Positions 1 to 64,000 of a DNA stretch of 64,000 bases are shown here, in pieces. Positions within the stretch are counted from its first letter, which is position 1; every line of letters starts with the position of its first letter. The position numbers were made by a program, and so were the translations under genes. This DNA is from Chlorobiota bacterium. Its GTDB lineage: Bacteria > Bacteroidota > Chlorobiia > Chlorobiales > Chlorobiaceae. The stretch is taken from the NCBI GenBank assembly GCA_016866305.1, contig VGMX01000001.1, positions 1 to 64,000 on the forward strand, in the 5' to 3' direction. Below the pieces are notes generated by a model that worked only from the letters and a program-made list of their open reading frames with translations, was not told the DNA's origin and did no database searches.

Positions 1-71
1 CGGATCAGGCCTATACGCCGTTATCAGAACTGCAGGTGAAAATTCGGAAGCATTGATACCTTCGAATGTCA

Positions 72-299
72 TTAGAGCAAATCGATAAATCTGTCAATAT
101 CAATCCGTGCCTGTTTGAGAATATGCGACAGAGTAGAGCGTTTTATCGGTCGATGGGCTGGTATAGTGAGTTTCAGGGTTTCTTCCTCTGTATGTTTTTG
201 AAGCCTTATATGACTCCCTCGTTGGCGCACGACCACCCAGCCATCCCTGCGTAAGGCCTGAATGACTTTATCATAGTTCTCACTCGGAACCTTCGTCAT
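72..299 (-). CDS. hicA: HicA-family mRNA interferase toxin
   Basis: 75 aa ORF with HicA-like dsRBD-fold motifs (GWVVVRQRGSHIRLQK...IPAHRPIKRSTLSHILKQA); overlaps the HicB ORF by 4 bp (ATGA). Confidence 0.85.
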   Translation of the reverse strand: MTKVPSENYDKVIQALRRDGWVVVRQRGSHIRLQKHTEEETLKLTIPAHRPIKRSTLSHILKQARIDIDRFIDLL

Positions 300-499
300 A
301 TGGCTACTTCCAGAAATTCAGCCCTCTCGCTGAAATCCATGTCATCTTCGACCGGCTCCAAATACAGTATTATGGCCTCCTGAATATTGTGAAGCGCATC
401 TTCGCGAGTATCTCCCTCGCTTATGCAGCCCGGTAACGAAGGCACGAGCGCAGTATAACCTCCCTCGTCGCTTGGCTCCAGAACAACTCTTAATTGCAT
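296..499 (-). CDS. hicB: HicB-family antitoxin
   Basis: C-terminal ~67 aa of ORF 296-688, starting at MQLRVVLEPSDEGGYTALVPSLPGCISEGDTREDALHNIQEAI (typical HicB); the upstream part of the ORF runs into a repeat. Confidence 0.8.
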   Translation of the reverse strand: MQLRVVLEPSDEGGYTALVPSLPGCISEGDTREDALHNIQEAIILYLEPVEDDMDFSERAEFLEVAI

Positions 500-578
500 A
501 AAAAATTTACGTTTATGATTCTCTGACAGTTCTGTTTTATATTTCAGTACGGACAACAGTCTTGCTGAAGCAACACAA

Positions 579-721
579 GGGCACCTCAAAAAAGTTATTC
601 CGCACCCGGATTGCTGCGTTGGTCGGTGCTCGAAATCCTCATGTACTCTCTGTACACACTCGGTTTCTCCGCTCCGTCCGCCTTGCACTCCGGGTGCTCA
701 CGACACTTTTTTGAGGTGCCC
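579..721. repeat. Dispersed palindromic repeat family A, copy 1
   Basis: Ends form an inverted repeat gggcacctcaaaaaagt...acttttttgaggtgccc; core gctcgaaatcctcatgtact...gtacac...ctccgtccgccttgcactccgggtgctcacgac shared with copies at 1337 and 33309. Confidence 0.85.
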
Positions 722-993
722 ATAACCTACCTCTTCAACAATTTGCAAATCCTCTGCGTTTCATACATCATATTCACTTCGGATTTGTGTCTGGCCCCAC
801 AAACAACCTCCCGCAGGAAAATCCAAAAATATCCTTTCGCGTAAACAAAAGTCAACAGTCATCCGAATACCTTCCGTAAACTCAAAGTCGTTCACAACGC
901 CATAACCTTTCCCTGGTAAACGAATTACTCGTTAAAGTTTTTTGCTCGAAAAAAGAAAAAAGCAACGGGTTGATCACGTATAATGCTACGCCA

Positions 994-1320
994 CTACGGC
1001 AGTATCTTCTCAATATCTTCTTTGGAGGTTTTCAGCGTAAGCAAGGATTTCACCAGCAAGTCAAGGGATACTCCGGGGTCTCCCGCTTCCATTTTCGCTA
1101 CCCGCGACTGACTGGAATGAATCATGCCGGCAAACTCCTTCTGAGTAAGCCGAAGCGACTGACGGCGTGTTTTCAGATGCTGGCTCAGGGCAATTTTCAG
1201 GGCGATGAAACTTGACTCAACCTGATCAAGTTCGAGAAGATCTTCAGCATTGCCGATTTTCCAGCCTGCTGCTTCAAGTTTCTTTTGTTTCTGTACATCC
1301 ATCATCGTTCTCCAGGACAT
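994..1320 (-). CDS. XRE-family helix-turn-helix protein, HigA-like antitoxin without an adjacent toxin
   Basis: 108 aa; HTH LRLTQKEFAGMIHSSQSRVAKMEAGDPGVSLDLLVKSL. Confidence 0.75.
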   Translation of the reverse strand: MSWRTMMDVQKQKKLEAAGWKIGNAEDLLELDQVESSFIALKIALSQHLKTRRQSLRLTQKEFAGMIHSSQSRVAKMEAGDPGVSLDLLVKSLLTLKTSKEDIEKILP

Positions 1321-1336
1321 TTAAAGGGCATCATAA

Positions 1337-1478
1337 GGGCACCTCGAAAAAGTTATTCCTCACCCGGATTGCTGCGTTGGGCGATGCTCGAAATCCTCAT
1401 GTACTCTGTGTACACTCCGGGTTCTCCGCTCCGTCCGCCTTGCACTCCGGGTGCTCACGACACTTTTTCGAGATACCC
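1337..1478. repeat. Dispersed palindromic repeat family A, copy 2
   Basis: gggcacctcgaaaaagt...actttttcgagataccc ends with the same ~110 bp core as copy 1. Confidence 0.85.
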
Positions 1479-1703
1479 ATAAGCGCGGATACGGCGTTTA
1501 CAGGTATCAATCACACTTTTAGGAGTTTGTTTTGGCTTATCAGTTATTCGCACCATTGCTCAATATATATCAAATCCGACATACTCAACAACAAAAAGCA
1601 ACCGATTGTTTCAAGGCACGGATTAAATCGCTGATGGAAAGGGTGGCTGGGAACAGGCACGTCATCATGACGACAAGTCATACAATAATCCTTACAATCA
1701 CCG

Positions 1704-1746
1704 GGGGTTGCACCCCGCACTACCGACATGCCATCCCTATCAAGCA
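1704..1746. repeat. Dispersed repeat family B, copy 1
   Basis: gggttgcaccccgcactaccgacatgccatccctatcaa, near-identical to 2757-2800. Confidence 0.6.
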
Positions 1747-1838
1747 AACTCGGGGACTTTATTTGCCTGAAAAACAGCGAATAAAAAAGCACATATCTGC
1801 ACTGAAAAGGATACCCTTCAACGGCGTGGAGTCGGCCT

Positions 1839-2547
1839 TCATTCTTCGATCCCCTCCAGCAACGCTGCGATATCTTCCGGTTTGGGCAACTGCCCTCTCA
1901 GTTCCTTTGGCAACGTTCTGGTGATTTCACAGGTGGCCACACCGATGGGTTTCCCTGCATCGTGCAGGGCATATTCCACTACCGTGCGATTTTTATCCTT
2001 GCAGAGAATGATGCCAATAGACGGGTTTTCATCCTCCTGTCTTACCTGCCGATCAAGTGCTGTCCACCCGAATTTTCGGGTCATGCGGATGTAGAACTCC
2101 CGCTCCAGAGGGTCTTTGCATTTGCTCATGACGACCAGATTGTGAACCCAGGCAATTTCTCCAACCAGTGGTTGGAGTTTTTCATGCCCGCTGTACTCCA
2201 GATAGAACTGGCGCATGTACCAGAGGTTTTGAACCGAAAAACCGGCGACTCCGGGAAACTCGTGCCGTAAATCCAGAGAAAGGGTCTCCACGACTGACCT
2301 GCCCCATCCGGCCTTTTTCTGACGTTCGGCTATCATCCCGTCCGATATCCCGGTAAAGCCCGACCAGCTCGGTATTGACCGCTTTCAGCGCCGCGTACTG
2401 CGCCGAACGGACACGCTCCTTCACCTCGGCAAAAAGTTGCGCGTAATCCGAACCCGGATTGCTCTTGTTCAGTCCGCTCACCTTCCTCCTCCAATAGAAA
2501 TCTTTAATTAGCCTATTCCTCGGGATTATACGAATACATTGCGTCAT
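1839..2547 (-). pseudogene. DUF1016/YhcG-family PDDEXK nuclease remnant
   Basis: N-terminal part (SDYAQLFAEVKERVRSAQYAALKAVNTELVGLYRDIG) and the next part (MIAERQKKAGWGRSVVETLSLDLRHEFPGVAGFSVQNLWYMRQFYLEYSG) lie in different frames; the C-terminus jumps from RMTRKFGW to TALDRQVRQEDENPSIGIILCKDKNRTVVEYALHD, apparently missing the catalytic segment. Confidence 0.8.
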
Positions 2548-2682
2548 TTTTCAACACAGCCAACGCAAAACGCAAGGGGGCACGTCCATTGAACCCGAAA
2601 ACAGAGCATAAGGGAACCCTCCCCGGTGGGCTGGTCGGGAGATCGGACGCAACCATTTCCGGGTTTCAGCGTTTTTGTGGAG

Positions 2683-2802
2683 TCCCGTGGGGGCGGTATG
2701 TCGGTAGTATCGCTTTCAAGGGGTGTACCAGAAAAAATGGGTCTGCAGAATCGCCGGGTTGCACCCCGCGCTACCGATATGCCATCCCTACGGGATTTGA
2801 AG
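2683..2802. repeat. Dispersed repeat family B, probable inverted pair
   Basis: agtcccgtgggggcggtatgtcggtagtatcgc...aggggtgtacc followed by the opposite-strand version ccgggttgcaccccgcgctaccgatatgccatccctacggga. Confidence 0.5.
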
Positions 2803-2888
2803 AAAGACAGAAAATTCAGGATAGATGGCGTGGCTGGCAACTCCGCTCACAACGACGCTCACGTTCCCTCACGGCACTCACCTGCCTG

Positions 2889-2918
2889 AAAAAAATCCGG
2901 CAACCTTATGGCTGCCGG
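2889..2918 (-). terminator. Rho-independent terminator downstream of dsrW
   Basis: Minus strand: ccggca-(10 nt)-tgccgg stem followed by a T7 run. Confidence 0.65.
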
Positions 2919-2948
2919 TGCGATAACGGATAATGGGCGGAAGAGATA

Positions 2949-4313
2949 TCACCCGAACACCTTCCGGTACTCCTCCCCGGTGGGGTGGTCGGCGCAGGTG
3001 ACGGTGATGCGCACGGGAATGGCGGCGAACATGGTGCTGAAGTTGCGCACGCACGAGGGCGAGGCGAAGAAGATTTCATCGATGAAGTCGAAGTCGATGC
3101 TCTGCTCCAGTTCCTGCGCGCCGTGCCGGTACACGCAGAGCGGCGTGACCCGGTTACCGAGCGACTGCAGCCCTCCGACGAGAAACTCGTCGTGCAGGTT
3201 GGAGCCGGGCAGAAGGATGCTCTCTCCGGTAATGCCGTGTTCGCGGAACAGCGCGATGATGTCGCCGCACCCTTCGCTATCGAGCGTGAGATCGGGAATC
3301 ACGCCGTACTGCTGCAGTTCCGAGGCAGCAGCCTGTCCGGTGGTGCAGATGCGGTTATGGGCAAGATGGCGCACGTCGCGGCCGCCCTCGAAGAGATACT
3401 TGAAGAAGTACTTCACGGCAAACTTGTTCTGGAAGAGCAGCATACTGTAGCTCCGGATGTCGTCGAACGACCGGCGGAGCAGCTCGAGATCGGCGCCCTC
3501 GACCTGGCGGCAGGGGACGTTGAGGGTGACGCACTCCCTGCTGCTGTACCGCTTCTCCTCGCCCCCCGTCACCAGCACCTTCCTCTTTTTCGAGTACCAG
3601 TTGTCGGCGATGAACCGGGAGATGTTGTCGCCGATGATGAGCAGGGCCGGCGAATACACCGCGCGCTGGCGCCTGCGGAACTCGTCGAGCGTACCGGTGA
3701 ACACCTGCTGGTTGTAGCGCGTCGCGTTCTGCACCACCGCCACCCTGGTCTCGGGGCTGCGCCCCCTGGCGGCAACCGCGTCGAGCACGTCGTGCACGGT
3801 TGAAGCCACCATGTAGTACACCAGCGTGTCGGCGTCCGGCACCTGGATGCTGCTGACCGGATGGCCGGTGCAGAATGCCACGGACGAGGAGATCTTGCGC
3901 ATGGTGAGCGGTATTTCGGTATAGGCGCTCGCGCCGTAGGCTGCGGTGATGCCGGGAATGATCTCGTACCGGACGCCGTTTTTGCGCATTTCGTCGATCT
4001 CCTCCCCTCCCCTGCCGAACACGAAGGGGTCCCCGCCCTTCAGCCGGGCCACAATCTTGCCCTGCAGGGCGTGGCGCACGATTTCGCGGTTGATCTCCTC
4101 CTGCTCGAAATGGTGGCTGTCCTTGCGTTTTCCGGTGTAGATCTTCTGCCCCCTGAACTGGTCCACCAGTTCGAGCGAGACAAGGTCGTCGTAGAGGATC
4201 ACGTCCGCTTCCAGCAGCACGCGCCGGGCCTTGACGGTCAGCAATTCGGGGTCACCCGGTCCTGCGCCGATGATGTAGACATATCCTTTTTTTCCTGTTT
4301 CGGTGGCTGTCAT
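2949..4313 (-). CDS. dsrW: Uroporphyrinogen-III C-methyltransferase / uroporphyrinogen-III synthase fusion (CobA-HemD; DsrW-like)
   Basis: SUMT motifs [57 protein letters not shown]-terminal HemD-like domain; start placed at [10 protein letters not shown]. Confidence 0.85.
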
Positions 4314-4339
4314 ATTAGGTACTGCTTTGTGTATTCCCT

Positions 4340-4801
4340 TTACTGCAGGAGCGCGTCGTCCTCCTGCATCATCTCCCGGATCCTGTTGCGCCATTCGACC
4401 GATTTCTTCACATTCTCCCCGTTCGATGAAACCGCGATGGTCATCTCGTCCTTGCGGATGACGGCCGGCGAAATGAAGCTCGACAGTTCGCGGTTGTCAA
4501 CCACGTTCACGAGAATACCGAGCCGCTCGGCGTCATCGCGGATCTGGCGGTTCACGTCGTGATCGTTCGTGCTGGCATAGACGAGAAAGGCCCCTTCGAG
4601 GTCTGAAGGCTCGTACCGCTTGACCATTTCGGTGAACCCCTTGCCCTGCAGCTCCGGATGAATCTCGGGAGCGAGAATGGTGATGTTGCGGGTGTACTGC
4701 TCCACGGTCCGGATTTTGTGCATGGCGATCCTGCCGCCGCCGACAAAGAGGATTTTCCTGTTGTCTATCCGGATGTTGAGCGGAAGAAATACTTTTTTCA
4801 T
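4340..4801 (-). CDS. dsrV: Precorrin-2 dehydrogenase / sirohydrochlorin ferrochelatase-like protein (Met8p/CysG-N; DsrV-like)
   Basis: [33 protein letters not shown]...[43 protein letters not shown]. Confidence 0.8.
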
Positions 4802-4918
4802 GAGTGCCTGGTTAGCTTGTTGGCTGTCAGAGAAAGAACGGATTTTCTGCAGTCTTAAATTCCCGGGTTTCGAATTCAAACGACGAAAAGAGTGTTTTCC
4901 TGCCTCCCTCGGCAGCAT

Positions 4919-4949
4919 AAAAAAAGCCTGCCCTTGGTTGAAGGCAGGC
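4919..4949 (-). terminator. Rho-independent terminator between dsrP and dsrV
   Basis: Minus strand gcctgcc-(10 nt)-ggcaggc stem followed by a T7 run. Confidence 0.75.
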
Positions 4950-4978
4950 CCGTGAATGACGCGTATGGCTCATCCGGT

Positions 4979-6136
4979 TCAGGACGCCTGCTCCCTTTTG
5001 ACGGTCACGGCAACCTTCAGAAGCAGGGTCAGCACAAGAATGCCGACAGCCCAGATGCCGAGCGTGACGCCGAGTTCCGTCAGGGTAACGCCGTACTCGG
5101 TAATCTCATCGAGCGGATTGGGCACGAATCCGCCGAGGATCAGCCCGACTCCCTTGTCGATCCAGATGGAGGCGACCATACCCACGCAGGCCGCAACAAG
5201 CCAGTTTTTCGTGTGACGGAGCTTCTGGTTAAACAGCACTGCGAGCGAACCCAGACCGAGAAGCATCGAGAGCCACATCCACGGCACAAGGCTGCTCTTG
5301 CCCTCGAGACCGAAGAAAAGGTACTGCAGACCGTGGATGTGCGACGGGACATTGCTGTAGAAGGCGGTGAAAAACTCCGTACCGATCATGAAGAAGTTCG
5401 CGACACCGGCATAGGCTGCAAGCACGGCGAGTTTCTGGCGAGCCTCGTTGCCGGCGTCGAAACCCGTGGTTTTTTTCAGGATGAGGGTCACGAGAATGAG
5501 CAGCGAGGTTCCCGCGGCAAAGGCCGATGCGAGAAAGCGCGGCGCGAGCACGGCGGTAAGCCAGAGATGACGGCCGGGCAGTCCTGCATAGAGAAACGCC
5601 GTGACGGTGTGGATGCTGAATGCCCAGGGAATCGAGAGGTAGATGATCGGCTTCACCCATGCCGGTGTCGGCACGCCCTTGCGTTCCGCGCCGAGCACGG
5701 TCCAGGCGCTCACGAGGTTGATCAGGAGATAGCCGTTCAGCACGAGCATGTCCCAGAACACCATGGCGTGCGGTGAAGGATACAGCAGCACGTTCAGGAC
5801 GCGGTCGGGACGGCCCATGTCGGCAAGAATGAACAGCATGCACATCAGCGTTGCCGAAACAGCCATGAATTCACCGACGATCACGGTTTTTGCGAACGCT
5901 TTCTGGTTGTGCAGGTAGTACGGAATCACCACCATCACGGCGGATGCCGCCACCCCGACAAGAAAGGTGAACTGCGCGATATAGAGGCCCCAGCTTACGT
6001 CACGGCCCATGCCGGTCACGGTAAGCCCTTCCCACATCTGCCTCGAGAAGGCAGAAAAGCCCGCAGCAATGACGAGCAGCAGGAATCCTATCCAGAGCCA
6101 GTAATTCCGGCTCCCTTTCAGAGCTTTTTCAATCAT
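4979..6136 (-). CDS. dsrP: DsrP, NrfD/PsrC-family integral membrane subunit
   Basis: 385 aa multi-TM NrfD-like protein directly downstream of dsrO. Confidence 0.88.
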
Positions 6137-6145
6137 GACGGTGCA

Positions 6146-6922
6146 TTAGATAATGTAAAAGACCGATGGTTTCGTGCCGAGTTCCGGCTTCCGCTGCATG
6201 GTTTCATTCGACTCCAGGAGCTTGCGTATCTCCGAGGCGGGATCGTTCAGGTCGCCGAACACCAGCGCAGCCTCGGGACAGGCCTCGACACATGCGGGCT
6301 CCTTGCCCTGTACCAGCCTTTCGGAACAGAAGTTGCACTTCTCCACCACTCCCTGCATGCGGGTCGGGTACTCCGTGCTGGCGAGCCTGATGCCCTCCCT
6401 CGGGTCACGCCAGTTGAAGCTGCGCGAACCGTACGGGCAGGCCGCCATGCAGAAGCGGCAGCCGATGCAGCGATGGTAGTCCATGGAAACGATGCCGTCC
6501 CAGCGCCTGAAGGTCGCTTCGGTAGGACAGGCTTTCGTGCAGGGCGGTTCTGCGCAGTGGTTGCAGAGCGCGACGTATGGCCTTCCGGTCACCTCCGGGC
6601 TCTGGAACTGGTTGCTTGCCGTTGGAAAGACGTTTTCGTAGGAGCTTTTCCATATCCATTTCACCTCGTCCTTGCGGTTGCCGAAATCAGGCACGTTGTG
6701 CGTGAAGTGGCAGGCCGCAACGCACTCCCTGCAGTTGCCGGAGCATTTGCGGGTATCGATGAGCATGCCCCAGCGGCGCTTGCCCGGCACAGGCTTTTCA
6801 TCCCATGCGGGAAGGACGGTTTTCTCGAGGGAAAGTACCGGAAAGAGGCCTGCTGCGGAACCGATGCCTGCAAGCAGTCCGATACCGGCTTTTTTTATGA
6901 ATGATCTGCGATCTTCGTTCAT
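6146..6922 (-). CDS. dsrO: DsrO, Tat-exported 4Fe-4S ferredoxin-like subunit
   Basis: Tat-like [11 protein letters not shown]; several Cys clusters ([46 protein letters not shown]). Confidence 0.88.
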
Positions 6923-7326
6923 CAGGGCGCCTCCATGGGTGAAATATGGCAGTTCCAGCAGTTGGGCTTCACGTTGGCGTACATGTGGCAGTTGAAGCAG
7001 AACATCCTGTTGCTGGAATGGCAGTTCAGGCAGGTGTTCAGGCTTTTGTCGATCTTCCTGCCGTCGGGAGCCACCCAGACACGGTTGCCTTCGCGCACCG
7101 ATGAGTGGCGCCACTCGGCGAGCACTCGCATGTGATTGGCTTTCATGAACTCTTTCGGGGCTATGCATGCAGAGCTGTCCACCACTCCCGAAGGAGCCGG
7201 GGCGGCAGCACTCTCAGCCATGCTCTCCTGGTGCCGGAAAGCGTAGAGCGCTGCAAGCAGGAAAAGAAGCAGGCCTGCTGCCGTAAGGATAAGTTTTTTA
7301 GTCAACGTCGTCCTCCTTCTCTTCAA
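6922..7326 (-). CDS. dsrJ: DsrJ, triheme cytochrome c
   Basis: N-terminal TM segment; three CXXCH motifs (CLNCH, CFNCH, CWNCH). Confidence 0.88.
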
Positions 7327-8947
7327 ATCCGGTCATCGGATCTTCCCTGAGGTCTTCGGTTCGCTTTTTCTCTCCATCCATCACCAGGGCATTGCCGACC
7401 AGTTCGTGCAGGCCGTAGACGGCAACTCCGGGGTTCCAGTACCGCATGAGCGGCGGCAGGCTGGCCCTGTCGATGGCGCAGATGGTAACCAGGGCATTGA
7501 CGTCGTGCTTCTCCCTGACATGCCGAACGGCGTTCGCACGCGGGAACCCGCCTTTCATGCGGATTTCCATATACTCCTCGGCATTGAGACCGCTGCCCGA
7601 GCCACAGCAGAAGGTCTGTTCTCGAATGGTGTTTTCAGGCATTTCGTGAAATGAGTTGCACACGCTGCCGAGCACGTAGCGGGGCTCCTCGAACATGCCC
7701 ATTCCCCGGGCCACGTTGCACGAGTCGTGGAAGGTGGTGCGCAGATGGTTGTTCCGCTTCGGATCGAGTTTCAGCTTGTTGTTGCGAATCAGGTCGGCGG
7801 TGAATTCGGCAATATGCACCATTTTCGTTGCTTTCGCATTGGTGAATTTCGTGCGGGTGATCGGCGAAACCGGCTCCTCAAGGAAGTTGGCCGGGCCGTT
7901 CATGGTGCTCATGTACTGGTGCACCACGCGCCACATGTGTCCGCACTCGCCGCCGAGAATCCATTTCACACCGAGCCGCTCGGCTTCGTGGTACATTTTC
8001 GCATTGATTTTCCGCATCATGTCGTTCGAGGTGAAGAAACCGAAGTTTCCGCCTTCCGATGCGTAGGTGCTGATGGTATAGTCGAGCCCGATGTGCTCGA
8101 AGAGCAGGAGATAGCCCATCATGGTGTAGACGCCGGGATCACCGAAAACGTCGCCGGACGGGGTGATGAAAAGAATTTCCGCCCCCTTCCGGTTGAAGGT
8201 GGGGTTCACCGACACGCCGGTCAGCTCCTCGATATCATCGACAAGGGACTCGATGTTCTGCACGAAGGTGTGCGGTTCGATGCCGAGATGGTTGCCCGTG
8301 CGGTTGCAGTTCGCAACAGGGGCAAGAATCCAGTTGTTGTTCAGGCCGACGAGCTGCAGAATCTCACGGACCATGATGGTGATCTCGGCAGTATCGATAC
8401 CCATGGGACAGAACACCGAACACCGGCGGCACTCGGTGCACTGGTAGAAATACATGTACCACTCCTTCAGCACCTCCCTGGTGAGCTTGCGCGATCCGGC
8501 AAAGCCCTTGAGGATCTTGTCGACCATCGGAAAATCGCCGCGGTAGACCGACCGGACCAGTTCGGCGCGGAGCACCGGCATGTTCTTGGGATCACCCGTA
8601 CCGAGAAAGAAGTGGCATTTGTCGGCGCATGCGCCGCAACGCACGCAGGTATCGAGGTACAGTTTCAGGGAACGGTATTTCTTCAGGCGCTCCCGCATGG
8701 CGTCCATGAGGGTTTTCTCCCAGCCGTCCGGCAGCTTCCAGTCATCGTCGGTGGCGATCCACTTGCGAGGGTTCGCGAATCCGAGGTCCTCGATCACCTC
8801 CGGTTTGGCCGGAAAACAGAAGTTTCCTTCATGAAACTCAACCGGCATCTCCCACCACTCTCTCGGGGCGTAATCGCCTTTCAGCGTGCTGGGCTTCTCC
8901 TCCATCTCCCGGATGAGATCGGCTTGTTTGGCAACGTATTTCGACAT
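7298..8947 (-). CDS. dsrK: DsrK, HdrD-like 4Fe-4S protein
   Basis: [31 protein letters not shown]-type Cys motifs (FCCGSGSG); 549 aa. Confidence 0.9.
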
Positions 8948-8949
8948 GG

Positions 8950-9945
8950 TTACTCCTTTTCAACCGGCAGTTTCGCCTTTTTCATCTTTTCGCGGAATTC
9001 GTCCTCGTACTCACGGTAGGTACGGAACTTCATGGGCTGCCGCCAGGGGTTCACATGCATCTTTTCGCGGCTGTTGTTCACCATGGCACGGGTCGGGCTC
9101 AGGAATATCGCCCCCATGTGCACGAGCTTGCTGAAAGGAAAATAGAGGAGCAGCATGCAGACAAGAAAGAGGTGCACATAGAAAAGGGCACCGATCTCGC
9201 CCGGAGGATCGAAACTGAAGCTCATGAGCCTCAGCATCTGGTCCTTGACGGCCATCACATCGACTTTGGCGATGTAACGCATGAGCACGCCGACAACAAC
9301 AATTCCGCCGATGAGAAAGAGCGGAAAGTAATCGGTCGGCAGTGAAATGAGACGCATCTTTGCATCCGCCACGCGCCGCACAAAGAGGAAGGTTGCCGCA
9401 GAGAGCGCAAGTGCGTCGGTAACATAAAAGGAAGGAAGCGTGATATCGAAGAAACTGTCGTACTGATCGAGAGCTTCCGCCAGGCCCGGCACCATGACAA
9501 AGAAGAAGCGCGCATGGCGCAGCACGATGACGAGGAGTGACCAGTGAAAAACCAGACCGCCGAGCCAGAGCCACTTGTTCGAACCGTACACAAGATCAGG
9601 TCCTTTACGAAGCTCGGCCCTGGTATTGCGGAACAGTGAACGGAACAGGAGCACTTCGGAAAGCACCCTGACGGCAGCAAAGAAAGGATTGGATGGACTT
9701 TCGATCTTGTTCGGCCTGATCCAGTCCAGCGATTTTTCCTGTCCGCAGGTGGTGGTGATATTGTACGGTACCGGACGGCGCAGCCAGTCGGCCATGCGAA
9801 AAACGAAGCCAAAAAGAAACACTGCTGCTGCAAGATAGGGAATGAGAACGCCGAACAGGTAATCGAGGCCAGCATACTGCACACCGACAAAGGGAACCAG
9901 CGCAAGCACGGTTACCATCCCGAGAGGCATGAGAATCTTCTTCAT
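8950..9945 (-). CDS. dsrM: DsrM, NarI-like membrane b-type cytochrome subunit
   Basis: Multi-TM protein, ends just upstream of dsrK; position and sequence type. Confidence 0.88.
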   Translation of the reverse strand: MKKILMPLGMVTVLALVPFVGVQYAGLDYLFGVLIPYLAAAVFLFGFVFRMADWLRRPVPYNITTTCGQEKSLDWIRPNKIESPSNPFFAAVRVLSEVLLFRSLFRNTRAELRKGPDLVYGSNKWLWLGGLVFHWSLLVIVLRHARFFFVMVPGLAEALDQYDSFFDITLPSFYVTDALALSAATFLFVRRVADAKMRLISLPTDYFPLFLIGGIVVVGVLMRYIAKVDVMAVKDQMLRLMSFSFDPPGEIGALFYVHLFLVCMLLLYFPFSKLVHMGAIFLSPTRAMVNNSREKMHVNPWRQPMKFRTYREYEDEFREKMKKAKLPVEKE

Positions 9946-10388
9946 GAGCCGGTCCTCCCGAGCAGCATGTGCATCTTGCTGCGGCTCTCCTCCACCTTCA
10001 GCTGGTAGATGGTTTCACGGTGCTCCATGAAGCGGTCGAAAGCTTCGAAAACGGTCTCCTCGATTCTCTCCCGGCAGAACGATGCGTCGGCTTCCGCCCC
10101 CCCGGTTTCCTGCAGGATTGCCGAAAGTTCCCGAAACAGCGAAAGGCTCCGCGAAGGACGGAATGGATGCACGGCAAGAATGCGCGTAACGCGAAGGACT
10201 CCTTCATGGCAGAGATCGCTATCATTATGGAATCCGTCAAGAATCATGCCCATGCCGTCGGCAAGCGCTTCCGCCAGCGGAGTGCCGGGAGCCATCTTCC
10301 CGGTAAAAAGGTCCAGGCCGCGTTCATGCCATCGATGAAGGATTGTTTCCCGGTTTTCCCGGATGATCCGCTCCCAGGTACGCTTCAT
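9942..10388 (-). CDS. dsrT: DsrT-like protein with RsbRD N-terminal-type domain
   Basis: 148 aa, WERIIRENRETILHRWHERGLDLF...; located between dsrH and dsrM, 4-bp overlap with dsrM. Confidence 0.65.
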   Translation of the reverse strand: MKRTWERIIRENRETILHRWHERGLDLFTGKMAPGTPLAEALADGMGMILDGFHNDSDLCHEGVLRVTRILAVHPFRPSRSLSLFRELSAILQETGGAEADASFCRERIEETVFEAFDRFMEHRETIYQLKVEESRSKMHMLLGRTGS

Positions 10389-10420
10389 AGGATCAGGATG
10401 GAAGGTTTACCAAAAAAAAC

Positions 10421-10714
10421 TCAAAGCCAGCTGTTCACCTGATGCTCCACAACCAGATCGACGAATCCGTCGTAATCGATGCTCGATACGCCTTCGACAA
10501 TGTTCGAAATACCACGGGCATCAAGGTCGGGGCCCAGGGCATAGACCGGATTGTTTTTCATGACGCCTGCAAGAGTTTCAGAAAATCGATTGGCCTGCTG
10601 GACAGCATAGACGCCATCCTCGATGAAAAGCACCGGATCACCCGGCTGGAGAAACCTGATGCAGGTTTCAAGGCTGTCAGTTGAAAATGGAGATTTATTG
10701 ATGGTATGCAGCAT
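10421..10714 (-). CDS. dsrH: DsrH / TusB-family sulfur relay protein
   Basis: 97 aa, MLHTINKSPF...CIRFLQPGDPVLFIEDGVYAV; follows dsrEF. Confidence 0.88.
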   Translation of the reverse strand: MLHTINKSPFSTDSLETCIRFLQPGDPVLFIEDGVYAVQQANRFSETLAGVMKNNPVYALGPDLDARGISNIVEGVSSIDYDGFVDLVVEHQVNSWL

Positions 10715-10725
10715 TGAGATGAAAC

Positions 10726-11097
10726 TTAGTGGTGAATAATGACATCCTGTTCCTTCATGAGCGAGCCTATTTCGGAGGATTCAAGCACCTCGACATCAAC
10801 GACGAGATCCTCTTCGCCCAGCCCTCTCTCCTCAAGCGATACCCGGTCGACATACAGTTTTTCAACATCGTAACCGTCAAGCGCCATAAAGGTTTTTGCA
10901 AATCCCTTGATGCCGATACCTGCCGTATCCTGATTTTTTTTCAGCGAGTAGACACCGTCGCCGATGAAAACCAGCGACAGATCCTGCTCGTAGGCAGCCA
11001 TAATGAGAATCATCTCCAGACCTTCGTAGGTGTAGATGGTGCCGTGAGGCGCTTGGCGCATCACATGCATGATCTTTTTCACATTTTCGTTTCCCAT
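10726..11097 (-). CDS. dsrF: DsrF / TusC-family sulfur relay protein
   Basis: KKIMHVMRQAPHGTIYTYEGLEMILIMAAYEQDLSLVFIGDGVYSL. Confidence 0.88.
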   Translation of the reverse strand: MGNENVKKIMHVMRQAPHGTIYTYEGLEMILIMAAYEQDLSLVFIGDGVYSLKKNQDTAGIGIKGFAKTFMALDGYDVEKLYVDRVSLEERGLGEEDLVVDVEVLESSEIGSLMKEQDVIIHH

Positions 11098-11101
11098 GGT
11101 G

Positions 11102-11467
11102 TCAGTCTCCGAAGGTTAGAAGTCTGTCATTGCGAATTGCTATGTCGGTAAGGTTGCCAAGGCCTGTGATTTCACTGCCTTCAATCAGCACGTCATCACA
11201 GATGCCGCGCCGCTTGGATGCTGCGATGCAGGCCAGGATTTCAACGCCATGTTCCTTGTGAAGCTGACCCCAGCGGGAGGAGATATGCCGGTCGTCCTGG
11301 GGCGGGTCCATCAGTTTTGTAACGTTGGCCACCCCGTCGTTGTACAGAAAAACGGCATCCACCGTGTGTCCTTTCCTGATTGCTGCTTCGGCAAACTTGT
11401 ATGCCGTATCGGCAGCCTGGTGGTTGTAAGGCCCTTCCTTGAGCAGAATTCCAATTTTCACGGTCAA
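11102..11467 (-). CDS. dsrE: DsrE / TusD-family sulfurtransferase
   Basis: KIGILLKEGPYNHQAADTAYKFAEAAIRKGHTVDAVFLYNDGV...; start may be the GTG at 11461. Confidence 0.88.
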   Translation of the reverse strand: MTVKIGILLKEGPYNHQAADTAYKFAEAAIRKGHTVDAVFLYNDGVANVTKLMDPPQDDRHISSRWGQLHKEHGVEILACIAASKRRGICDDVLIEGSEITGLGNLTDIAIRNDRLLTFGD

Positions 11468-11510
11468 GAAGTCTTGTGGTTAGGAAAAAAAACAGACCGC
11501 TCCAGGCATG

Positions 11511-11882
11511 CTAACAGCACTGGGCGGCCTCTTCCATGACAGCCTCGTACAGAGGCAGCCAGGTTTCGGCGTATTCCGCAAAGGGTTTCTCCATATACTG
11601 TGCGAAATAAAGCGCATCGGCTGCTTTCCGGATATCGCCCGCCCTGAGGGCCTCGAGGGCCTTGCGGCCATAAGCCGACGTATCTTCTGCGGTCAGGACA
11701 ACCTGCCGCCAGTAATTCTGTGCTTCCAGCCGGCTGACGCTGGTTCGGGGCAGCGTCATGGCCTCCTTGAGCGAATTGACGGCAATGCCACGCGGCCCGA
11801 ACACTGCGGTCCAGCCTGTTTCAGCCCAGCCGGCAGTGCGGGCGAGGGCTTCTTCGGTCTGATGGATGAGAGCTTCGTACAT
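11511..11882 (-). CDS. Uncharacterised small protein in the dsr cluster (C-terminal Cys-Cys)
   Basis: 123 aa ORF with ATG start, co-directional between dsrL and dsrE, ends ...EEAAQCC; no family recognised. Confidence 0.7.
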   Translation of the reverse strand: MYEALIHQTEEALARTAGWAETGWTAVFGPRGIAVNSLKEAMTLPRTSVSRLEAQNYWRQVVLTAEDTSAYGRKALEALRAGDIRKAADALYFAQYMEKPFAEYAETWLPLYEAVMEEAAQCC

Positions 11883-11991
11883 GTACTGTGCAGGTTGCTG
11901 TTAATGTTGCTGATGCTGCCGGTCAGTGGAGTCAGGCGGAAGCAAAAGGACAAAAACTTTTCACTTCGCTCTCCCGACTCCTGCCTCCTTC

Positions 11992-13725
11992 TTATAGCCC
12001 GTCCCCCATACCCATCTGGATATAACCTGAAGGACAAACCAGTGAACAGATGTGGCAACCGACACATTTCGTGTAGTCGGTATACACCTTCTCGCCCTCG
12101 GGATTGTCCCGGAAACGGGTGACGGCTTCCTGAGGACAGAAAGATACGCACTGTTTGCAGTCGAAGCAAAGGCCGCAACTCATACAGCGTGTGGATTCTG
12201 CCTGTGCCACCTCTCTCTGAAGCGCTACGAGCAGCTCGTCGTGATTGCCGACCACCTCTTCAGGCTCTATGGTCCGGCGTTTTGCCTGGGGCGAGTGGAA
12301 AAAATACAGGGTATCCTGCTTCTGAACCTTGGTCACCTCGCGGTACCCCTGTTCGGGAAGCGGCTCGCCCTTGAGAAACGCATCGATCGCTTCCGCTGCC
12401 TTGCGCCCATGACCGACAGCCGTTGTAATGAGATCGACCTTGATGGCATCGCCGCCGCCGAACACCTTCTCCTTGCCGGCAATACGGAAATGCCTGTCGA
12501 CTTTCAGCCATGGCCTGCCGCTCGCAATGCTTTCAAGTCCCTGCATGTCGGTTGTCTGACCGATAGCCGCAACCACCATGTCTCCTTCGATCTCGAACGT
12601 TTCGCCGGAGCTCTTGTAGCGGAAGAACGGTATGGGAGAGTTCCACCCTTCTTCACCCTTCTCCTTTTTCACCATACGCGAGCACACAAGGCCGCGAACG
12701 CCGTTTTCTCCGGAAAGCAGCCCGGTCACCCCGGTCTGGTAGTGCATGATGGTCCCTTCACGGTCAGCATCGTCGAACTCGTTCTCGAAACAGGCCATCT
12801 CCTCGCGGGGCACACCGGAAACAATGACGGCTTCCGATCCGAGACGCAGGGCAAGACGCGCCACGTCCATGGCAACGTTGCCGTCACCGATGACAATCAC
12901 CTTTTTACCGACCGGAATGTCGTCGCCCATAACCTCGTAGTTGCGCAGGAAATCGATGGCGTTGGTGGCTCCCTTCGCGGCTTCGAATCCCTCGATCGGG
13001 AGACCGCGGCCAACCTGGGCTCCAACGCCGACAAACACGGCGTCATAGTCGGCCTCGAGCTGTTCGAGCGTCACCTCTTTTCCGACACGCTCACCCATTT
13101 TCAGCTCCACGCCAAGATCGGTGATCCGTTTGATCTCGGCCTCGAGCACCCTGCGATCGACACGGTAACCCATGATGCCGTAAAGCACCATGCCCCCAAG
13201 CTTTTTGTTGGCGTCATAGATCGTGACGGCATGCCCTCTGCGGCGAAGCTGGTATGCTGCCGAAAGGCCGGCAGGACCGCCACCGATCACGGCAATGCGT
13301 TTTCCGCTGTCCGGACCCGGAGCAGGAAGTTTCAGGCCGGCTTCGATACCGTAGTTGCCGACCGCCTGCTCAAGCGCATTGATGGCAACGCTCTCGTCGT
13401 GATACTGACGGTTGCAGCCTTTCTGGCAGGGATGCGGGCAGATCCTGCCCATGACTGCCGGAAAGGGGTTCATCGTGACGATCGTCTCCCACGCCTCTTT
13501 CCAGGCGTCTTCGCTCTTTTCCGTGCCGTTCAGGATACGGTTGTATCCCCGGATATCCTCCCCTGCAGGACACTCGGCCGTACAGGGAGGGGTCTGCCGC
13601 ACATAGATCGGGCATTTGTGACTGCTGTCACCGAAAGCCACGATCTTGTCCGTCCCTTCAAGTTCCCTGAAAGAAGGAAACCGGTAGTTGTTTGCAAAAT
13701 CAAGAATAGGATTTGATTCCACCAT
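11992..13725 (-). CDS. dsrL: DsrL, NAD(P)H:acceptor oxidoreductase (GltD-like, FAD, 4Fe-4S)
   Basis: CTAECPAGEDIRGYNRIL, IAVIGGGPAGLSAAYQLRRRGH, VIGDGNVAMDVAR, C-terminal ferredoxin CX2CX2CX3C motifs. Confidence 0.92.
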   Translation of the reverse strand: MVESNPILDFANNYRFPSFRELEGTDKIVAFGDSSHKCPIYVRQTPPCTAECPAGEDIRGYNRILNGTEKSEDAWKEAWETIVTMNPFPAVMGRICPHPCQKGCNRQYHDESVAINALEQAVGNYGIEAGLKLPAPGPDSGKRIAVIGGGPAGLSAAYQLRRRGHAVTIYDANKKLGGMVLYGIMGYRVDRRVLEAEIKRITDLGVELKMGERVGKEVTLEQLEADYDAVFVGVGAQVGRGLPIEGFEAAKGATNAIDFLRNYEVMGDDIPVGKKVIVIGDGNVAMDVARLALRLGSEAVIVSGVPREEMACFENEFDDADREGTIMHYQTGVTGLLSGENGVRGLVCSRMVKKEKGEEGWNSPIPFFRYKSSGETFEIEGDMVVAAIGQTTDMQGLESIASGRPWLKVDRHFRIAGKEKVFGGGDAIKVDLITTAVGHGRKAAEAIDAFLKGEPLPEQGYREVTKVQKQDTLYFFHSPQAKRRTIEPEEVVGNHDELLVALQREVAQAESTRCMSCGLCFDCKQCVSFCPQEAVTRFRDNPEGEKVYTDYTKCVGCHICSLVCPSGYIQMGMGDGL

Positions 13726-13743
13726 GGTCGTTTTCTCCTTCGG

Positions 13744-14823
13744 TTAGAACCGGACGTGTGCCGACTGGTTGAAGGTGGTTCTGGCATGACGGTAGCTGTC
13801 GATCATGTTGTCGTCGAACGTCAGGCCGGTTTCTTCGAAAAAGCGCTTCCAACCGATACGGTTGATCCACTCGCCCACACGCTCCCAGGGACGACCACCC
13901 GCCTTATAGGCGGTAAGAATCTTGCCGATCACCTCGGTGACTTCAGGCCAGCGGGGCGGATTGTTCGGCAGGTTGTGCGCAACAATGCTCATGGTGGAAG
14001 GTTTCGTGCGGGCATTGCTGTTCTTGCCTCCGACCCAGACTGCGAATTTCGAGTGCTCGGGATGGTTGATCTCCATGGCGGGACATGCTCCGAAACAGGC
14101 GCCGCAGCAGATGCACTTGGCTTCATCCACCATGAGCGAGCGCTTGCCGTTCACCACGGTCGGGCGGATTGCCGCGACGGGGCAGCGGGCAACGGCTTTC
14201 GGCAGCTCGCAGACCATCGCCAGGTGATCGTGGTTGATACGAGGCGGACGGGTATGCTTCACCACAATGGCAATATCTGCCTGACCACCGCAGTTGATGG
14301 AGCAGCAGGAGGTTGACAGACGCACCTTGTTGGGCATCTGCATATCCTTGAACTCCTTGTAGACAGAGTCCATCATCGACTTCACCACGCCGGAGGCGTC
14401 GGTTGCAGGAATATCGCAGTGCAGCCAGCCCTGGGTGTGGGAAACTGCAGAGACGCACATGCCGGTACCGCCGACAGGGAACCCGAGTGACTCGAGTTCA
14501 GCGATCATCGGCTCGACATGCTCCTTGTTCGGGGTCAAAAACTCCACGTTGTTGCGAACCGTGAAGCGAAGGTAGCCGTCAGCATATTTGTCGGCAATGT
14601 CGCACAGCACGCGAACCATGTCCACCGTATCCTGGCGGGGAGTTCCAGCCCTGACGGTCCAGATGGCATCACCGCTTTCCGCTACGTGCATCAGGACGCC
14701 AGGCTTCGGAATTTCATGGTACTTCCATTTGCCGTAATTCTTTCTTACCACCGGATGAAGGGCCTCTTCATAGGTATGAGGACCCGACTCGATGGTCTTC
14801 CATGTTCTTTGGTAACTGCTCAT
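13744..14823 (-). CDS. dsrB: Dissimilatory sulfite reductase beta subunit
   Basis: CSINCGGQADIAIVVKHTRPPRI; ferredoxin CICCGACFGACPAM; adjacent to dsrA. Confidence 0.93.
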   Translation of the reverse strand: MSSYQRTWKTIESGPHTYEEALHPVVRKNYGKWKYHEIPKPGVLMHVAESGDAIWTVRAGTPRQDTVDMVRVLCDIADKYADGYLRFTVRNNVEFLTPNKEHVEPMIAELESLGFPVGGTGMCVSAVSHTQGWLHCDIPATDASGVVKSMMDSVYKEFKDMQMPNKVRLSTSCCSINCGGQADIAIVVKHTRPPRINHDHLAMVCELPKAVARCPVAAIRPTVVNGKRSLMVDEAKCICCGACFGACPAMEINHPEHSKFAVWVGGKNSNARTKPSTMSIVAHNLPNNPPRWPEVTEVIGKILTAYKAGGRPWERVGEWINRIGWKRFFEETGLTFDDNMIDSYRHARTTFNQSAHVRF

Positions 14824-14909
14824 GATGTTCTTTATTCCGTTTGAAGTGTTTTCCGCCCGACGGACGGGATAGTTGCTTCTGATTCAGACCCCTTCCGGGA
14901 GCGCCGTGC

Positions 14910-16169
14910 CTAGTACGGCGCCTTGAAATACGGGTTATCACGCGGCCTCGAGACCAGATTGATATCGGCTTCGAGTCCGACGCCATCAAGGAACTGCTTG
15001 AGACCGACGCGCTCGATGGTTTCGCCGATACGCTCGTGATCGAGCCCGGCATCTTCCCACCAGTCGATAATCTCTTCGATCTGTTCGATGAAAGCCTCGA
15101 TATCCTCATCGGTCTCCATCTTCATGAACGGAATAACGAGGGAACCCATGTTCACGCCAACCTTGAGCGTGTTCTTGCCTCCCATAAGCAGCGAAATACC
15201 GCGATCCCTGCCGGGAGAGAGCGCCTTGGGCATGACGTTCAGGCAGTGCATGCACCGGACGCAATCCTTTGTCTCGATATGCATTTCGCCGTCCTTCAGC
15301 GAAATTGCCCTGGTCGGGCAGAGGTTGATGACCTGGTTCACCAGGGCATCCATGCCATTCTTCTCCGTCCAGGCTTTCACTTCGGCGCGATCGACCTGAA
15401 TGGCATCACGCCACGTACCGATAACAGCAAGGTCGGAACGCATGATAGCGTTGGTGCAATCGTTCGGGCACCCCGAAAACTTGAATTTCAGCTTGTAGTT
15501 CCATTCCGGACGATGCAGAACGCCGACAAAATGTTTCAGCGCCGTAAGATGGAGCTTCAGGTTGTCGTAGCAGGCATTCTCGCAACGGCCAGGGCCGATA
15601 CACGACACGCCGGTACGCATCCCTGCGCCGGCACCGCCGAGATCCCAGCCTTTCTGGTTCAGTTCGTCGAAACACTGCTGTACCTTGTCCTGCTCGATAC
15701 CCTGCAGCATGATATCACCGGTCTGGCCATGCAGGGTGATGATGCCGGTACCGTGCTTCTCCCAGATGTCACACAACTCACGCAGCATGGCTGTATTGTA
15801 ATGCAGGCCCGGAGCAGGCTGGATCCTCATGGTGTGGAACTCGGCAGCCTCGGGAAACTTGTCCTTGATCATGGAGTAACGGGTAATGATGCCCGCACCA
15901 TAACCGTCGACGGTTACAAGACCGCCTTTCCAGTACCCCATCTTCGTATTGTAGGAGTATTCCAGCTGATCCATAACTCCGCGAAGCATCGGCTTTCTGG
16001 TCCGCTCGGCAAGCCCCTTGAATCCGGAAATAAAGCTTGGCCACGGACCGTTCTCAAGTTCGTCAAGCATGGGGGTGGGATTGAGAAACTTGCCGTTTCC
16101 GTTCCCTCCGGCATTGCATCCCCCGCAATGATGCACTTCCTGCGAAGCCGCATCTTTCGCACCTTCCAT
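14910..16169 (-). CDS. dsrA: Dissimilatory sulfite reductase alpha subunit
   Basis: GPGRCENACYD, FSGCPNDCTNAIMRSD, ferredoxin CVRCMHCLNVMPKAL. Confidence 0.94.
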   Translation of the reverse strand: MEGAKDAASQEVHHCGGCNAGGNGNGKFLNPTPMLDELENGPWPSFISGFKGLAERTRKPMLRGVMDQLEYSYNTKMGYWKGGLVTVDGYGAGIITRYSMIKDKFPEAAEFHTMRIQPAPGLHYNTAMLRELCDIWEKHGTGIITLHGQTGDIMLQGIEQDKVQQCFDELNQKGWDLGGAGAGMRTGVSCIGPGRCENACYDNLKLHLTALKHFVGVLHRPEWNYKLKFKFSGCPNDCTNAIMRSDLAVIGTWRDAIQVDRAEVKAWTEKNGMDALVNQVINLCPTRAISLKDGEMHIETKDCVRCMHCLNVMPKALSPGRDRGISLLMGGKNTLKVGVNMGSLVIPFMKMETDEDIEAFIEQIEEIIDWWEDAGLDHERIGETIERVGLKQFLDGVGLEADINLVSRPRDNPYFKAPY

Positions 16170-16222
16170 AATTCCTCCTTTAGTTCACCGTTAAATTGGG
16201 TTTGAAAAAGCGGTCCATCGCA

Positions 16223-16558
16223 TTACACGCAGCCGGTCGGCTTCGGAAGCCCGGCAATCTTGCAGGCCTGAAGCGCAGGGCCTTTCGGGAAAAGACCGTA
16301 CAGGAACTCGGAAGCCTCTTTCTTGTCCATGCCTTTCTCCGATGCGATTGCCTTTGTCAGCACTTTTACTGCAGGAGCAATCTGGTACTCCTCATAGTAA
16401 TTCCTGAGAAACCTGACCAGGTCCCAGTGCGCTTCATCCATCCGGATATCTTCGCCTTCGGCAAGCTTTACGGCCACATCTTCGTTCCAGTCCTCGATAT
16501 TGACGAGGTAACCGTTTTCATCGGTTTCATAGCTGACTCCGTTGATTTCAATGCTCAT
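16223..16558 (-). CDS. dsrC: DsrC, sulfur carrier / trisulfide substrate protein
   Basis: C-terminal arm PKGPALQACKIAGLPKPTGCV with the two conserved Cys. Confidence 0.95.
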   Translation of the reverse strand: MSIEINGVSYETDENGYLVNIEDWNEDVAVKLAEGEDIRMDEAHWDLVRFLRNYYEEYQIAPAVKVLTKAIASEKGMDKKEASEFLYGLFPKGPALQACKIAGLPKPTGCV

Positions 16559-16676
16559 GACTGTTCTCCTTTGGTGATGATTGAGTGTTAACTATTGCCC
16601 ATACCTCCAGCCGGACATCTCCGGGCATGGCACGCAGGACGCTGCCTTTAAAAAAACAGTTATATATTTATATGGC

Positions 16677-16714
16677 TATATAGTAATAAAGGTAAACCTG
16701 TTTTTCAAATCCTG
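16677..16714. repeat. AT-rich direct repeat, copy 1, dsrN-dsrC spacer
   Basis: tatagtaataaaggtaaacctgtttttcaaatcctg. Confidence 0.85.
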
Positions 16715-16897
16715 CAAAAAAAATATTTTTCAGTTTGTCAAGATATGGCAGCGCAGGATGCTGAAGATGCGACACAGCATGGAATGCATGCCCTGCACTC
16801 AGATACCGTAACATGATGTAAGGGGTTGGACACCGAGTGCCCTCAGAAAATACCGGGGAAAAACAGCACCAAGAACACCGAAGTGGATATAGACTTT

Positions 16898-16933
16898 TAT
16901 AGTAATAAAAGGAAGCCTGTTTTTCAAATCCTG
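16898..16933. repeat. AT-rich direct repeat, copy 2, dsrN-dsrC spacer
   Basis: tatagtaataaaaggaagcctgtttttcaaatcctg, ~220 bp from copy 1. Confidence 0.85.
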
Positions 16934-16984
16934 ATATCATTTTTTTACCCCCTCCGGAACGGAACCCGACATCCCCAGACCCCA

Positions 16985-18370
16985 TCAGTTCCGGCTTTTC
17001 CACTCACCGGCAAGGGCGGCAAAACGCCCGGCCCAGGCCGGAGTGCCAGTCGCATGCAGGTGTGCATAGGTAGCAAGAACATTTCGATAAAGCACACCGT
17101 CCCGTTTGCCGGTCACACCGGTGCCCCGCATGACATCGAACTGGTAATGCTCCCCCTCCGAACCCGAAACCGGAAAGGAGTAGTGGAATTCATGCGCCCG
17201 GACATGGGCATCCTTTGCAAACCACGCTGAATCCGAGACGCTCCTGAGCTCGACGTAGCCATGACCGGCCGGTCGCGGCCGGAAACCGATATCGAAAGGC
17301 AGCACTCCGGCAAGGGAATAGGTCCTGCCTTCGCAGGTGCCGCTTCGTGAAAGATAGATCAATCCTCCGCATTCAGCATAAATGGGCATCCCGGATGCCG
17401 CTCGCTCCCGTACATCCCGCATGAGCGGCCTGTTCGTTTCAAGAACAGGAAAAAAAGACTCGGGAAATCCGCCGCCAAGGTACAGGCCGTGCACATCGGG
17501 CAGCGGTCGCGATTGCATGGAATCGATGAACACCAGTTCGACACCCTTCTTTGTCAGTGCGCGGAGGTTTTCGGGATAGTAGAAACAGAACGCCGCATCA
17601 CGGAAAACCCCGATCCTTTCCCCGTTATGCGGTATGGGCGGCACTTGCGCTGCATCAGGGTGTTCAAGGGGCGGGGCTTCAGAAAAAAGGGAACGAACGG
17701 CGTCAATATCGCAATAGTGCGCCACCTGTTCGGCTGCCTCCCGGACGATTGCTTCCGCCCCGGACGACTCCCCTGTGGTTATCAGTCCGAGATGCCGTTC
17801 GGAGATGGAAAGGCGTTCATCAGAAGGAATGGCACCCAGCACCGGAACGTTGCAGAACGTTTCAATGGCAAGCTTCTGTTTATCGGCATGCCGGGCGGTG
17901 CGCACCTGGTTGAGAATGACACCGGCGATCCTGACGCGGGGTTGCATGGACTGCATCCCGAGCACAACGGCTGCAGCACCGCGACTCATCTTCCTGCTGT
18001 CCACAACAAGAAGCACGGGAGCATGCAGCATGGCTGCAAGACCTGCGCTGCTGTCAGAACCGTCAAGCGACAGACCGTCATGAAGTCCGTGGTTCCCCTC
18101 GATAAGGGAAAGCGTCCCTTGCAGGCCGTTTTCGGCAAATGAACGAATGCAGCCCTCTGCACCCATCAGCCAGGGATCAAGATTGCAGCTCTCCCGACCG
18201 GAAGCCAGACGATGCCACATGGGATCGATATAGTCGGGACCTTTCTTGAAACAGGCCACCCGCTCCCCCCTGCCGGCAAGAGCTGCCGCCAGGCCGAGCA
18301 CGACCGTCGTCTTGCCGGAACTTTTATGGGGGGCCGAAATCATCAGCCGGGGCAAAAGCGAGACGCTCAT
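16985..18370 (-). CDS. dsrN: DsrN, CbiA-like cobyrinate a,c-diamide synthase / siroheme amidase
   Basis: P-loop SAPHKSSGKTTVVLGLAAAL, CFKKGPDYIDPMWH, C-terminal GATase-type GLYLGGGFPE...YAECGGLIYLS. Confidence 0.88.
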   Translation of the reverse strand: MSVSLLPRLMISAPHKSSGKTTVVLGLAAALAGRGERVACFKKGPDYIDPMWHRLASGRESCNLDPWLMGAEGCIRSFAENGLQGTLSLIEGNHGLHDGLSLDGSDSSAGLAAMLHAPVLLVVDSRKMSRGAAAVVLGMQSMQPRVRIAGVILNQVRTARHADKQKLAIETFCNVPVLGAIPSDERLSISERHLGLITTGESSGAEAIVREAAEQVAHYCDIDAVRSLFSEAPPLEHPDAAQVPPIPHNGERIGVFRDAAFCFYYPENLRALTKKGVELVFIDSMQSRPLPDVHGLYLGGGFPESFFPVLETNRPLMRDVRERAASGMPIYAECGGLIYLSRSGTCEGRTYSLAGVLPFDIGFRPRPAGHGYVELRSVSDSAWFAKDAHVRAHEFHYSFPVSGSEGEHYQFDVMRGTGVTGKRDGVLYRNVLATYAHLHATGTPAWAGRFAALAGEWKSRN

Positions 18371-18460
18371 CGTCAAATCCTTACTGCAGCCGCCAGGGCG
18401 TTTTCAGTTCCGGGCAAACCTTTCAAAAAGAAAAAATCATGTGCACGATCCGGATCGGAA

Positions 18461-18490
18461 ACCTCCTGTCTGTCATTGACAGGAGGTTCC
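18461..18490. other. Perfect 10-bp stem-loop upstream of dsrN
   Basis: acctcctgtc-tgtcatt-gacaggaggt. Confidence 0.75.
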
Positions 18491-18869
18491 CCATCAAGGT
18501 ATTGCCTCCAACCACACCCGGTTATCGGGAAAAATCCCGGGATCGGGAATGATGGATCCGTGATCCCTGTCCAATGCGTCAGGAAACACCAGGCATTACA
18601 GCCTGCGCTCTTCCCCGGAATCGGACCGGATCAGGTTGTTGCGTCGTGTGAAAAAGTATGCTTGATCCGGGTGGCCGGCAGGCGCCCCGAACCGTTCAAC
18701 GAGTATAACACTAAAACAACACATCTCCGAAACAGCAGAAAAAGAAAAACCGCACAGAGAAAAAGCAGGAACAGGGTGTTATCTTTTTATTCAGTACCGT
18801 ACCGGCCGGATACAGACCCTTGTCCGGCAGCATCCCCCGGATGCGCATCCCTAATATTCAATTGATCCC

Positions 18870-19889
18870 ATGACGACGCTCGAAAATTTTGCCGCCGGAA
18901 TGCCGAAAGCCGAACTGCACCTGCACATCGAAGGGACACTCGAGCCCGAGATGATGATTGCAATCGGACAACGAAACGGGGTCGAACTGCCCTGGCCGAA
19001 TGCCCGGGCAGCGCGCAAGGCATATGACTTCAGGGACCTGCAGTCGTTTCTTGACATCTATTACCGCGCCACTTCAGTGCTCCTTCTGGAACAGGATTTC
19101 TATGAGCTCACCATCGCATACCTTCGCAAAGCCGCATCCCAGAACGTTCGGCATACTGAAATCTTCTTCGATCCGCAAACCCATCTGGCCCGCGGAGTTT
19201 CTTTTGAAACCATCCTCCGGGGCATTGAGCTGGCGCTTGAGGAGGCACACCGGACACTCAAGGTCTCGACAAAACTCATCATGTGCATACTCCGGCACCT
19301 GAGCGAAGAGGAGGGCCTCGACGTGTTCAGGCAGGCGCTCTCCTGGCGGCGCTGGATAAACGGCATCGGCCTTGATTCCTCGGAACACGGAAATCCTCCC
19401 TCCAAATTCAGGAACCTTTTCGAACGTGCGCGTGCAGAAGGATTTTTTACCGTCGCCCATGCGGGAGAAGAAGGAAACGCTTCCTGTATCAGGGAAGCGC
19501 TCGCCATTCTCGGGGTCAGCCGTATCGATCATGGCGTGCACTGCATGGAAGATGAGAAACTGGTTGCAATGCTCGCTGAAAAACAGATTCCCTTGACGGT
19601 CTGTCCCCTCTCGAATGTCAGGCTGAAAGTTTTCGCAAGCATGCAGGACCACAACCTGAAGCAGATGCTGCGCCGCGGACTCTGCGTCACCGTCAACTCG
19701 GACGATCCCGCCTATTTTGGAGGATATGTGAACGAAAACTACTCCCAGGCCGCCCTGGCTCTCGCTCTTGAGGGGAATGACCTGGTGCGGCTTGCACGAA
19801 ACTCGTTCAACGCATCGTGGATCAGTACCGTGCAGAAGGCACTCTACCTGCAGGAACTTGACCGGTACTGCAAGGACAACCCCTTTTAA
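18870..19889 (+). CDS. add: Adenosine deaminase family protein
   Basis: PKAELHLHIEGTLEPE, HAGEEG, RIDHGVHCMED, VTVNSDDPAYFGGYVNENY. Confidence 0.88.
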   Translation: MTTLENFAAGMPKAELHLHIEGTLEPEMMIAIGQRNGVELPWPNARAARKAYDFRDLQSFLDIYYRATSVLLLEQDFYELTIAYLRKAASQNVRHTEIFFDPQTHLARGVSFETILRGIELALEEAHRTLKVSTKLIMCILRHLSEEEGLDVFRQALSWRRWINGIGLDSSEHGNPPSKFRNLFERARAEGFFTVAHAGEEGNASCIREALAILGVSRIDHGVHCMEDEKLVAMLAEKQIPLTVCPLSNVRLKVFASMQDHNLKQMLRRGLCVTVNSDDPAYFGGYVNENYSQAALALALEGNDLVRLARNSFNASWISTVQKALYLQELDRYCKDNPF

Positions 19890-19907
19890 CACCTTGTGCA
19901 GCATGTC

Positions 19908-20450
19908 ATGGAAACACATGAACACACTGCCTTTGTCAGGCCGCTTTTTTCCCGGGAAACCATCCGCAAAAGGGTCGCTGAAATAGGCGCGTCGATTTCA
20001 GCGGACTTCAGGGAAATAACCGAAGAAAACCCTCTGTGCCTTGTCGTGGTGCTTAAGGGCGCATTCATCTTCGCAGCTGATCTCGTCAGATACATCCGGG
20101 TGCCCTGCACCATCGATTTTCTTTCGGCATCGAGTTATGGAAAGGAGATGATCTCCTCGGGAGACGTCACGATCCGCCATGCCCTCTCGGTGCAATCACG
20201 GCACGTCCTGCTCATCGAGGACATCGTCGACACCGGACTCACCATCCAGCGAATCTCGGCCCTGCTTTCCGCGCAAAGCCCTGCTTCGCTGGGCATCTGC
20301 ACGCTGCTGGACAAACCTTCGGAACGGAAGCACCCGATCAGGATTGCCTACAGCGGATTTACCGTACCCGACAGGTTCATCGTAGGATACGGAATCGATC
20401 ATGCCGAACACTTCCGGCAGCTTCCGTTCATCGGAATACTTGATTCCTGA
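19908..20450 (+). CDS. hpt: Hypoxanthine phosphoribosyltransferase
   Basis: LVVVLKGAFIFAADLVRYI, VLLIEDIVDTGLTIQRI, FIVGYGIDHAEHFRQLPFIGIL. Confidence 0.88.
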   Translation: METHEHTAFVRPLFSRETIRKRVAEIGASISADFREITEENPLCLVVVLKGAFIFAADLVRYIRVPCTIDFLSASSYGKEMISSGDVTIRHALSVQSRHVLLIEDIVDTGLTIQRISALLSAQSPASLGICTLLDKPSERKHPIRIAYSGFTVPDRFIVGYGIDHAEHFRQLPFIGILDS

Positions 20451-20576
20451 TCCTGAAGCCATCACTGCCCGAAACGGCTCCGGAAACCGGAAAACCTCCC
20501 TCAAAAAAATCAACGTTTTCATACAATAACACCGAAATGTCTGAATTTTTATTATATTAAACCCACTGAATCCTAA

Positions 20577-20611
20577 TTTATTAAGGAATAAAATTCATAA
20601 CCCTTAATAAA
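20577..20611. other. 10-bp perfect inverted repeat upstream of nifV
   Basis: tttattaagg-(15 nt)-ccttaataaa. Confidence 0.8.
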
Positions 20612-20672
20612 ACACAGGGGTCGGGGAATTATATGACTGCAGCGACCTGTTAAGAGTAAAAAAACATGCGAC

Positions 20673-21848
20673 ATGAGGATGAATGCGAAAAGTGACCATA
20701 ACGGCAATACAGAAGCAGGTCCCTGGATCATCGACACCACGCTGCGTGACGGGGAACAGGCGCCGGGAGTTTCCTTCAGTGCAGCCGAAAAAATCCGGAT
20801 AGCCTGCATGCTTGCCAAAACCGGAGTAAACGAGCTTGAAATCGGCTATCCGGCCATAAGCGAGGAAGAGCGCGGCACCATCAGGACCATATCCTCTCTC
20901 GGCCTTCCCCTCAGGCTCACCTCCTGGGCTCGGGCACTATGGCAGGATATCGAACATGCACTCGCCTCCGGCACGGAAGCAGTCCACATCAGTTTCCCGA
21001 TATCGGCACTCTACCTTGAACTGATGGGAAAAAATTACCGGTGGGTTCGCCAGCAGTTGCAGGAGCTTGTGCCGAGGGCAAAGGAACATTTCAGGTTCGT
21101 CAGTGTCGGAGCACAGGATGCCACGCGGACACGGCACGAGCTCCTGCTCGAGTTCATCCGGGATGCTGAAAGATGCGGTGCGGACAGGGTAAGGATCGCT
21201 GATACCGTTGGCATCGCCACACCCCTCTCGGTCATCGAGCTTGTCATGAAAATCACAAACGCCACGGCGTTGCCTCTGGAATTCCATGCGCACAACGACC
21301 TTGGAATGGCAACGGCAAACGCATTAACCGCACTCGAAGCAGGCTGCAAGGCCGTAAGCGTTTCGGTAACCGGACTCGGTGAACGCGCAGGGAATGCCGC
21401 ACTCGAGGAACTTGCCGTAGCCCTTTCGCTTTCGCAAAAACATGCAACACGCCTCGACATCAGCCGTCTTGCCAGTCTTTGCGAAACCGTCAGCATCGCA
21501 GCGGGAAGACCCATACAGGATCAGAAACCGGTAGTGGGAAAATCGGCTTTTCAGCATGAATCGGGCATTCACTGCGCAGCGCTGCTCAAGCATCCGCTCT
21601 CCTATCAGCCTTTCCTTCCGCAGGAAGTCGGCAGGAAGGATTACGAGCTTGTCATCGGAAAACATTCCGGCAGCGCCGCCATCCACCATTGCTTCAGTAC
21701 CATGGGCATCTCGCTGTCAAAAGAGGAGAGCGGAAAGCTGCTGTCGGCAGTCAGGAAAGCTGCAGGAGAAAAAAAACGTGCTCTTACCGAACGGGAACTG
21801 CAGACGATCTACCGCTCCCATTGTCAATCAAGCATCACCTTATCGTAA
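20673..21848 (+). CDS. nifV: Homocitrate synthase
   Basis: IIDTTLRDGEQAPGVSFSAAEK, FHAHNDLGMATANALTALEAGC, GERAGNAALEE. Confidence 0.88.
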   Translation: MRMNAKSDHNGNTEAGPWIIDTTLRDGEQAPGVSFSAAEKIRIACMLAKTGVNELEIGYPAISEEERGTIRTISSLGLPLRLTSWARALWQDIEHALASGTEAVHISFPISALYLELMGKNYRWVRQQLQELVPRAKEHFRFVSVGAQDATRTRHELLLEFIRDAERCGADRVRIADTVGIATPLSVIELVMKITNATALPLEFHAHNDLGMATANALTALEAGCKAVSVSVTGLGERAGNAALEELAVALSLSQKHATRLDISRLASLCETVSIAAGRPIQDQKPVVGKSAFQHESGIHCAALLKHPLSYQPFLPQEVGRKDYELVIGKHSGSAAIHHCFSTMGISLSKEESGKLLSAVRKAAGEKKRALTERELQTIYRSHCQSSITLS

Positions 21849-21853
21849 AAGAC

Positions 21854-23488
21854 ATGCTCATTCCCCAGAAAAAAGAAGACAACAGTATCAGTCTCCTTGC
21901 TGAAGTCAGCAGAACCGTTACGATCGAAAACGATATCAGCAAAGTGCTCCGCCTGGTCCTGTTCATCATGTCGGAACACATGAACATGCTTCGTGGCATG
22001 ATCACCATCCTCAACCGTGACACCCGCGAAATTTTCATTAACGAGTCGTTCGGGCTGAGTGAAGAGGAAAAAGAACGGGGCCGCTACCGTATTGGCGAGG
22101 GCATTATCGGGCAGGTTGTCAAAACCGGCAAGCCGGTCCTGGTTCCGAGCATCAATGATGAGCCGCTGTTCCTTGACAGGACCCGCTCCCGGCAGAGAGC
22201 CAGGAAGGAGGATCTCTGCTTTATCTGCATTCCCATCAAGTCCGGTACCGAAATCATCGGCACCCTCAGTGCCGATCGCCAGATAGATCCACCCCTGCCG
22301 GAGGATCCCATGAAAAGGAGCAAGGCGGAAAGCGAGCGAATGGATATGATGCAGCACTATGTGGACCTGCTCTCCATTATTGCAACCATGATATCGCAGG
22401 CCGTGAGACTCAAACAGCTTGCTCACGAGGAGAGCGTGAACGGAAAAGTTGCTGACCAGCATCCGGGTGAAAAAAAGCTCTCGATTTACCACCGGGATGA
22501 CGAGTGGGCTGATGAAGAGAACGATGAAACCGAGCGCCCCGCAAATATCATCGGCAATTCGAAACCCATGCTCAGCCTGTTCAGGATGATTGAGAAGATT
22601 TCGAAAACCAACGCAACAACGCTTGTTCTGGGAGAAAGCGGCGTCGGAAAGGAGCTGGTTGCCAGCGCCATCCATTTCAAAAGCCGCCGGGCCGACAAAC
22701 CCTTCATCAAGTTCAACTGTGCAGCACTTCCTGAAAGCATTGTGGAAAGCGAACTGTTCGGCCATGAAAAAGGAGCCTTCACCGGGGCTGCCGGCATGCG
22801 CCAGGGCCGCTTTGAGCTTGCTCATACCGGAACCATTTTTCTCGATGAGATTGGCGAGCTCAGCCTGCCGGTACAGGCAAAACTCCTGCGCATTCTTCAG
22901 GAAAAGGAGTTCGAGCGGGTTGGCGGATCAAAAACCATCAAGGTCGATGTACGGGTCATTGCCGCGACAAACCGGAATCTTGAAGAACTCATCCGTGAAG
23001 GACTTTTCAGGGAAGATCTTTTCTACCGGCTGAACATCTTTCCCATTACCGTTCCGCCTCTCCGGGAAAGAAAAACCGATATTCTCCTGCTTGCCGACTA
23101 TTTTGTCGAAAAATACAACCGGACCAACCAGAAAGGCGTTCGCCGCATCTCGACGACCTCGATCGATATGCTGATGCGCTACCACTGGCCGGGCAATGTC
23201 CGCGAACTGGAAAACTGTATCGAGCGCGCGGTCATTCTCAGTGAAGACAACGTCATCCACGGCTACCATCTTCCGCCAAGCCTCCAGACGGCAGAATCAA
23301 GCGGAACGCCGTACACCGGATCACTGCAGCAGAAACTCGACTCGATTGAAAACGAAATGATCATTGAGGCGCTGAAACGCACAAAAGGCAACATGTCGAG
23401 AGCTGCCGCCCAGCTCGGGCTGTCCGACAGGATCATGGGGCTCCGGGTAAAAAAATTCAATATCGATTACCGGAAATTCAGACCCTGA
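21854..23488 (+). CDS. nifA: NifA, GAF-AAA-HTH sigma-54 activator
   Basis: GAF domain then GESGVGKELVASAIH, GAFTGA, GRFELAHTGTIFLDEIGEL; C-terminal Fis-like HTH; follows nifV by 5 bp. Confidence 0.9.
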   Translation: MLIPQKKEDNSISLLAEVSRTVTIENDISKVLRLVLFIMSEHMNMLRGMITILNRDTREIFINESFGLSEEEKERGRYRIGEGIIGQVVKTGKPVLVPSINDEPLFLDRTRSRQRARKEDLCFICIPIKSGTEIIGTLSADRQIDPPLPEDPMKRSKAESERMDMMQHYVDLLSIIATMISQAVRLKQLAHEESVNGKVADQHPGEKKLSIYHRDDEWADEENDETERPANIIGNSKPMLSLFRMIEKISKTNATTLVLGESGVGKELVASAIHFKSRRADKPFIKFNCAALPESIVESELFGHEKGAFTGAAGMRQGRFELAHTGTIFLDEIGELSLPVQAKLLRILQEKEFERVGGSKTIKVDVRVIAATNRNLEELIREGLFREDLFYRLNIFPITVPPLRERKTDILLLADYFVEKYNRTNQKGVRRISTTSIDMLMRYHWPGNVRELENCIERAVILSEDNVIHGYHLPPSLQTAESSGTPYTGSLQQKLDSIENEMIIEALKRTKGNMSRAAAQLGLSDRIMGLRVKKFNIDYRKFRP

Positions 23489-23709
23489 AATGGGTCTCAC
23501 CAGACCGGCAGGACCCGGACAACTCCACGAACCGCTGCCGGAACCGCATGCTTGCATCGTATGCAGTACAATGGCTATATTACCGGCAAAACCCACCAGA
23601 AAAACCGGAAGGGTGTCCTGCACGGGATTTCAGTCGATTGCATGCAGGCAGAGCAGACAAGTCCCCCTGACGGCATGATGCATACATGGTTCACTATAGC
23701 TGATCCGTT

Positions 23710-25737
23710 ATGAGACCACCCCCGGGTAATACAGGCGCCGGAAAGCCGCTGAGCATGGCCATGGTTCGGTTCGATCCTGAGTGGTCGTCTGATAACCGTG
23801 AAAGAAGCGCCTATTACCGGATCGGCGTCATACCCGAGCGGCATCTGATGTTCACCGCCATCGGGGGAAATCTCCAGCCTGAATTTGCTGAAGAAGCACT
23901 CGGCGCTCTTGAAAAACTGCTGAGCACGGGTATTTTCACCGACTCGACCTACATCAGGATCGCTGATTTTTCGGCGGTTACGAAACTTCCCATCAATACC
24001 CGGCTTATCTACGCCAACGGGCTCAACAGACTGCACGGCAAATACAACTGTCAGGCCGAGATTACCTACATCTGCGGAGCATCACTGCTTTTCCGGACCA
24101 TGCTCCGCTCCATCGCATCGTACGTCAAACAAAACCTTGTCTTTGTTCCGGCAGTCAGTGACGCTTTTGACCTGATCAACAGCACATCGGTCATTCCTGA
24201 TGAACAGCACCGGAACGAGGTCATTTCCATCACCAGGGAGGAGATGAATGATTTTGCCGAAACATGCGGACAAATCCTTCTCAACGATGCGTATTCGGCC
24301 GAGAACAACAAAGGGTTTCTGAATCCCGATCACTCCCTGCATGAGCTCTACAAGATCATTTCGGTACTGAACAGCGACCTCAGGGAACTGCAGAGACTGG
24401 AACAGAAACAGAAATGCCAGTTCGAGGAAACCCTCGAAAATGCCCGCAGGCTGAACCTTTCCCTTGAGGAAGAAAAAAAGAATGCGCAGAAAAACGAGGA
24501 GATACAGCGAATCCTTATCGAGAGCCTGAAACAGGCCAGAAAGGATGCTGAAATTGCAAGCAAGGCAAAAAGCGAATTCATCGCAAACATGTCGCATGAA
24601 ATACGAACCCCGCTGCACGGCATCATCGGCATGACGGAACTGCTGCTTGAAACCAAACTCGACAGCCAGCAAAGAAACTACTCGAGCACTGCATATGTCA
24701 GCGCAAAACAGCTTCACCAGTTGATCAACCACATTCTCGACTTCAGCAAAATCGAATCGGGAAAACTCGACAGTGAAAAATCTGTCGTGGATATCAGGTC
24801 GATCTGCCAGGAAACATCATCCCTTCTCAATGACAATGCACTGAAAAAGACCCTTCTCCTGACATTCTCCATCGACAGCACCGCGCCGGAACAGCTTCTC
24901 GGCTATCCGGTGTACCTGCAGCAGGTGCTTATCAACCTGGTCCAGAATGCCATCAAGTTCACGTACCGGGGAGAAGTTGCCGTCCGTATCGAGTCAGTTT
25001 CAGAAACCAGCAGGGAGAGCATCCTTCGTATTTCCGTAAAAGATACCGGAGCAGGTATTCCCGAAGAGAAACAGGAACTGATTTTCCAGCGTTTCACCCA
25101 GCTGGACGCCTCGGCCACGAGAAAAGAGGGGGGAACAGGTCTCGGACTTGCCATAACCATGAAGCTTGTTGAATTCATGGGCGGCAAACTCAGCCTCAAC
25201 AGCCGTGAAAATGAAGGTTCCGAATTCTGGTTTGCACTGCCGTTTGAAAAACTTCCCGGAGAAACACAATTGACGGTTCCTCCGCCACGCTCACACGAAA
25301 CCACCCGCCAGGCAGCAGAAGAACCGGAAAGAGCCGCCGGGGATCGGGAAAGCACCACAGCTGCCGTTGCAACAATCCTGCTTGTCGAAGACAACATCAT
25401 CAACCAGCGGGTCGCATCAGCCATGCTTTCGAAACTGAATTTCCATGTCGACGCTGTCGTCAATGGCATCGAGGCTATCGAAGCCCTGAAAAACAAGACC
25501 TATACGCTGGTGATCATGGACCTCCAGATGCCGTTGATGGGTGGGCTGGAAACTACCAGGGAGATCCGGAAAACTGAAACCGGGGCCATCAATCCCGACA
25601 TTCCGATCATCGCCATGACCGCAAATGCCACGTGGGAAGACCGGGACGAATGCCTGAAAGCCGGCATGAATGATTTCATCAGCAAACCGGTCATGATGCA
25701 GGATCTTCAGGAACTGCTGAAAAAATGGATTCCCTGA
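23710..25737 (+). CDS. Soluble hybrid sensor histidine kinase / response regulator
   Basis: H-box [25 protein letters not shown] boxes, receiver [14 protein letters not shown]...[13 protein letters not shown]; novel ~200 aa N-terminus, no obvious TM segments. Confidence 0.88.
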
Positions 25738-25749
25738 ACCGCGGTTATT

Positions 25750-26709
25750 TTATTTCGGCATTCCGGCAATATGCCGGTTTATCCGGTCCACATCTTCCGC
25801 TGCAAGCCTGAATTCCCCAGCCCCGGCAATGCCTTCAACCTGAGCGGCACTGCGCCCTCCGGCAATGGCTCCGGTAACCGCGGGATGGCGCAGTGTCCAT
25901 GCAACGGCAACCTCACCGGCGGAACGGTTATGCTTTGAACCGATGCGTTTAAGCAACTCGACAAGTTCAAGATTTGCACTCAGAAACGGCTCCTGAAACT
26001 CCCTGTTTTCCCTGCGCCAGTCATCGAACGGGAGGTTTTCAACCCGCTCCCTGGTCATCGCTCCGGTCAACATGCCGGAAAGCATCGGAGAATAGACAAT
26101 GACGCCAATGCCATGTTCAGCACAGAACGGCAGGATATCTTTTTCCACGGCAGGGCGCAACATGGAATATGGCGGCTGAAGAGACGCCAATGGCGCTATC
26201 CGCATCACGCGACGCATCTGTTCGACATTGAAATTGGAAACCCCTATATGCCGCACAAGCCCTTCTTCCCTGAGAGCTGCCATGGTCTGCCACCCCTCTT
26301 CAAGATCGGGCTCCGGGTTAGGCCAGTGTATCTGGTAAAGATCGATGGCCTCGACCTTGAGACGCCTCAGGCTCTCTTCGCATTCCCGCCGGATAGAGTC
26401 GGCCTTGAGACTGCTGCTGATCCGGCGGCGATCATTCCATACCAGCGAACATTTGGTGAAGACGTAAGGCCTGTTCCCGATCCCCTCGAGAGCCCTGGCG
26501 ACCAGTTCTTCTGAATGACCGAGTCCGTAAACCGCAGCGGTATCGATCCAGTTGATGCCGAGTTCAACGGCTCGCTGAATTGCATGTATGGCCTCGGAGT
26601 CATCCTGCGGCCCCCATCCGTATGCCCAGTTCCCTCCTCCGATAGCCCAGCTCCCGAAACCGATGGGCGTCAGATACATATCCGTATTGCCAAGTCGCCG
26701 TGTCTGCAT
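25750..26709 (-). CDS. Aldo/keto reductase
   Basis: MQTRRLGNTDMYLTPIGFGSWAIGG...WIDTAAVYGLGHSEELVARAL...VEAIDLYQIHWP. Confidence 0.9.
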   Translation of the reverse strand: MQTRRLGNTDMYLTPIGFGSWAIGGGNWAYGWGPQDDSEAIHAIQRAVELGINWIDTAAVYGLGHSEELVARALEGIGNRPYVFTKCSLVWNDRRRISSSLKADSIRRECEESLRRLKVEAIDLYQIHWPNPEPDLEEGWQTMAALREEGLVRHIGVSNFNVEQMRRVMRIAPLASLQPPYSMLRPAVEKDILPFCAEHGIGVIVYSPMLSGMLTGAMTRERVENLPFDDWRRENREFQEPFLSANLELVELLKRIGSKHNRSAGEVAVAWTLRHPAVTGAIAGGRSAAQVEGIAGAGEFRLAAEDVDRINRHIAGMPK

Positions 26710-26930
26710 GATCTGCTGTTTTTGGTGTTCATGAACCGTCCCCCGTACCGATGACGATGCTTCCCGCCGGTACTGATTACAAGATAACACGAGAAGGCGG
26801 GTACTGGTTCGTATGCTGTCAGAAGGAACTCTTTGCGGTCATTAACTGTCATGATAATGAGCACATTACAGCGATTCCCCCGATACGGCAAGAAAGCGAA
26901 GGATGAAAGCAACTGAAACCACTTCTTTCA

Positions 26931-28070
26931 ATGGCATCGAAAAAGTTCACTGTTCTTCTCATTTGCATGGCATTATCCGCCGCCATAAGCGCGTGTGCGA
27001 AAAGCGAACAAACGCTGTCGGCAAGCCGCCGGACCTACACGATTGTAACCGTTGCCGCAAATCTCGATCACCCCTGGTCGGTGGCGTTCCTTACCGACGG
27101 CTCTTTTCTGGTAACCGAAAGAAGCGGGCAACTCCTGAAAATCAGCCGCGACGGCCAGAAGCGCGAAATCATAAAAGGTCTTCCTCCGGTTGCCGCAGAA
27201 GATCAGGGCGGCCTTATGGACATTATTACGGATCCGTCATTCCGTTCGAACCGCACCATTTACTTTTCCTTTTCAGCAGGAGGTCCGGCTGGAACCGGCA
27301 CCGAAGTGGCTCGGGCACAGCTCAACGGAACAACCCTTGAAAATGTACGGATCATTTTCAGAGCCCAGCCGAAAACCCCGGCCAGCAAGCATTATGGCTC
27401 ACGCCTCCTGATAGCTCCGGACGGCAAACTGCTCGTCACGCTAGGCGAAAAAACCATCATGCAGGAGGCTCAGAACAGAGGGAACCATCTCGGAAGCGTC
27501 ATCCGCATCAACCCGGACGGCACGGTTCCCCCTGATAATCCGTTCACCGCAACAGCGGGAGTCCTGCCTGAAATCTATTCCTACGGGCACCGAAACATCC
27601 AGGGAATCGCCCGGCACCCGAAAACCGGAGAAATCTGGATGCACGAACATGGTCCACTTGGAGGTGATGAGCTCAATATCCTGAAAAAAGGCGCAAATTA
27701 CGGATGGCCGCTCGTAACATATGGTATCGACTACAGCGGAAAAATCATTTCGACCAGATCAGCCGCTCCCGGCATCGAGCCCCCTCTGATTCACTGGACA
27801 CCATGCATTGCCCCATCGGGAATGACCTTCTACACGGGAAACCGCTACCCGGAATGGAAAGGCAATCTGTTCGTCGGTTCACTGATCCAGCAGCATCTCA
27901 GAAGACTGGTGCTCGCAGGGAATACGGTGACACATCAGGAAAAAATGTTCGGAGAACTTGAGGAACGAATCCGTGACGTCCGCGAGGGACCTGACGGCTA
28001 TCTCTATCTGCTGACCGACAGAAACAACGGGAGGCTGCTGCGCATTGAACCGGCAAATGCATCGGAATAA
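26931..28070 (+). CDS. PQQ-dependent sugar dehydrogenase (glucose/sorbosone dehydrogenase family), probable lipoprotein
   Basis: Signal with ISACAK lipobox; LDHPWSVAFLTDGSFLVTERSG, YSYGHRNIQGIA, HEHGPLGGDELN. Confidence 0.85.
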   Translation: MASKKFTVLLICMALSAAISACAKSEQTLSASRRTYTIVTVAANLDHPWSVAFLTDGSFLVTERSGQLLKISRDGQKREIIKGLPPVAAEDQGGLMDIITDPSFRSNRTIYFSFSAGGPAGTGTEVARAQLNGTTLENVRIIFRAQPKTPASKHYGSRLLIAPDGKLLVTLGEKTIMQEAQNRGNHLGSVIRINPDGTVPPDNPFTATAGVLPEIYSYGHRNIQGIARHPKTGEIWMHEHGPLGGDELNILKKGANYGWPLVTYGIDYSGKIISTRSAAPGIEPPLIHWTPCIAPSGMTFYTGNRYPEWKGNLFVGSLIQQHLRRLVLAGNTVTHQEKMFGELEERIRDVREGPDGYLYLLTDRNNGRLLRIEPANASE

Positions 28071-28345
28071 TTTTTTCCCACTGGGGATACTTCCGTCCGG
28101 AGCAATAAATTACAAATATGTAGAATAACAGAAAAGCAACCGGCAGGATATTGCCCCTCCCTGCCCCTTCCGCCCGGCTGCGAAAACCTCGCCAGGCAAC
28201 AGAAAAATCAAGGGTAACCGGAAAAACATCCGGAAATCCCCATGGCTCCCCATGCAAGAAAAAACACAGCAGGATCGACACCCGATCACTGAAAACAGGA
28301 AATCCTGCGGTGTCCGGTAACGGCAACAATTCCGGGGAATGAACA

Positions 28346-28391
28346 AACGACATAAATGTAGCTTCGCGCGTCTTACTACATTTATGTCGTT
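28346..28391. promoter_or_regulatory. 16-bp perfect inverted repeat upstream of nifH
   Basis: aacgacataaatgtag-(14 nt)-ctacatttatgtcgtt. Confidence 0.9.
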
Positions 28392-28545
28392 ATTTTCTTC
28401 TCCATAACTCCTCACAGCCAAAAAAATTTTGGCGCATCTCCTGCAGAAAAATCTCTTCTTCGAAACCGGAACAGCGCTGATAATAAAAGGTTACGCTTTC
28501 TGTAATCCCTGTACGACAAACATTTCGCCTGCCACCTCCTTGCTT

Positions 28546-28560
28546 TGGCACAGATATTGC
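28546..28560 (+). promoter_or_regulatory. Sigma-54 (-24/-12) promoter of nifH
   Basis: tggcacagatattgc matches TGGCAC-N5-TTGC, 88 bp upstream of the nifH start. Confidence 0.92.
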
Positions 28561-28636
28561 ATTAAACAAACATAATTATTCAGACAAACAAACGTTGAGT
28601 CCTGAATATTTTACGAAAAAGATAAAGATAACCTAA

Positions 28637-29473
<837 letters not shown>

Positions 29474-29499
29474 CACAACAAAAAAAGGAGAACTCGCAC

Positions 29500-29853
29500 A
29501 TGTTAATGATCAGAACAATCGTCAGGCCTGAAAAAGTACACGACGTCATGCAGGGACTGCTCGACGCTGGTTATCCGGCTGTCACCAAAATATCTGTTGT
29601 GGGAAGGGGCAAGCAGCGCGGTCTCCGTGTCGGGGATGTCGTCTACGATGAACTTCCCAAAGAGATGCTCTTTGTCGTGGTTCCCGATACCGACAAGGAT
29701 TTCGTGATCCGGGCGATCCTCGACAATGCCAAAACCGGCTCCGAAGGCAAGTTCGGCGACGGCAAAATCTTTGTATCCGCTGTCGAGGAGGTCTACACCA
29801 TCAGCTCCGGAACGAAGGAAAGCGAACCGGCACTTGCCGGAAAGGAGGCCTGA
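29500..29853 (+). CDS. nifI1: NifI1, PII-family nitrogenase regulator
   Basis: PII-like, between nifH and nifD: MLMIRTIVRPEKVHDVMQGLLDAGYPAVTKISVVGRGKQRG. Confidence 0.93.
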   Translation: MLMIRTIVRPEKVHDVMQGLLDAGYPAVTKISVVGRGKQRGLRVGDVVYDELPKEMLFVVVPDTDKDFVIRAILDNAKTGSEGKFGDGKIFVSAVEEVYTISSGTKESEPALAGKEA

Positions 29854-30230
29854 TGAAAGAGATCATTTCCGTTATCCGCATCAACAAGGTGAACGAGACC
29901 AAGAAGGCGCTGGTCGATGCCGGCATCCCGGCATTCACGGCAACCGGACGGGTCATGGGGCGCGGCAAGGGCCAGGTTCACTTCGACATTCTGCAGGGCG
30001 CCGAAGCCGGCCATCCTGAAGCCATCGCACAGCTCGGCAATGCACCGAGACTCGTGGCAAAAAGGATCCTGACCGTCGTGGTTCCCGATGAGCTGTGCCA
30101 GACGGCCATCGACACGATCATCAGGACCAATCAGACCGGAAAACCCGGGGACGGGAAGATTTTTGTCACACCGATTCTCGATACCGTCAGGGTCAGAACC
30201 GGTGAGGAAGGCGATGAAGCGCTGAACTAA
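29853..30230 (+). CDS. nifI2: NifI2, PII-family nitrogenase regulator
   Basis: MKEIISVIRINKVNETKKALVDAGIPAFTATGRVMGRGKGQ; PII-like. Confidence 0.93.
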   Translation: MKEIISVIRINKVNETKKALVDAGIPAFTATGRVMGRGKGQVHFDILQGAEAGHPEAIAQLGNAPRLVAKRILTVVVPDELCQTAIDTIIRTNQTGKPGDGKIFVTPILDTVRVRTGEEGDEALN

Positions 30231-30266
30231 AGAGAACAACTTACAAGGTGTAAAGGAGACCGTTAC

Positions 30267-31901
30267 ATGGAGCCAATGAATCATTATCCGGATCCGATCA
30301 AAATCAGAGAGGAGCTGGTAGAAAAATATCCGGCGAAAGTCGCTAAGAAGCGCACCAAGTCGATTATCATCAACGACCCGGAAACCATACCGGAAGTACA
30401 GGCCAACGTGCGGACCGTTCCAGGCATCATAACCCAGCGAGGGTGCTCGTACGCAGGATGCAAGGGTGTGGTGCTCGGTCCGACCCGCGATATCGTCAAC
30501 ATCGTTCACGGCCCGATCGGCTGCAGCTTCTACGCCTGGCTGACCCGCCGCAACCAGACAAGACCGGAAAGCCCGGAGCACGAAAACTTCATCACCTACT
30601 GCTTCTCGACCGACATGCAGGAGGAACATGTGGTGTTCGGCGGGGAAAAGAAGCTGAAGCTGGCAATCCAGGAAGCCTACGACCTTTTTCATCCGAAAGC
30701 CATCGCGATCTTCTCGACCTGCCCGGTCGGCCTGATCGGTGACGACGTGCACGCCGTTTCCAAGGAGATGCGGGAAAAACTCGGCGACTGCAACGTCTTC
30801 GGCTTCAGCTGTGAAGGCTACCGTGGCGTGAGCCAGTCGGCCGGTCACCACATCGCCAACAACGGCGTGTTCAAGCACATGGTCGGCCGCAACAACGACC
30901 AGAAGGAGGGCAAGTTCAAGCTGAACCTGCTCGGAGAATACAACATCGGCGGCGACGCATTCGAGATCGAGCGCATCTTCGAAAAATGCGGCATCACGCT
31001 CGTGGCATCGTTCAGCGGCAACTCCACTGTCGGTGCACTTGAAAATGCGCACACTGCGGACCTGAACGTGATCATGTGCCACCGCTCGATCAACTACATG
31101 GGCGAGATGATGGAGACCAAGTACGGCATTCCGTGGATGAAGGTGAACTTCGTCGGCGCCGAATCGACGGCCAAGTCACTCCGCAAGATTGCCGAGTACT
31201 TCGACGATGAAGGGCTCAAAGTCCGTGTCGAGGAGGTGATCGCAGAGGAGATGCCGAAAGTGAAGGCTGTGATCGACGAGATCCGCCCGAGAACTGAAGG
31301 AAAAACCGCCATGCTCTTCGTCGGCGGCTCGCGTGCGCACCATTACCAGGATCTCTTCACCGAGCTTGGCATGAAAACGGTTGCCGCAGGTTACGAATTT
31401 GCGCACCGAGACGACTACGAGGGCCGTCATGTGCTCCCGAACATCAAGATCGACGCCGACAGCAAGAACATCGAGGAACTGAAAGTCGAGCCCGATCCGG
31501 AAAAATACAACCCCCGCAAGAGCGAGGCCGAACTTGAGGCGCTCAAGGAAAAAGGACTCGAGATCAACGGGTACGAGGGCATGATGAAGCAGATGCTGAA
31601 AAAATCGCTCGTTGTCGATGACGTCAGCCACTATGAATCGGAAAAGCTGATCGAAATCTACAAACCGGACATCTTCTGTGCGGGCATCAAGGAAAAGTAT
31701 GTCGTACAGAAAATGGGCGTGCCGCTCAAGCAGCTCCACAGCTACGACTACGGCGGCCCTTACACCGGATTCGTCGGGGCGACGAACTTCTACCGGGACA
31801 TCGACCGCATGGTGAACAACCCTGTCTGGAAAATGATCAAGGCCCCCTGGGAAAAAACCGGAAACGAAGCAGAGCTTGCAGCCAGCTACGTTACACAGTA
31901 A
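30267..31901 (+). CDS. nifD: Nitrogenase MoFe protein alpha chain
   Basis: GCSYAGCKGVVLGPTRDIVNIVHGPIGCSFYAW; FSCEGYRGVSQSAGHHIAN; 544 aa. Confidence 0.96.
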   Translation: MEPMNHYPDPIKIREELVEKYPAKVAKKRTKSIIINDPETIPEVQANVRTVPGIITQRGCSYAGCKGVVLGPTRDIVNIVHGPIGCSFYAWLTRRNQTRPESPEHENFITYCFSTDMQEEHVVFGGEKKLKLAIQEAYDLFHPKAIAIFSTCPVGLIGDDVHAVSKEMREKLGDCNVFGFSCEGYRGVSQSAGHHIANNGVFKHMVGRNNDQKEGKFKLNLLGEYNIGGDAFEIERIFEKCGITLVASFSGNSTVGALENAHTADLNVIMCHRSINYMGEMMETKYGIPWMKVNFVGAESTAKSLRKIAEYFDDEGLKVRVEEVIAEEMPKVKAVIDEIRPRTEGKTAMLFVGGSRAHHYQDLFTELGMKTVAAGYEFAHRDDYEGRHVLPNIKIDADSKNIEELKVEPDPEKYNPRKSEAELEALKEKGLEINGYEGMMKQMLKKSLVVDDVSHYESEKLIEIYKPDIFCAGIKEKYVVQKMGVPLKQLHSYDYGGPYTGFVGATNFYRDIDRMVNNPVWKMIKAPWEKTGNEAELAASYVTQ

Positions 31902-31927
31902 TCAGGAACACACAGACTATAAGATCA

Positions 31928-33307
31928 ATGTTACTACGACACACCACAAAAGAGGTCAAGGAGCGCGAAGGCCTGACGATCAACCCGGCTAAAACCTGCC
32001 AGCCGATCGGAGCCATGTATGCCGCGCTCGGCGTTCACGGCTGTCTGCCTCACAGCCACGGCTCCCAGGGATGCTGCTCCTATCACCGCAGCACCCTCAC
32101 ACGCCACTACAAGGAACCGGTCATGGCAGCAACCAGCTCGTTCACCGAAGGCGCTTCGGTGTTCGGTGGCCAGGCGAACCTGCTCTCGGCGATCGAAACC
32201 ATCTTTTCGGTCTACGATCCGGATATCATCGCCGTGCACTCGACCTGCCTGTCGGAAACCATCGGTGACGACCTGCAGCAGATCACGAAAAAAGCAAGCG
32301 ACGACGGAAAGATTCCCGAGGGCAAGTACGTGATCTATGCCAGCACCCCGAGCTTTGTCGGATCGCATGTCACCGGTTATGCCAACATGGTTACCGGCAT
32401 CGCCGAACAGTTCGCCGAGTCCAGTGGAGAAAAGAAAAACCAGGTCAACATCATAGCCGGCTGGATGGAGCCGTCCGACATGCGGGAAATCAAGAGGCTG
32501 TCGGCAGAACTCGGCGTAAAGATCGTGCTCTTCCCCGACACCTCCGACGTGCTCGATGCACCGCAGACCGGAAAGCACGAATTCTACCCGAAAGGCGGCA
32601 CAACGGTTGAAGAACTGAAAAGCACCGGCGACAGCAAATGCTCGCTCGCTCTCGGATGCATGAGCGCCGAACCTGCAGCCATCGCGCTCGAAAAAAAATG
32701 CAAGACCCCTTTCGAAACCGTCGACATGCCGATCGGCCTCGGTGCAACCGACCGCTTCATCATGACACTCGCCAAGGCAGCGGGCGTTGCGGTTCCGGAC
32801 TCGATCACCGCTGAAAGAGGGCGGCTCGTCGATGTGATGACCGACATGGAACAGTACTTCCATGGCAAGAAAGTGGCACTCTTCGGCGATCCCGACCAGA
32901 TCATTCCGCTCACCGAATTCCTGCTCGACCTCGGCATGAAACCAATGCACATCGTCAGCGGCACACCCGGCCTCAGGTTCGAAAAGCGCATGCGTGAAAT
33001 TCTCGAACGCGCTCCCTATGCGAATTTCAGGAACGGCATGGGCGCCGACATGTTCCTTCTCCACCAGTGGATCAAGAACGAACCGGTTGACCTGCTTATC
33101 GGCAACACTTACGGCAAGTACATCGCCCGTGACGAGGACATCCCGTTCGTACGGTTCGGTTTCCCGATCCTCGACCGCATCGGCCACAGCTACTTCCCCA
33201 GTGTGGGATACACCGGCGGCCTGAGGCTGCTTGAAAAAATTCTCGGTGTCTTCATGGACCGTCAGGACCGTGATGCTCTTGAGGAGAAGTTCGAACTCGT
33301 GATGTAA
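31928..33307 (+). CDS. nifK: Nitrogenase MoFe protein beta chain
   Basis: NPAKTCQPIGAMYAALGVHGCLPHSHGSQGCCSYHRSTLTRHYKEP. Confidence 0.96.
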   Translation: MLLRHTTKEVKEREGLTINPAKTCQPIGAMYAALGVHGCLPHSHGSQGCCSYHRSTLTRHYKEPVMAATSSFTEGASVFGGQANLLSAIETIFSVYDPDIIAVHSTCLSETIGDDLQQITKKASDDGKIPEGKYVIYASTPSFVGSHVTGYANMVTGIAEQFAESSGEKKNQVNIIAGWMEPSDMREIKRLSAELGVKIVLFPDTSDVLDAPQTGKHEFYPKGGTTVEELKSTGDSKCSLALGCMSAEPAAIALEKKCKTPFETVDMPIGLGATDRFIMTLAKAAGVAVPDSITAERGRLVDVMTDMEQYFHGKKVALFGDPDQIIPLTEFLLDLGMKPMHIVSGTPGLRFEKRMREILERAPYANFRNGMGADMFLLHQWIKNEPVDLLIGNTYGKYIARDEDIPFVRFGFPILDRIGHSYFPSVGYTGGLRLLEKILGVFMDRQDRDALEEKFELVM

Positions 33308-33308
33308 G

Positions 33309-33448
33309 GTCATCTCTTTTTGTCTGTTCCGAAGCCCGATTGCAACGTTGGGCGGTACTCGAAATCCTCATGTACTGCGTGTACACTCCGGTTTCTCCGT
33401 TCCGTCCGCCTTGCACCCAGGCTTCTCACCACGACAGAAAAAGATGAC
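33309..33448. repeat. Dispersed palindromic repeat family A, copy 3, in the nifK-nifE spacer
   Basis: gtcatctctttttgtc...gacagaaaaagatgac ends; core gtactcgaaatcctcatgtactgcgtgtacactccggtttctccgttccgtccgccttgca. Confidence 0.85.
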
Positions 33449-33476
33449 TGAAGAGAAGATTAACGGACCAAAGGAA

Positions 33477-33499
33477 CACTCCCGGCATTGCCGGGAGTG
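33477..33499 (+). other. Strong hairpin immediately upstream of nifE
   Basis: cactcccggcattgccgggagtg, no U-tract, 11 bp before the ATG at 33511. Confidence 0.75.
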
Positions 33500-33510
33500 G
33501 CTCCTGAAAC

Positions 33511-34908
33511 ATGGAATTACTTATTGAAAAAGGGGTTGGCAGCATGAAGGAAGAGATCGGCATTCTTGAGGCAAGGCAAAGCCAGATTTTCGAGAAAAGA
33601 AGCGGAGAGGAACAGCAATTCGACATTGCATGCGACAAGACAAGCCTTTCCGGTTCTGTCAGCCAGCGCGCCTGTGTCTTCTGTGGTTCCCGGGTGGTCC
33701 TCTATCCGGTTGCCGACGCCATTCATATCGTGCACGGCCCGATCGGTTGCGCGGCATACACCTGGGATATCCGCGGAGCCGTCTCTTCAGGTCCTGAACT
33801 GCACCGGCTGAGTTTTTCGACCGACCTGCAGGAAATGGACGTGATCTATGGCGGGGAAAAAAAGCTTTACCGTTCCCTTGTCGAACTGATCGACCAGTAT
33901 CAGCCAAAAGCGGCTTTCATCTACTCGACCTGCATTATCGGACTGATCGGTGACGACATCGAGGCTGTCTGCAAAAAAGTCGCAAAAGAAAAGGGAATCC
34001 CGGTCATGCCGGTGCATTCCGAAGGATTCAAGGGAACAAAGAAGGATGGGTACAAGGCTGCCTGTTCGGCCCTCATGAAACTGATCGGCACCGGCTCGAC
34101 CGAAGGGATCAGTAAATACAGCATCAACATCCTCGGGGAATTCAACCTGGCAGGAGAAGCCTGGATCATCCGGGAATATTACGAAAGAATGGGCATCCAG
34201 GTCGTGGCCACCATGACCGGTGACGGCAGGATCGATGCCATCCGGCGATCCCACGGAGCGTCACTCAACGTGGTGCAGTGCTCGGGTTCCATGACCACGC
34301 TGGCCAGGGAGATGGAAGAGAAATACGGCATCCCCTGCATCCGCGTCTCGTACTTCGGTTTCGAAGACATGTCCAAGTCGCTGTATGACGTTGCGGCACT
34401 GTTCCCCGACAGGCCGGAAATCATGGAGAGGGCACGGGAAATCGTGCGTGACGAGATCAGGAAATACTATCCCGAAATGCAGAAGTTCAGGAGCGCACTG
34501 ACCGGAAAAAAAGCGGCGATCTATGTCGGAGGCGCATTCAAGACCTTCTCGCTGTTCAAGGCCCTCCGTACGGTCGGAATGTCCGTGGTGCTCGCCGGTT
34601 CCCAGACCGGGAACAAGGATGATTACCGTCGCCTCAAGGAGATGTGCGACGAAGGCACGGTGATCGTGGACGACTCGAACCCGGTGGAGCTTTCCAAATT
34701 CGTGCTTGAAAAGGAGGCCGACCTGCTCATCGGCGGCGTCAAGGAACGCCCGATCGCCTTCAAGCTTGGCGTCGGCTTCTGCGACCACAACCACGAACGG
34801 AAGATTCCGCTGGCAGGATTCGTCGGCATGTACAATTTCGCAAAAGAAGTTTATGAATCGGTGATGAGCCCCGTGTGGCAGTTCTCTCCGAGAAAAGGAG
34901 GTCTCTGA
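33511..34908 (+). CDS. nifE: NifE, FeMo-cofactor scaffold
   Basis: RACVFCGSRVVLYPVADAIHIVHGPIGCAAYTWDIRG; start may be the downstream ATG (MKEEIGILE). Confidence 0.94.
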   Translation: MELLIEKGVGSMKEEIGILEARQSQIFEKRSGEEQQFDIACDKTSLSGSVSQRACVFCGSRVVLYPVADAIHIVHGPIGCAAYTWDIRGAVSSGPELHRLSFSTDLQEMDVIYGGEKKLYRSLVELIDQYQPKAAFIYSTCIIGLIGDDIEAVCKKVAKEKGIPVMPVHSEGFKGTKKDGYKAACSALMKLIGTGSTEGISKYSINILGEFNLAGEAWIIREYYERMGIQVVATMTGDGRIDAIRRSHGASLNVVQCSGSMTTLAREMEEKYGIPCIRVSYFGFEDMSKSLYDVAALFPDRPEIMERAREIVRDEIRKYYPEMQKFRSALTGKKAAIYVGGAFKTFSLFKALRTVGMSVVLAGSQTGNKDDYRRLKEMCDEGTVIVDDSNPVELSKFVLEKEADLLIGGVKERPIAFKLGVGFCDHNHERKIPLAGFVGMYNFAKEVYESVMSPVWQFSPRKGGL

Positions 34909-36281
34909 TGACAACGACAGCAAAAACGCCCATGACTGCCAAGGCGGCCACCCAGAATGCCTGCAAACTCTGCAACCCACTGGGCGCATGCCTGGCTTTC
35001 AGGGGCATCGAAAAATGCGTGCCGTTCCTGCACGGATCGCAGGGGTGCGCGACCTATATCCGTCGCTACCTCATCAGCCACTACAAGGAGCCGATCGACA
35101 TCGCCTCATCGAACTTCAACGAAGAGACCGCCGTGTTCGGTGGCAGCCACAACCTGCAGCTCGGTCTGAAGAACGTTTCGCAGCAGTACCGGCCGGAGGT
35201 GATCGGCATTGCCACCACCTGTCTTTCGGAAACCATCGGTGACGACGTGCCCATGATCCTGAAGGAGTACAGGGCCGTCATGGGCAGCGACGAGCCCCTG
35301 CCGGTGATGATCTTTGCCTCGACACCGAGCTACAGCGGCACCCATATCGACGGATTCCATGCAGCGGTTCGGTCTGCCGTGAAAACGCTTGCCGAGGAAG
35401 GACCCAGGAAAAACCTGGTCAACATCTTCCCGGGAATGATCTCTCCTGCAGACATCCGCTATCTGAAAGAGATCATGAACGCTTTCGGCATTCCGTTCGT
35501 CCTGCTGCCGGACTACTCGCAGACACTCGACGGAGGCCCCTGGGCGGAATATCACCGTATCCCCCCGGGAGGCGCCCCGGTCCATGCCATTGCAAGCACC
35601 GGGTGTGCTTCGGCAAGCATCGAATTCGGCTCCACGCTCGAAGCGCAGAAATCGGCTGCAGGATACCTCGAGGAGCGGTTCGGTGTTCCGCGGCACCACC
35701 TGCCCCTGCCGATCGGCATCAAGGCAAGCGACCGGTTCTTCGCGGTTGTGGAAAAACTGACGGAAAAACCCATGCCCGCAGTGTACGAAGACGAGCGCCG
35801 CCGTCTCGTCGATGCCTATGCAGACGGACACAAATATGTCTTCGGCAAGCGGGCGATCCTTTACGGCGAGGAGGATCTGGTGATCTCGATGGCCGCATTC
35901 CTGCACGAAATCGGCGTGCTGCCGGTGCTCTGCGCCTCGGGCGGCAAGAGCGGCCTCATGAAAAAGCGCCTGCTCGAACTGGTGCCCGACCTGGAAGATC
36001 CCGGCATCAGGGTACGCGAAAATGTGGATTTCGTCGATATCGAACACGAAGCCCCGGAGCTCCTGCCGGACTTCCTCATCGGCAACAGCAAAGGCTTCAC
36101 CATGTCGAAAAGGCACATGCTGCCGCTTGTCAGGATCGGCTTTCCGATTCACGACCGCTTCGGCGGCCAGCGGCTGCACCATCTTGGATACCGTGGCACC
36201 CAGGAGCTGTTCGACAGGATCGTCAACACCGTCATCGAACAGCGGCAAAAAGCTTCATCAATCGGTTACACCTATATGTAA
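34908..36281 (+). CDS. nifN: NifN, FeMo-cofactor scaffold
   Basis: NACKLCNPLGACLAFRGIEKCVPFLHGSQGCATYIRRYLISHYKEP; overlaps the nifE stop. Confidence 0.94.
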   Translation: MTTTAKTPMTAKAATQNACKLCNPLGACLAFRGIEKCVPFLHGSQGCATYIRRYLISHYKEPIDIASSNFNEETAVFGGSHNLQLGLKNVSQQYRPEVIGIATTCLSETIGDDVPMILKEYRAVMGSDEPLPVMIFASTPSYSGTHIDGFHAAVRSAVKTLAEEGPRKNLVNIFPGMISPADIRYLKEIMNAFGIPFVLLPDYSQTLDGGPWAEYHRIPPGGAPVHAIASTGCASASIEFGSTLEAQKSAAGYLEERFGVPRHHLPLPIGIKASDRFFAVVEKLTEKPMPAVYEDERRRLVDAYADGHKYVFGKRAILYGEEDLVISMAAFLHEIGVLPVLCASGGKSGLMKKRLLELVPDLEDPGIRVRENVDFVDIEHEAPELLPDFLIGNSKGFTMSKRHMLPLVRIGFPIHDRFGGQRLHHLGYRGTQELFDRIVNTVIEQRQKASSIGYTYM

Positions 36282-36294
36282 AAGGGAGGAATCC

Positions 36295-37569
36295 ATGACA
36301 CTGAACATAAAAAATCACCCCTGCTTCAACGACTCGTCGCGCCATACATTCGGACGCCTTCACCTCCCTGTTGCGCCGAAATGCAATATCCAGTGCAATT
36401 ACTGCAGCCGCAGGTTCGACTGCATGAACGAAAACCGTCCGGGAGTCACCAGCAAGGTGCTCTCCCCCCGCCAGGCGCTCTATTACCTGCAAAAGGCCAT
36501 GGAACTCTCACCCAACATCGCGGTTGTCGGGATTGCCGGTCCGGGAGATCCCTTCGCGAATCCCGATGAAACCATGGAAACATTGCGACTCGTCAGGAAA
36601 CACTATCCTGAAATGCTGCTGTGCGTGGCAACCAACGGTCTCGACCTTCTGCCCTGGATCGACGAGCTTGCCGAACTCCAGGTCAGCCACGTGACCATCA
36701 CCATCAACGCCATCGATCCTGAGATCGGCGCAGAAATCTATGCCTGGGTCCGACACAGGAAAAAGATGTACCGTGAAGTCGAGGCAGCAAGACTGCTCAT
36801 CGGCAACCAGCTCGAAGCCCTGAAACGGCTCAAGGAAAAAGGCGTCACGGCCAAGGTGAACACCATTATTATCCCTGGCATCAACGACACACACGTTATC
36901 GAGGTCGCCCGCAAGGTTTCCGAACTCGGCGCCGATATCCTGAACTGTCTGCCGTATTACCAGACTACCGAAACGGTCTTCGAGAACATTGAGGAACCTT
37001 CACCGGTTCTCGTGGCGGACATCCAGAAAGCCACTGCGGCATTCCTTCCTCAAATGAAGCACTGCGCCCGCTGCAGGGCTGACGCAGCCGGCATCATCGG
37101 CGAAATAAACAGTCCGGAGATAATGCGGAAACTTGCAGAAGCCGCGAGCCTGCCGAAAAATCCCGTTGAACACCGGCCATACATTGCGGTCAGCAGCATG
37201 GAGGGAGTACTCATCAACCAGCATCTGGGCGAAGCCGACCGGTTTCTTATCTACGGCATGGATCCGGAAACCGGAAACTGCACACTGGTCGATTCACGAC
37301 CCGCCCCGCTCCCGGGAGGTGGCCAGCAACGCTGGGAAGCGCTTGCCCGGATATTAAAAGACTGCCGCTCTCTCCTGGCAAACGGAGCCGGAGACTCTCC
37401 CTCGAAAGTGCTCAATGCAAACGGAATAGAGGTGCTTGTCATGGAAGGCATCATCGAGGAAGCCGTGCAGGGAATCTTTACGGGCCAGGATATCAGACAC
37501 CTGATGCGCAGCAGCCAGATCCATGCGTGCGGCACCGGCTGTACGGGCACAGGCGGCGGATGCGGGTAA
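36295..37569 (+). CDS. nifB: NifB, radical SAM FeMo-cofactor biosynthesis protein with NifX-like C-terminal domain
   Basis: KCNIQCNYCSRRFDCMNENRPGVTS; C-terminal HLGEADRFLIYG. Confidence 0.95.
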   Translation: MTLNIKNHPCFNDSSRHTFGRLHLPVAPKCNIQCNYCSRRFDCMNENRPGVTSKVLSPRQALYYLQKAMELSPNIAVVGIAGPGDPFANPDETMETLRLVRKHYPEMLLCVATNGLDLLPWIDELAELQVSHVTITINAIDPEIGAEIYAWVRHRKKMYREVEAARLLIGNQLEALKRLKEKGVTAKVNTIIIPGINDTHVIEVARKVSELGADILNCLPYYQTTETVFENIEEPSPVLVADIQKATAAFLPQMKHCARCRADAAGIIGEINSPEIMRKLAEAASLPKNPVEHRPYIAVSSMEGVLINQHLGEADRFLIYGMDPETGNCTLVDSRPAPLPGGGQQRWEALARILKDCRSLLANGAGDSPSKVLNANGIEVLVMEGIIEEAVQGIFTGQDIRHLMRSSQIHACGTGCTGTGGGCG

Positions 37570-37616
37570 GGGGTTGTTATCTCAGGTTATGCAACAAAAC
37601 AATCAACACCACAAAC

Positions 37617-37925
37617 ATGGACAAACCGAAACATCACATTTTCGTTTGCGCAAGCTTCAGGGCACAGGGCGCTCCGCAAGGCATGTGCCACAAGAAAGAG
37701 TCGCTCGGACTCATTCCCTACCTCGAAAGCGAACTTGCCGACCGCGGCATGAGCGATGTCGCCGTCTCGGCCACTGCATGCCTGAACCTCTGCGAAAAAG
37801 GACCGGTGCTGGTCGTTTATCCCGAAAACTACTGGTATGGCGAAATCGACAGCGAAGAAAAAGTCGACGAAATCCTCGAAGCTCTCGAAGAGGGAGATGC
37901 CTGTGAAACCCATCTGATCAACTGA
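37617..37925 (+). CDS. Thioredoxin-like [2Fe-2S] ferredoxin
   Basis: HHIFVCASFRAQGAPQGMCHKKES...ACLNLCEKGPVLVVYPENYWYGE; follows nifB. Confidence 0.88.
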   Translation: MDKPKHHIFVCASFRAQGAPQGMCHKKESLGLIPYLESELADRGMSDVAVSATACLNLCEKGPVLVVYPENYWYGEIDSEEKVDEILEALEEGDACETHLIN

Positions 37926-37944
37926 TTTTTGCCCGCCGACAAGA

Positions 37945-37971
37945 GGACGCCCTGGACACCTCAGGGCGTTC
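37945..37971 (+). terminator. Hairpin downstream of the nif ferredoxin
   Basis: acgccctg-(7 nt)-cagggcgt stem, weak U-tract. Confidence 0.5.
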
Positions 37972-38073
37972 TGTTGCTGAACATCCATCCTCATTCCGGA
38001 TCTTAAGACACACAGGAATACCGTCGCCAATCTTATATTACGGTGGTACATCAGGATCATATCGCATGTAACC

Positions 38074-38886
38074 ATGGGAAAATGCATGAAACAACCCGTA
38101 GCGCTTGAAGGCTCCATCTGGTTCCAGAAGGCGGAAACCCGTTTCCTTGGCGGAGACCGCATTGCCCTGCTTGAAAAAATCGATGAGCTCGGTTCGATCA
38201 ACAGTGCGGCGAAAGCTGTCGGGATCAGCTACAAGACCGCATGGCACCTGGTCAATATAATCAACAACCTCTCGGAAAAACCACTCGTTGACCGCATGAC
38301 CGGCGGCAAGGGAGGGGGCGGAACGGTCCTGACCCGTGAAGGGAAAAAAGTCATCGAACAGTTCCGTGTCGTGCAGGAAGAACACAGGAAATTCCTTGGG
38401 AACCTCGAAGAACGCCTTGGAGAAACAAGAAACCTCTACCAGTTCCTGCGGCGCATATCGATGAAAATCAGCGCTCGCAACATTTTTTCAGGAACCATTG
38501 AAAAGATTACGCCAGGAGCGGTCAACGCAGAAGTCGTGCTTGCACTTCCTGGCGGAGTGCGCATTACCTCCGTCATTACCATGGGCGCCGTACAGAACCT
38601 CGGCCTCAAAGAGGGAATGAATGCCTACGCCATTATCAAATCAAACTCGGTCATCATCGGCAGGGACCTGCACAATGCGGCCGTAAGCGCCCGAAACATT
38701 CTCTGCGGCACCGTCAGCAAGGTGATCGAAGGTCCGGTCAGCACGGAAGTCGATATCGAAATCGGCAACGGCAACATGATATCATCCATCATCACACACG
38801 GAAGCTCCGAAAAGCTCGGGTTCAGGAAAGGCGAACACGCCTGTGCGCTTTTCAAGGCATCGAGCGTTATCCTTGGCGTGAACTGA
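38074..38886 (+). CDS. modE: ModE-like molybdate-responsive regulator (HTH plus two TOBE/Mop domains)
   Basis: ALLEKIDELGSINSAAKAVGISYKTAWHLVNIINNLSEKPLVDRMTGGKGGGGTVLT; two SARNI(F/L)xGTxxKVxxGxVxxEV repeats. Confidence 0.88.
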   Translation: MGKCMKQPVALEGSIWFQKAETRFLGGDRIALLEKIDELGSINSAAKAVGISYKTAWHLVNIINNLSEKPLVDRMTGGKGGGGTVLTREGKKVIEQFRVVQEEHRKFLGNLEERLGETRNLYQFLRRISMKISARNIFSGTIEKITPGAVNAEVVLALPGGVRITSVITMGAVQNLGLKEGMNAYAIIKSNSVIIGRDLHNAAVSARNILCGTVSKVIEGPVSTEVDIEIGNGNMISSIITHGSSEKLGFRKGEHACALFKASSVILGVN

Positions 38887-39158
38887 ACAAAACCGGATTG
38901 GCTACCTGCTCTCGAGACGACATCGCAATGCCTGATCCGGACGGAAGCTGACTTTTCGGCTTCATTTTTTTCCCGGCAATACAGGAAAAAGAGATCCAAG
39001 AACGTATATTGCTGAAAAAAATACAGTTCTTGCACCGAATCCGGGCATCGATCCGGAAAGAGGGCAGTATCTCCTGGGGGCTTTTCCGCTTATCAGGATG
39101 AGACTTTTGTTTCCTTTGCCGATGTTCTTGCCTGTCATCAATTTTAAAATAACCTTCC

Positions 39159-39524
39159 ATGGAAAGCAGCAAACTTGTCATTATCAGTACCATCGGGCCT
39201 GAAAATCCGGAAAAAGCCACACTCCCGTTTGTGCTCGCCACAGCGTCACAGGCTCTGGATGTAGACGTCGTGGTTTTTCTCCAGTCTTCGGCGGTCTTGC
39301 TTGCAAAAAAAGGCGAAGCCGAAAAGGTAACAGCCCACGGTCTCACCCCCCTGAAGCAACTGCTCGATCTGTTCATGGAAATGGGCGGAACGCTTTACCT
39401 GTGCTCACCCTGTATCCAGGAACGGAACATCCTGATCGACGATCTTGTAACAGGCTCACAGATAGGTGCTGCCGGAACACTGGTCAACTCGGTTATGAGC
39501 GCAACACAGGTTGTCACCTACTGA
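39159..39524 (+). CDS. DsrE-family protein
   Basis: 121 aa; LPFVLATASQALDVDVVVFLQSSAVLLAKK...LYLCSPCIQERNI. Confidence 0.75.
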   Translation: MESSKLVIISTIGPENPEKATLPFVLATASQALDVDVVVFLQSSAVLLAKKGEAEKVTAHGLTPLKQLLDLFMEMGGTLYLCSPCIQERNILIDDLVTGSQIGAAGTLVNSVMSATQVVTY

Positions 39525-39606
39525 ACGGAACGGCATCCGGTGCTGTTCATGAGCGCATTCCTTTCCCCTGCCTCACCCGTACCCGGATGAAAACCTGAAT
39601 ACAATA

Positions 39607-39643
39607 AGAATGGCCCCGATTCCTCAGGGCCATTCTCGTTTTT
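39607..39643 (+). terminator. Rho-independent terminator
   Basis: agaatggccc-(10 nt)-gggccattct followed by cgttttt. Confidence 0.85.
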
Positions 39644-39677
39644 CGATGTCCAACCAATCTCCCCTGCAGCCTGCATG

Positions 39678-40448
39678 TCAGGTCTGCCTGAGCGTCATGG
39701 TCGGTTTCCTGAACAGTGCATAGAGCAACCACTGATGGGCAAACAGCATCAGTTCGGCCTCGTCGTTCCGGATCATTTCCAGCAGTTCTTCCTCAATGTC
39801 GAATATCTGCAGAAACCTGCTCTCAAAGACAAAATCCCTGAATGAATCAAGATCGTAGCTCGCCATGAAAAACATTTTCAGGCTCTTCTCGTCGGGTTCG
39901 AGTTCAGGACTGTAGAGTTTCTTGCTGAGAATCACCTCCATCCATATCCTGTTTTTATCGTCGTATTGGTCGATGCCCTGGTTTTTGCGCCACTCGCTGA
40001 CCGTCCATTCACGCTCCTCTTCGAATCCCCTGCAGTGTTCCTCCCTGATGAGGAAATAAAAGTCGTCGCCGGCCTTTTCATCCTTGTAGATGCCGAAACC
40101 GAGGGGATAGTAGCGGCACGCTGCCGGACGATCATCATAGACGGTGCAGCCCTCGCCAGCAACAAACCTGCATTTGCCCTCTTCGCCAAGCTTGAGCTTC
40201 AGAAACGGAAGTTTCGATTCTTTCTGGATCACCGTTTCGGTGTACTCCGAAATGAATTCCGCCGAGGTAAGTCCAAGCCGTTTTTTCATTCTCAGGATAT
40301 CGTAGGGAGTAAGCACGATATCGAGGTTGCTGCAACAGGTGTTGAAACATGAAATCCCGTCATGACAGCTGAACCGGAACGAGCTGTCACTCCCCAGGCG
40401 TGTCTGTTCATTGAGTTCTATGCCAAGTTTACTGAGAATGTTCTCCAT
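39678..40448 (-). CDS. YkgJ-family cysteine cluster protein
   Basis: GISCFNTCCSNLDIVLTPYDILRMKKRL...CRFVAGEGCTVYDDRPAACRYYPLG. Confidence 0.85.
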   Translation of the reverse strand: MENILSKLGIELNEQTRLGSDSSFRFSCHDGISCFNTCCSNLDIVLTPYDILRMKKRLGLTSAEFISEYTETVIQKESKLPFLKLKLGEEGKCRFVAGEGCTVYDDRPAACRYYPLGFGIYKDEKAGDDFYFLIREEHCRGFEEEREWTVSEWRKNQGIDQYDDKNRIWMEVILSKKLYSPELEPDEKSLKMFFMASYDLDSFRDFVFESRFLQIFDIEEELLEMIRNDEAELMLFAHQWLLYALFRKPTMTLRQT

Positions 40449-40623
40449 AGTCCTGTTATTGGTTGATCCTGTACCTGCTTTGTCAGGGGAACCCCGAAAA
40501 ACAGTGGAATGTTAGATGAATTGTTGCAGAAGCCCCCGCGATGGGTTATCATGGTGACGTCCCTTCACGACAACCATTCAGGGTCGAGCAACTTACCCAA
40601 ATTTCGATTTAATCTGAAATACC

Positions 40624-40908
40624 ATGAAAATCAAGGAAGCTCCCGACTGCCCCCATTGCGGCGCCAGAATGAAAAAATGCGAACCGCCACCGATCAACTA
40701 TGGCGATGGTCTGGGCTGGTGCACGCCTTACCTGTACGTCTGCTTCAACGACGAGTGCAAGCTGTACGCGAATGGATGGGCCAACCTCAAGAACAACTAC
40801 AACAAGACAGCGTCGTACCGCTGCATGTGCTACCCCGATAACGGGGTCTTCGATGCCATGTGTGTCTTCAGCCCTGACGGAATGAAAGGCCAGATTATCG
40901 AAGAGTAA
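40624..40908 (+). CDS. Small Cys-rich (zinc-ribbon-like) protein of unknown function
   Basis: 94 aa with CPHCGARMKKC, CFNDECKLY and further Cys. Confidence 0.65.
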   Translation: MKIKEAPDCPHCGARMKKCEPPPINYGDGLGWCTPYLYVCFNDECKLYANGWANLKNNYNKTASYRCMCYPDNGVFDAMCVFSPDGMKGQIIEE

Positions 40909-40922
40909 GCCGCTCCCAAACA

Positions 40923-40957
40923 AAGCGGGTCGCCTTTTCAATCTGGGCGACCCGCTT
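40923..40957. terminator. Strong hairpin between convergent genes
   Basis: aagcgggtcgcc-(11 nt)-ggcgacccgctt. Confidence 0.8.
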
Positions 40958-41001
40958 GATGCTTCAGTCTCTTTCGGACTGAAACCCATCAGGACACCTC
41001 A

Positions 41002-42180
41002 TCATATTTCGACGTCCCGCTTCAGCATCTTCGTCCAGGTAATCGCTACCGTCCGGTAAACAAAATGGGCAAGTTTCGAATATGGCATGTAGATGATGAT
41101 GTAGAACACCAGGACGAGATGGATGAAATAGGTGCCATAGGCCATGACCGCAGGGAAATGTGCGACGCGCATCACCTGGGCAAGAAATCCGGTAAGACCG
41201 ACCAGAAGCACGATGCCGGCAAAGAGCCAGTCGAACGACGAGGTGAGCGTTTCAACACCTCTCTCCTTGAGCCTGTTTTTGATGACAAGGACACCTCCGG
41301 TAAGGAGCATGACTGAACTGGCGTTTGCAAGCAGCTTGAAGAGTATCTTGACAATCCAGACCAGGGCAGTCGAACCGCCAAAAATGGCGAGAACATCGGG
41401 ATCATCTACCGGATACGGCGACTCCCACTTCAGGATGTAGAGATTGAACACCGCGAGTGCCGTGGTGATCGCAAGACCGATGAATCCGTAAAAGACCAGG
41501 ACATGCGCAACCGAGCGGTCCTTGTTTTCATCGCATTTCCTGAATTTCGCGTGTGTCATGATCTCCTTGAGCGTTTCGACGAGGCTCGGCATGAACCCCG
41601 CTTTCGGCGTCATGCCGGTTCCGGAGGTCATGTTCTTCCAGAATCGTGAAATGCTGACAGCAAACATCACGACCGAAAGCATGGAAAGCGGAACAAAGAT
41701 CATGTCGATGAAATGAACAGGAAAAAACTTCGAGAAAACCACGTTGCCTTCGGGTATGCCAAGGTGCCCGGACATGGCCAGCACGACAATAAAAAGCACA
41801 ACGGGAATGGCAAGCGCCTGCCAGATGTTGGCGGGATCGCCGACGATTTTACCCATGAACCGGGGAAAGGCGTTTTCCTGAATGACACTTTTCCTCAGAA
41901 TGGCGAGGACATCACCGGGACGTGCTCCGCGCGGGCAGTATTTCGAACAGTCATTGCAGTTGTGACACAGCCAGATGTCAGCGCTTTTTACCAGTTCATC
42001 CTTCAGCCCCCACTGAGCCATGACCATCTCTTTTCTCGGAAACGGCTTGTCATCAGGGGACAATGGGCACACAACAGAGCAGGTGGCGCACTGGTAGCAC
42101 TTTTTCAATGTATCGGCACCGGCCTTTTTCAGTTCCCTGACAAACTTGATATCCGGTGTAAATACAGTTTCTTGAGCCAT
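41002..42180 (-). CDS. qmoC: QmoC, membrane subunit of the quinone-interacting membrane-bound oxidoreductase
   Basis: CYQCATCSVVCPLSPDDKPFPRKE, HNCNDCSKYCPRGARPGDVLA, C-terminal TM region. Confidence 0.92.
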   Translation of the reverse strand: MAQETVFTPDIKFVRELKKAGADTLKKCYQCATCSVVCPLSPDDKPFPRKEMVMAQWGLKDELVKSADIWLCHNCNDCSKYCPRGARPGDVLAILRKSVIQENAFPRFMGKIVGDPANIWQALAIPVVLFIVVLAMSGHLGIPEGNVVFSKFFPVHFIDMIFVPLSMLSVVMFAVSISRFWKNMTSGTGMTPKAGFMPSLVETLKEIMTHAKFRKCDENKDRSVAHVLVFYGFIGLAITTALAVFNLYILKWESPYPVDDPDVLAIFGGSTALVWIVKILFKLLANASSVMLLTGGVLVIKNRLKERGVETLTSSFDWLFAGIVLLVGLTGFLAQVMRVAHFPAVMAYGTYFIHLVLVFYIIIYMPYSKLAHFVYRTVAITWTKMLKRDVEI

Positions 42181-42289
42181 AGAAAACCTCCAGAATTAAC
42201 ATCGCTATAAACCGGGGCACGAAGAGCATCGAGAGACTCCGGATTTCGAACCGGAAAACACGATTCCCTGCCTGCCCGCAGTCCTTGTT

Positions 42290-44542
42290 TTAGAATCCCT
42301 TGTACGGATTGTCACCGATATCTTCGATCTTTTTGGCAAACGCATCGAGAATGCCAGGCAGCTTGTCCCACTCGTTGATGGCAAGCTGCACCTGCTCGAC
42401 GCGCTCCGCTTCGAGCATGAGCCTGTCGAGCGTCTCCTGAACCTTGCCGAGGCGCTCGTTGGCCATCTGGCTTCCCTTGACGTAGTGGCACTGATAATCG
42501 TCGCCGTATTTGCAGCCAAGCAGCAGAATGCCGTCGACACCGCGGGAAAGGGCGTCGGCGATCCACACCAGGTTCAGGCCGCCGAGGCAGCGCAGCGGGA
42601 TGAACCGGAAATTGGTTTTCATGCCGACTCTCTGCAGCCCGACCATGTCGAATGCCGGGTAGGCATCGTTTTCACAGACAAAACCGATAATGAAGGTTCC
42701 TTCATCCGGCACCTCGATCGACTTCACCATGGATGAAATCATATCGACGCTGTAATCCTTGAACGAAATAACCCGCTGCGGACACGCGCCCATACAGACG
42801 CCGCAACGGCGGCACCGGGACGGGAATTCGAGAGGAGTACCGTCCGCTTTTTCATTGTAGGCACCGAACGGACATTCGACCGTACAGCGACGGCACTGGG
42901 TGCAGCTTTCGAAACGGATCTCGGGATAGGTTCTGTCCCAGGTTCTCGGATGAACCGCCCTGCCCTGGGCCGTCAGTTCCATGCACTGGATCGCCTTGAG
43001 CGCCGCTCCGGTTGCATCGGCGGTGGACTGTACGGCATCCATGGGATGACGCACCGCTCCGGCGGAGTAGATGCCCGTCCTCCTCGTCTCATAAGGAAAA
43101 CAGATGAAGTGGGAATCGGGGAACCCCCATTTGAGATGGGGCATTTCCGGTCCCTGACGGTACTTGAGGTTCAGGATGAGGCTCTCCGGCTCGAGTGCTT
43201 CGATCACGCCGTCCGAAGTCTCTTTCTGAACGATCTTGCCGATATACTCCGGCGTCAGGTTGTTGACGGCCATTTCATCGGGCACCATATTCGAGACCAT
43301 GCCGGTAGCGAGCACCAGCATGTCTGCCTTTATGTTCATCTTCCTGCCGAGAAGCTGGTTATCGATCTCGACAATCAGACTGCCGTCGGACTCTTCCCTG
43401 ATCCCCAGAATTTCTCCCTTGGTCAGAAAAATGCCCTCGTCGTCCTGGGCGCTCTTGTAGAAATTCTCGTACAGGCCGACGGTGCGCATATCCTTATAGA
43501 CGATGAAGGCACCGGCATCAGGATCCGATTCGCGCACATATTTTGCCTGCTTGAGTGAAACGTTGCAACAGACACTCGAGCAGTAAGGCACATGATCCTT
43601 GTCCCTCTGACCGGCACACTGCATGAACACGACATTCCTGGCCGGTTTTCCGTCAGATGGCCGGGAAACCTTGCCGTTCGCCTTGTTGACGTTCTCTTCA
43701 AATTCGAGGTTGGTCACCACATTCCGGTACTTGCCGTAACCGAGATGACCGAGTTTACTGGCGTTATAGGGCTTCCACCCGGCTGCCAGCACGATAGAGC
43801 CGGCTTCGAACGTCTCGTTTGCGCCGTTCTTGTCAACCGTGACCGTATATTCACCGGGACCGCCGTCAACGGACGCGATGGTCGTGCCGGTATGCACGGT
43901 GATGTTCCTGTCATTGCGAACCGCATCGATCTTGGCTCCGATTGTCGGCTCTTCGAGTTCGGCAAACGGCGGCCTGGTCGGGAACACTCGGTGCATTTTT
44001 TTCGCCCAGCCTCCAAGTTCGGAAGCTTTTTCGACAAGCACCACCCTGTAGCCGGCCTGCGATGCTTCAAGCGCCGCAGTCAGGCCGGTCACGCCGCCAC
44101 CCACAACCAGTACGGTGCGGTTCACGTCGGCAATCTTCGGCACCGGCACCTCGGATTTCTGCAACCTCGTGATGCCCATCCGCAGATAGTCGGCGGCCAT
44201 CAACTGGCTCCCTTCTTTCCCCTCTTCTCCTTTTGGCGCCACCCAGACCACCTGCTCGCGCAGGTTGACCCTTTCGGTAACATAGGTGAGCGGATCAAAA
44301 TTGAACACCTCCGTATTCACCCTCTGGGAACAGGCGGCGATAACGATCTTGTTGACCTCTCCGCTGTTGAGGTCGTCCTTGATTACCTGAACGCCTTCCG
44401 TACTGCACAGGAAGGGATGCTTTTTGCAGACGGGAACCTTGAACTCCTTTTTGGCTACCGCTTCAAGTTCATCCACATTCAATGCCTCCCCGATCCCGCA
44501 GTCGGTACAGAGATATACTCCTATTTTTTTGTCATCAGCCAT
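42290..44542 (-). CDS. qmoB: QmoB, HdrA-like flavoprotein with MvhD-like C-terminus
   Basis: 750 aa; VLVVGGGVTGLTAALEASQAGYRVVLVEKASELGG; CTQCRRCTVECPFGA, CRRCGVCMGACPQ. Confidence 0.92.
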   Translation of the reverse strand: MADDKKIGVYLCTDCGIGEALNVDELEAVAKKEFKVPVCKKHPFLCSTEGVQVIKDDLNSGEVNKIVIAACSQRVNTEVFNFDPLTYVTERVNLREQVVWVAPKGEEGKEGSQLMAADYLRMGITRLQKSEVPVPKIADVNRTVLVVGGGVTGLTAALEASQAGYRVVLVEKASELGGWAKKMHRVFPTRPPFAELEEPTIGAKIDAVRNDRNITVHTGTTIASVDGGPGEYTVTVDKNGANETFEAGSIVLAAGWKPYNASKLGHLGYGKYRNVVTNLEFEENVNKANGKVSRPSDGKPARNVVFMQCAGQRDKDHVPYCSSVCCNVSLKQAKYVRESDPDAGAFIVYKDMRTVGLYENFYKSAQDDEGIFLTKGEILGIREESDGSLIVEIDNQLLGRKMNIKADMLVLATGMVSNMVPDEMAVNNLTPEYIGKIVQKETSDGVIEALEPESLILNLKYRQGPEMPHLKWGFPDSHFICFPYETRRTGIYSAGAVRHPMDAVQSTADATGAALKAIQCMELTAQGRAVHPRTWDRTYPEIRFESCTQCRRCTVECPFGAYNEKADGTPLEFPSRCRRCGVCMGACPQRVISFKDYSVDMISSMVKSIEVPDEGTFIIGFVCENDAYPAFDMVGLQRVGMKTNFRFIPLRCLGGLNLVWIADALSRGVDGILLLGCKYGDDYQCHYVKGSQMANERLGKVQETLDRLMLEAERVEQVQLAINEWDKLPGILDAFAKKIEDIGDNPYKGF

Positions 44543-44545
44543 AGT

Positions 44546-45787
44546 TTAACTCCTCACGAGACTTTGAATGCTTTTCAATGCCATTCCGGTCGCATCCTGG
44601 ATGGATGTGGTCACATCGGACGGCCTCTTGGCGACACCGGTCGAGTAGATGCCTGCAGCCTTGCCGCCATTGATGAATCCGTTCTCCTCGAAACTCAGCA
44701 TGGCGTTGTCTTTGACAGAAGAATCCATACCGGTGGCAAGGACAGCCATATCGGCCCGCTCATGGATCTTGCCGCCGCCCTCGACATCCTCGAATTCAAG
44801 AAGGAGGTCACCGGTGGCTGCATCTTCCTCGATCTTGGCGACTTTCCCCTTGACCATCCTGATGTTGGCGTCAGCCTTGACTTTTTCAAGGAACTCCTCA
44901 TACTTTCCCGGCGCTCTCAGATCGATATAGGCTATGGTGACCTTCGCATCAGGAATGCGCTCCCTGATATAGGTCGCCTGCTTCAGGGAAGCCATGCAGC
45001 AGATAGCCGAACAATAATTGAGATGATTCTCGTCCCTCGATCCGGCACACTGCACGAAAACAACCTTTTTGACCTCCCTGTTATCAGAAGGTCTCAGGAA
45101 TTTCCCGCCTGTCGGGCCGTTGGGTGAAGCAAGCCGCTCCATCATCATGTTGGTGATGACGTTCCTGAAACGGCCATAACCGAGATTGTCCATTCTGGCC
45201 GCATCATAGGGGTTCCAGCCGGTTGCATACACGATACTTCCGACATGCATCTCAACGGTCCGCGGTTTCATGCCGAGATCAATGGCGTTGTAGGCGCAAG
45301 CCTTGACGCACTTGTCACACGACTGATCCTTGCATGCGTTCCTGTCTATAACATATCTCATGGGATAGGACAGGACATGCGGCAGATAGGCTGCTTTCGT
45401 CTTGTCCATTCCGAAATTGAATTCGTTTGGCCTTTCCACAGGGCATGCCTCTGCGCAGGCGTTGCAGGATGTGCACTTCTCGTTCACATACCGCGGATTG
45501 ACTTTCAGCCTGACGCTGTAATTTCCTTCCTGACCGCTCACCGACTCGACCTCGGTCGAAGTGTACACGGTAATTTTCGGATTGGTCTTGATGCGTCTGA
45601 AGTTCATCTCCAGACCGCAGTACGGGGGGCAAAGCTTGGGGAAATACTTGTTGAGCTGGGCAACCCGACCACCAAGATACGGGTTCTTCTCGACAAGCAC
45701 GGTATGGTATCCGACCTCTGCAGCTTCAACTGCAGTGGTTATTCCACTTATGCCGCCGCCGACAATTAAAATGGTTTTAGCTGACAT
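44546..45787 (-). CDS. qmoA: QmoA, HdrA-like flavoprotein
   Basis: KTILIVGGGISGITTAVEAAEVGYHTVLVEKNPYLGGRV; CTSCNACAEACPVE. Confidence 0.92.
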   Translation of the reverse strand: MSAKTILIVGGGISGITTAVEAAEVGYHTVLVEKNPYLGGRVAQLNKYFPKLCPPYCGLEMNFRRIKTNPKITVYTSTEVESVSGQEGNYSVRLKVNPRYVNEKCTSCNACAEACPVERPNEFNFGMDKTKAAYLPHVLSYPMRYVIDRNACKDQSCDKCVKACAYNAIDLGMKPRTVEMHVGSIVYATGWNPYDAARMDNLGYGRFRNVITNMMMERLASPNGPTGGKFLRPSDNREVKKVVFVQCAGSRDENHLNYCSAICCMASLKQATYIRERIPDAKVTIAYIDLRAPGKYEEFLEKVKADANIRMVKGKVAKIEEDAATGDLLLEFEDVEGGGKIHERADMAVLATGMDSSVKDNAMLSFEENGFINGGKAAGIYSTGVAKRPSDVTTSIQDATGMALKSIQSLVRS

Positions 45788-45881
45788 GATTTTCCTCTGC
45801 GGATAAACTCTCAAAAAGCAATCTTTCGGAACTCGGACAACTCACTGGATGCAAATGTAAGAAATCCTTGCGCCAATAAAG

Positions 45882-45910
45882 AAATCCCCGGGGTGAAACC
45901 TCGGGGATTC
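45882..45910 (-). terminator. Hairpin terminator downstream of aprA
   Basis: aatccccgggg...acctcggggatt stem with tttctttatt following on the minus strand. Confidence 0.75.
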
Positions 45911-45927
45911 GCTGAACAACAGGACGG

Positions 45928-47904
45928 TCAGTCCGGAACAACCTGAACGTAGTCCCTCTTGGAGAGGGCCCACTCTTTACTGTCCCTGTCATACTTCGAG
46001 ATGGTGAAGCACTTCCAGTTCTCGTCATCGACATAGAAGTGGTCTGCCCTGAAGTAGTAACCGGGATAACGGCTGTCTTCCCTGAAGAGGATGTGACGTG
46101 CGTGGGCTTCACCGGCCATCAGGCGATGGTAGTTTTCCCATGCGCGCATCAGTTCGTGCAGATCCTCGGCAGCCATCTTCTCGGCGTCCTCCTTGAGCAG
46201 GGACAGGTGCTCCAGACCTTTTTCAAGCATGGTCTTGCTGGTGGTGTACCAGGTGGCGACACCGGCAACATACTCGTCCATGATCTTCTGAAGTCTTGCC
46301 TGGAACATCCTCGGACGGATGTAGTTCGGATTGATGAGCGGATCGGTGCTGTAATCCTTGTTCCTGGCGAAGTTTTCCATCGGGGCGTAGATCTCGGCGA
46401 TCACCTCGTCAACATCCCTGCCCAGTTCCGGCTTGTAAGCGGCATGATCGAGGCAGTAGGCGGTCATGTTCTTGCCGGCGATACGGCCTTCAGCATGTGA
46501 ACCGGAAGAGAACTTGTGACCCGATGCGCCGACGCCGTCGCCTGCGGTGAAGAGACCATCAACCGTGGTCATCCTGTTGTAACCCCAGCTCCATTCAGCA
46601 GGAATGCCCTTGATATCACCAGGACCGCTGACCCAGATGCCTGCGCAACCTGCATGAGAGCCGAGCAGGTAGGGTTCGGTCGGCATGAGCTCGGAAGGAG
46701 TCTTCTCGGGTTCGATATTGTTGCCTGCCCACACAACCGCCTGACCGATACACATGTCGAGGAAGTCTTCCCAGGCTTCCGCTTCAAGGTGCTTGATCTG
46801 CTTCGGGGTCATGGTTTCGGCAAGAGCGGCCATCGCTTCATGAGTCCTCATGAGGATCGGGCCTTTTCCTGCCTTCATGTCGATCATCATCATGTGGTTC
46901 CTCATGGCGGTGGTGAGCTTGTGCGGATCTTCAGCGTATTTACCGAAATCCTTGTTGGCAGTTGCCAGGTTGGTGACACAGTAATCCTCGCCGAGCGAGT
47001 TGGTGGCCTTGCACTTGAAGAAAAGGAACCATGCACCGACGGGACCATAGCCATCCTTGAATCGTGCAGGAACGAACCGGTTCTCCATGAGCACGAGCTC
47101 GCAACCGGCCTGGGCGGCGAGTGCGTAGGTGGTGCCTGCATTCCAGACAGGATACCACGCACGGCCCTGACCTTCAGCGGTCGAACGGGGACGGTACACG
47201 TTCACGGCTCCGCCGCAGGCGAGCAGCATGGTCTTTGCGGTAAAGACATAAGCCTTGTGTTCGCGGACGCTGAAACCGATTGCACCGGCGATCCTGTTGG
47301 GATCGTTCTTGTCGTGGATGAGCTCGCTGATGAAAACGCGCTCGAACAGGTTCTGCTCGACACCGGTCTCCTTGCGGTTGTATTCGAGTGCTTTTTTGGC
47401 AGCTTCAGCGACGATGACCTTGTAGGATTCGCCGTTGATCATGATCTGCCACCTGCCGGAACGGACAGGCTTGCCGCCTTCGGTGAGCTTCGGAGCCGGT
47501 TTCGCGCCGTCCATGGTCGAACCGTCCTCGTCGCGCTTCCATACCGGAAGACCCCACTCTTCAAAAAGATGAACCGAGTTGTCAACGTGGCGACCGAGGT
47601 CATAGACGAGATCCTCGCGGATGATGCCCATGAGATCGGTTCTCACATATTTGACGTAATCGGCCGGGTCGTTCTCGCCGCAGTAGGTATTGATAGCCGA
47701 GAGACCCATGGCGACCGCGCCGCTTCTGTCAACGGCTGCCTTGTCGACCATCGTGATTCTCAGGCCTTTCGGCGTAGCCCACTTTGCTGCTTCGTATGCT
47801 GCACCGCAGCAAGCCATACCACCGCCTATCAGCAGAATATCCGTATCCACATACACAACTTCGGGCTTCTTGCTAAACTTGAATTCGTTTTTTTCAACTC
47901 CCAT
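45928..47904 (-). CDS. aprA: Adenylylsulfate (APS) reductase alpha subunit
   Basis: 658 aa flavoprotein; DILLIGGGMACCGAAYEAAKWATPKGLRITMVDKAAVDRSGAVAMGLSAINTYCG. Confidence 0.96.
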   Translation of the reverse strand: MGVEKNEFKFSKKPEVVYVDTDILLIGGGMACCGAAYEAAKWATPKGLRITMVDKAAVDRSGAVAMGLSAINTYCGENDPADYVKYVRTDLMGIIREDLVYDLGRHVDNSVHLFEEWGLPVWKRDEDGSTMDGAKPAPKLTEGGKPVRSGRWQIMINGESYKVIVAEAAKKALEYNRKETGVEQNLFERVFISELIHDKNDPNRIAGAIGFSVREHKAYVFTAKTMLLACGGAVNVYRPRSTAEGQGRAWYPVWNAGTTYALAAQAGCELVLMENRFVPARFKDGYGPVGAWFLFFKCKATNSLGEDYCVTNLATANKDFGKYAEDPHKLTTAMRNHMMMIDMKAGKGPILMRTHEAMAALAETMTPKQIKHLEAEAWEDFLDMCIGQAVVWAGNNIEPEKTPSELMPTEPYLLGSHAGCAGIWVSGPGDIKGIPAEWSWGYNRMTTVDGLFTAGDGVGASGHKFSSGSHAEGRIAGKNMTAYCLDHAAYKPELGRDVDEVIAEIYAPMENFARNKDYSTDPLINPNYIRPRMFQARLQKIMDEYVAGVATWYTTSKTMLEKGLEHLSLLKEDAEKMAAEDLHELMRAWENYHRLMAGEAHARHILFREDSRYPGYYFRADHFYVDDENWKCFTISKYDRDSKEWALSKRDYVQVVPD

Positions 47905-47934
47905 GGATAATGCCTCCTTGAGTGATTTGATTGA

Positions 47935-48357
47935 TTACAGGGAAGGATATTCGGTCATATTGAAGAAGCCGGGCTTCTTGAGGTTTGCATAATCCTGCTC
48001 GGGCTTGCCAGAGTACAGATCGATGGAACCTTCGGAGGTCGTTCTGATCGGAAACTTGTAGCGTTTCAGAATACCGTTCCTGAACTTGACGGTCCACATG
48101 ATGGCGTCGGTTCCCCTCAGTGGAATGACGTTGCCGCCAAGCGGCACGAAATCGGCATATCCCCTGACCTCGATGGCCTGCTGCGGACAGATCTTCACGC
48201 AGTTGTAGCATTCCCAGCACTGATCGGGTTCCTGGTTCCAGGCTTTCATCCTTTCGACATCGAGCTTCATGAGGTCGTTTGGACAGATGTACATACATGC
48301 TGTCCTTTCCTGCCCTTTGCAGCCGTCACATTTTTCTTTAATGACGAAACTCGGCAT
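47935..48357 (-). CDS. aprB: APS reductase beta subunit
   Basis: MPSFVIKEKCDGCKGQERTACMYICPNDLM...CWECYNCVKICPQQAIEVRGYADF. Confidence 0.96.
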   Translation of the reverse strand: MPSFVIKEKCDGCKGQERTACMYICPNDLMKLDVERMKAWNQEPDQCWECYNCVKICPQQAIEVRGYADFVPLGGNVIPLRGTDAIMWTVKFRNGILKRYKFPIRTTSEGSIDLYSGKPEQDYANLKKPGFFNMTEYPSL

Positions 48358-48471
48358 AGTTTGTCCTCCTTTTACCGAATATGTGCAGACATTGCCTGCG
48401 ATTTACGAAACCATTGATTTGTTAGAGAGAAAAAAACGGGAACTGACGTTACCATTGAAAAACCGCGACTG

Positions 48472-49689
48472 CTATTTCCCACCGGCTGCATGGGAGTGTA
48501 CCTTGATATCAACCTTGTCGGTAAGGCCGGCATAGTAACGCCTCAGAACCTCAAGCACCTCGGGCCGGCTGAAGTGCTCGGGCACGTCGAGACCTTCCGA
48601 AAGCATCTTGCGGAGCATGGTTCCGCTCAGATTGAGCCGGTCAGCCGGCTCATGCGGGCAGGTCTTCATCGATGCCATGGCATCGCACTTGTAGCAGTAG
48701 AAGGTCCAGTCGATCTTGAGCGGCTTGGTTTCAAGGGAATTCTGTGGAATCTGGTCAAAAATATGGTGTGCATCGAAGGGGCCATAGTAGTCGCCGACGC
48801 CTGCATGGTCGCGACCCACAATCAGGTGGCTGCATCCGAAATTCTGCCTGAACAGGGCATGCAGCAGTGCTTCTCTGGGACCGGCATACCGCATGTCGAG
48901 CGGATAGCCCGCCTGGATGCAGGTGCCTTTGACAAAATAGTTCTCGGTCAGAACGTTGATGCACTCTTTCCTGACGTCAGCAGGGATGTCTCCGGGTTTG
49001 AGCTTGCCGAGGAGTTGGTGGATGAGGACTCCGTCGCAGATTTCGATGGCGATCTTGACGAGGTATTCGTGGGAGCGATGCATGGGATTTCTGGTCTGGA
49101 ACGCGGCGACGGTATTCCACCCGTTATCCTCGAACATTTTCCGTGTCTCGGCCGGGGTCATATAGATGCCTGCGAACTCGGAGGGAAAAGAGCCTTCGCT
49201 GAATACCTTCACCGGGCCCGCGAGATTGACGGCGCCCTGGTTCATGACCATCAGCACGCCAGGGTGCTCGGGATTGTCGGTCCTGAACACTTCACGGCAC
49301 TCGTGTGATTTGTCGATCGAGTATTTCTCCTCTATTTTCATGCTGCCCATCAGTTCGCCGGACTCGTCGTCGACAAGAGCCACTTCATCACCGATGTTCA
49401 GGCTGTCAGCCTTTTCCTGCGTTGTCGAAAGCGTAATGGGTATAGGCCAGAACGTTCCATCGGCCATTTTGCACTCTTCGACACTTCCTTTCCAGTCGTC
49501 ATGACCCATGAAGCCGGTCAGAGGAGTAAAACCACCGATTCCAAGCATGATCAGGTCGCCTGTCTCCCGCGATGAAAGCCTGACCTGGCTGAATGAGCCG
49601 GCACGGGCTTTTTCTGCCCCCAGTTCCCCGCCTGTCAGCAGAAGGGGTTTCAAGATCTTGTCTTTTCCGTGTGGGTTGACGAGTGGCAT
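48472..49689 (-). CDS. sat: Sulfate adenylyltransferase (ATP sulfurylase)
   Basis: [48 protein letters not shown]. Confidence 0.95.
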
Positions 49690-50277
49690 GCAATTCAAGT
49701 TTAGACGGTTAATGATGGATCACTTGAGCACCTTCCATGAAACCGGTTGCTGTTGACCGGCCTGCTCCCTTTTTCTGGCAATGCATGCATGGACGTACAG
49801 AGACACCCCCGCGACACTGCTGTCATCCCTCAAGCGAGGAGGGGGTTGAATCCCATACGATCCCCCCAACCATCCTTTCAGGAAACAGTACTTGGAGCTG
49901 GTATGCCTGAACCTGCCGTTCCCGGCATATGGTCAGGTAATTCCGGAACTCCGTCTTGACGATTTCAGCAAAAAAAACTCTTTCCTCCCCTATGAGGCTG
50001 GAGTGAAAAAGATCGGAATGAAAATGAAAGATATGACAATCAAAGAAGATATGACAATCACATCAGAAAAAACAACACCACTGATTTATACCAACGATAT
50101 AGTTAATAATTTGACTGTTGTGTTTCAAGTCCGGAAGACAACATTTTTCGTTTTTTTTTGTTCCTTCTGAATGGGTACGGTTTCCGCCGGTCTACCGGAA
50201 ACGATCGCGCCATGCAGGATAACAGAAACCAGGGCGGGAATGGTCAGGACCTTTCACCCCCATAGTCTGAACGGATA

Positions 50278-51405
50278 TCAGAACCAGCGTATCGCTGCAA
50301 GCACAAAAACAGCAAGAAAAATCGTCTCGGCAACAATGATCGAAACCGGCTTCCAGCCAACCTCAAAAAGCGATTTCAGGGAGGTTTTCATGCCGAGGGC
50401 GCCAATAGCCGTAACCAGACACCAGCGGGAGATATCGTTGATAAACTGGGTGGCAGGTTTCGGAACGATCCCCAGGCTGTTGATACCGACAAACACGACG
50501 AAAAAGACGATGAATGGCGGCAGAAGGAACCGTTTCGGCGCATTTCCGTCTTTTTGGTTTCTCGTATGGAAGATGAGCGAGAGACTGAATACGACTGGCA
50601 CGAGCATGGCTACCCTGAGCAGTTTGATAACCGTTGCCGTGTCACCGGTTTGTTCCGATACGGAATAGCCTGCACCAACCACCTGCGCCACATCGTGAAT
50701 CGTGCCGCCGAGAAAGATACCCGCAGCCTGGTGGTCGAGACCGTACCAGTGGGCAATAACCGGATAGGTGATCATGGCGATGGTGCTCAGCGCGGTGACG
50801 CTGATGACCGTGAAAATGGTGTTGCGTTCGCTGTATTCATGCTGCGGCAGGATGGCCGAAATGGCGAGCGCCGCCGATGCGCCGCAAATGCCGACGCTGC
50901 CGCCGGTCAAGACACCAAAACGTTTGCCGCGCCCCATCATTTTGGAAAGCGCCAAACCGAACAGGATGGTCAGGAGAACCGAGAAAAAGACCAGCGCGAC
51001 CGGCTTGACACCAAGCGTCTGAATCTGACCGAGCGTGATGCGCATACCGAGCAGCGCCACACCGATCCGGAGCACGGTGGTGGAAGCGAACTGGATGCCG
51101 ACAAGAGCCTTGCCTTCATCTTCGGAGAGAAACCGGAATGCCATGCCGATGAGAAGCGCGAAGAGCATCGTCGGTGCGCCGTAATGATCGGAGAGGAACG
51201 TTGCCGCTGCCGCGACGGTTATCGATGCCAGAACGCCGGGAAAGTATTTATCGAACCTGACTTTGGCCGCCTGTACCTGGCCGTGGAATCCGTATTTCTC
51301 GGCCTCATGAATCTGCTCCTCGGTTGGAATTTCCGTATCGACACGCTTGTGCAACGTATCGTTGACGAACTCCTTGTCGCTGCTCTTTTTACCCATCAGG
51401 CTCAA
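50278..51405 (-). CDS. YeiH/UPF0324-family putative sulfate exporter-type transporter
   Basis: Multi-TM; RIGVALLGMRITLGQI, GGSVGICGASAALAISAILP, FLGGTIHDVAQVVGAGYSVS. Confidence 0.87.
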   Translation of the reverse strand: MSLMGKKSSDKEFVNDTLHKRVDTEIPTEEQIHEAEKYGFHGQVQAAKVRFDKYFPGVLASITVAAAATFLSDHYGAPTMLFALLIGMAFRFLSEDEGKALVGIQFASTTVLRIGVALLGMRITLGQIQTLGVKPVALVFFSVLLTILFGLALSKMMGRGKRFGVLTGGSVGICGASAALAISAILPQHEYSERNTIFTVISVTALSTIAMITYPVIAHWYGLDHQAAGIFLGGTIHDVAQVVGAGYSVSEQTGDTATVIKLLRVAMLVPVVFSLSLIFHTRNQKDGNAPKRFLLPPFIVFFVVFVGINSLGIVPKPATQFINDISRWCLVTAIGALGMKTSLKSLFEVGWKPVSIIVAETIFLAVFVLAAIRWF

Positions 51406-51542
51406 TAAAGTTGCTTGTTACCGGCTCCCTGAATATTCCGGAATTACAGGAAAATAATCCGGATATTCCGGCATAAAATAAGAAAACGAAGCTCGATACC
51501 AAGCAAAAAACAACCAGATTACTGAATATTCATATACTCATA

Positions 51543-52049
51543 CTACTGATTCCTGACATCGACACCTGTTTTCGGGCGCATCTGGTCAGGACGGAGCTTG
51601 GCCGTGAAGTACTCGTCTGCGAAATCAGGATCGACCGTCTTCCCTTCCTTGTTCAGCAACGGCTCCTCGTAGTCGTTCCAGCCCCTGAGTCCCGTCTTGA
51701 GCGAGACGACATTTTCATATCCGAGTACCTGCATTGAATGGGCCGCAAGCACACTCCGGTGCCCTGAACGGCAGACCACAACAACTTCCCGATCTCTTGC
51801 CTTCACCAGTTCAGGCTCCGTTTCCTCATAGTCCCACTCGCAGGCTGATTCGAGAATACCCCTTGGAACGTTGAGAGAGCCGGGTATATGCATGGCATCA
51901 AATTCATGAGGTTCGCGGACGTCGAGAAGAAGCAGGCCGGGATTTTCTTTCAGGCGATCAACAAGGTCCCAGGGCATGATTTCCCTGATATCCGACAAAC
52001 AGTTTCTGATCAGTTCAATAAAACGAACCATAGCTGGCAGCCCCTCCAC
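51543..52049 (-). CDS. Rhodanese-like domain protein
   Basis: LLLLDVREPHEFDAMHIPGSLNVPRG...VVVVCRSGHRSVLAAHSMQVLGYENVVSLKTGLRGWNDYEEP. Confidence 0.88.
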   Translation of the reverse strand: MEGLPAMVRFIELIRNCLSDIREIMPWDLVDRLKENPGLLLLDVREPHEFDAMHIPGSLNVPRGILESACEWDYEETEPELVKARDREVVVVCRSGHRSVLAAHSMQVLGYENVVSLKTGLRGWNDYEEPLLNKEGKTVDPDFADEYFTAKLRPDQMRPKTGVDVRNQ

Positions 52050-52094
52050 GGGCCTGTATTAGATGTTAGTGCAGGGATATAAACGAAAAACCGC

Positions 52095-53315
52095 TCAACA
52101 GGATGGACCCACACTGCCCCAAACCGCAAACAGCGGGTCGGAAAAAGCACGTTCCCTGATATAAGGGTCCTGTTCAGGACGGGCATATCCCCGCACGGTT
52201 TCAGTATGCAATGCACCATACGCACCCGCTTTTCTGAAACAGTCGAGCACCAGACCGAGCCGTTCAAAGGGGTGCAGTTCAGACCACGGAAGAATTTCCT
52301 TGCCTGGAAACCACCGGTCGGAAAATACCACCATAACCTTCGCACCCGGCCGGGACACCCTGGCTGCTTCCCGCAGAATTTCCGCCGGACGGGTAAGATA
52401 TTCGATAGAAGCGGTACAGACAACCGCATCGAACTCGCCATCGGCGAATGGCAGCTGCGGCTCCCGGTTCAGATCATGGACGATGGAGCGTGACAACACC
52501 GGGTTGCATGCAAGCTCTTCCCTGTTCATGCCAAGACCGGTCACCTCGAAACGGAGAGACTCGGGAAGATGGGACGAACTGCTGCACATGAGGTCAAGCA
52601 CTTTCGAACCGTTCTCAAGAACCCTGCCATAGAGTTCCCTGACATGGCTGATTGCCATTTCGTCAAGATGGTCAACCAGCCTCGGAACACGATAGAAAAG
52701 CGAATCATCACGTTCGTCATTTCTTCTGAAAGGATAGTCCGTGAAAAAATCCGTTTCGGATTCCGGGAACGGAATCTGCATTCCCGGGCCATCAGAAACA
52801 ACAAGTTCAGCAATATCGTTACAGGTGCCACCCCGTTCTTCGGGTGTCTCAAGCCAATCAACGCACCGGGCTTCAAGCTGCAGGGGAAAAAGCGCGAGTG
52901 GATGATTGGCATCGCAAACGATCACGTCTCTGTCAAGGGAAATAATCCGGAACGGCTTCATGTTCCCCCTGAAACATCCGAGAGCTCTCCAGAGCAGGCC
53001 CTGAGGATAGAATCTCCCGAGGCGGGGGGTGATGACGCTGCCGTCAGGGAGCTTTTCAAACTGAGGCGCCCTGCACCGCACGAGATGATCATCGTGCGCG
53101 GGAGGCACGAGCACGCCTGGAGAAAAGGTCTCGGCGCAGCTCTCCCCTGGCCCGAGACTCGAGATTTCCCTGAACATGTTCCCCGGAAAGATATCTCTCC
53201 AGAAATTGACCTTACGGACGAACAGTCTCTCCCGATGCGCCGCAACGGAACTTGCCCATGACAGGGTAAACGCTATCGACGCTCTTCGGACCTGCTGCAT
53301 GCTTGCCATCTCCAC
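52095..53315 (-). CDS. Class I SAM-dependent methyltransferase with N-terminal FKBP/SlyD-like region
   Basis: VLDLMCSSSSHLPES...LPFADGEFDAVVCTASIEYLTRP; upstream DGSVITPRLGRFYPQGLL...CDANHPLALFPLQLEARCV resembles the SlyD/FKBP terminal motif. Confidence 0.75.
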   Translation of the reverse strand: MEMASMQQVRRASIAFTLSWASSVAAHRERLFVRKVNFWRDIFPGNMFREISSLGPGESCAETFSPGVLVPPAHDDHLVRCRAPQFEKLPDGSVITPRLGRFYPQGLLWRALGCFRGNMKPFRIISLDRDVIVCDANHPLALFPLQLEARCVDWLETPEERGGTCNDIAELVVSDGPGMQIPFPESETDFFTDYPFRRNDERDDSLFYRVPRLVDHLDEMAISHVRELYGRVLENGSKVLDLMCSSSSHLPESLRFEVTGLGMNREELACNPVLSRSIVHDLNREPQLPFADGEFDAVVCTASIEYLTRPAEILREAARVSRPGAKVMVVFSDRWFPGKEILPWSELHPFERLGLVLDCFRKAGAYGALHTETVRGYARPEQDPYIRERAFSDPLFAVWGSVGPSC

Positions 53316-53668
53316 CAGTTTGTTTTTTCAGCCTCGATGCGCATGTTGACCTCTGCAGTGATCAATCGCTTCAGGGAAACAGCGCACGGCGCTTGCCGTC
53401 GAAAATCCGGTCGGCACAACGGAAAGCTCCCCCGGACGAAGGGTATTTTTCACGCTTCAGCCGCGCCTCCCCGATCTGTGCAATGCCGGATAACAGTAAA
53501 TCCCCGAACAGTAAATAAAGATTCCTTTTCAATGGCATTTTTGCAATATTGCAGCAGCATCTCGACAAAGAAACCCCTGAAGGGAACGGATTCCCGAGGC
53601 GATCCCAGGGAATCACTTACATCACAAGCCACATGAACCATTCTGTGAACCATTCTGTGACAAACAAT

Positions 53669-54337
53669 ATGAATCATACCCTGTCCGACGGGATTGTCGT
53701 CATCCTGGCAACGAACAACCGAGACAAGATACGGGAAATCAAGCCGCTCATAGAATCACTCGGTCATGGCATAAGCGTCCTCTCTCTCGATGACCTGCAG
53801 ACCGTTATCGAAGTCGAGGAAACGGAAGAGACCCTGGAGGGAAATGCCCGTCTGAAATCACATGCGGTTTTTGACCGCCTTCAGTCCCATTTCCCCTATC
53901 TTGTTACATTTGCAGACGATACAGGTCTTGAAGTTCCTGCTCTCGGAGGTGCGCCCGGGGTCTATTCCGCACGCTACGCGCCCGTGCCGCCCGGAAAATC
54001 TCCGACGTACGAGGACAATATCCGACATTTGCTCAAAGAAATGGGCAGCATCGGAGACAGGAAGGCACTTTTCAGAACGGTCATCTCGCTCAAGGGCAGA
54101 ATACCCGGGAAAACAGGAAAAGTCGATTTCGATATCACGGTCGATGGCTCGATCGATGGTGAAATCGCATCGGAAAAAGCAGGCACGAACGGCTTCGGTT
54201 ACGATCCTGTTTTCCTCATACCGGAACTTCAGTTGACATTTGCCCAGATGAGTATGGAGGAAAAAAACCGCCTGAGCCATCGTTCAATAGCGGTCAGGAA
54301 AGCCAAGGAAGCATTGCGCAGCCTTCTCTCGGAATGA
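53669..54337 (+). CDS. rdgB: Non-canonical purine NTP pyrophosphatase (XTP/dITP diphosphatase)
   Basis: VILATNNRDKIREIKPLIE, FADDTGLEVPALGGAPGVYSARYA, TNGFGYDPVF, KNRLSHRSIAVRKA. Confidence 0.92.
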   Translation: MNHTLSDGIVVILATNNRDKIREIKPLIESLGHGISVLSLDDLQTVIEVEETEETLEGNARLKSHAVFDRLQSHFPYLVTFADDTGLEVPALGGAPGVYSARYAPVPPGKSPTYEDNIRHLLKEMGSIGDRKALFRTVISLKGRIPGKTGKVDFDITVDGSIDGEIASEKAGTNGFGYDPVFLIPELQLTFAQMSMEEKNRLSHRSIAVRKAKEALRSLLSE

Positions 54338-54533
54338 TCGCCCGGATGATCATTCCTCCAAAACGGTCCGGACATTTTTTCTGAGCGAAAATACGGCAGT
54401 CAGGAACACGCAACCATGCAGACGACCTGACCAGAACTGTCGCAGGCGTGCGCCCGAGCCCTTGTATATAGGGCCTTCTGTATTACCTTGTAGCAGAATG
54501 CAGACAAGACAAGACAACATAACAGACGGCAAT

Positions 54534-55682
54534 ATGCGGTTCGAAACCCTCGCAATCCATGACGGACAGACCCCCGATCCGGGTACAGGATCGGTTACCG
54601 TTCCGGTTTTCCAGTCCTCGACATTCGAGCGGGAAGACCTCTACCACCATCGCGAGTTCTTCTATTCGAGAATCGGCAATCCCACGCGTCAGGCACTCGA
54701 ATCGTCTCTTGCTCTGCTTGAAAACGCACGGTTCGGACTGGCTTTTGCTTCCGGTGTTGCGGCCACCATGGCGGCACTGCAGGTGCTCAGGCCCGGAGAA
54801 CATGTGGTTTCAGGCATCGATATCTACGGTGGCACCTACAGGATATTCGAACAGTTGCTGCGTCCCTGGGGCATTTCGATCAGCTACGCTGAAGATGAAT
54901 CGACCGAAAGCTACGAGGCATGCATCAGGCCCGAGACCAGGCTCCTGTGGATTGAAAGTCCGAGCAATCCACTGCTTGGGCTTTCCGATATCCGGGCACT
55001 GTCCGCCATGGCCAGACAAAAAGGAATCCTGACTGCAGTCGACAATACCTTCGCAAGCCCGTATTTCCAGCTCCCGCTCGAACTCGGCGCGGACATCGTG
55101 GTGCACAGCACGACAAAATACCTCGGCGGCCACAGCGACGTGATCGGCGGTGCCGTGGTCATGAACGATGCAGCGCTGCACAAAACCATAAAAAACTACC
55201 AGGCCGCAGCCGGAGCAATTCCCGGACCCTGGGACTGCTGGCTCGTCATGCGAGGCATAAAAACGCTGAAGATCCGCATGAAGGAGCATGAGGTGAACGC
55301 CATGCATCTCGCACGGCTTCTCGAGGCGCACCCGGCAGTCGAGCGGGTAAGCTATCCCGGTCTGCCGTCGCATCCGCACCACGACCTGGCGAAGCGTCAG
55401 ATGACCGGGTTCGGCGGCATGCTGACCTTCGCGCTGAAGGGAGGGCTTCCGGCTGTTGAGACGCTGCTCGGGGGACTGAAGCTCTTTACCCTTGCCGACA
55501 GTCTCGGAGGAGTCGAATCCCTCGTCGCCTCCCCTTCGAAAATGACCCTCGGCGCGCTTTCTGCCGAAGAACGCAGAAAACGCGGCTGCAGCGACAATCT
55601 GGTGCGCATGTCGGCGGGACTTGAACATGCCCTTGATCTCGAAGCCGACCTTCTTCAGGCGCTTGCAGCCATCACGAAATGA
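54534..55682 (+). CDS. PLP-dependent trans-sulfuration enzyme (cystathionine gamma-synthase/lyase family)
   Basis: RFETLAIHDGQTPDPGTGSVTVPVFQSSTF, VDNTFASPYFQLPLELGADIVVHSTTKYLGGHSDVIGGAV. Confidence 0.9.
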   Translation: MRFETLAIHDGQTPDPGTGSVTVPVFQSSTFEREDLYHHREFFYSRIGNPTRQALESSLALLENARFGLAFASGVAATMAALQVLRPGEHVVSGIDIYGGTYRIFEQLLRPWGISISYAEDESTESYEACIRPETRLLWIESPSNPLLGLSDIRALSAMARQKGILTAVDNTFASPYFQLPLELGADIVVHSTTKYLGGHSDVIGGAVVMNDAALHKTIKNYQAAAGAIPGPWDCWLVMRGIKTLKIRMKEHEVNAMHLARLLEAHPAVERVSYPGLPSHPHHDLAKRQMTGFGGMLTFALKGGLPAVETLLGGLKLFTLADSLGGVESLVASPSKMTLGALSAEERRKRGCSDNLVRMSAGLEHALDLEADLLQALAAITK

Positions 55683-55754
55683 TGGTTTGCATCCGGCAAG
55701 CCGGTAAAACCGGACAGCAGGTCAGGGCAAATTCCAGCACAAATCGATCGGAAC

Positions 55755-55976
55755 ATGCATGAAATGCCACAAAAAATCACTATACAGGTAAACGGGGAAC
55801 CGCATACCCTGTTTTCCGGTTCATCGGTAAACGACCTGCTCGCCGACATCGGCTCGGACGGCAAAACCGTCGCGACCTTGATCAACAACCGCATCGTCCG
55901 GCCTGAACATCGCCGGAACTGCAGGCTCGAAAATGGCGACCACGTCGAGATACTGATCTTTGCCGGTGGGGGCTAA
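55755..55976 (+). CDS. thiS: Sulfur carrier protein ThiS
   Basis: [20 protein letters not shown]...C-terminal GG. Confidence 0.88.
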
Positions 55977-55993
55977 CCGTTGTAACAACATCT

Positions 55994-56773
55994 ATGGATT
56001 CACTGCAATTAGGCTCTTATACATTTTCTTCACGGCTGATCCTCGGCACCGGCAAGTTCAGCAGTACAACCGTCATGCTCGATGCCGTAAAGGCCTCCGG
56101 ATCTCAACTCGTAACGGTGGCATTACGGCGCTTCAACCGTGAACAGCCCGGAGACGACCTTTTCTCCCCCCTTGCTTCCATTCCTGGCATCACGCTCATG
56201 CCGAACACATCGGGAGCATCGACCGCTGCAGAAGCCGTGCAGGCAGCAAGAATAGCCCGCGAACTTTCCGGAAGCCCGTTCATCAAGGTTGAAATCCATC
56301 CCAACCCGCAGCATCTCATGCCGGACCCGATCGAGACCTATGAAGCCTCGAAAATCCTGGCAAAAGAGGGGTTCATGGTCATGCCATACATTCCGGCAGA
56401 CCCGGTGCTCGCCAAACGGCTCGAAGAAGCCGGATGCGCATCCGTCATGCCGCTCGGTTCGGCGATCGGAAGCGGTCAGGGACTTGCAACGGCGGAAATG
56501 CTCGACATTATCATACGGGAAAGCACCATTCCCGTCATTGTCGACGCAGGCATCCGCTCCCCCTCCGAAGCAGGGCTGGCCATGGAGATGGGCTGTGCTG
56601 CCGTTCTGGTGAACAGTGCCGTCGCTGTTTCAGGAAATCCCCCTCTCATGGCCGAAGCTTTCGCCGAAGCTGTCGGGGCAGGAAGAAAAGCGTTCCGTGC
56701 AGGCATCATGGAAAAAAGCGGCATTGCTGCAGCAACAAGCCCCCTCACCTCTTTCCTGGGGTCAGGAACATGA
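55994..56773 (+). CDS. thiG: Thiazole synthase
   Basis: [52 protein letters not shown]. Confidence 0.94.
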
Positions 56774-57840
56774 ACACACTGCCAGGATGGCTGGAGGCTG
56801 GAGCCGGCGAGTCCCGCTTCAGAACCATGCTCTCGCCGGATTCGCCGTACAGTCTCGAGCAGCTTGCTGCAGCTTCGAGAGCCATGACCATGCGCCGGTT
56901 CGGTCGCACCATGACGCTCTACGCGCCGCTCTACCTTTCGAACCATTGTCCGAGCGGGTGCGCCTACTGCGGTTTCGCCTCAGACAGGAAAACACCGCGC
57001 CGACGCCTCGAACAGGACGAACTGAAGAGGGAGCTCGCTGCCATGAAAAGCCTCGGCATCAGCGACGTACTGCTGCTCACCGGCGAACGCACCAAAGCTG
57101 CGGACTTCGACTACCTTCGGCGCTCCGTCGAAACTGCCGCATCGCTCATGCAGCGCGTCTCCGTCGAAGCTTTCCCCATGAGCACAGCCGAGTATCGGGA
57201 TCTTGCCGGAGCCGGCTGCACCGGCATTACCATCTACCAGGAAACCTACGACCAGGCCCGTTACGCAGAACTTCACCGGTGGGGACCCAAGAAAAATTTC
57301 CTCGAACGCCTCGATACTCCTGCGCGAGCCCTGGAAGGCGGCATCAAAACCGTAGGACTCGGTGTGCTCCTCGGTCTGGCTGATCCGCAGGAAGACGCGC
57401 TCATGCTCTTCCGCCATATCCGCCACCTCGGAAAAACCTGGTGGCGGGCAGGACTGTCGGTCTCCTTTCCGAGAATACGCCCCCAGACCGGTGGATACCA
57501 GCCCGCCTTCCCTCTCGATGATCATCAGCTCGCCCGCATGATCTTTGCATTCCGCATCGCCCTGCCCGACGTGGAACTCGTGCTCTCCACGCGTGAAAGC
57601 CCCGGATTCCGCGACGGCATGGCAGGACTCGGCATTACCCGGATGAGCATCGCAAGCCGCACCACCGTCGGCGGATATACTGAACCGGACAATCATGAAA
57701 AAGGCCAGTTCGACATTTTCGACGACCGCTCCGCAGAATCATTCTGTCGTGCGCTCAGGGAAAAGCAGCTTGAACCGGTATTCAAAAACTGGGAACACGC
57801 CTACAATGGCCCCTCCACAGAAACACGGAAGGCAACTTGA
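56770..57840 (+). CDS. thiH: 2-iminoacetate synthase ThiH (radical SAM)
   Basis: [27 protein letters not shown]; follows thiG. Confidence 0.93.
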
Positions 57841-58577
57841 CGCTCAGCGACACACAACGGGAAAGATATGCGCGGCACCTCTCCCTGCCTGAAATCGGTG
57901 AGGATGGCCAGAAAAAGCTGCTGCATTCAAAAGTGCTCATCGTGGGAGCGGGAGGGCTCGGTTCTCCGGCTGCGCTTTACCTTGCTGCGGCAGGCATAGG
58001 CACCATCGGCCTTGCGGATGGCGACACGGTAGACCTCGGCAACCTGCAGCGCCAGATCCTCCATACAACCGATTCCGTCGGCATGCCGAAGGTATCGTCG
58101 GCAGCCGAAAGGCTTCGCGCTCTCAATCCCGATACCCGCCTTACGCTGCACCCCTTTCATCTCGGCAAGGGGAATGCCGGGGAACTTGTCGCCCGGTACG
58201 ATTTCGTCGTCGATGCAACCGACAGCTTCGAGACAAAATTCCTGATCGCGAACGTCTGCGCAAAAAAGGGAATACCCTACTCACATGCAGGAATAAAAGG
58301 CTTCTACGGAGAGGTCATGACCGTCAGACCCGGAAAAACCGCCTGTTACGGATGTGTGTTTCATGAACCCGGCGCCATGGAAAACGCGATTCCGGAGGGG
58401 CCTCTCGGTGCGCTGCCCGGCGTCATTGGCGCCATACAGGCCACTGAAACCATCAAATACCTGCTCTCGATCGGCCGACCGCTTTTCGACACGGTGCTTA
58501 CCTTCGACGCCCTTGGCATGAGCATACGAAAAATCACGGTAAAGCGCGACCCGCACTGCACTCTCTGCGGAGACTGA
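57837..58577 (+). CDS. thiF: ThiF-family adenylyltransferase (MoeB/ThiF)
   Basis: TTG start; RYARHLSLPEIGEDGQKKLLHSKVLIVGAGGLGSPAALYLAAAGIGTIGLADGDTVDLGNLQRQILH. Confidence 0.92.
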   Translation: MTLSDTQRERYARHLSLPEIGEDGQKKLLHSKVLIVGAGGLGSPAALYLAAAGIGTIGLADGDTVDLGNLQRQILHTTDSVGMPKVSSAAERLRALNPDTRLTLHPFHLGKGNAGELVARYDFVVDATDSFETKFLIANVCAKKGIPYSHAGIKGFYGEVMTVRPGKTACYGCVFHEPGAMENAIPEGPLGALPGVIGAIQATETIKYLLSIGRPLFDTVLTFDALGMSIRKITVKRDPHCTLCGD

Positions 58578-58673
58578 GGAAGCGGGATCCGGGAGACCTT
58601 GCACAGGAGGGATAACTGTCCTGTAACGATCCGGTTTGCAAAGCAGGATATTCTGTTGATGGCTTCTGTCATT

Positions 58674-59338
58674 TCAATCCGGAAATTTCAAAGCGTCAAC
58701 CGGGCAGCGTTCAATACAGGCACTGCATTTGAGACAGTCCGGATGCGACAAGGATCCCCCTTTATAATCCTTGATGCTGAGATCAAGCGGACAGTACTTT
58801 TCGCATACCTTGCAGCCCCGGCAGTGATCGGCGATTTCAAGCTGATACCTTGACCCGCGGATCGAGGCGGCCATCGTTCCTACGGGACAGAAGGTACACC
58901 AGGTGCGCGCCCTGAAAATGAGTCCGAAAACCACGCCGACAAGAGTTGTAACGGCGCACATATTCCAGAATACATGTCCCCAATGCATCGGATTTGTCGG
59001 ATTCAGGGTGATCTGCCAGACCATGAATGACATGAGCACGGCAACCACGCCCCACCTGAATTTCAGTGAAAGCATGAACTTCGGCACCTCCCTTCTTCCT
59101 GCGACAAAACGAAAAAACGTGTCGTAAAAACTGCCTCTCGGACAAATATTGCCGCATACATAACGGCCTTTGCTGAATGCGCCGCCGATACCGGCAAGCA
59201 TGGCTGCCGGAACGATGAAGCCAAGATACGGGTATTTCCCCACCCGAATGCGATGACCAGCATCATGATTACGGACAGTACCCATCGGTGAAAGGCTCTC
59301 ACGGATGCCTGAAAAGGCAGTAACGGTTTGGTATGCAT
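58674..59338 (-). pseudogene. NapH/YccM-like 4Fe-4S membrane ferredoxin, apparent frameshift
   Basis: N-terminus MHTKPLLPFQASVRAFHRWVLSVIMMLVIAFGWG (ORF 59063-59338) continues as KYPYLGFIVPAAMLAGIGGAFSKGRYVCGNICPRGSF in another frame (ORF 58674-59399). Confidence 0.7.
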
Positions 59339-59598
59339 ATTGTTCTGTTATTCTATAGGTATCGTTGAATCCTGATCTGTTTATCCCGCACCGCGTCACC
59401 TTTTGCCGGTATGCATGACATCCGCTTTCTTGAGCTTCTCGGGAAACGGGATGCCTGCCGGAACGAACAATGGGTCATATCAGTCACTTTCCATTATCAC
59501 AACAGAGTGGACTGATGCCCCGGACACTGGAACGAAAAAACAGCGAGCTGCCACACCGGAACGGCAGTCGCCGCCGATGATACGGTATTTTCAGGTAT

Positions 59599-59637
59599 AA
59601 AAAAACCTGCAGGGTACCGCTTCCTGCAGGTTTTTTT
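59599..59637. terminator. Bidirectional Rho-independent terminator
   Basis: aaaaaaacctgcagg-(9 nt)-cctgcaggttttttt. Confidence 0.9.
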
Positions 59638-59666
59638 CTCCAGTCTCCCGTCTTTGGGCTTCCTGG

Positions 59667-61430
59667 CTACTTCCTTTTTTTCTTGTGGCCGGTAAAAAAC
59701 GGCTCCTCCTGACGGAACCCGCTTTTGGGTTTCGGCTTGCGGGCAGGACCGGAAGAATAATTCGCACGGTCATCCATTTTCGAAAGCCGCAACTGGCGCC
59801 CGCACACCCGGACCTTGCGCAGTTCGTGAAACACATCGTTCGGCATGCCGGCGGGAAGCTCCACGGTGCTGAAGGTGTCGTTCACCGAAATCCGGCCTAT
59901 CGATTCAGGATCGAGCCCGATCTCATTGATGATGGCGCCAAGGATATTGCCGGCTTTTACCCCATGCTCGTTCCCGACCTCAAGCCGATAGGTCTCACGC
60001 GACTCATCGGCATAGAGCCCGTCACGCTTCGTTTTCCTCGATGCGCCACGCTCTCTTTCGGGGTGTTCACGCCTCTCCGGACGCGGCGCCCTCTCGGGTT
60101 TTGCTGAAAGCAGCAGCGGCGTCTCTCCCTGGAACAGGGAGGCGAGGGCCGCAGCCGCCTCTATTTCGGCAACGTCGTGTTCGTGGCAGTACTGTTCGAG
60201 AAGACGGACGTAGAAATCGAGGTCCTCCGCAGCAATGGTATCGGTAATGCGCTGTTTGAACTTCGCGATGCGCTTGTCGTTGATGATCTCCGTCGAAGGC
60301 AGCTCCATCAGATCGATTCGCTTGCGGGTTGCCTTTTCGATGGCGTACAGCATGTTTTTCTCCCTGGGCGAAACAAACAGGATCGCCTCGCCGCTCCTTC
60401 CGGCGCGCCCCGTCCTGCCGATACGGTGAACATACGATTCGGTATCCGAAGGAATGTCGTAGTTGATCACATGGCTGATGCGTTCGACATCGAGGCCTCT
60501 TGCCGCGACATCGGTGGCTATGACGATATTGAGCGAACCGTCCTTGAGCTGGTCCACGGTGCGCTCCCGCTGGCTCTGCGCCATATCGCCGTTCAGGGCT
60601 GCTGCTGCGTATCCCCTCGCCTGGAGTTTTTCGGCGAGTTCGAGCGTCATGGTCTTGGTGCGCACGAAAATGATCATGCCCTCGAACGGCTCGACTTCGA
60701 GAATGCGGGTCAGCACATCGAGCTTGTGGCTTCCTCCAACGATCCAGTAACGCTGCCGGATCGTCTCTACGGTGGTGGTTTTCGACTGGATGGTGATTTC
60801 CGCAGGGCTCTTCAGGTGTTTCTGGGCAATGCGGCGGATCGGTGAGGGCATGGTTGCCGAAAAAAGCGCCACCTGGCGGCTCTCCGGCGTCTGGTCGAGA
60901 ATCCACTCGACATCGTCGATAAAGCCCATGCGCAGCATCTCGTCCGCCTCGTCAAGCACCAGGCACTGCAGGCCGTCGAGCGAGAGCGAACCGCGCCGCA
61001 TATGGTCCATGACCCGGCCGGGCGTTCCGACAACCACATGAACGCCGCGCTTGAGCATGCGGAGCTGGGTGCCGTAATCCTGCCCTCCGTAAATGGGAAG
61101 CACGTGAAAGCCTTTGAGATATTCGGCGTAGCGGTGAAAGGCCTCGGCTACCTGGATTGCAAGCTCGCGGGTGGGCGTCAGCACCAGCGCCTGCGGTTCG
61201 GTTTTCGACAGCACAATGTTCGACAGCACCGGGAGTGCGAAAGCTGCGGTTTTACCGGTGCCGGTCTGCGCCTGGCCGAGCACGTCACGGCCGTCGAGAA
61301 GCAGCGGAATGGTTTGCGCCTGGATCGGCGTGGGGTTCTCGTAGCCTACCTCTTCAAGCGCCCTGAGCAGCGGTTCGGCAAGCTCCAGATCGCTGAAATG
61401 CAGCGAAACGGTATTTTCTTCTTCCTTCAT
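59667..61430 (-). CDS. DEAD-box RNA helicase (DeaD/CshA-type with DbpA-like RNA-binding domain)
   Basis: PTPIQAQTIPLLL, AQTGTGKTAAFALP, DEAD, SATMPSPIRR, HRIGRTGRAGRSG; C-terminal VGNEHGVKAGNILGAIINEIGLDPESIGRISV. Confidence 0.94.
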   Translation of the reverse strand: MKEEENTVSLHFSDLELAEPLLRALEEVGYENPTPIQAQTIPLLLDGRDVLGQAQTGTGKTAAFALPVLSNIVLSKTEPQALVLTPTRELAIQVAEAFHRYAEYLKGFHVLPIYGGQDYGTQLRMLKRGVHVVVGTPGRVMDHMRRGSLSLDGLQCLVLDEADEMLRMGFIDDVEWILDQTPESRQVALFSATMPSPIRRIAQKHLKSPAEITIQSKTTTVETIRQRYWIVGGSHKLDVLTRILEVEPFEGMIIFVRTKTMTLELAEKLQARGYAAAALNGDMAQSQRERTVDQLKDGSLNIVIATDVAARGLDVERISHVINYDIPSDTESYVHRIGRTGRAGRSGEAILFVSPREKNMLYAIEKATRKRIDLMELPSTEIINDKRIAKFKQRITDTIAAEDLDFYVRLLEQYCHEHDVAEIEAAAALASLFQGETPLLLSAKPERAPRPERREHPERERGASRKTKRDGLYADESRETYRLEVGNEHGVKAGNILGAIINEIGLDPESIGRISVNDTFSTVELPAGMPNDVFHELRKVRVCGRQLRLSKMDDRANYSSGPARKPKPKSGFRQEEPFFTGHKKKRK

Positions 61431-61785
61431 ACGGTTCTTTTCCTGTGATAAATTTATTGACAATGCACAAAGCATTCACTGATGTGGCAGCAATGCAGGA
61501 AAGGAATCATCTGAAGGAGAGTTTCGTCCGGCAGAAAAAAAAATCCTTGCAAACAGGTAGACAGTAACGATCTGTACAACAGCAGAAATATGGACACCTG
61601 ATCTTTCTTAGCATCTTCACCACGCGGTCAAATGCGGATTTATAGATACGAATTTATTCGATCAATTGCCAATCTTATTTCCCGGCCCCGTCATGGGCTC
61701 CACAAGGCATCACTGAAACCCGGAGACCGGCCTCTTCCGGAACTTGCTTCTCAAACACCGGATCGAGGTGTGTTCACCGATGCAG

Positions 61786-62343
61786 TCAATTCCCCGGAAA
61801 TGCGGAAGCCTTGCCGAATCCGGCAGAACACAGCTCCCGGTAGGTGACACCGGAGGGATTCGGCAGGGACTCGTAAAGGCAGATGCGGTCGAAGATTCCT
61901 GACCACGAAACCCCGCACGGCTCCAGGGGAAGACCGGCAGCGGCTTCAGGCCTGAAGCGGGCAACCGTCATGTGCAGGAGAAAGCCGCGTTCCCCGCCCT
62001 GCTGAGCGGCAGACAGGCCCGATAACGCTTGGCGGAGCGAGAGAAGAAGCGATGGCGCCGGCGCCGTTGCCCAAAGCAGACGGGGAGTTCGGCGATGAGG
62101 ACCGGCAGAAACCGTATCGAATCCGAGAGAAAAGGGTGCGAATGCGCTTGCCGTTTCGAAAATCCTCATGCAAACCGGGCCGCTGTCAGGGCACTGCCAC
62201 GGCGGAACAATGGTGACATGCAGGTGTTCGGGAGCAATCCAGCGGAAAGGCAGGGCCGGATAACGCCGTGCGAACCGCAAGACCGATTCCTGCAGTTCTG
62301 CCGGGGCCGGCAGGCCCACAAAAACTCTCCCTGAATCGCTCAT
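61786..62343 (-). CDS. thpR: RNA 2',3'-cyclic phosphodiesterase / 2'-5' RNA ligase family
   Basis: RVFVGLPAPAELQESV...HLHVTIVPPW...LLHMTVARFRPEA (two HXT motifs). Confidence 0.87.
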   Translation of the reverse strand: MSDSGRVFVGLPAPAELQESVLRFARRYPALPFRWIAPEHLHVTIVPPWQCPDSGPVCMRIFETASAFAPFSLGFDTVSAGPHRRTPRLLWATAPAPSLLLSLRQALSGLSAAQQGGERGFLLHMTVARFRPEAAAGLPLEPCGVSWSGIFDRICLYESLPNPSGVTYRELCSAGFGKASAFPGN

Positions 62344-62364
62344 CGGCTGGACGGGTGGTAAGGT

Positions 62365-63165
62365 TCAGCACTCGAAGTCCTCTTCCTTGTGCATGCGCGC
62401 GGGCACATTGAAAAGCAGGCTGCTCAGCACCGGAATGAAAAAGACCGCCACCGTTATCGCCGAGGTGAGCACATCCGCCTCATGACCGCCGAGAAAGCGT
62501 CCGAAATGCGAAGCCGGATAAAAATGCTCGAACACCGACAGCGAAAGTTTCACACCGAGGATTGCAAGCACGATGAACGCGCAGGTCTCCAGAAAAGGGT
62601 ACTGTTCCATGAGCAGCACGAAGCCCTGCGCCACGAAACGCATGGCGAGAATGCCGATGAACACCCCGAGCCATATCAGGAGGATGTTGTCACTGAATGC
62701 CACGGCGGCAAAGACGTTGTCGATCGAAAAAGCCAGATCCATCAGCTCGATGAGAATGACCGTCGACCAGAAGGTGCCGAGCGAACCTACCGTAACCCGG
62801 TAAAACCAGTTGTCCTGCTTGTCGAAATAATCATCTCCGGTATCGGCGGTTTCACGCCCCTGCCACCACTTGACGACAAGATAGAGCAGATAGAGGCCGC
62901 CGAACGGTTTCAGCCACCAGATTTTCACCAGCAGGGCGGCAAAAAGCAGACAGATTCCCCTGAACAGGTACGCGCCGATAATGCCGTATCGCAGTGCGGC
63001 TGCTCGCTGTTTCGGCGGAAGATCCATGACCATGGTCGCCAGTACTGCGGCATTATCGACGGAAAGCAGGCTTTCAATGAGGATCAGGTTCAGCACGATA
63101 AGCATCGAAGGAACCGGATTGTCTGCGATCTGCCGGAACAGTTCGGGCAAGAGCGAAAAATCCAT
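62365..63165 (-). CDS. TerC-family integral membrane protein
   Basis: LIESLLSVDNAAVLATMVMDLPPKQRAAALRYGIIGAYLFRG; second SIDNVFAAVA motif. Confidence 0.9.
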   Translation of the reverse strand: MDFSLLPELFRQIADNPVPSMLIVLNLILIESLLSVDNAAVLATMVMDLPPKQRAAALRYGIIGAYLFRGICLLFAALLVKIWWLKPFGGLYLLYLVVKWWQGRETADTGDDYFDKQDNWFYRVTVGSLGTFWSTVILIELMDLAFSIDNVFAAVAFSDNILLIWLGVFIGILAMRFVAQGFVLLMEQYPFLETCAFIVLAILGVKLSLSVFEHFYPASHFGRFLGGHEADVLTSAITVAVFFIPVLSSLLFNVPARMHKEEDFEC

Positions 63166-63174
63166 GAGCGTTCC

Positions 63175-64000
63175 TCAGATCTGGACCTGCATGCCGATTT
63201 CGATGACCTGGCCGGAGGGGAGGTCATAATACCCGGTTGCGCTGATTGCATTGCGCATCATGAGCGCATAGAGTTTCTTGCGCCACAGGCTCATTTTCGA
63301 TTTCAGTCCGGTAACGATCTTCTCCCGGTTCAGGAAAAAGCTCGTGGCCTCGAGCCGGAAGTGGAACCCCTGGTGGTGTGCCAGCGAAAACACCTGGCGG
63401 ATGCTCGGAGACTCCATGAACCCGTAACGGGCGATCACCTTGTAGATGCCGTCGCCATACTTGATCACCTCGACCTTGCGGCTGTTGGGCACCCTCGGAA
63501 CCCGTTCGGTGCTGAAATGGAAAAACGCCACTTCGGAATGCAGGATCTTGTTGTGCCGTATGTTGTGCAGCAGAGCAATGGGGATCACGTCGGGATTTGC
63601 CGTCAGATAGACCGCCTGGCCGGTTACCCGCTGCGGCGGCTGCAGCGAAAGGCTCTCGATGAACTCCTCCACCGTGAGCGTCCGGTCCTTGACCTGCTGC
63701 AGCAGCAGGCTTCGGCCCTGTTTCCAGGTATTCATGAGCGTATACGCAACAAGTCCGATAACGAGCGGGAACCATGCACCATGGAACAGCTTGCTCATGC
63801 TCGCTGCAAAAAACGAAAGGTCAATAACGGCAAAAAAGCTCACCAGCAGCACCACTACCGTCTGGTTCCACTTCCAGAGGTCGCGTGCAACGAAAAAGAA
63901 AAGAATCGTTGAAATAAGCATGGTGGTGGTCATCGATGCCCCATAAGCCGCCGCAAGCTTGCTTGACGACCCGAAACCGACCACGAGACCGATAGTCGCT
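63175..64000 (-). CDS. kup: KUP-family potassium transporter, C-terminal part, cut by the window edge
   Basis: GFGSSSKLAAAYGASMTTTMLISTILFF, FFAASMSKLFHGAWFPLVIGLVAYTLMNTWKQGR. Confidence 0.88.
   Translation of the reverse strand, partial: ATIGLVVGFGSSSKLAAAYGASMTTTMLISTILFFFVARDLWKWNQTVVVLLVSFFAVIDLSFFAASMSKLFHGAWFPLVIGLVAYTLMNTWKQGRSLLLQQVKDRTLTVEEFIESLSLQPPQRVTGQAVYLTANPDVIPIALLHNIRHNKILHSEVAFFHFSTERVPRVPNSRKVEVIKYGDGIYKVIARYGFMESPSIRQVFSLAHHQGFHFRLEATSFFLNREKIVTGLKSKMSLWRKKLYALMMRNAISATGYYDLPSGQVIEIGMQVQI

Follow-up and report, generated by a model that had tools for sequence, protein, structure and literature searches.

The stretch of DNA analysed here (the window, 64,000 nt of a Chlorobiota contig) holds a nif cluster of green sulfur bacteria comprising nifH (at 28649), nifI1, nifI2, nifD (at 30267), nifK, nifE, nifN and nifB. 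A first-pass annotation of the sequence had described these genes as tightly packed except between nifK and nifE, where a palindromic repeat and a separate second hairpin were noticed, and this description is borne out: the remaining gaps are 26 nt (nifH-nifI1), 36 nt (nifI2-nifD) and 26 nt (nifD-nifK), and the nifK-nifE spacer contains both the palindrome, here called P, and the second hairpin, here called H2 (Table 1). Some details of that description needed adjustment. P does follow nifK directly, at an offset of 0 nt from the stop codon and not about 2 nt, and the gap of about 200 bp holds for the first in-frame ATG of nifE at 33511. Because the alignment with NifE of most relatives begins only at residue 12-14 of the long open reading frame, the start of nifE lies probably at 33544 and the spacer would therefore be about 236 nt long. 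H2, previously placed just before nifE, is indeed found in the nifE-side part of the spacer, but it ends (inner hairpin 33477-33499) 44 nt upstream of this probable start codon. The fold of the whole spacer has a z value of -4.1 compared with dinucleotide shuffles.

Table 1. Features of the nifK-nifE region, further copies of P and related loci in other genomes (window coordinates unless a locus is named).
Feature	Position	Strand	Basis and remarks
nifK	31928..33307	+	459 aa ORF; PF00148, E 1.9e-138; stop TAA 33305-33307 directly abuts P
P, MITE-like palindromic repeat	33308..33449	+	142 nt, five stacked helices; covariance model R1 match, E 1.2e-38
P left terminal inverted repeat	33308..33325	+	inverted-repeat arm, family consensus GGGCACCTCTA...; ends as in relatives' IS5-type element
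P conserved core	33340..33425	+	common to enterobacterial/Comamonas intergenic repeats; similar to Rfam sX9
P right terminal inverted repeat	33432..33449	+	inverted-repeat arm
H2, intercistronic hairpin	33472..33505	+	10-bp stem 33477-33486/33490-33499, outer AGGA/TCCT stem; fold -25.6 kcal/mol
nifE probable ribosome-binding site	33530..33535	+	AAGGGG; sequence, similar position in relatives
nifE	33544..34908	+	probable true start 33544, not 33511; relatives' alignment; PF00148
P, further copy	579..721	+	repeat search and covariance model
P, further copy	1337..1478	+	repeat search and covariance model
IS5-type elements (DUF772 and DDE_Tnp_1) with P-like terminal repeats	L346 1218-2520; L354, L359, L361; L348, L356, L358
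Cross-phylum core loci	L175, L176, L177, L178, L179, L180		counterpart of window 33340-33425

P is an imperfect palindrome with a minimum free energy of -57.6 kcal/mol, and in the consensus structure of its family 94% of cells are paired, compared with 82% after shuffling, while two-sided changes occur in 24 of the 41 pairs (36 copies in both cases). Covariation in the outer stem was rejected as proof of RNA function, since this stem is the pair of terminal inverted repeats (TIRs), whose arms must match for transposition and would covary without any role of the RNA. The spacer palindrome is one of several copies in the window, as had been noted before, and 14 copies are present in its own genome (G000); across Chlorobiaceae, the number ranges from 0 to at least 52 per genome, the family being present in 41 and absent from 20 of 61 genomes, and an exact-core scan of genome contigs gave matches in Chlorobi only. 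Among 166 copies, a single one lies inside an open reading frame (genes called by a simple codon-usage model); where a copy faces the 3' end of a neighbouring gene, it is within 15 nt of the stop codon in about half of the cases. The orientation relative to genes is balanced, with 36 copies in sense and 45 in antisense. At gathering thresholds, no Rfam family was matched in the window, and BSnc120, which a permissive Rfam search gave at 23.7 bits (threshold 114), was dismissed. In the literature searched, no paper was found that gives the P core in the context of bacterial repeats, or that deals with a Chlorobium MITE.

Judged by its sequence hallmarks, P is a MITE-type transposable element, because its copies are flanked by 4-nt target duplications and its ends match those of an IS5-type element that is co-resident in relatives. 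Such duplications were found at 57 of 156 copies, compared with 4.75 expected by shuffling, with TTAT being the commonest; none is visible at the nif copy in the window, which looks old. AT-rich targets often contain the letters of stop codons, which may explain the landing places of P near stops. TIRs common to P and an autonomous element of the same genome were found in three relatives. In G026, a 1303-bp IS5-type element encoding DUF772 (PF05598) and DDE_Tnp_1 (PF01609) has ends as in P, GGGCACCTC(G/T)AAAAA, together with 4-nt duplications TGTA, TATA and TTAA, and in G058 and G001 the insertion sequence and P have the end variant CTATTTATT in common; in relatives, the end variants of the insertion sequence correspond to the co-resident P subfamily. 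In the sister genome G013, a matching IS5-type element is present as a fragment only. Y1 (IS200-type) transposases, found in 12 of 12 genomes searched, were also considered as mobilisers and were set aside once the IS5-type ends had been matched. P would be mobilised in trans by transposases of the IS5 group.

Like IS5-group MITEs in general, P is short, non-coding, multi-copy and intergenic, with the TIRs of an IS5-type transposon and a 4-nt duplication, and the nearest kind are those which have the TIRs of a co-resident insertion sequence but an unrelated interior. Unlike them, P folds along its whole length and has a strongly conserved core, and the partner was not found in its own genome, where no insertion sequence with P ends was detected and the DUF772 copy is without similarity to the G026-type transposase. 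The sequence of P presumably differs from those of ERIC/IRU and YPAL. With these and other palindromes surveyed in PMC2267715, which are about 130-170 nt long, imperfect and intergenic, P has a likeness in architecture only. ERIC hairpins in yersiniae have been reported to regulate neighbouring gene expression in that survey of intergenic palindromes, which does not mention Chlorobium (PMC2267715).

The P core (about 60 nt) recurs in intergenic repeats of E. coli, Klebsiella, Citrobacter and Comamonas, with 77-88% identity over 50-70 nt. The E. coli sites, present in 5395 of 5426 genomes at a median of 2 places, are located in the qseE-qseG and ucpA-cysP spacers, the Citrobacter site at phnC-phnD, and the Comamonas site between two fatty-acid oxidation genes. 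Where examined, the proteobacterial copies sit inside palindromes with different outer arms, which points to a single, widely distributed hairpin core to which various insertion sequences have lent their ends, and to one repeat lineage across phyla. The core is also similar to the Xanthomonas sRNA sX9 (RF02228), a family that ranks with the most frequently annotated bacterial sRNAs (PMC9029176). The likeness covers about 35-40 bases in nearly collinear order (AUGUAC..GUACACUCCGGUU..CUCCGCxCCGUCCG), the 3' half of the model being unmatched; the listed copies of the own genome and those of most relatives score 32-34 bits (32.2 for the window copy) against a gathering score of 44, and one relative's locus exceeds the latter with 46.8 bits.

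P and H2 are separate elements differing in age and origin, H2 being the older of the two. The inner hairpin of H2 (CACTCCCGGCA/TGCCGGGAGTG) forms a perfect 10-11 bp stem of -19 kcal/mol, and the possibility that H2 is itself a dispersed repeat was rejected, as its own genome holds no further copies. In two separate clades, where the sequences can be aligned, all pairs of the H2-type stem are kept in 11 of 11 and 7 of 7 distinct sequences, with two-sided compensatory changes whose signal is much weaker in slid-partner controls. Between clades, the sequence of H2 has been replaced completely.

The first-pass annotation had proposed that other green sulfur bacteria be checked for an element at the same junction, and they do carry one in most cases. 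Among nif clusters from 57 other Chlorobiaceae, annotated with the proteins of the window, a strong hairpin (-12 kcal/mol or better) is present in 47 of 56 nifK-nifE spacers, with a median of -25.8 kcal/mol, compared with 7 of 49 nifH-nifI1, 2 of 51 nifI2-nifD and 7 of 57 nifD-nifK spacers (Fisher p < 1e-12). Single descent of the nifK-nifE hairpin cannot be shown, the sequences being too divergent between clades. Nine genomes (L141, L148, L153, L157, L158, L159, L161, L162 and L165) have a spacer of 36-40 nt without a hairpin, and the hairpin is therefore dispensable. Moreover, hairpin content may follow spacer length, because a hairpin is likewise present in 14 of the 18 spacers at other nif junctions that are 60 nt or longer; a consistently long spacer is found at nifK-nifE only. 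Two of the three outgroups have a hairpin at nifK-nifE, and the third has a spacer of 24 nt. As a separate observation, strong nifD-nifK hairpins have been acquired by seven relatives (L118, L120, L117, L122, L132, L134 and L166).

Placed on a tree of NifK and NifE, P occurs at nifK-nifE in G000 and G013; in G058, with its sister G001 lacking P there; in G051 and G044, with their sister G056 (C. ferrooxidans, NZ_AASE01) having hairpins there but lacking P; and, in reversed orientation, in G030, with its sister G004 lacking it. Unless losses were frequent, this distribution amounts to a minimum of three to four independent insertions of P at the junction. Further nif junctions with P are nifH-nifI1 (G004, G032), nifI2-nifD (G022) and nifD-nifK (G042). 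The fetched nif stretches hold 11 strong copies compared with about 2 under a uniform expectation, a test that is weakened by shared descent and intergenic preference. Recurrence at nifK-nifE is not claimed as proof of selection, since about 570 copies of P spread over an assumed 1000-1500 junctions would by chance alone give about 1-3 junctions with at least four insertions. In six genomes of a second genus (L128, L130, L131, L132, L134 and L136), another long palindrome, GGTTCGCG...CGCGAACC, follows nifK; its similarity to P is weak (0-14 of 300 shuffled sequences score at least as high), and it was not counted as a remnant of a P insertion.

Taken together, we consider it probable, with moderate confidence, that H2 serves as a 3'-stabilising or processing hairpin between nifHDK and nifENB, like those of selective RNA processing and stabilisation (SRPS), and that P is a tolerated insertion of an IS5-type MITE. 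The first-pass annotation had likewise seen the site as suited to an RNA-processing or 3'-stabilising element at this boundary, and the retention of a hairpin among relatives and the compensatory changes in its stem agree with that proposal. A stabiliser or processor is preferred to a terminator because H2 is conserved at the level of structure, lies at the boundary between nitrogenase and scaffold genes and lacks a U-tract on the coding strand; as in SRPS elements, a stable stem-loop kept by compensatory change follows the favoured gene within the spacer of an operon. During expression, transcription would continue through the spacer, the nifHDKENB transcript would be cleaved within it, and H2 would then block 3'-to-5' exonucleases on the upstream mRNA, so that nifHDK mRNA might be stabilised relative to nifENB, with a consequence for stoichiometry, and transcription would not be terminated.

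In Clostridium, intercistronic stem-loops, mostly without U-runs, have been reported to raise the transcript abundance of the upstream gene, and stem-loops of similar energy placed between reporters altered the abundance of the upstream transcript and not that of the downstream gene (PMC4423207). Like these SRPS stem-loops (PMC4423207, PMC8219983), H2 is intercistronic, lies behind the gene of a highly needed subunit and has no U-run, and the energies are similar, with -14 to -24 kcal/mol for the former compared with -19 to -26 kcal/mol for H2; the Clostridium elements belong to another phylum and another operon. Differential expression based on stability within a long nif transcript has also been described for nif1 of Anabaena, where the transcripts undergo processing and their stability is linked to stem-loops (PMC4284476). 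The Anabaena stem-loops, however, are situated close to the processed nifH 5' end and not behind nifK, which counts against the model for H2.

A view of the palindrome itself as a dedicated nif element is not upheld. P is not a nif-specific regulator but a transposable repeat that reached nifK-nifE in few lineages, and it is regarded as a passenger because it is mobile, patchily present and found in either orientation. Its insertion directly behind the nifK stop left the protein intact and gave the 3' region a further hairpin, larger than H2; P is probably tolerated there owing to this landing place. It may have been co-opted, and it may reinforce H2 or protect the transcript.

The most serious competing explanation, which we hold to be possible but clearly less probable, is that both hairpins are neutral, with untrimmed spacers gathering mobile palindromes and decayed remnants, and nifK-nifE merely tolerating extra DNA. 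The nature of P as a MITE that also sits at the other three nif junctions in some relatives, the occurrence of hairpins wherever any nif spacer is long, and the loss of the hairpin in nine genomes would all be in line with neutrality, but it would leave the maintenance of a fully paired H2 stem in two separate clades and the retention of the hairpin in most genomes to be accounted for; in part, DNA-level correction of palindrome arms could mimic the compensatory changes. A more far-reaching version of the stabilising role, in our view rather unlikely, is that the P core is an old module of Chlorobi and Gamma-/Betaproteobacteria, which was fitted with various insertion-sequence TIRs and has been repeatedly recruited behind nifK, renewing an RNA-stabilising boundary. 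An attenuator, as the first-pass annotation had also suggested, or a terminator is very unlikely: H2, with P, would let part of the polymerases into nifENB, and strong GC-rich hairpins that immediately follow nifK and precede genes whose products are presumably required in smaller amounts might suit such a function, but neither hairpin has a U-tract after it on the plus strand of the spacer, where the pairing of GC hairpin and U-run seen in intrinsic terminators is accordingly absent, and a terminator-like match occurs on the minus strand only. Finally, it is highly improbable that P constitutes a functional module, either an RNA or a protein-binding one, with an sX9-like core selected across phyla, the transposon ends being a mere vehicle, and with a role in trans or as a binding site at nifK-nifE. 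The cross-phylum identity and the 31-47 bits of the core against sX9 speak for this reading; scores below the gathering threshold for all Chlorobiaceae matches but one, the occurrence of P in both orientations relative to genes and its absence from 20 of 61 relatives speak against it.

If H2 works as the proposed stabilising hairpin, the ratio of nitrogenase to cofactor scaffold in green sulfur bacteria would be set by differential mRNA stability, which would be relevant to the refactoring of nif operons. In addition, nifK-nifE offers a natural series, of a kind seldom seen, of repeated landings of hairpin-forming transposons at one operon boundary, and this series could allow the co-option of MITEs as RNA elements to be studied. 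Elsewhere in the window, an inverted repeat, GGGGAATGAACAAACGACATAAATGTAG / CTACATTTATGTCGTTATTTTCTTCTCC, is present at 28334-28403, about 250 nt upstream of nifH, and is possibly the site of a regulator or the terminator of the upstream gene.
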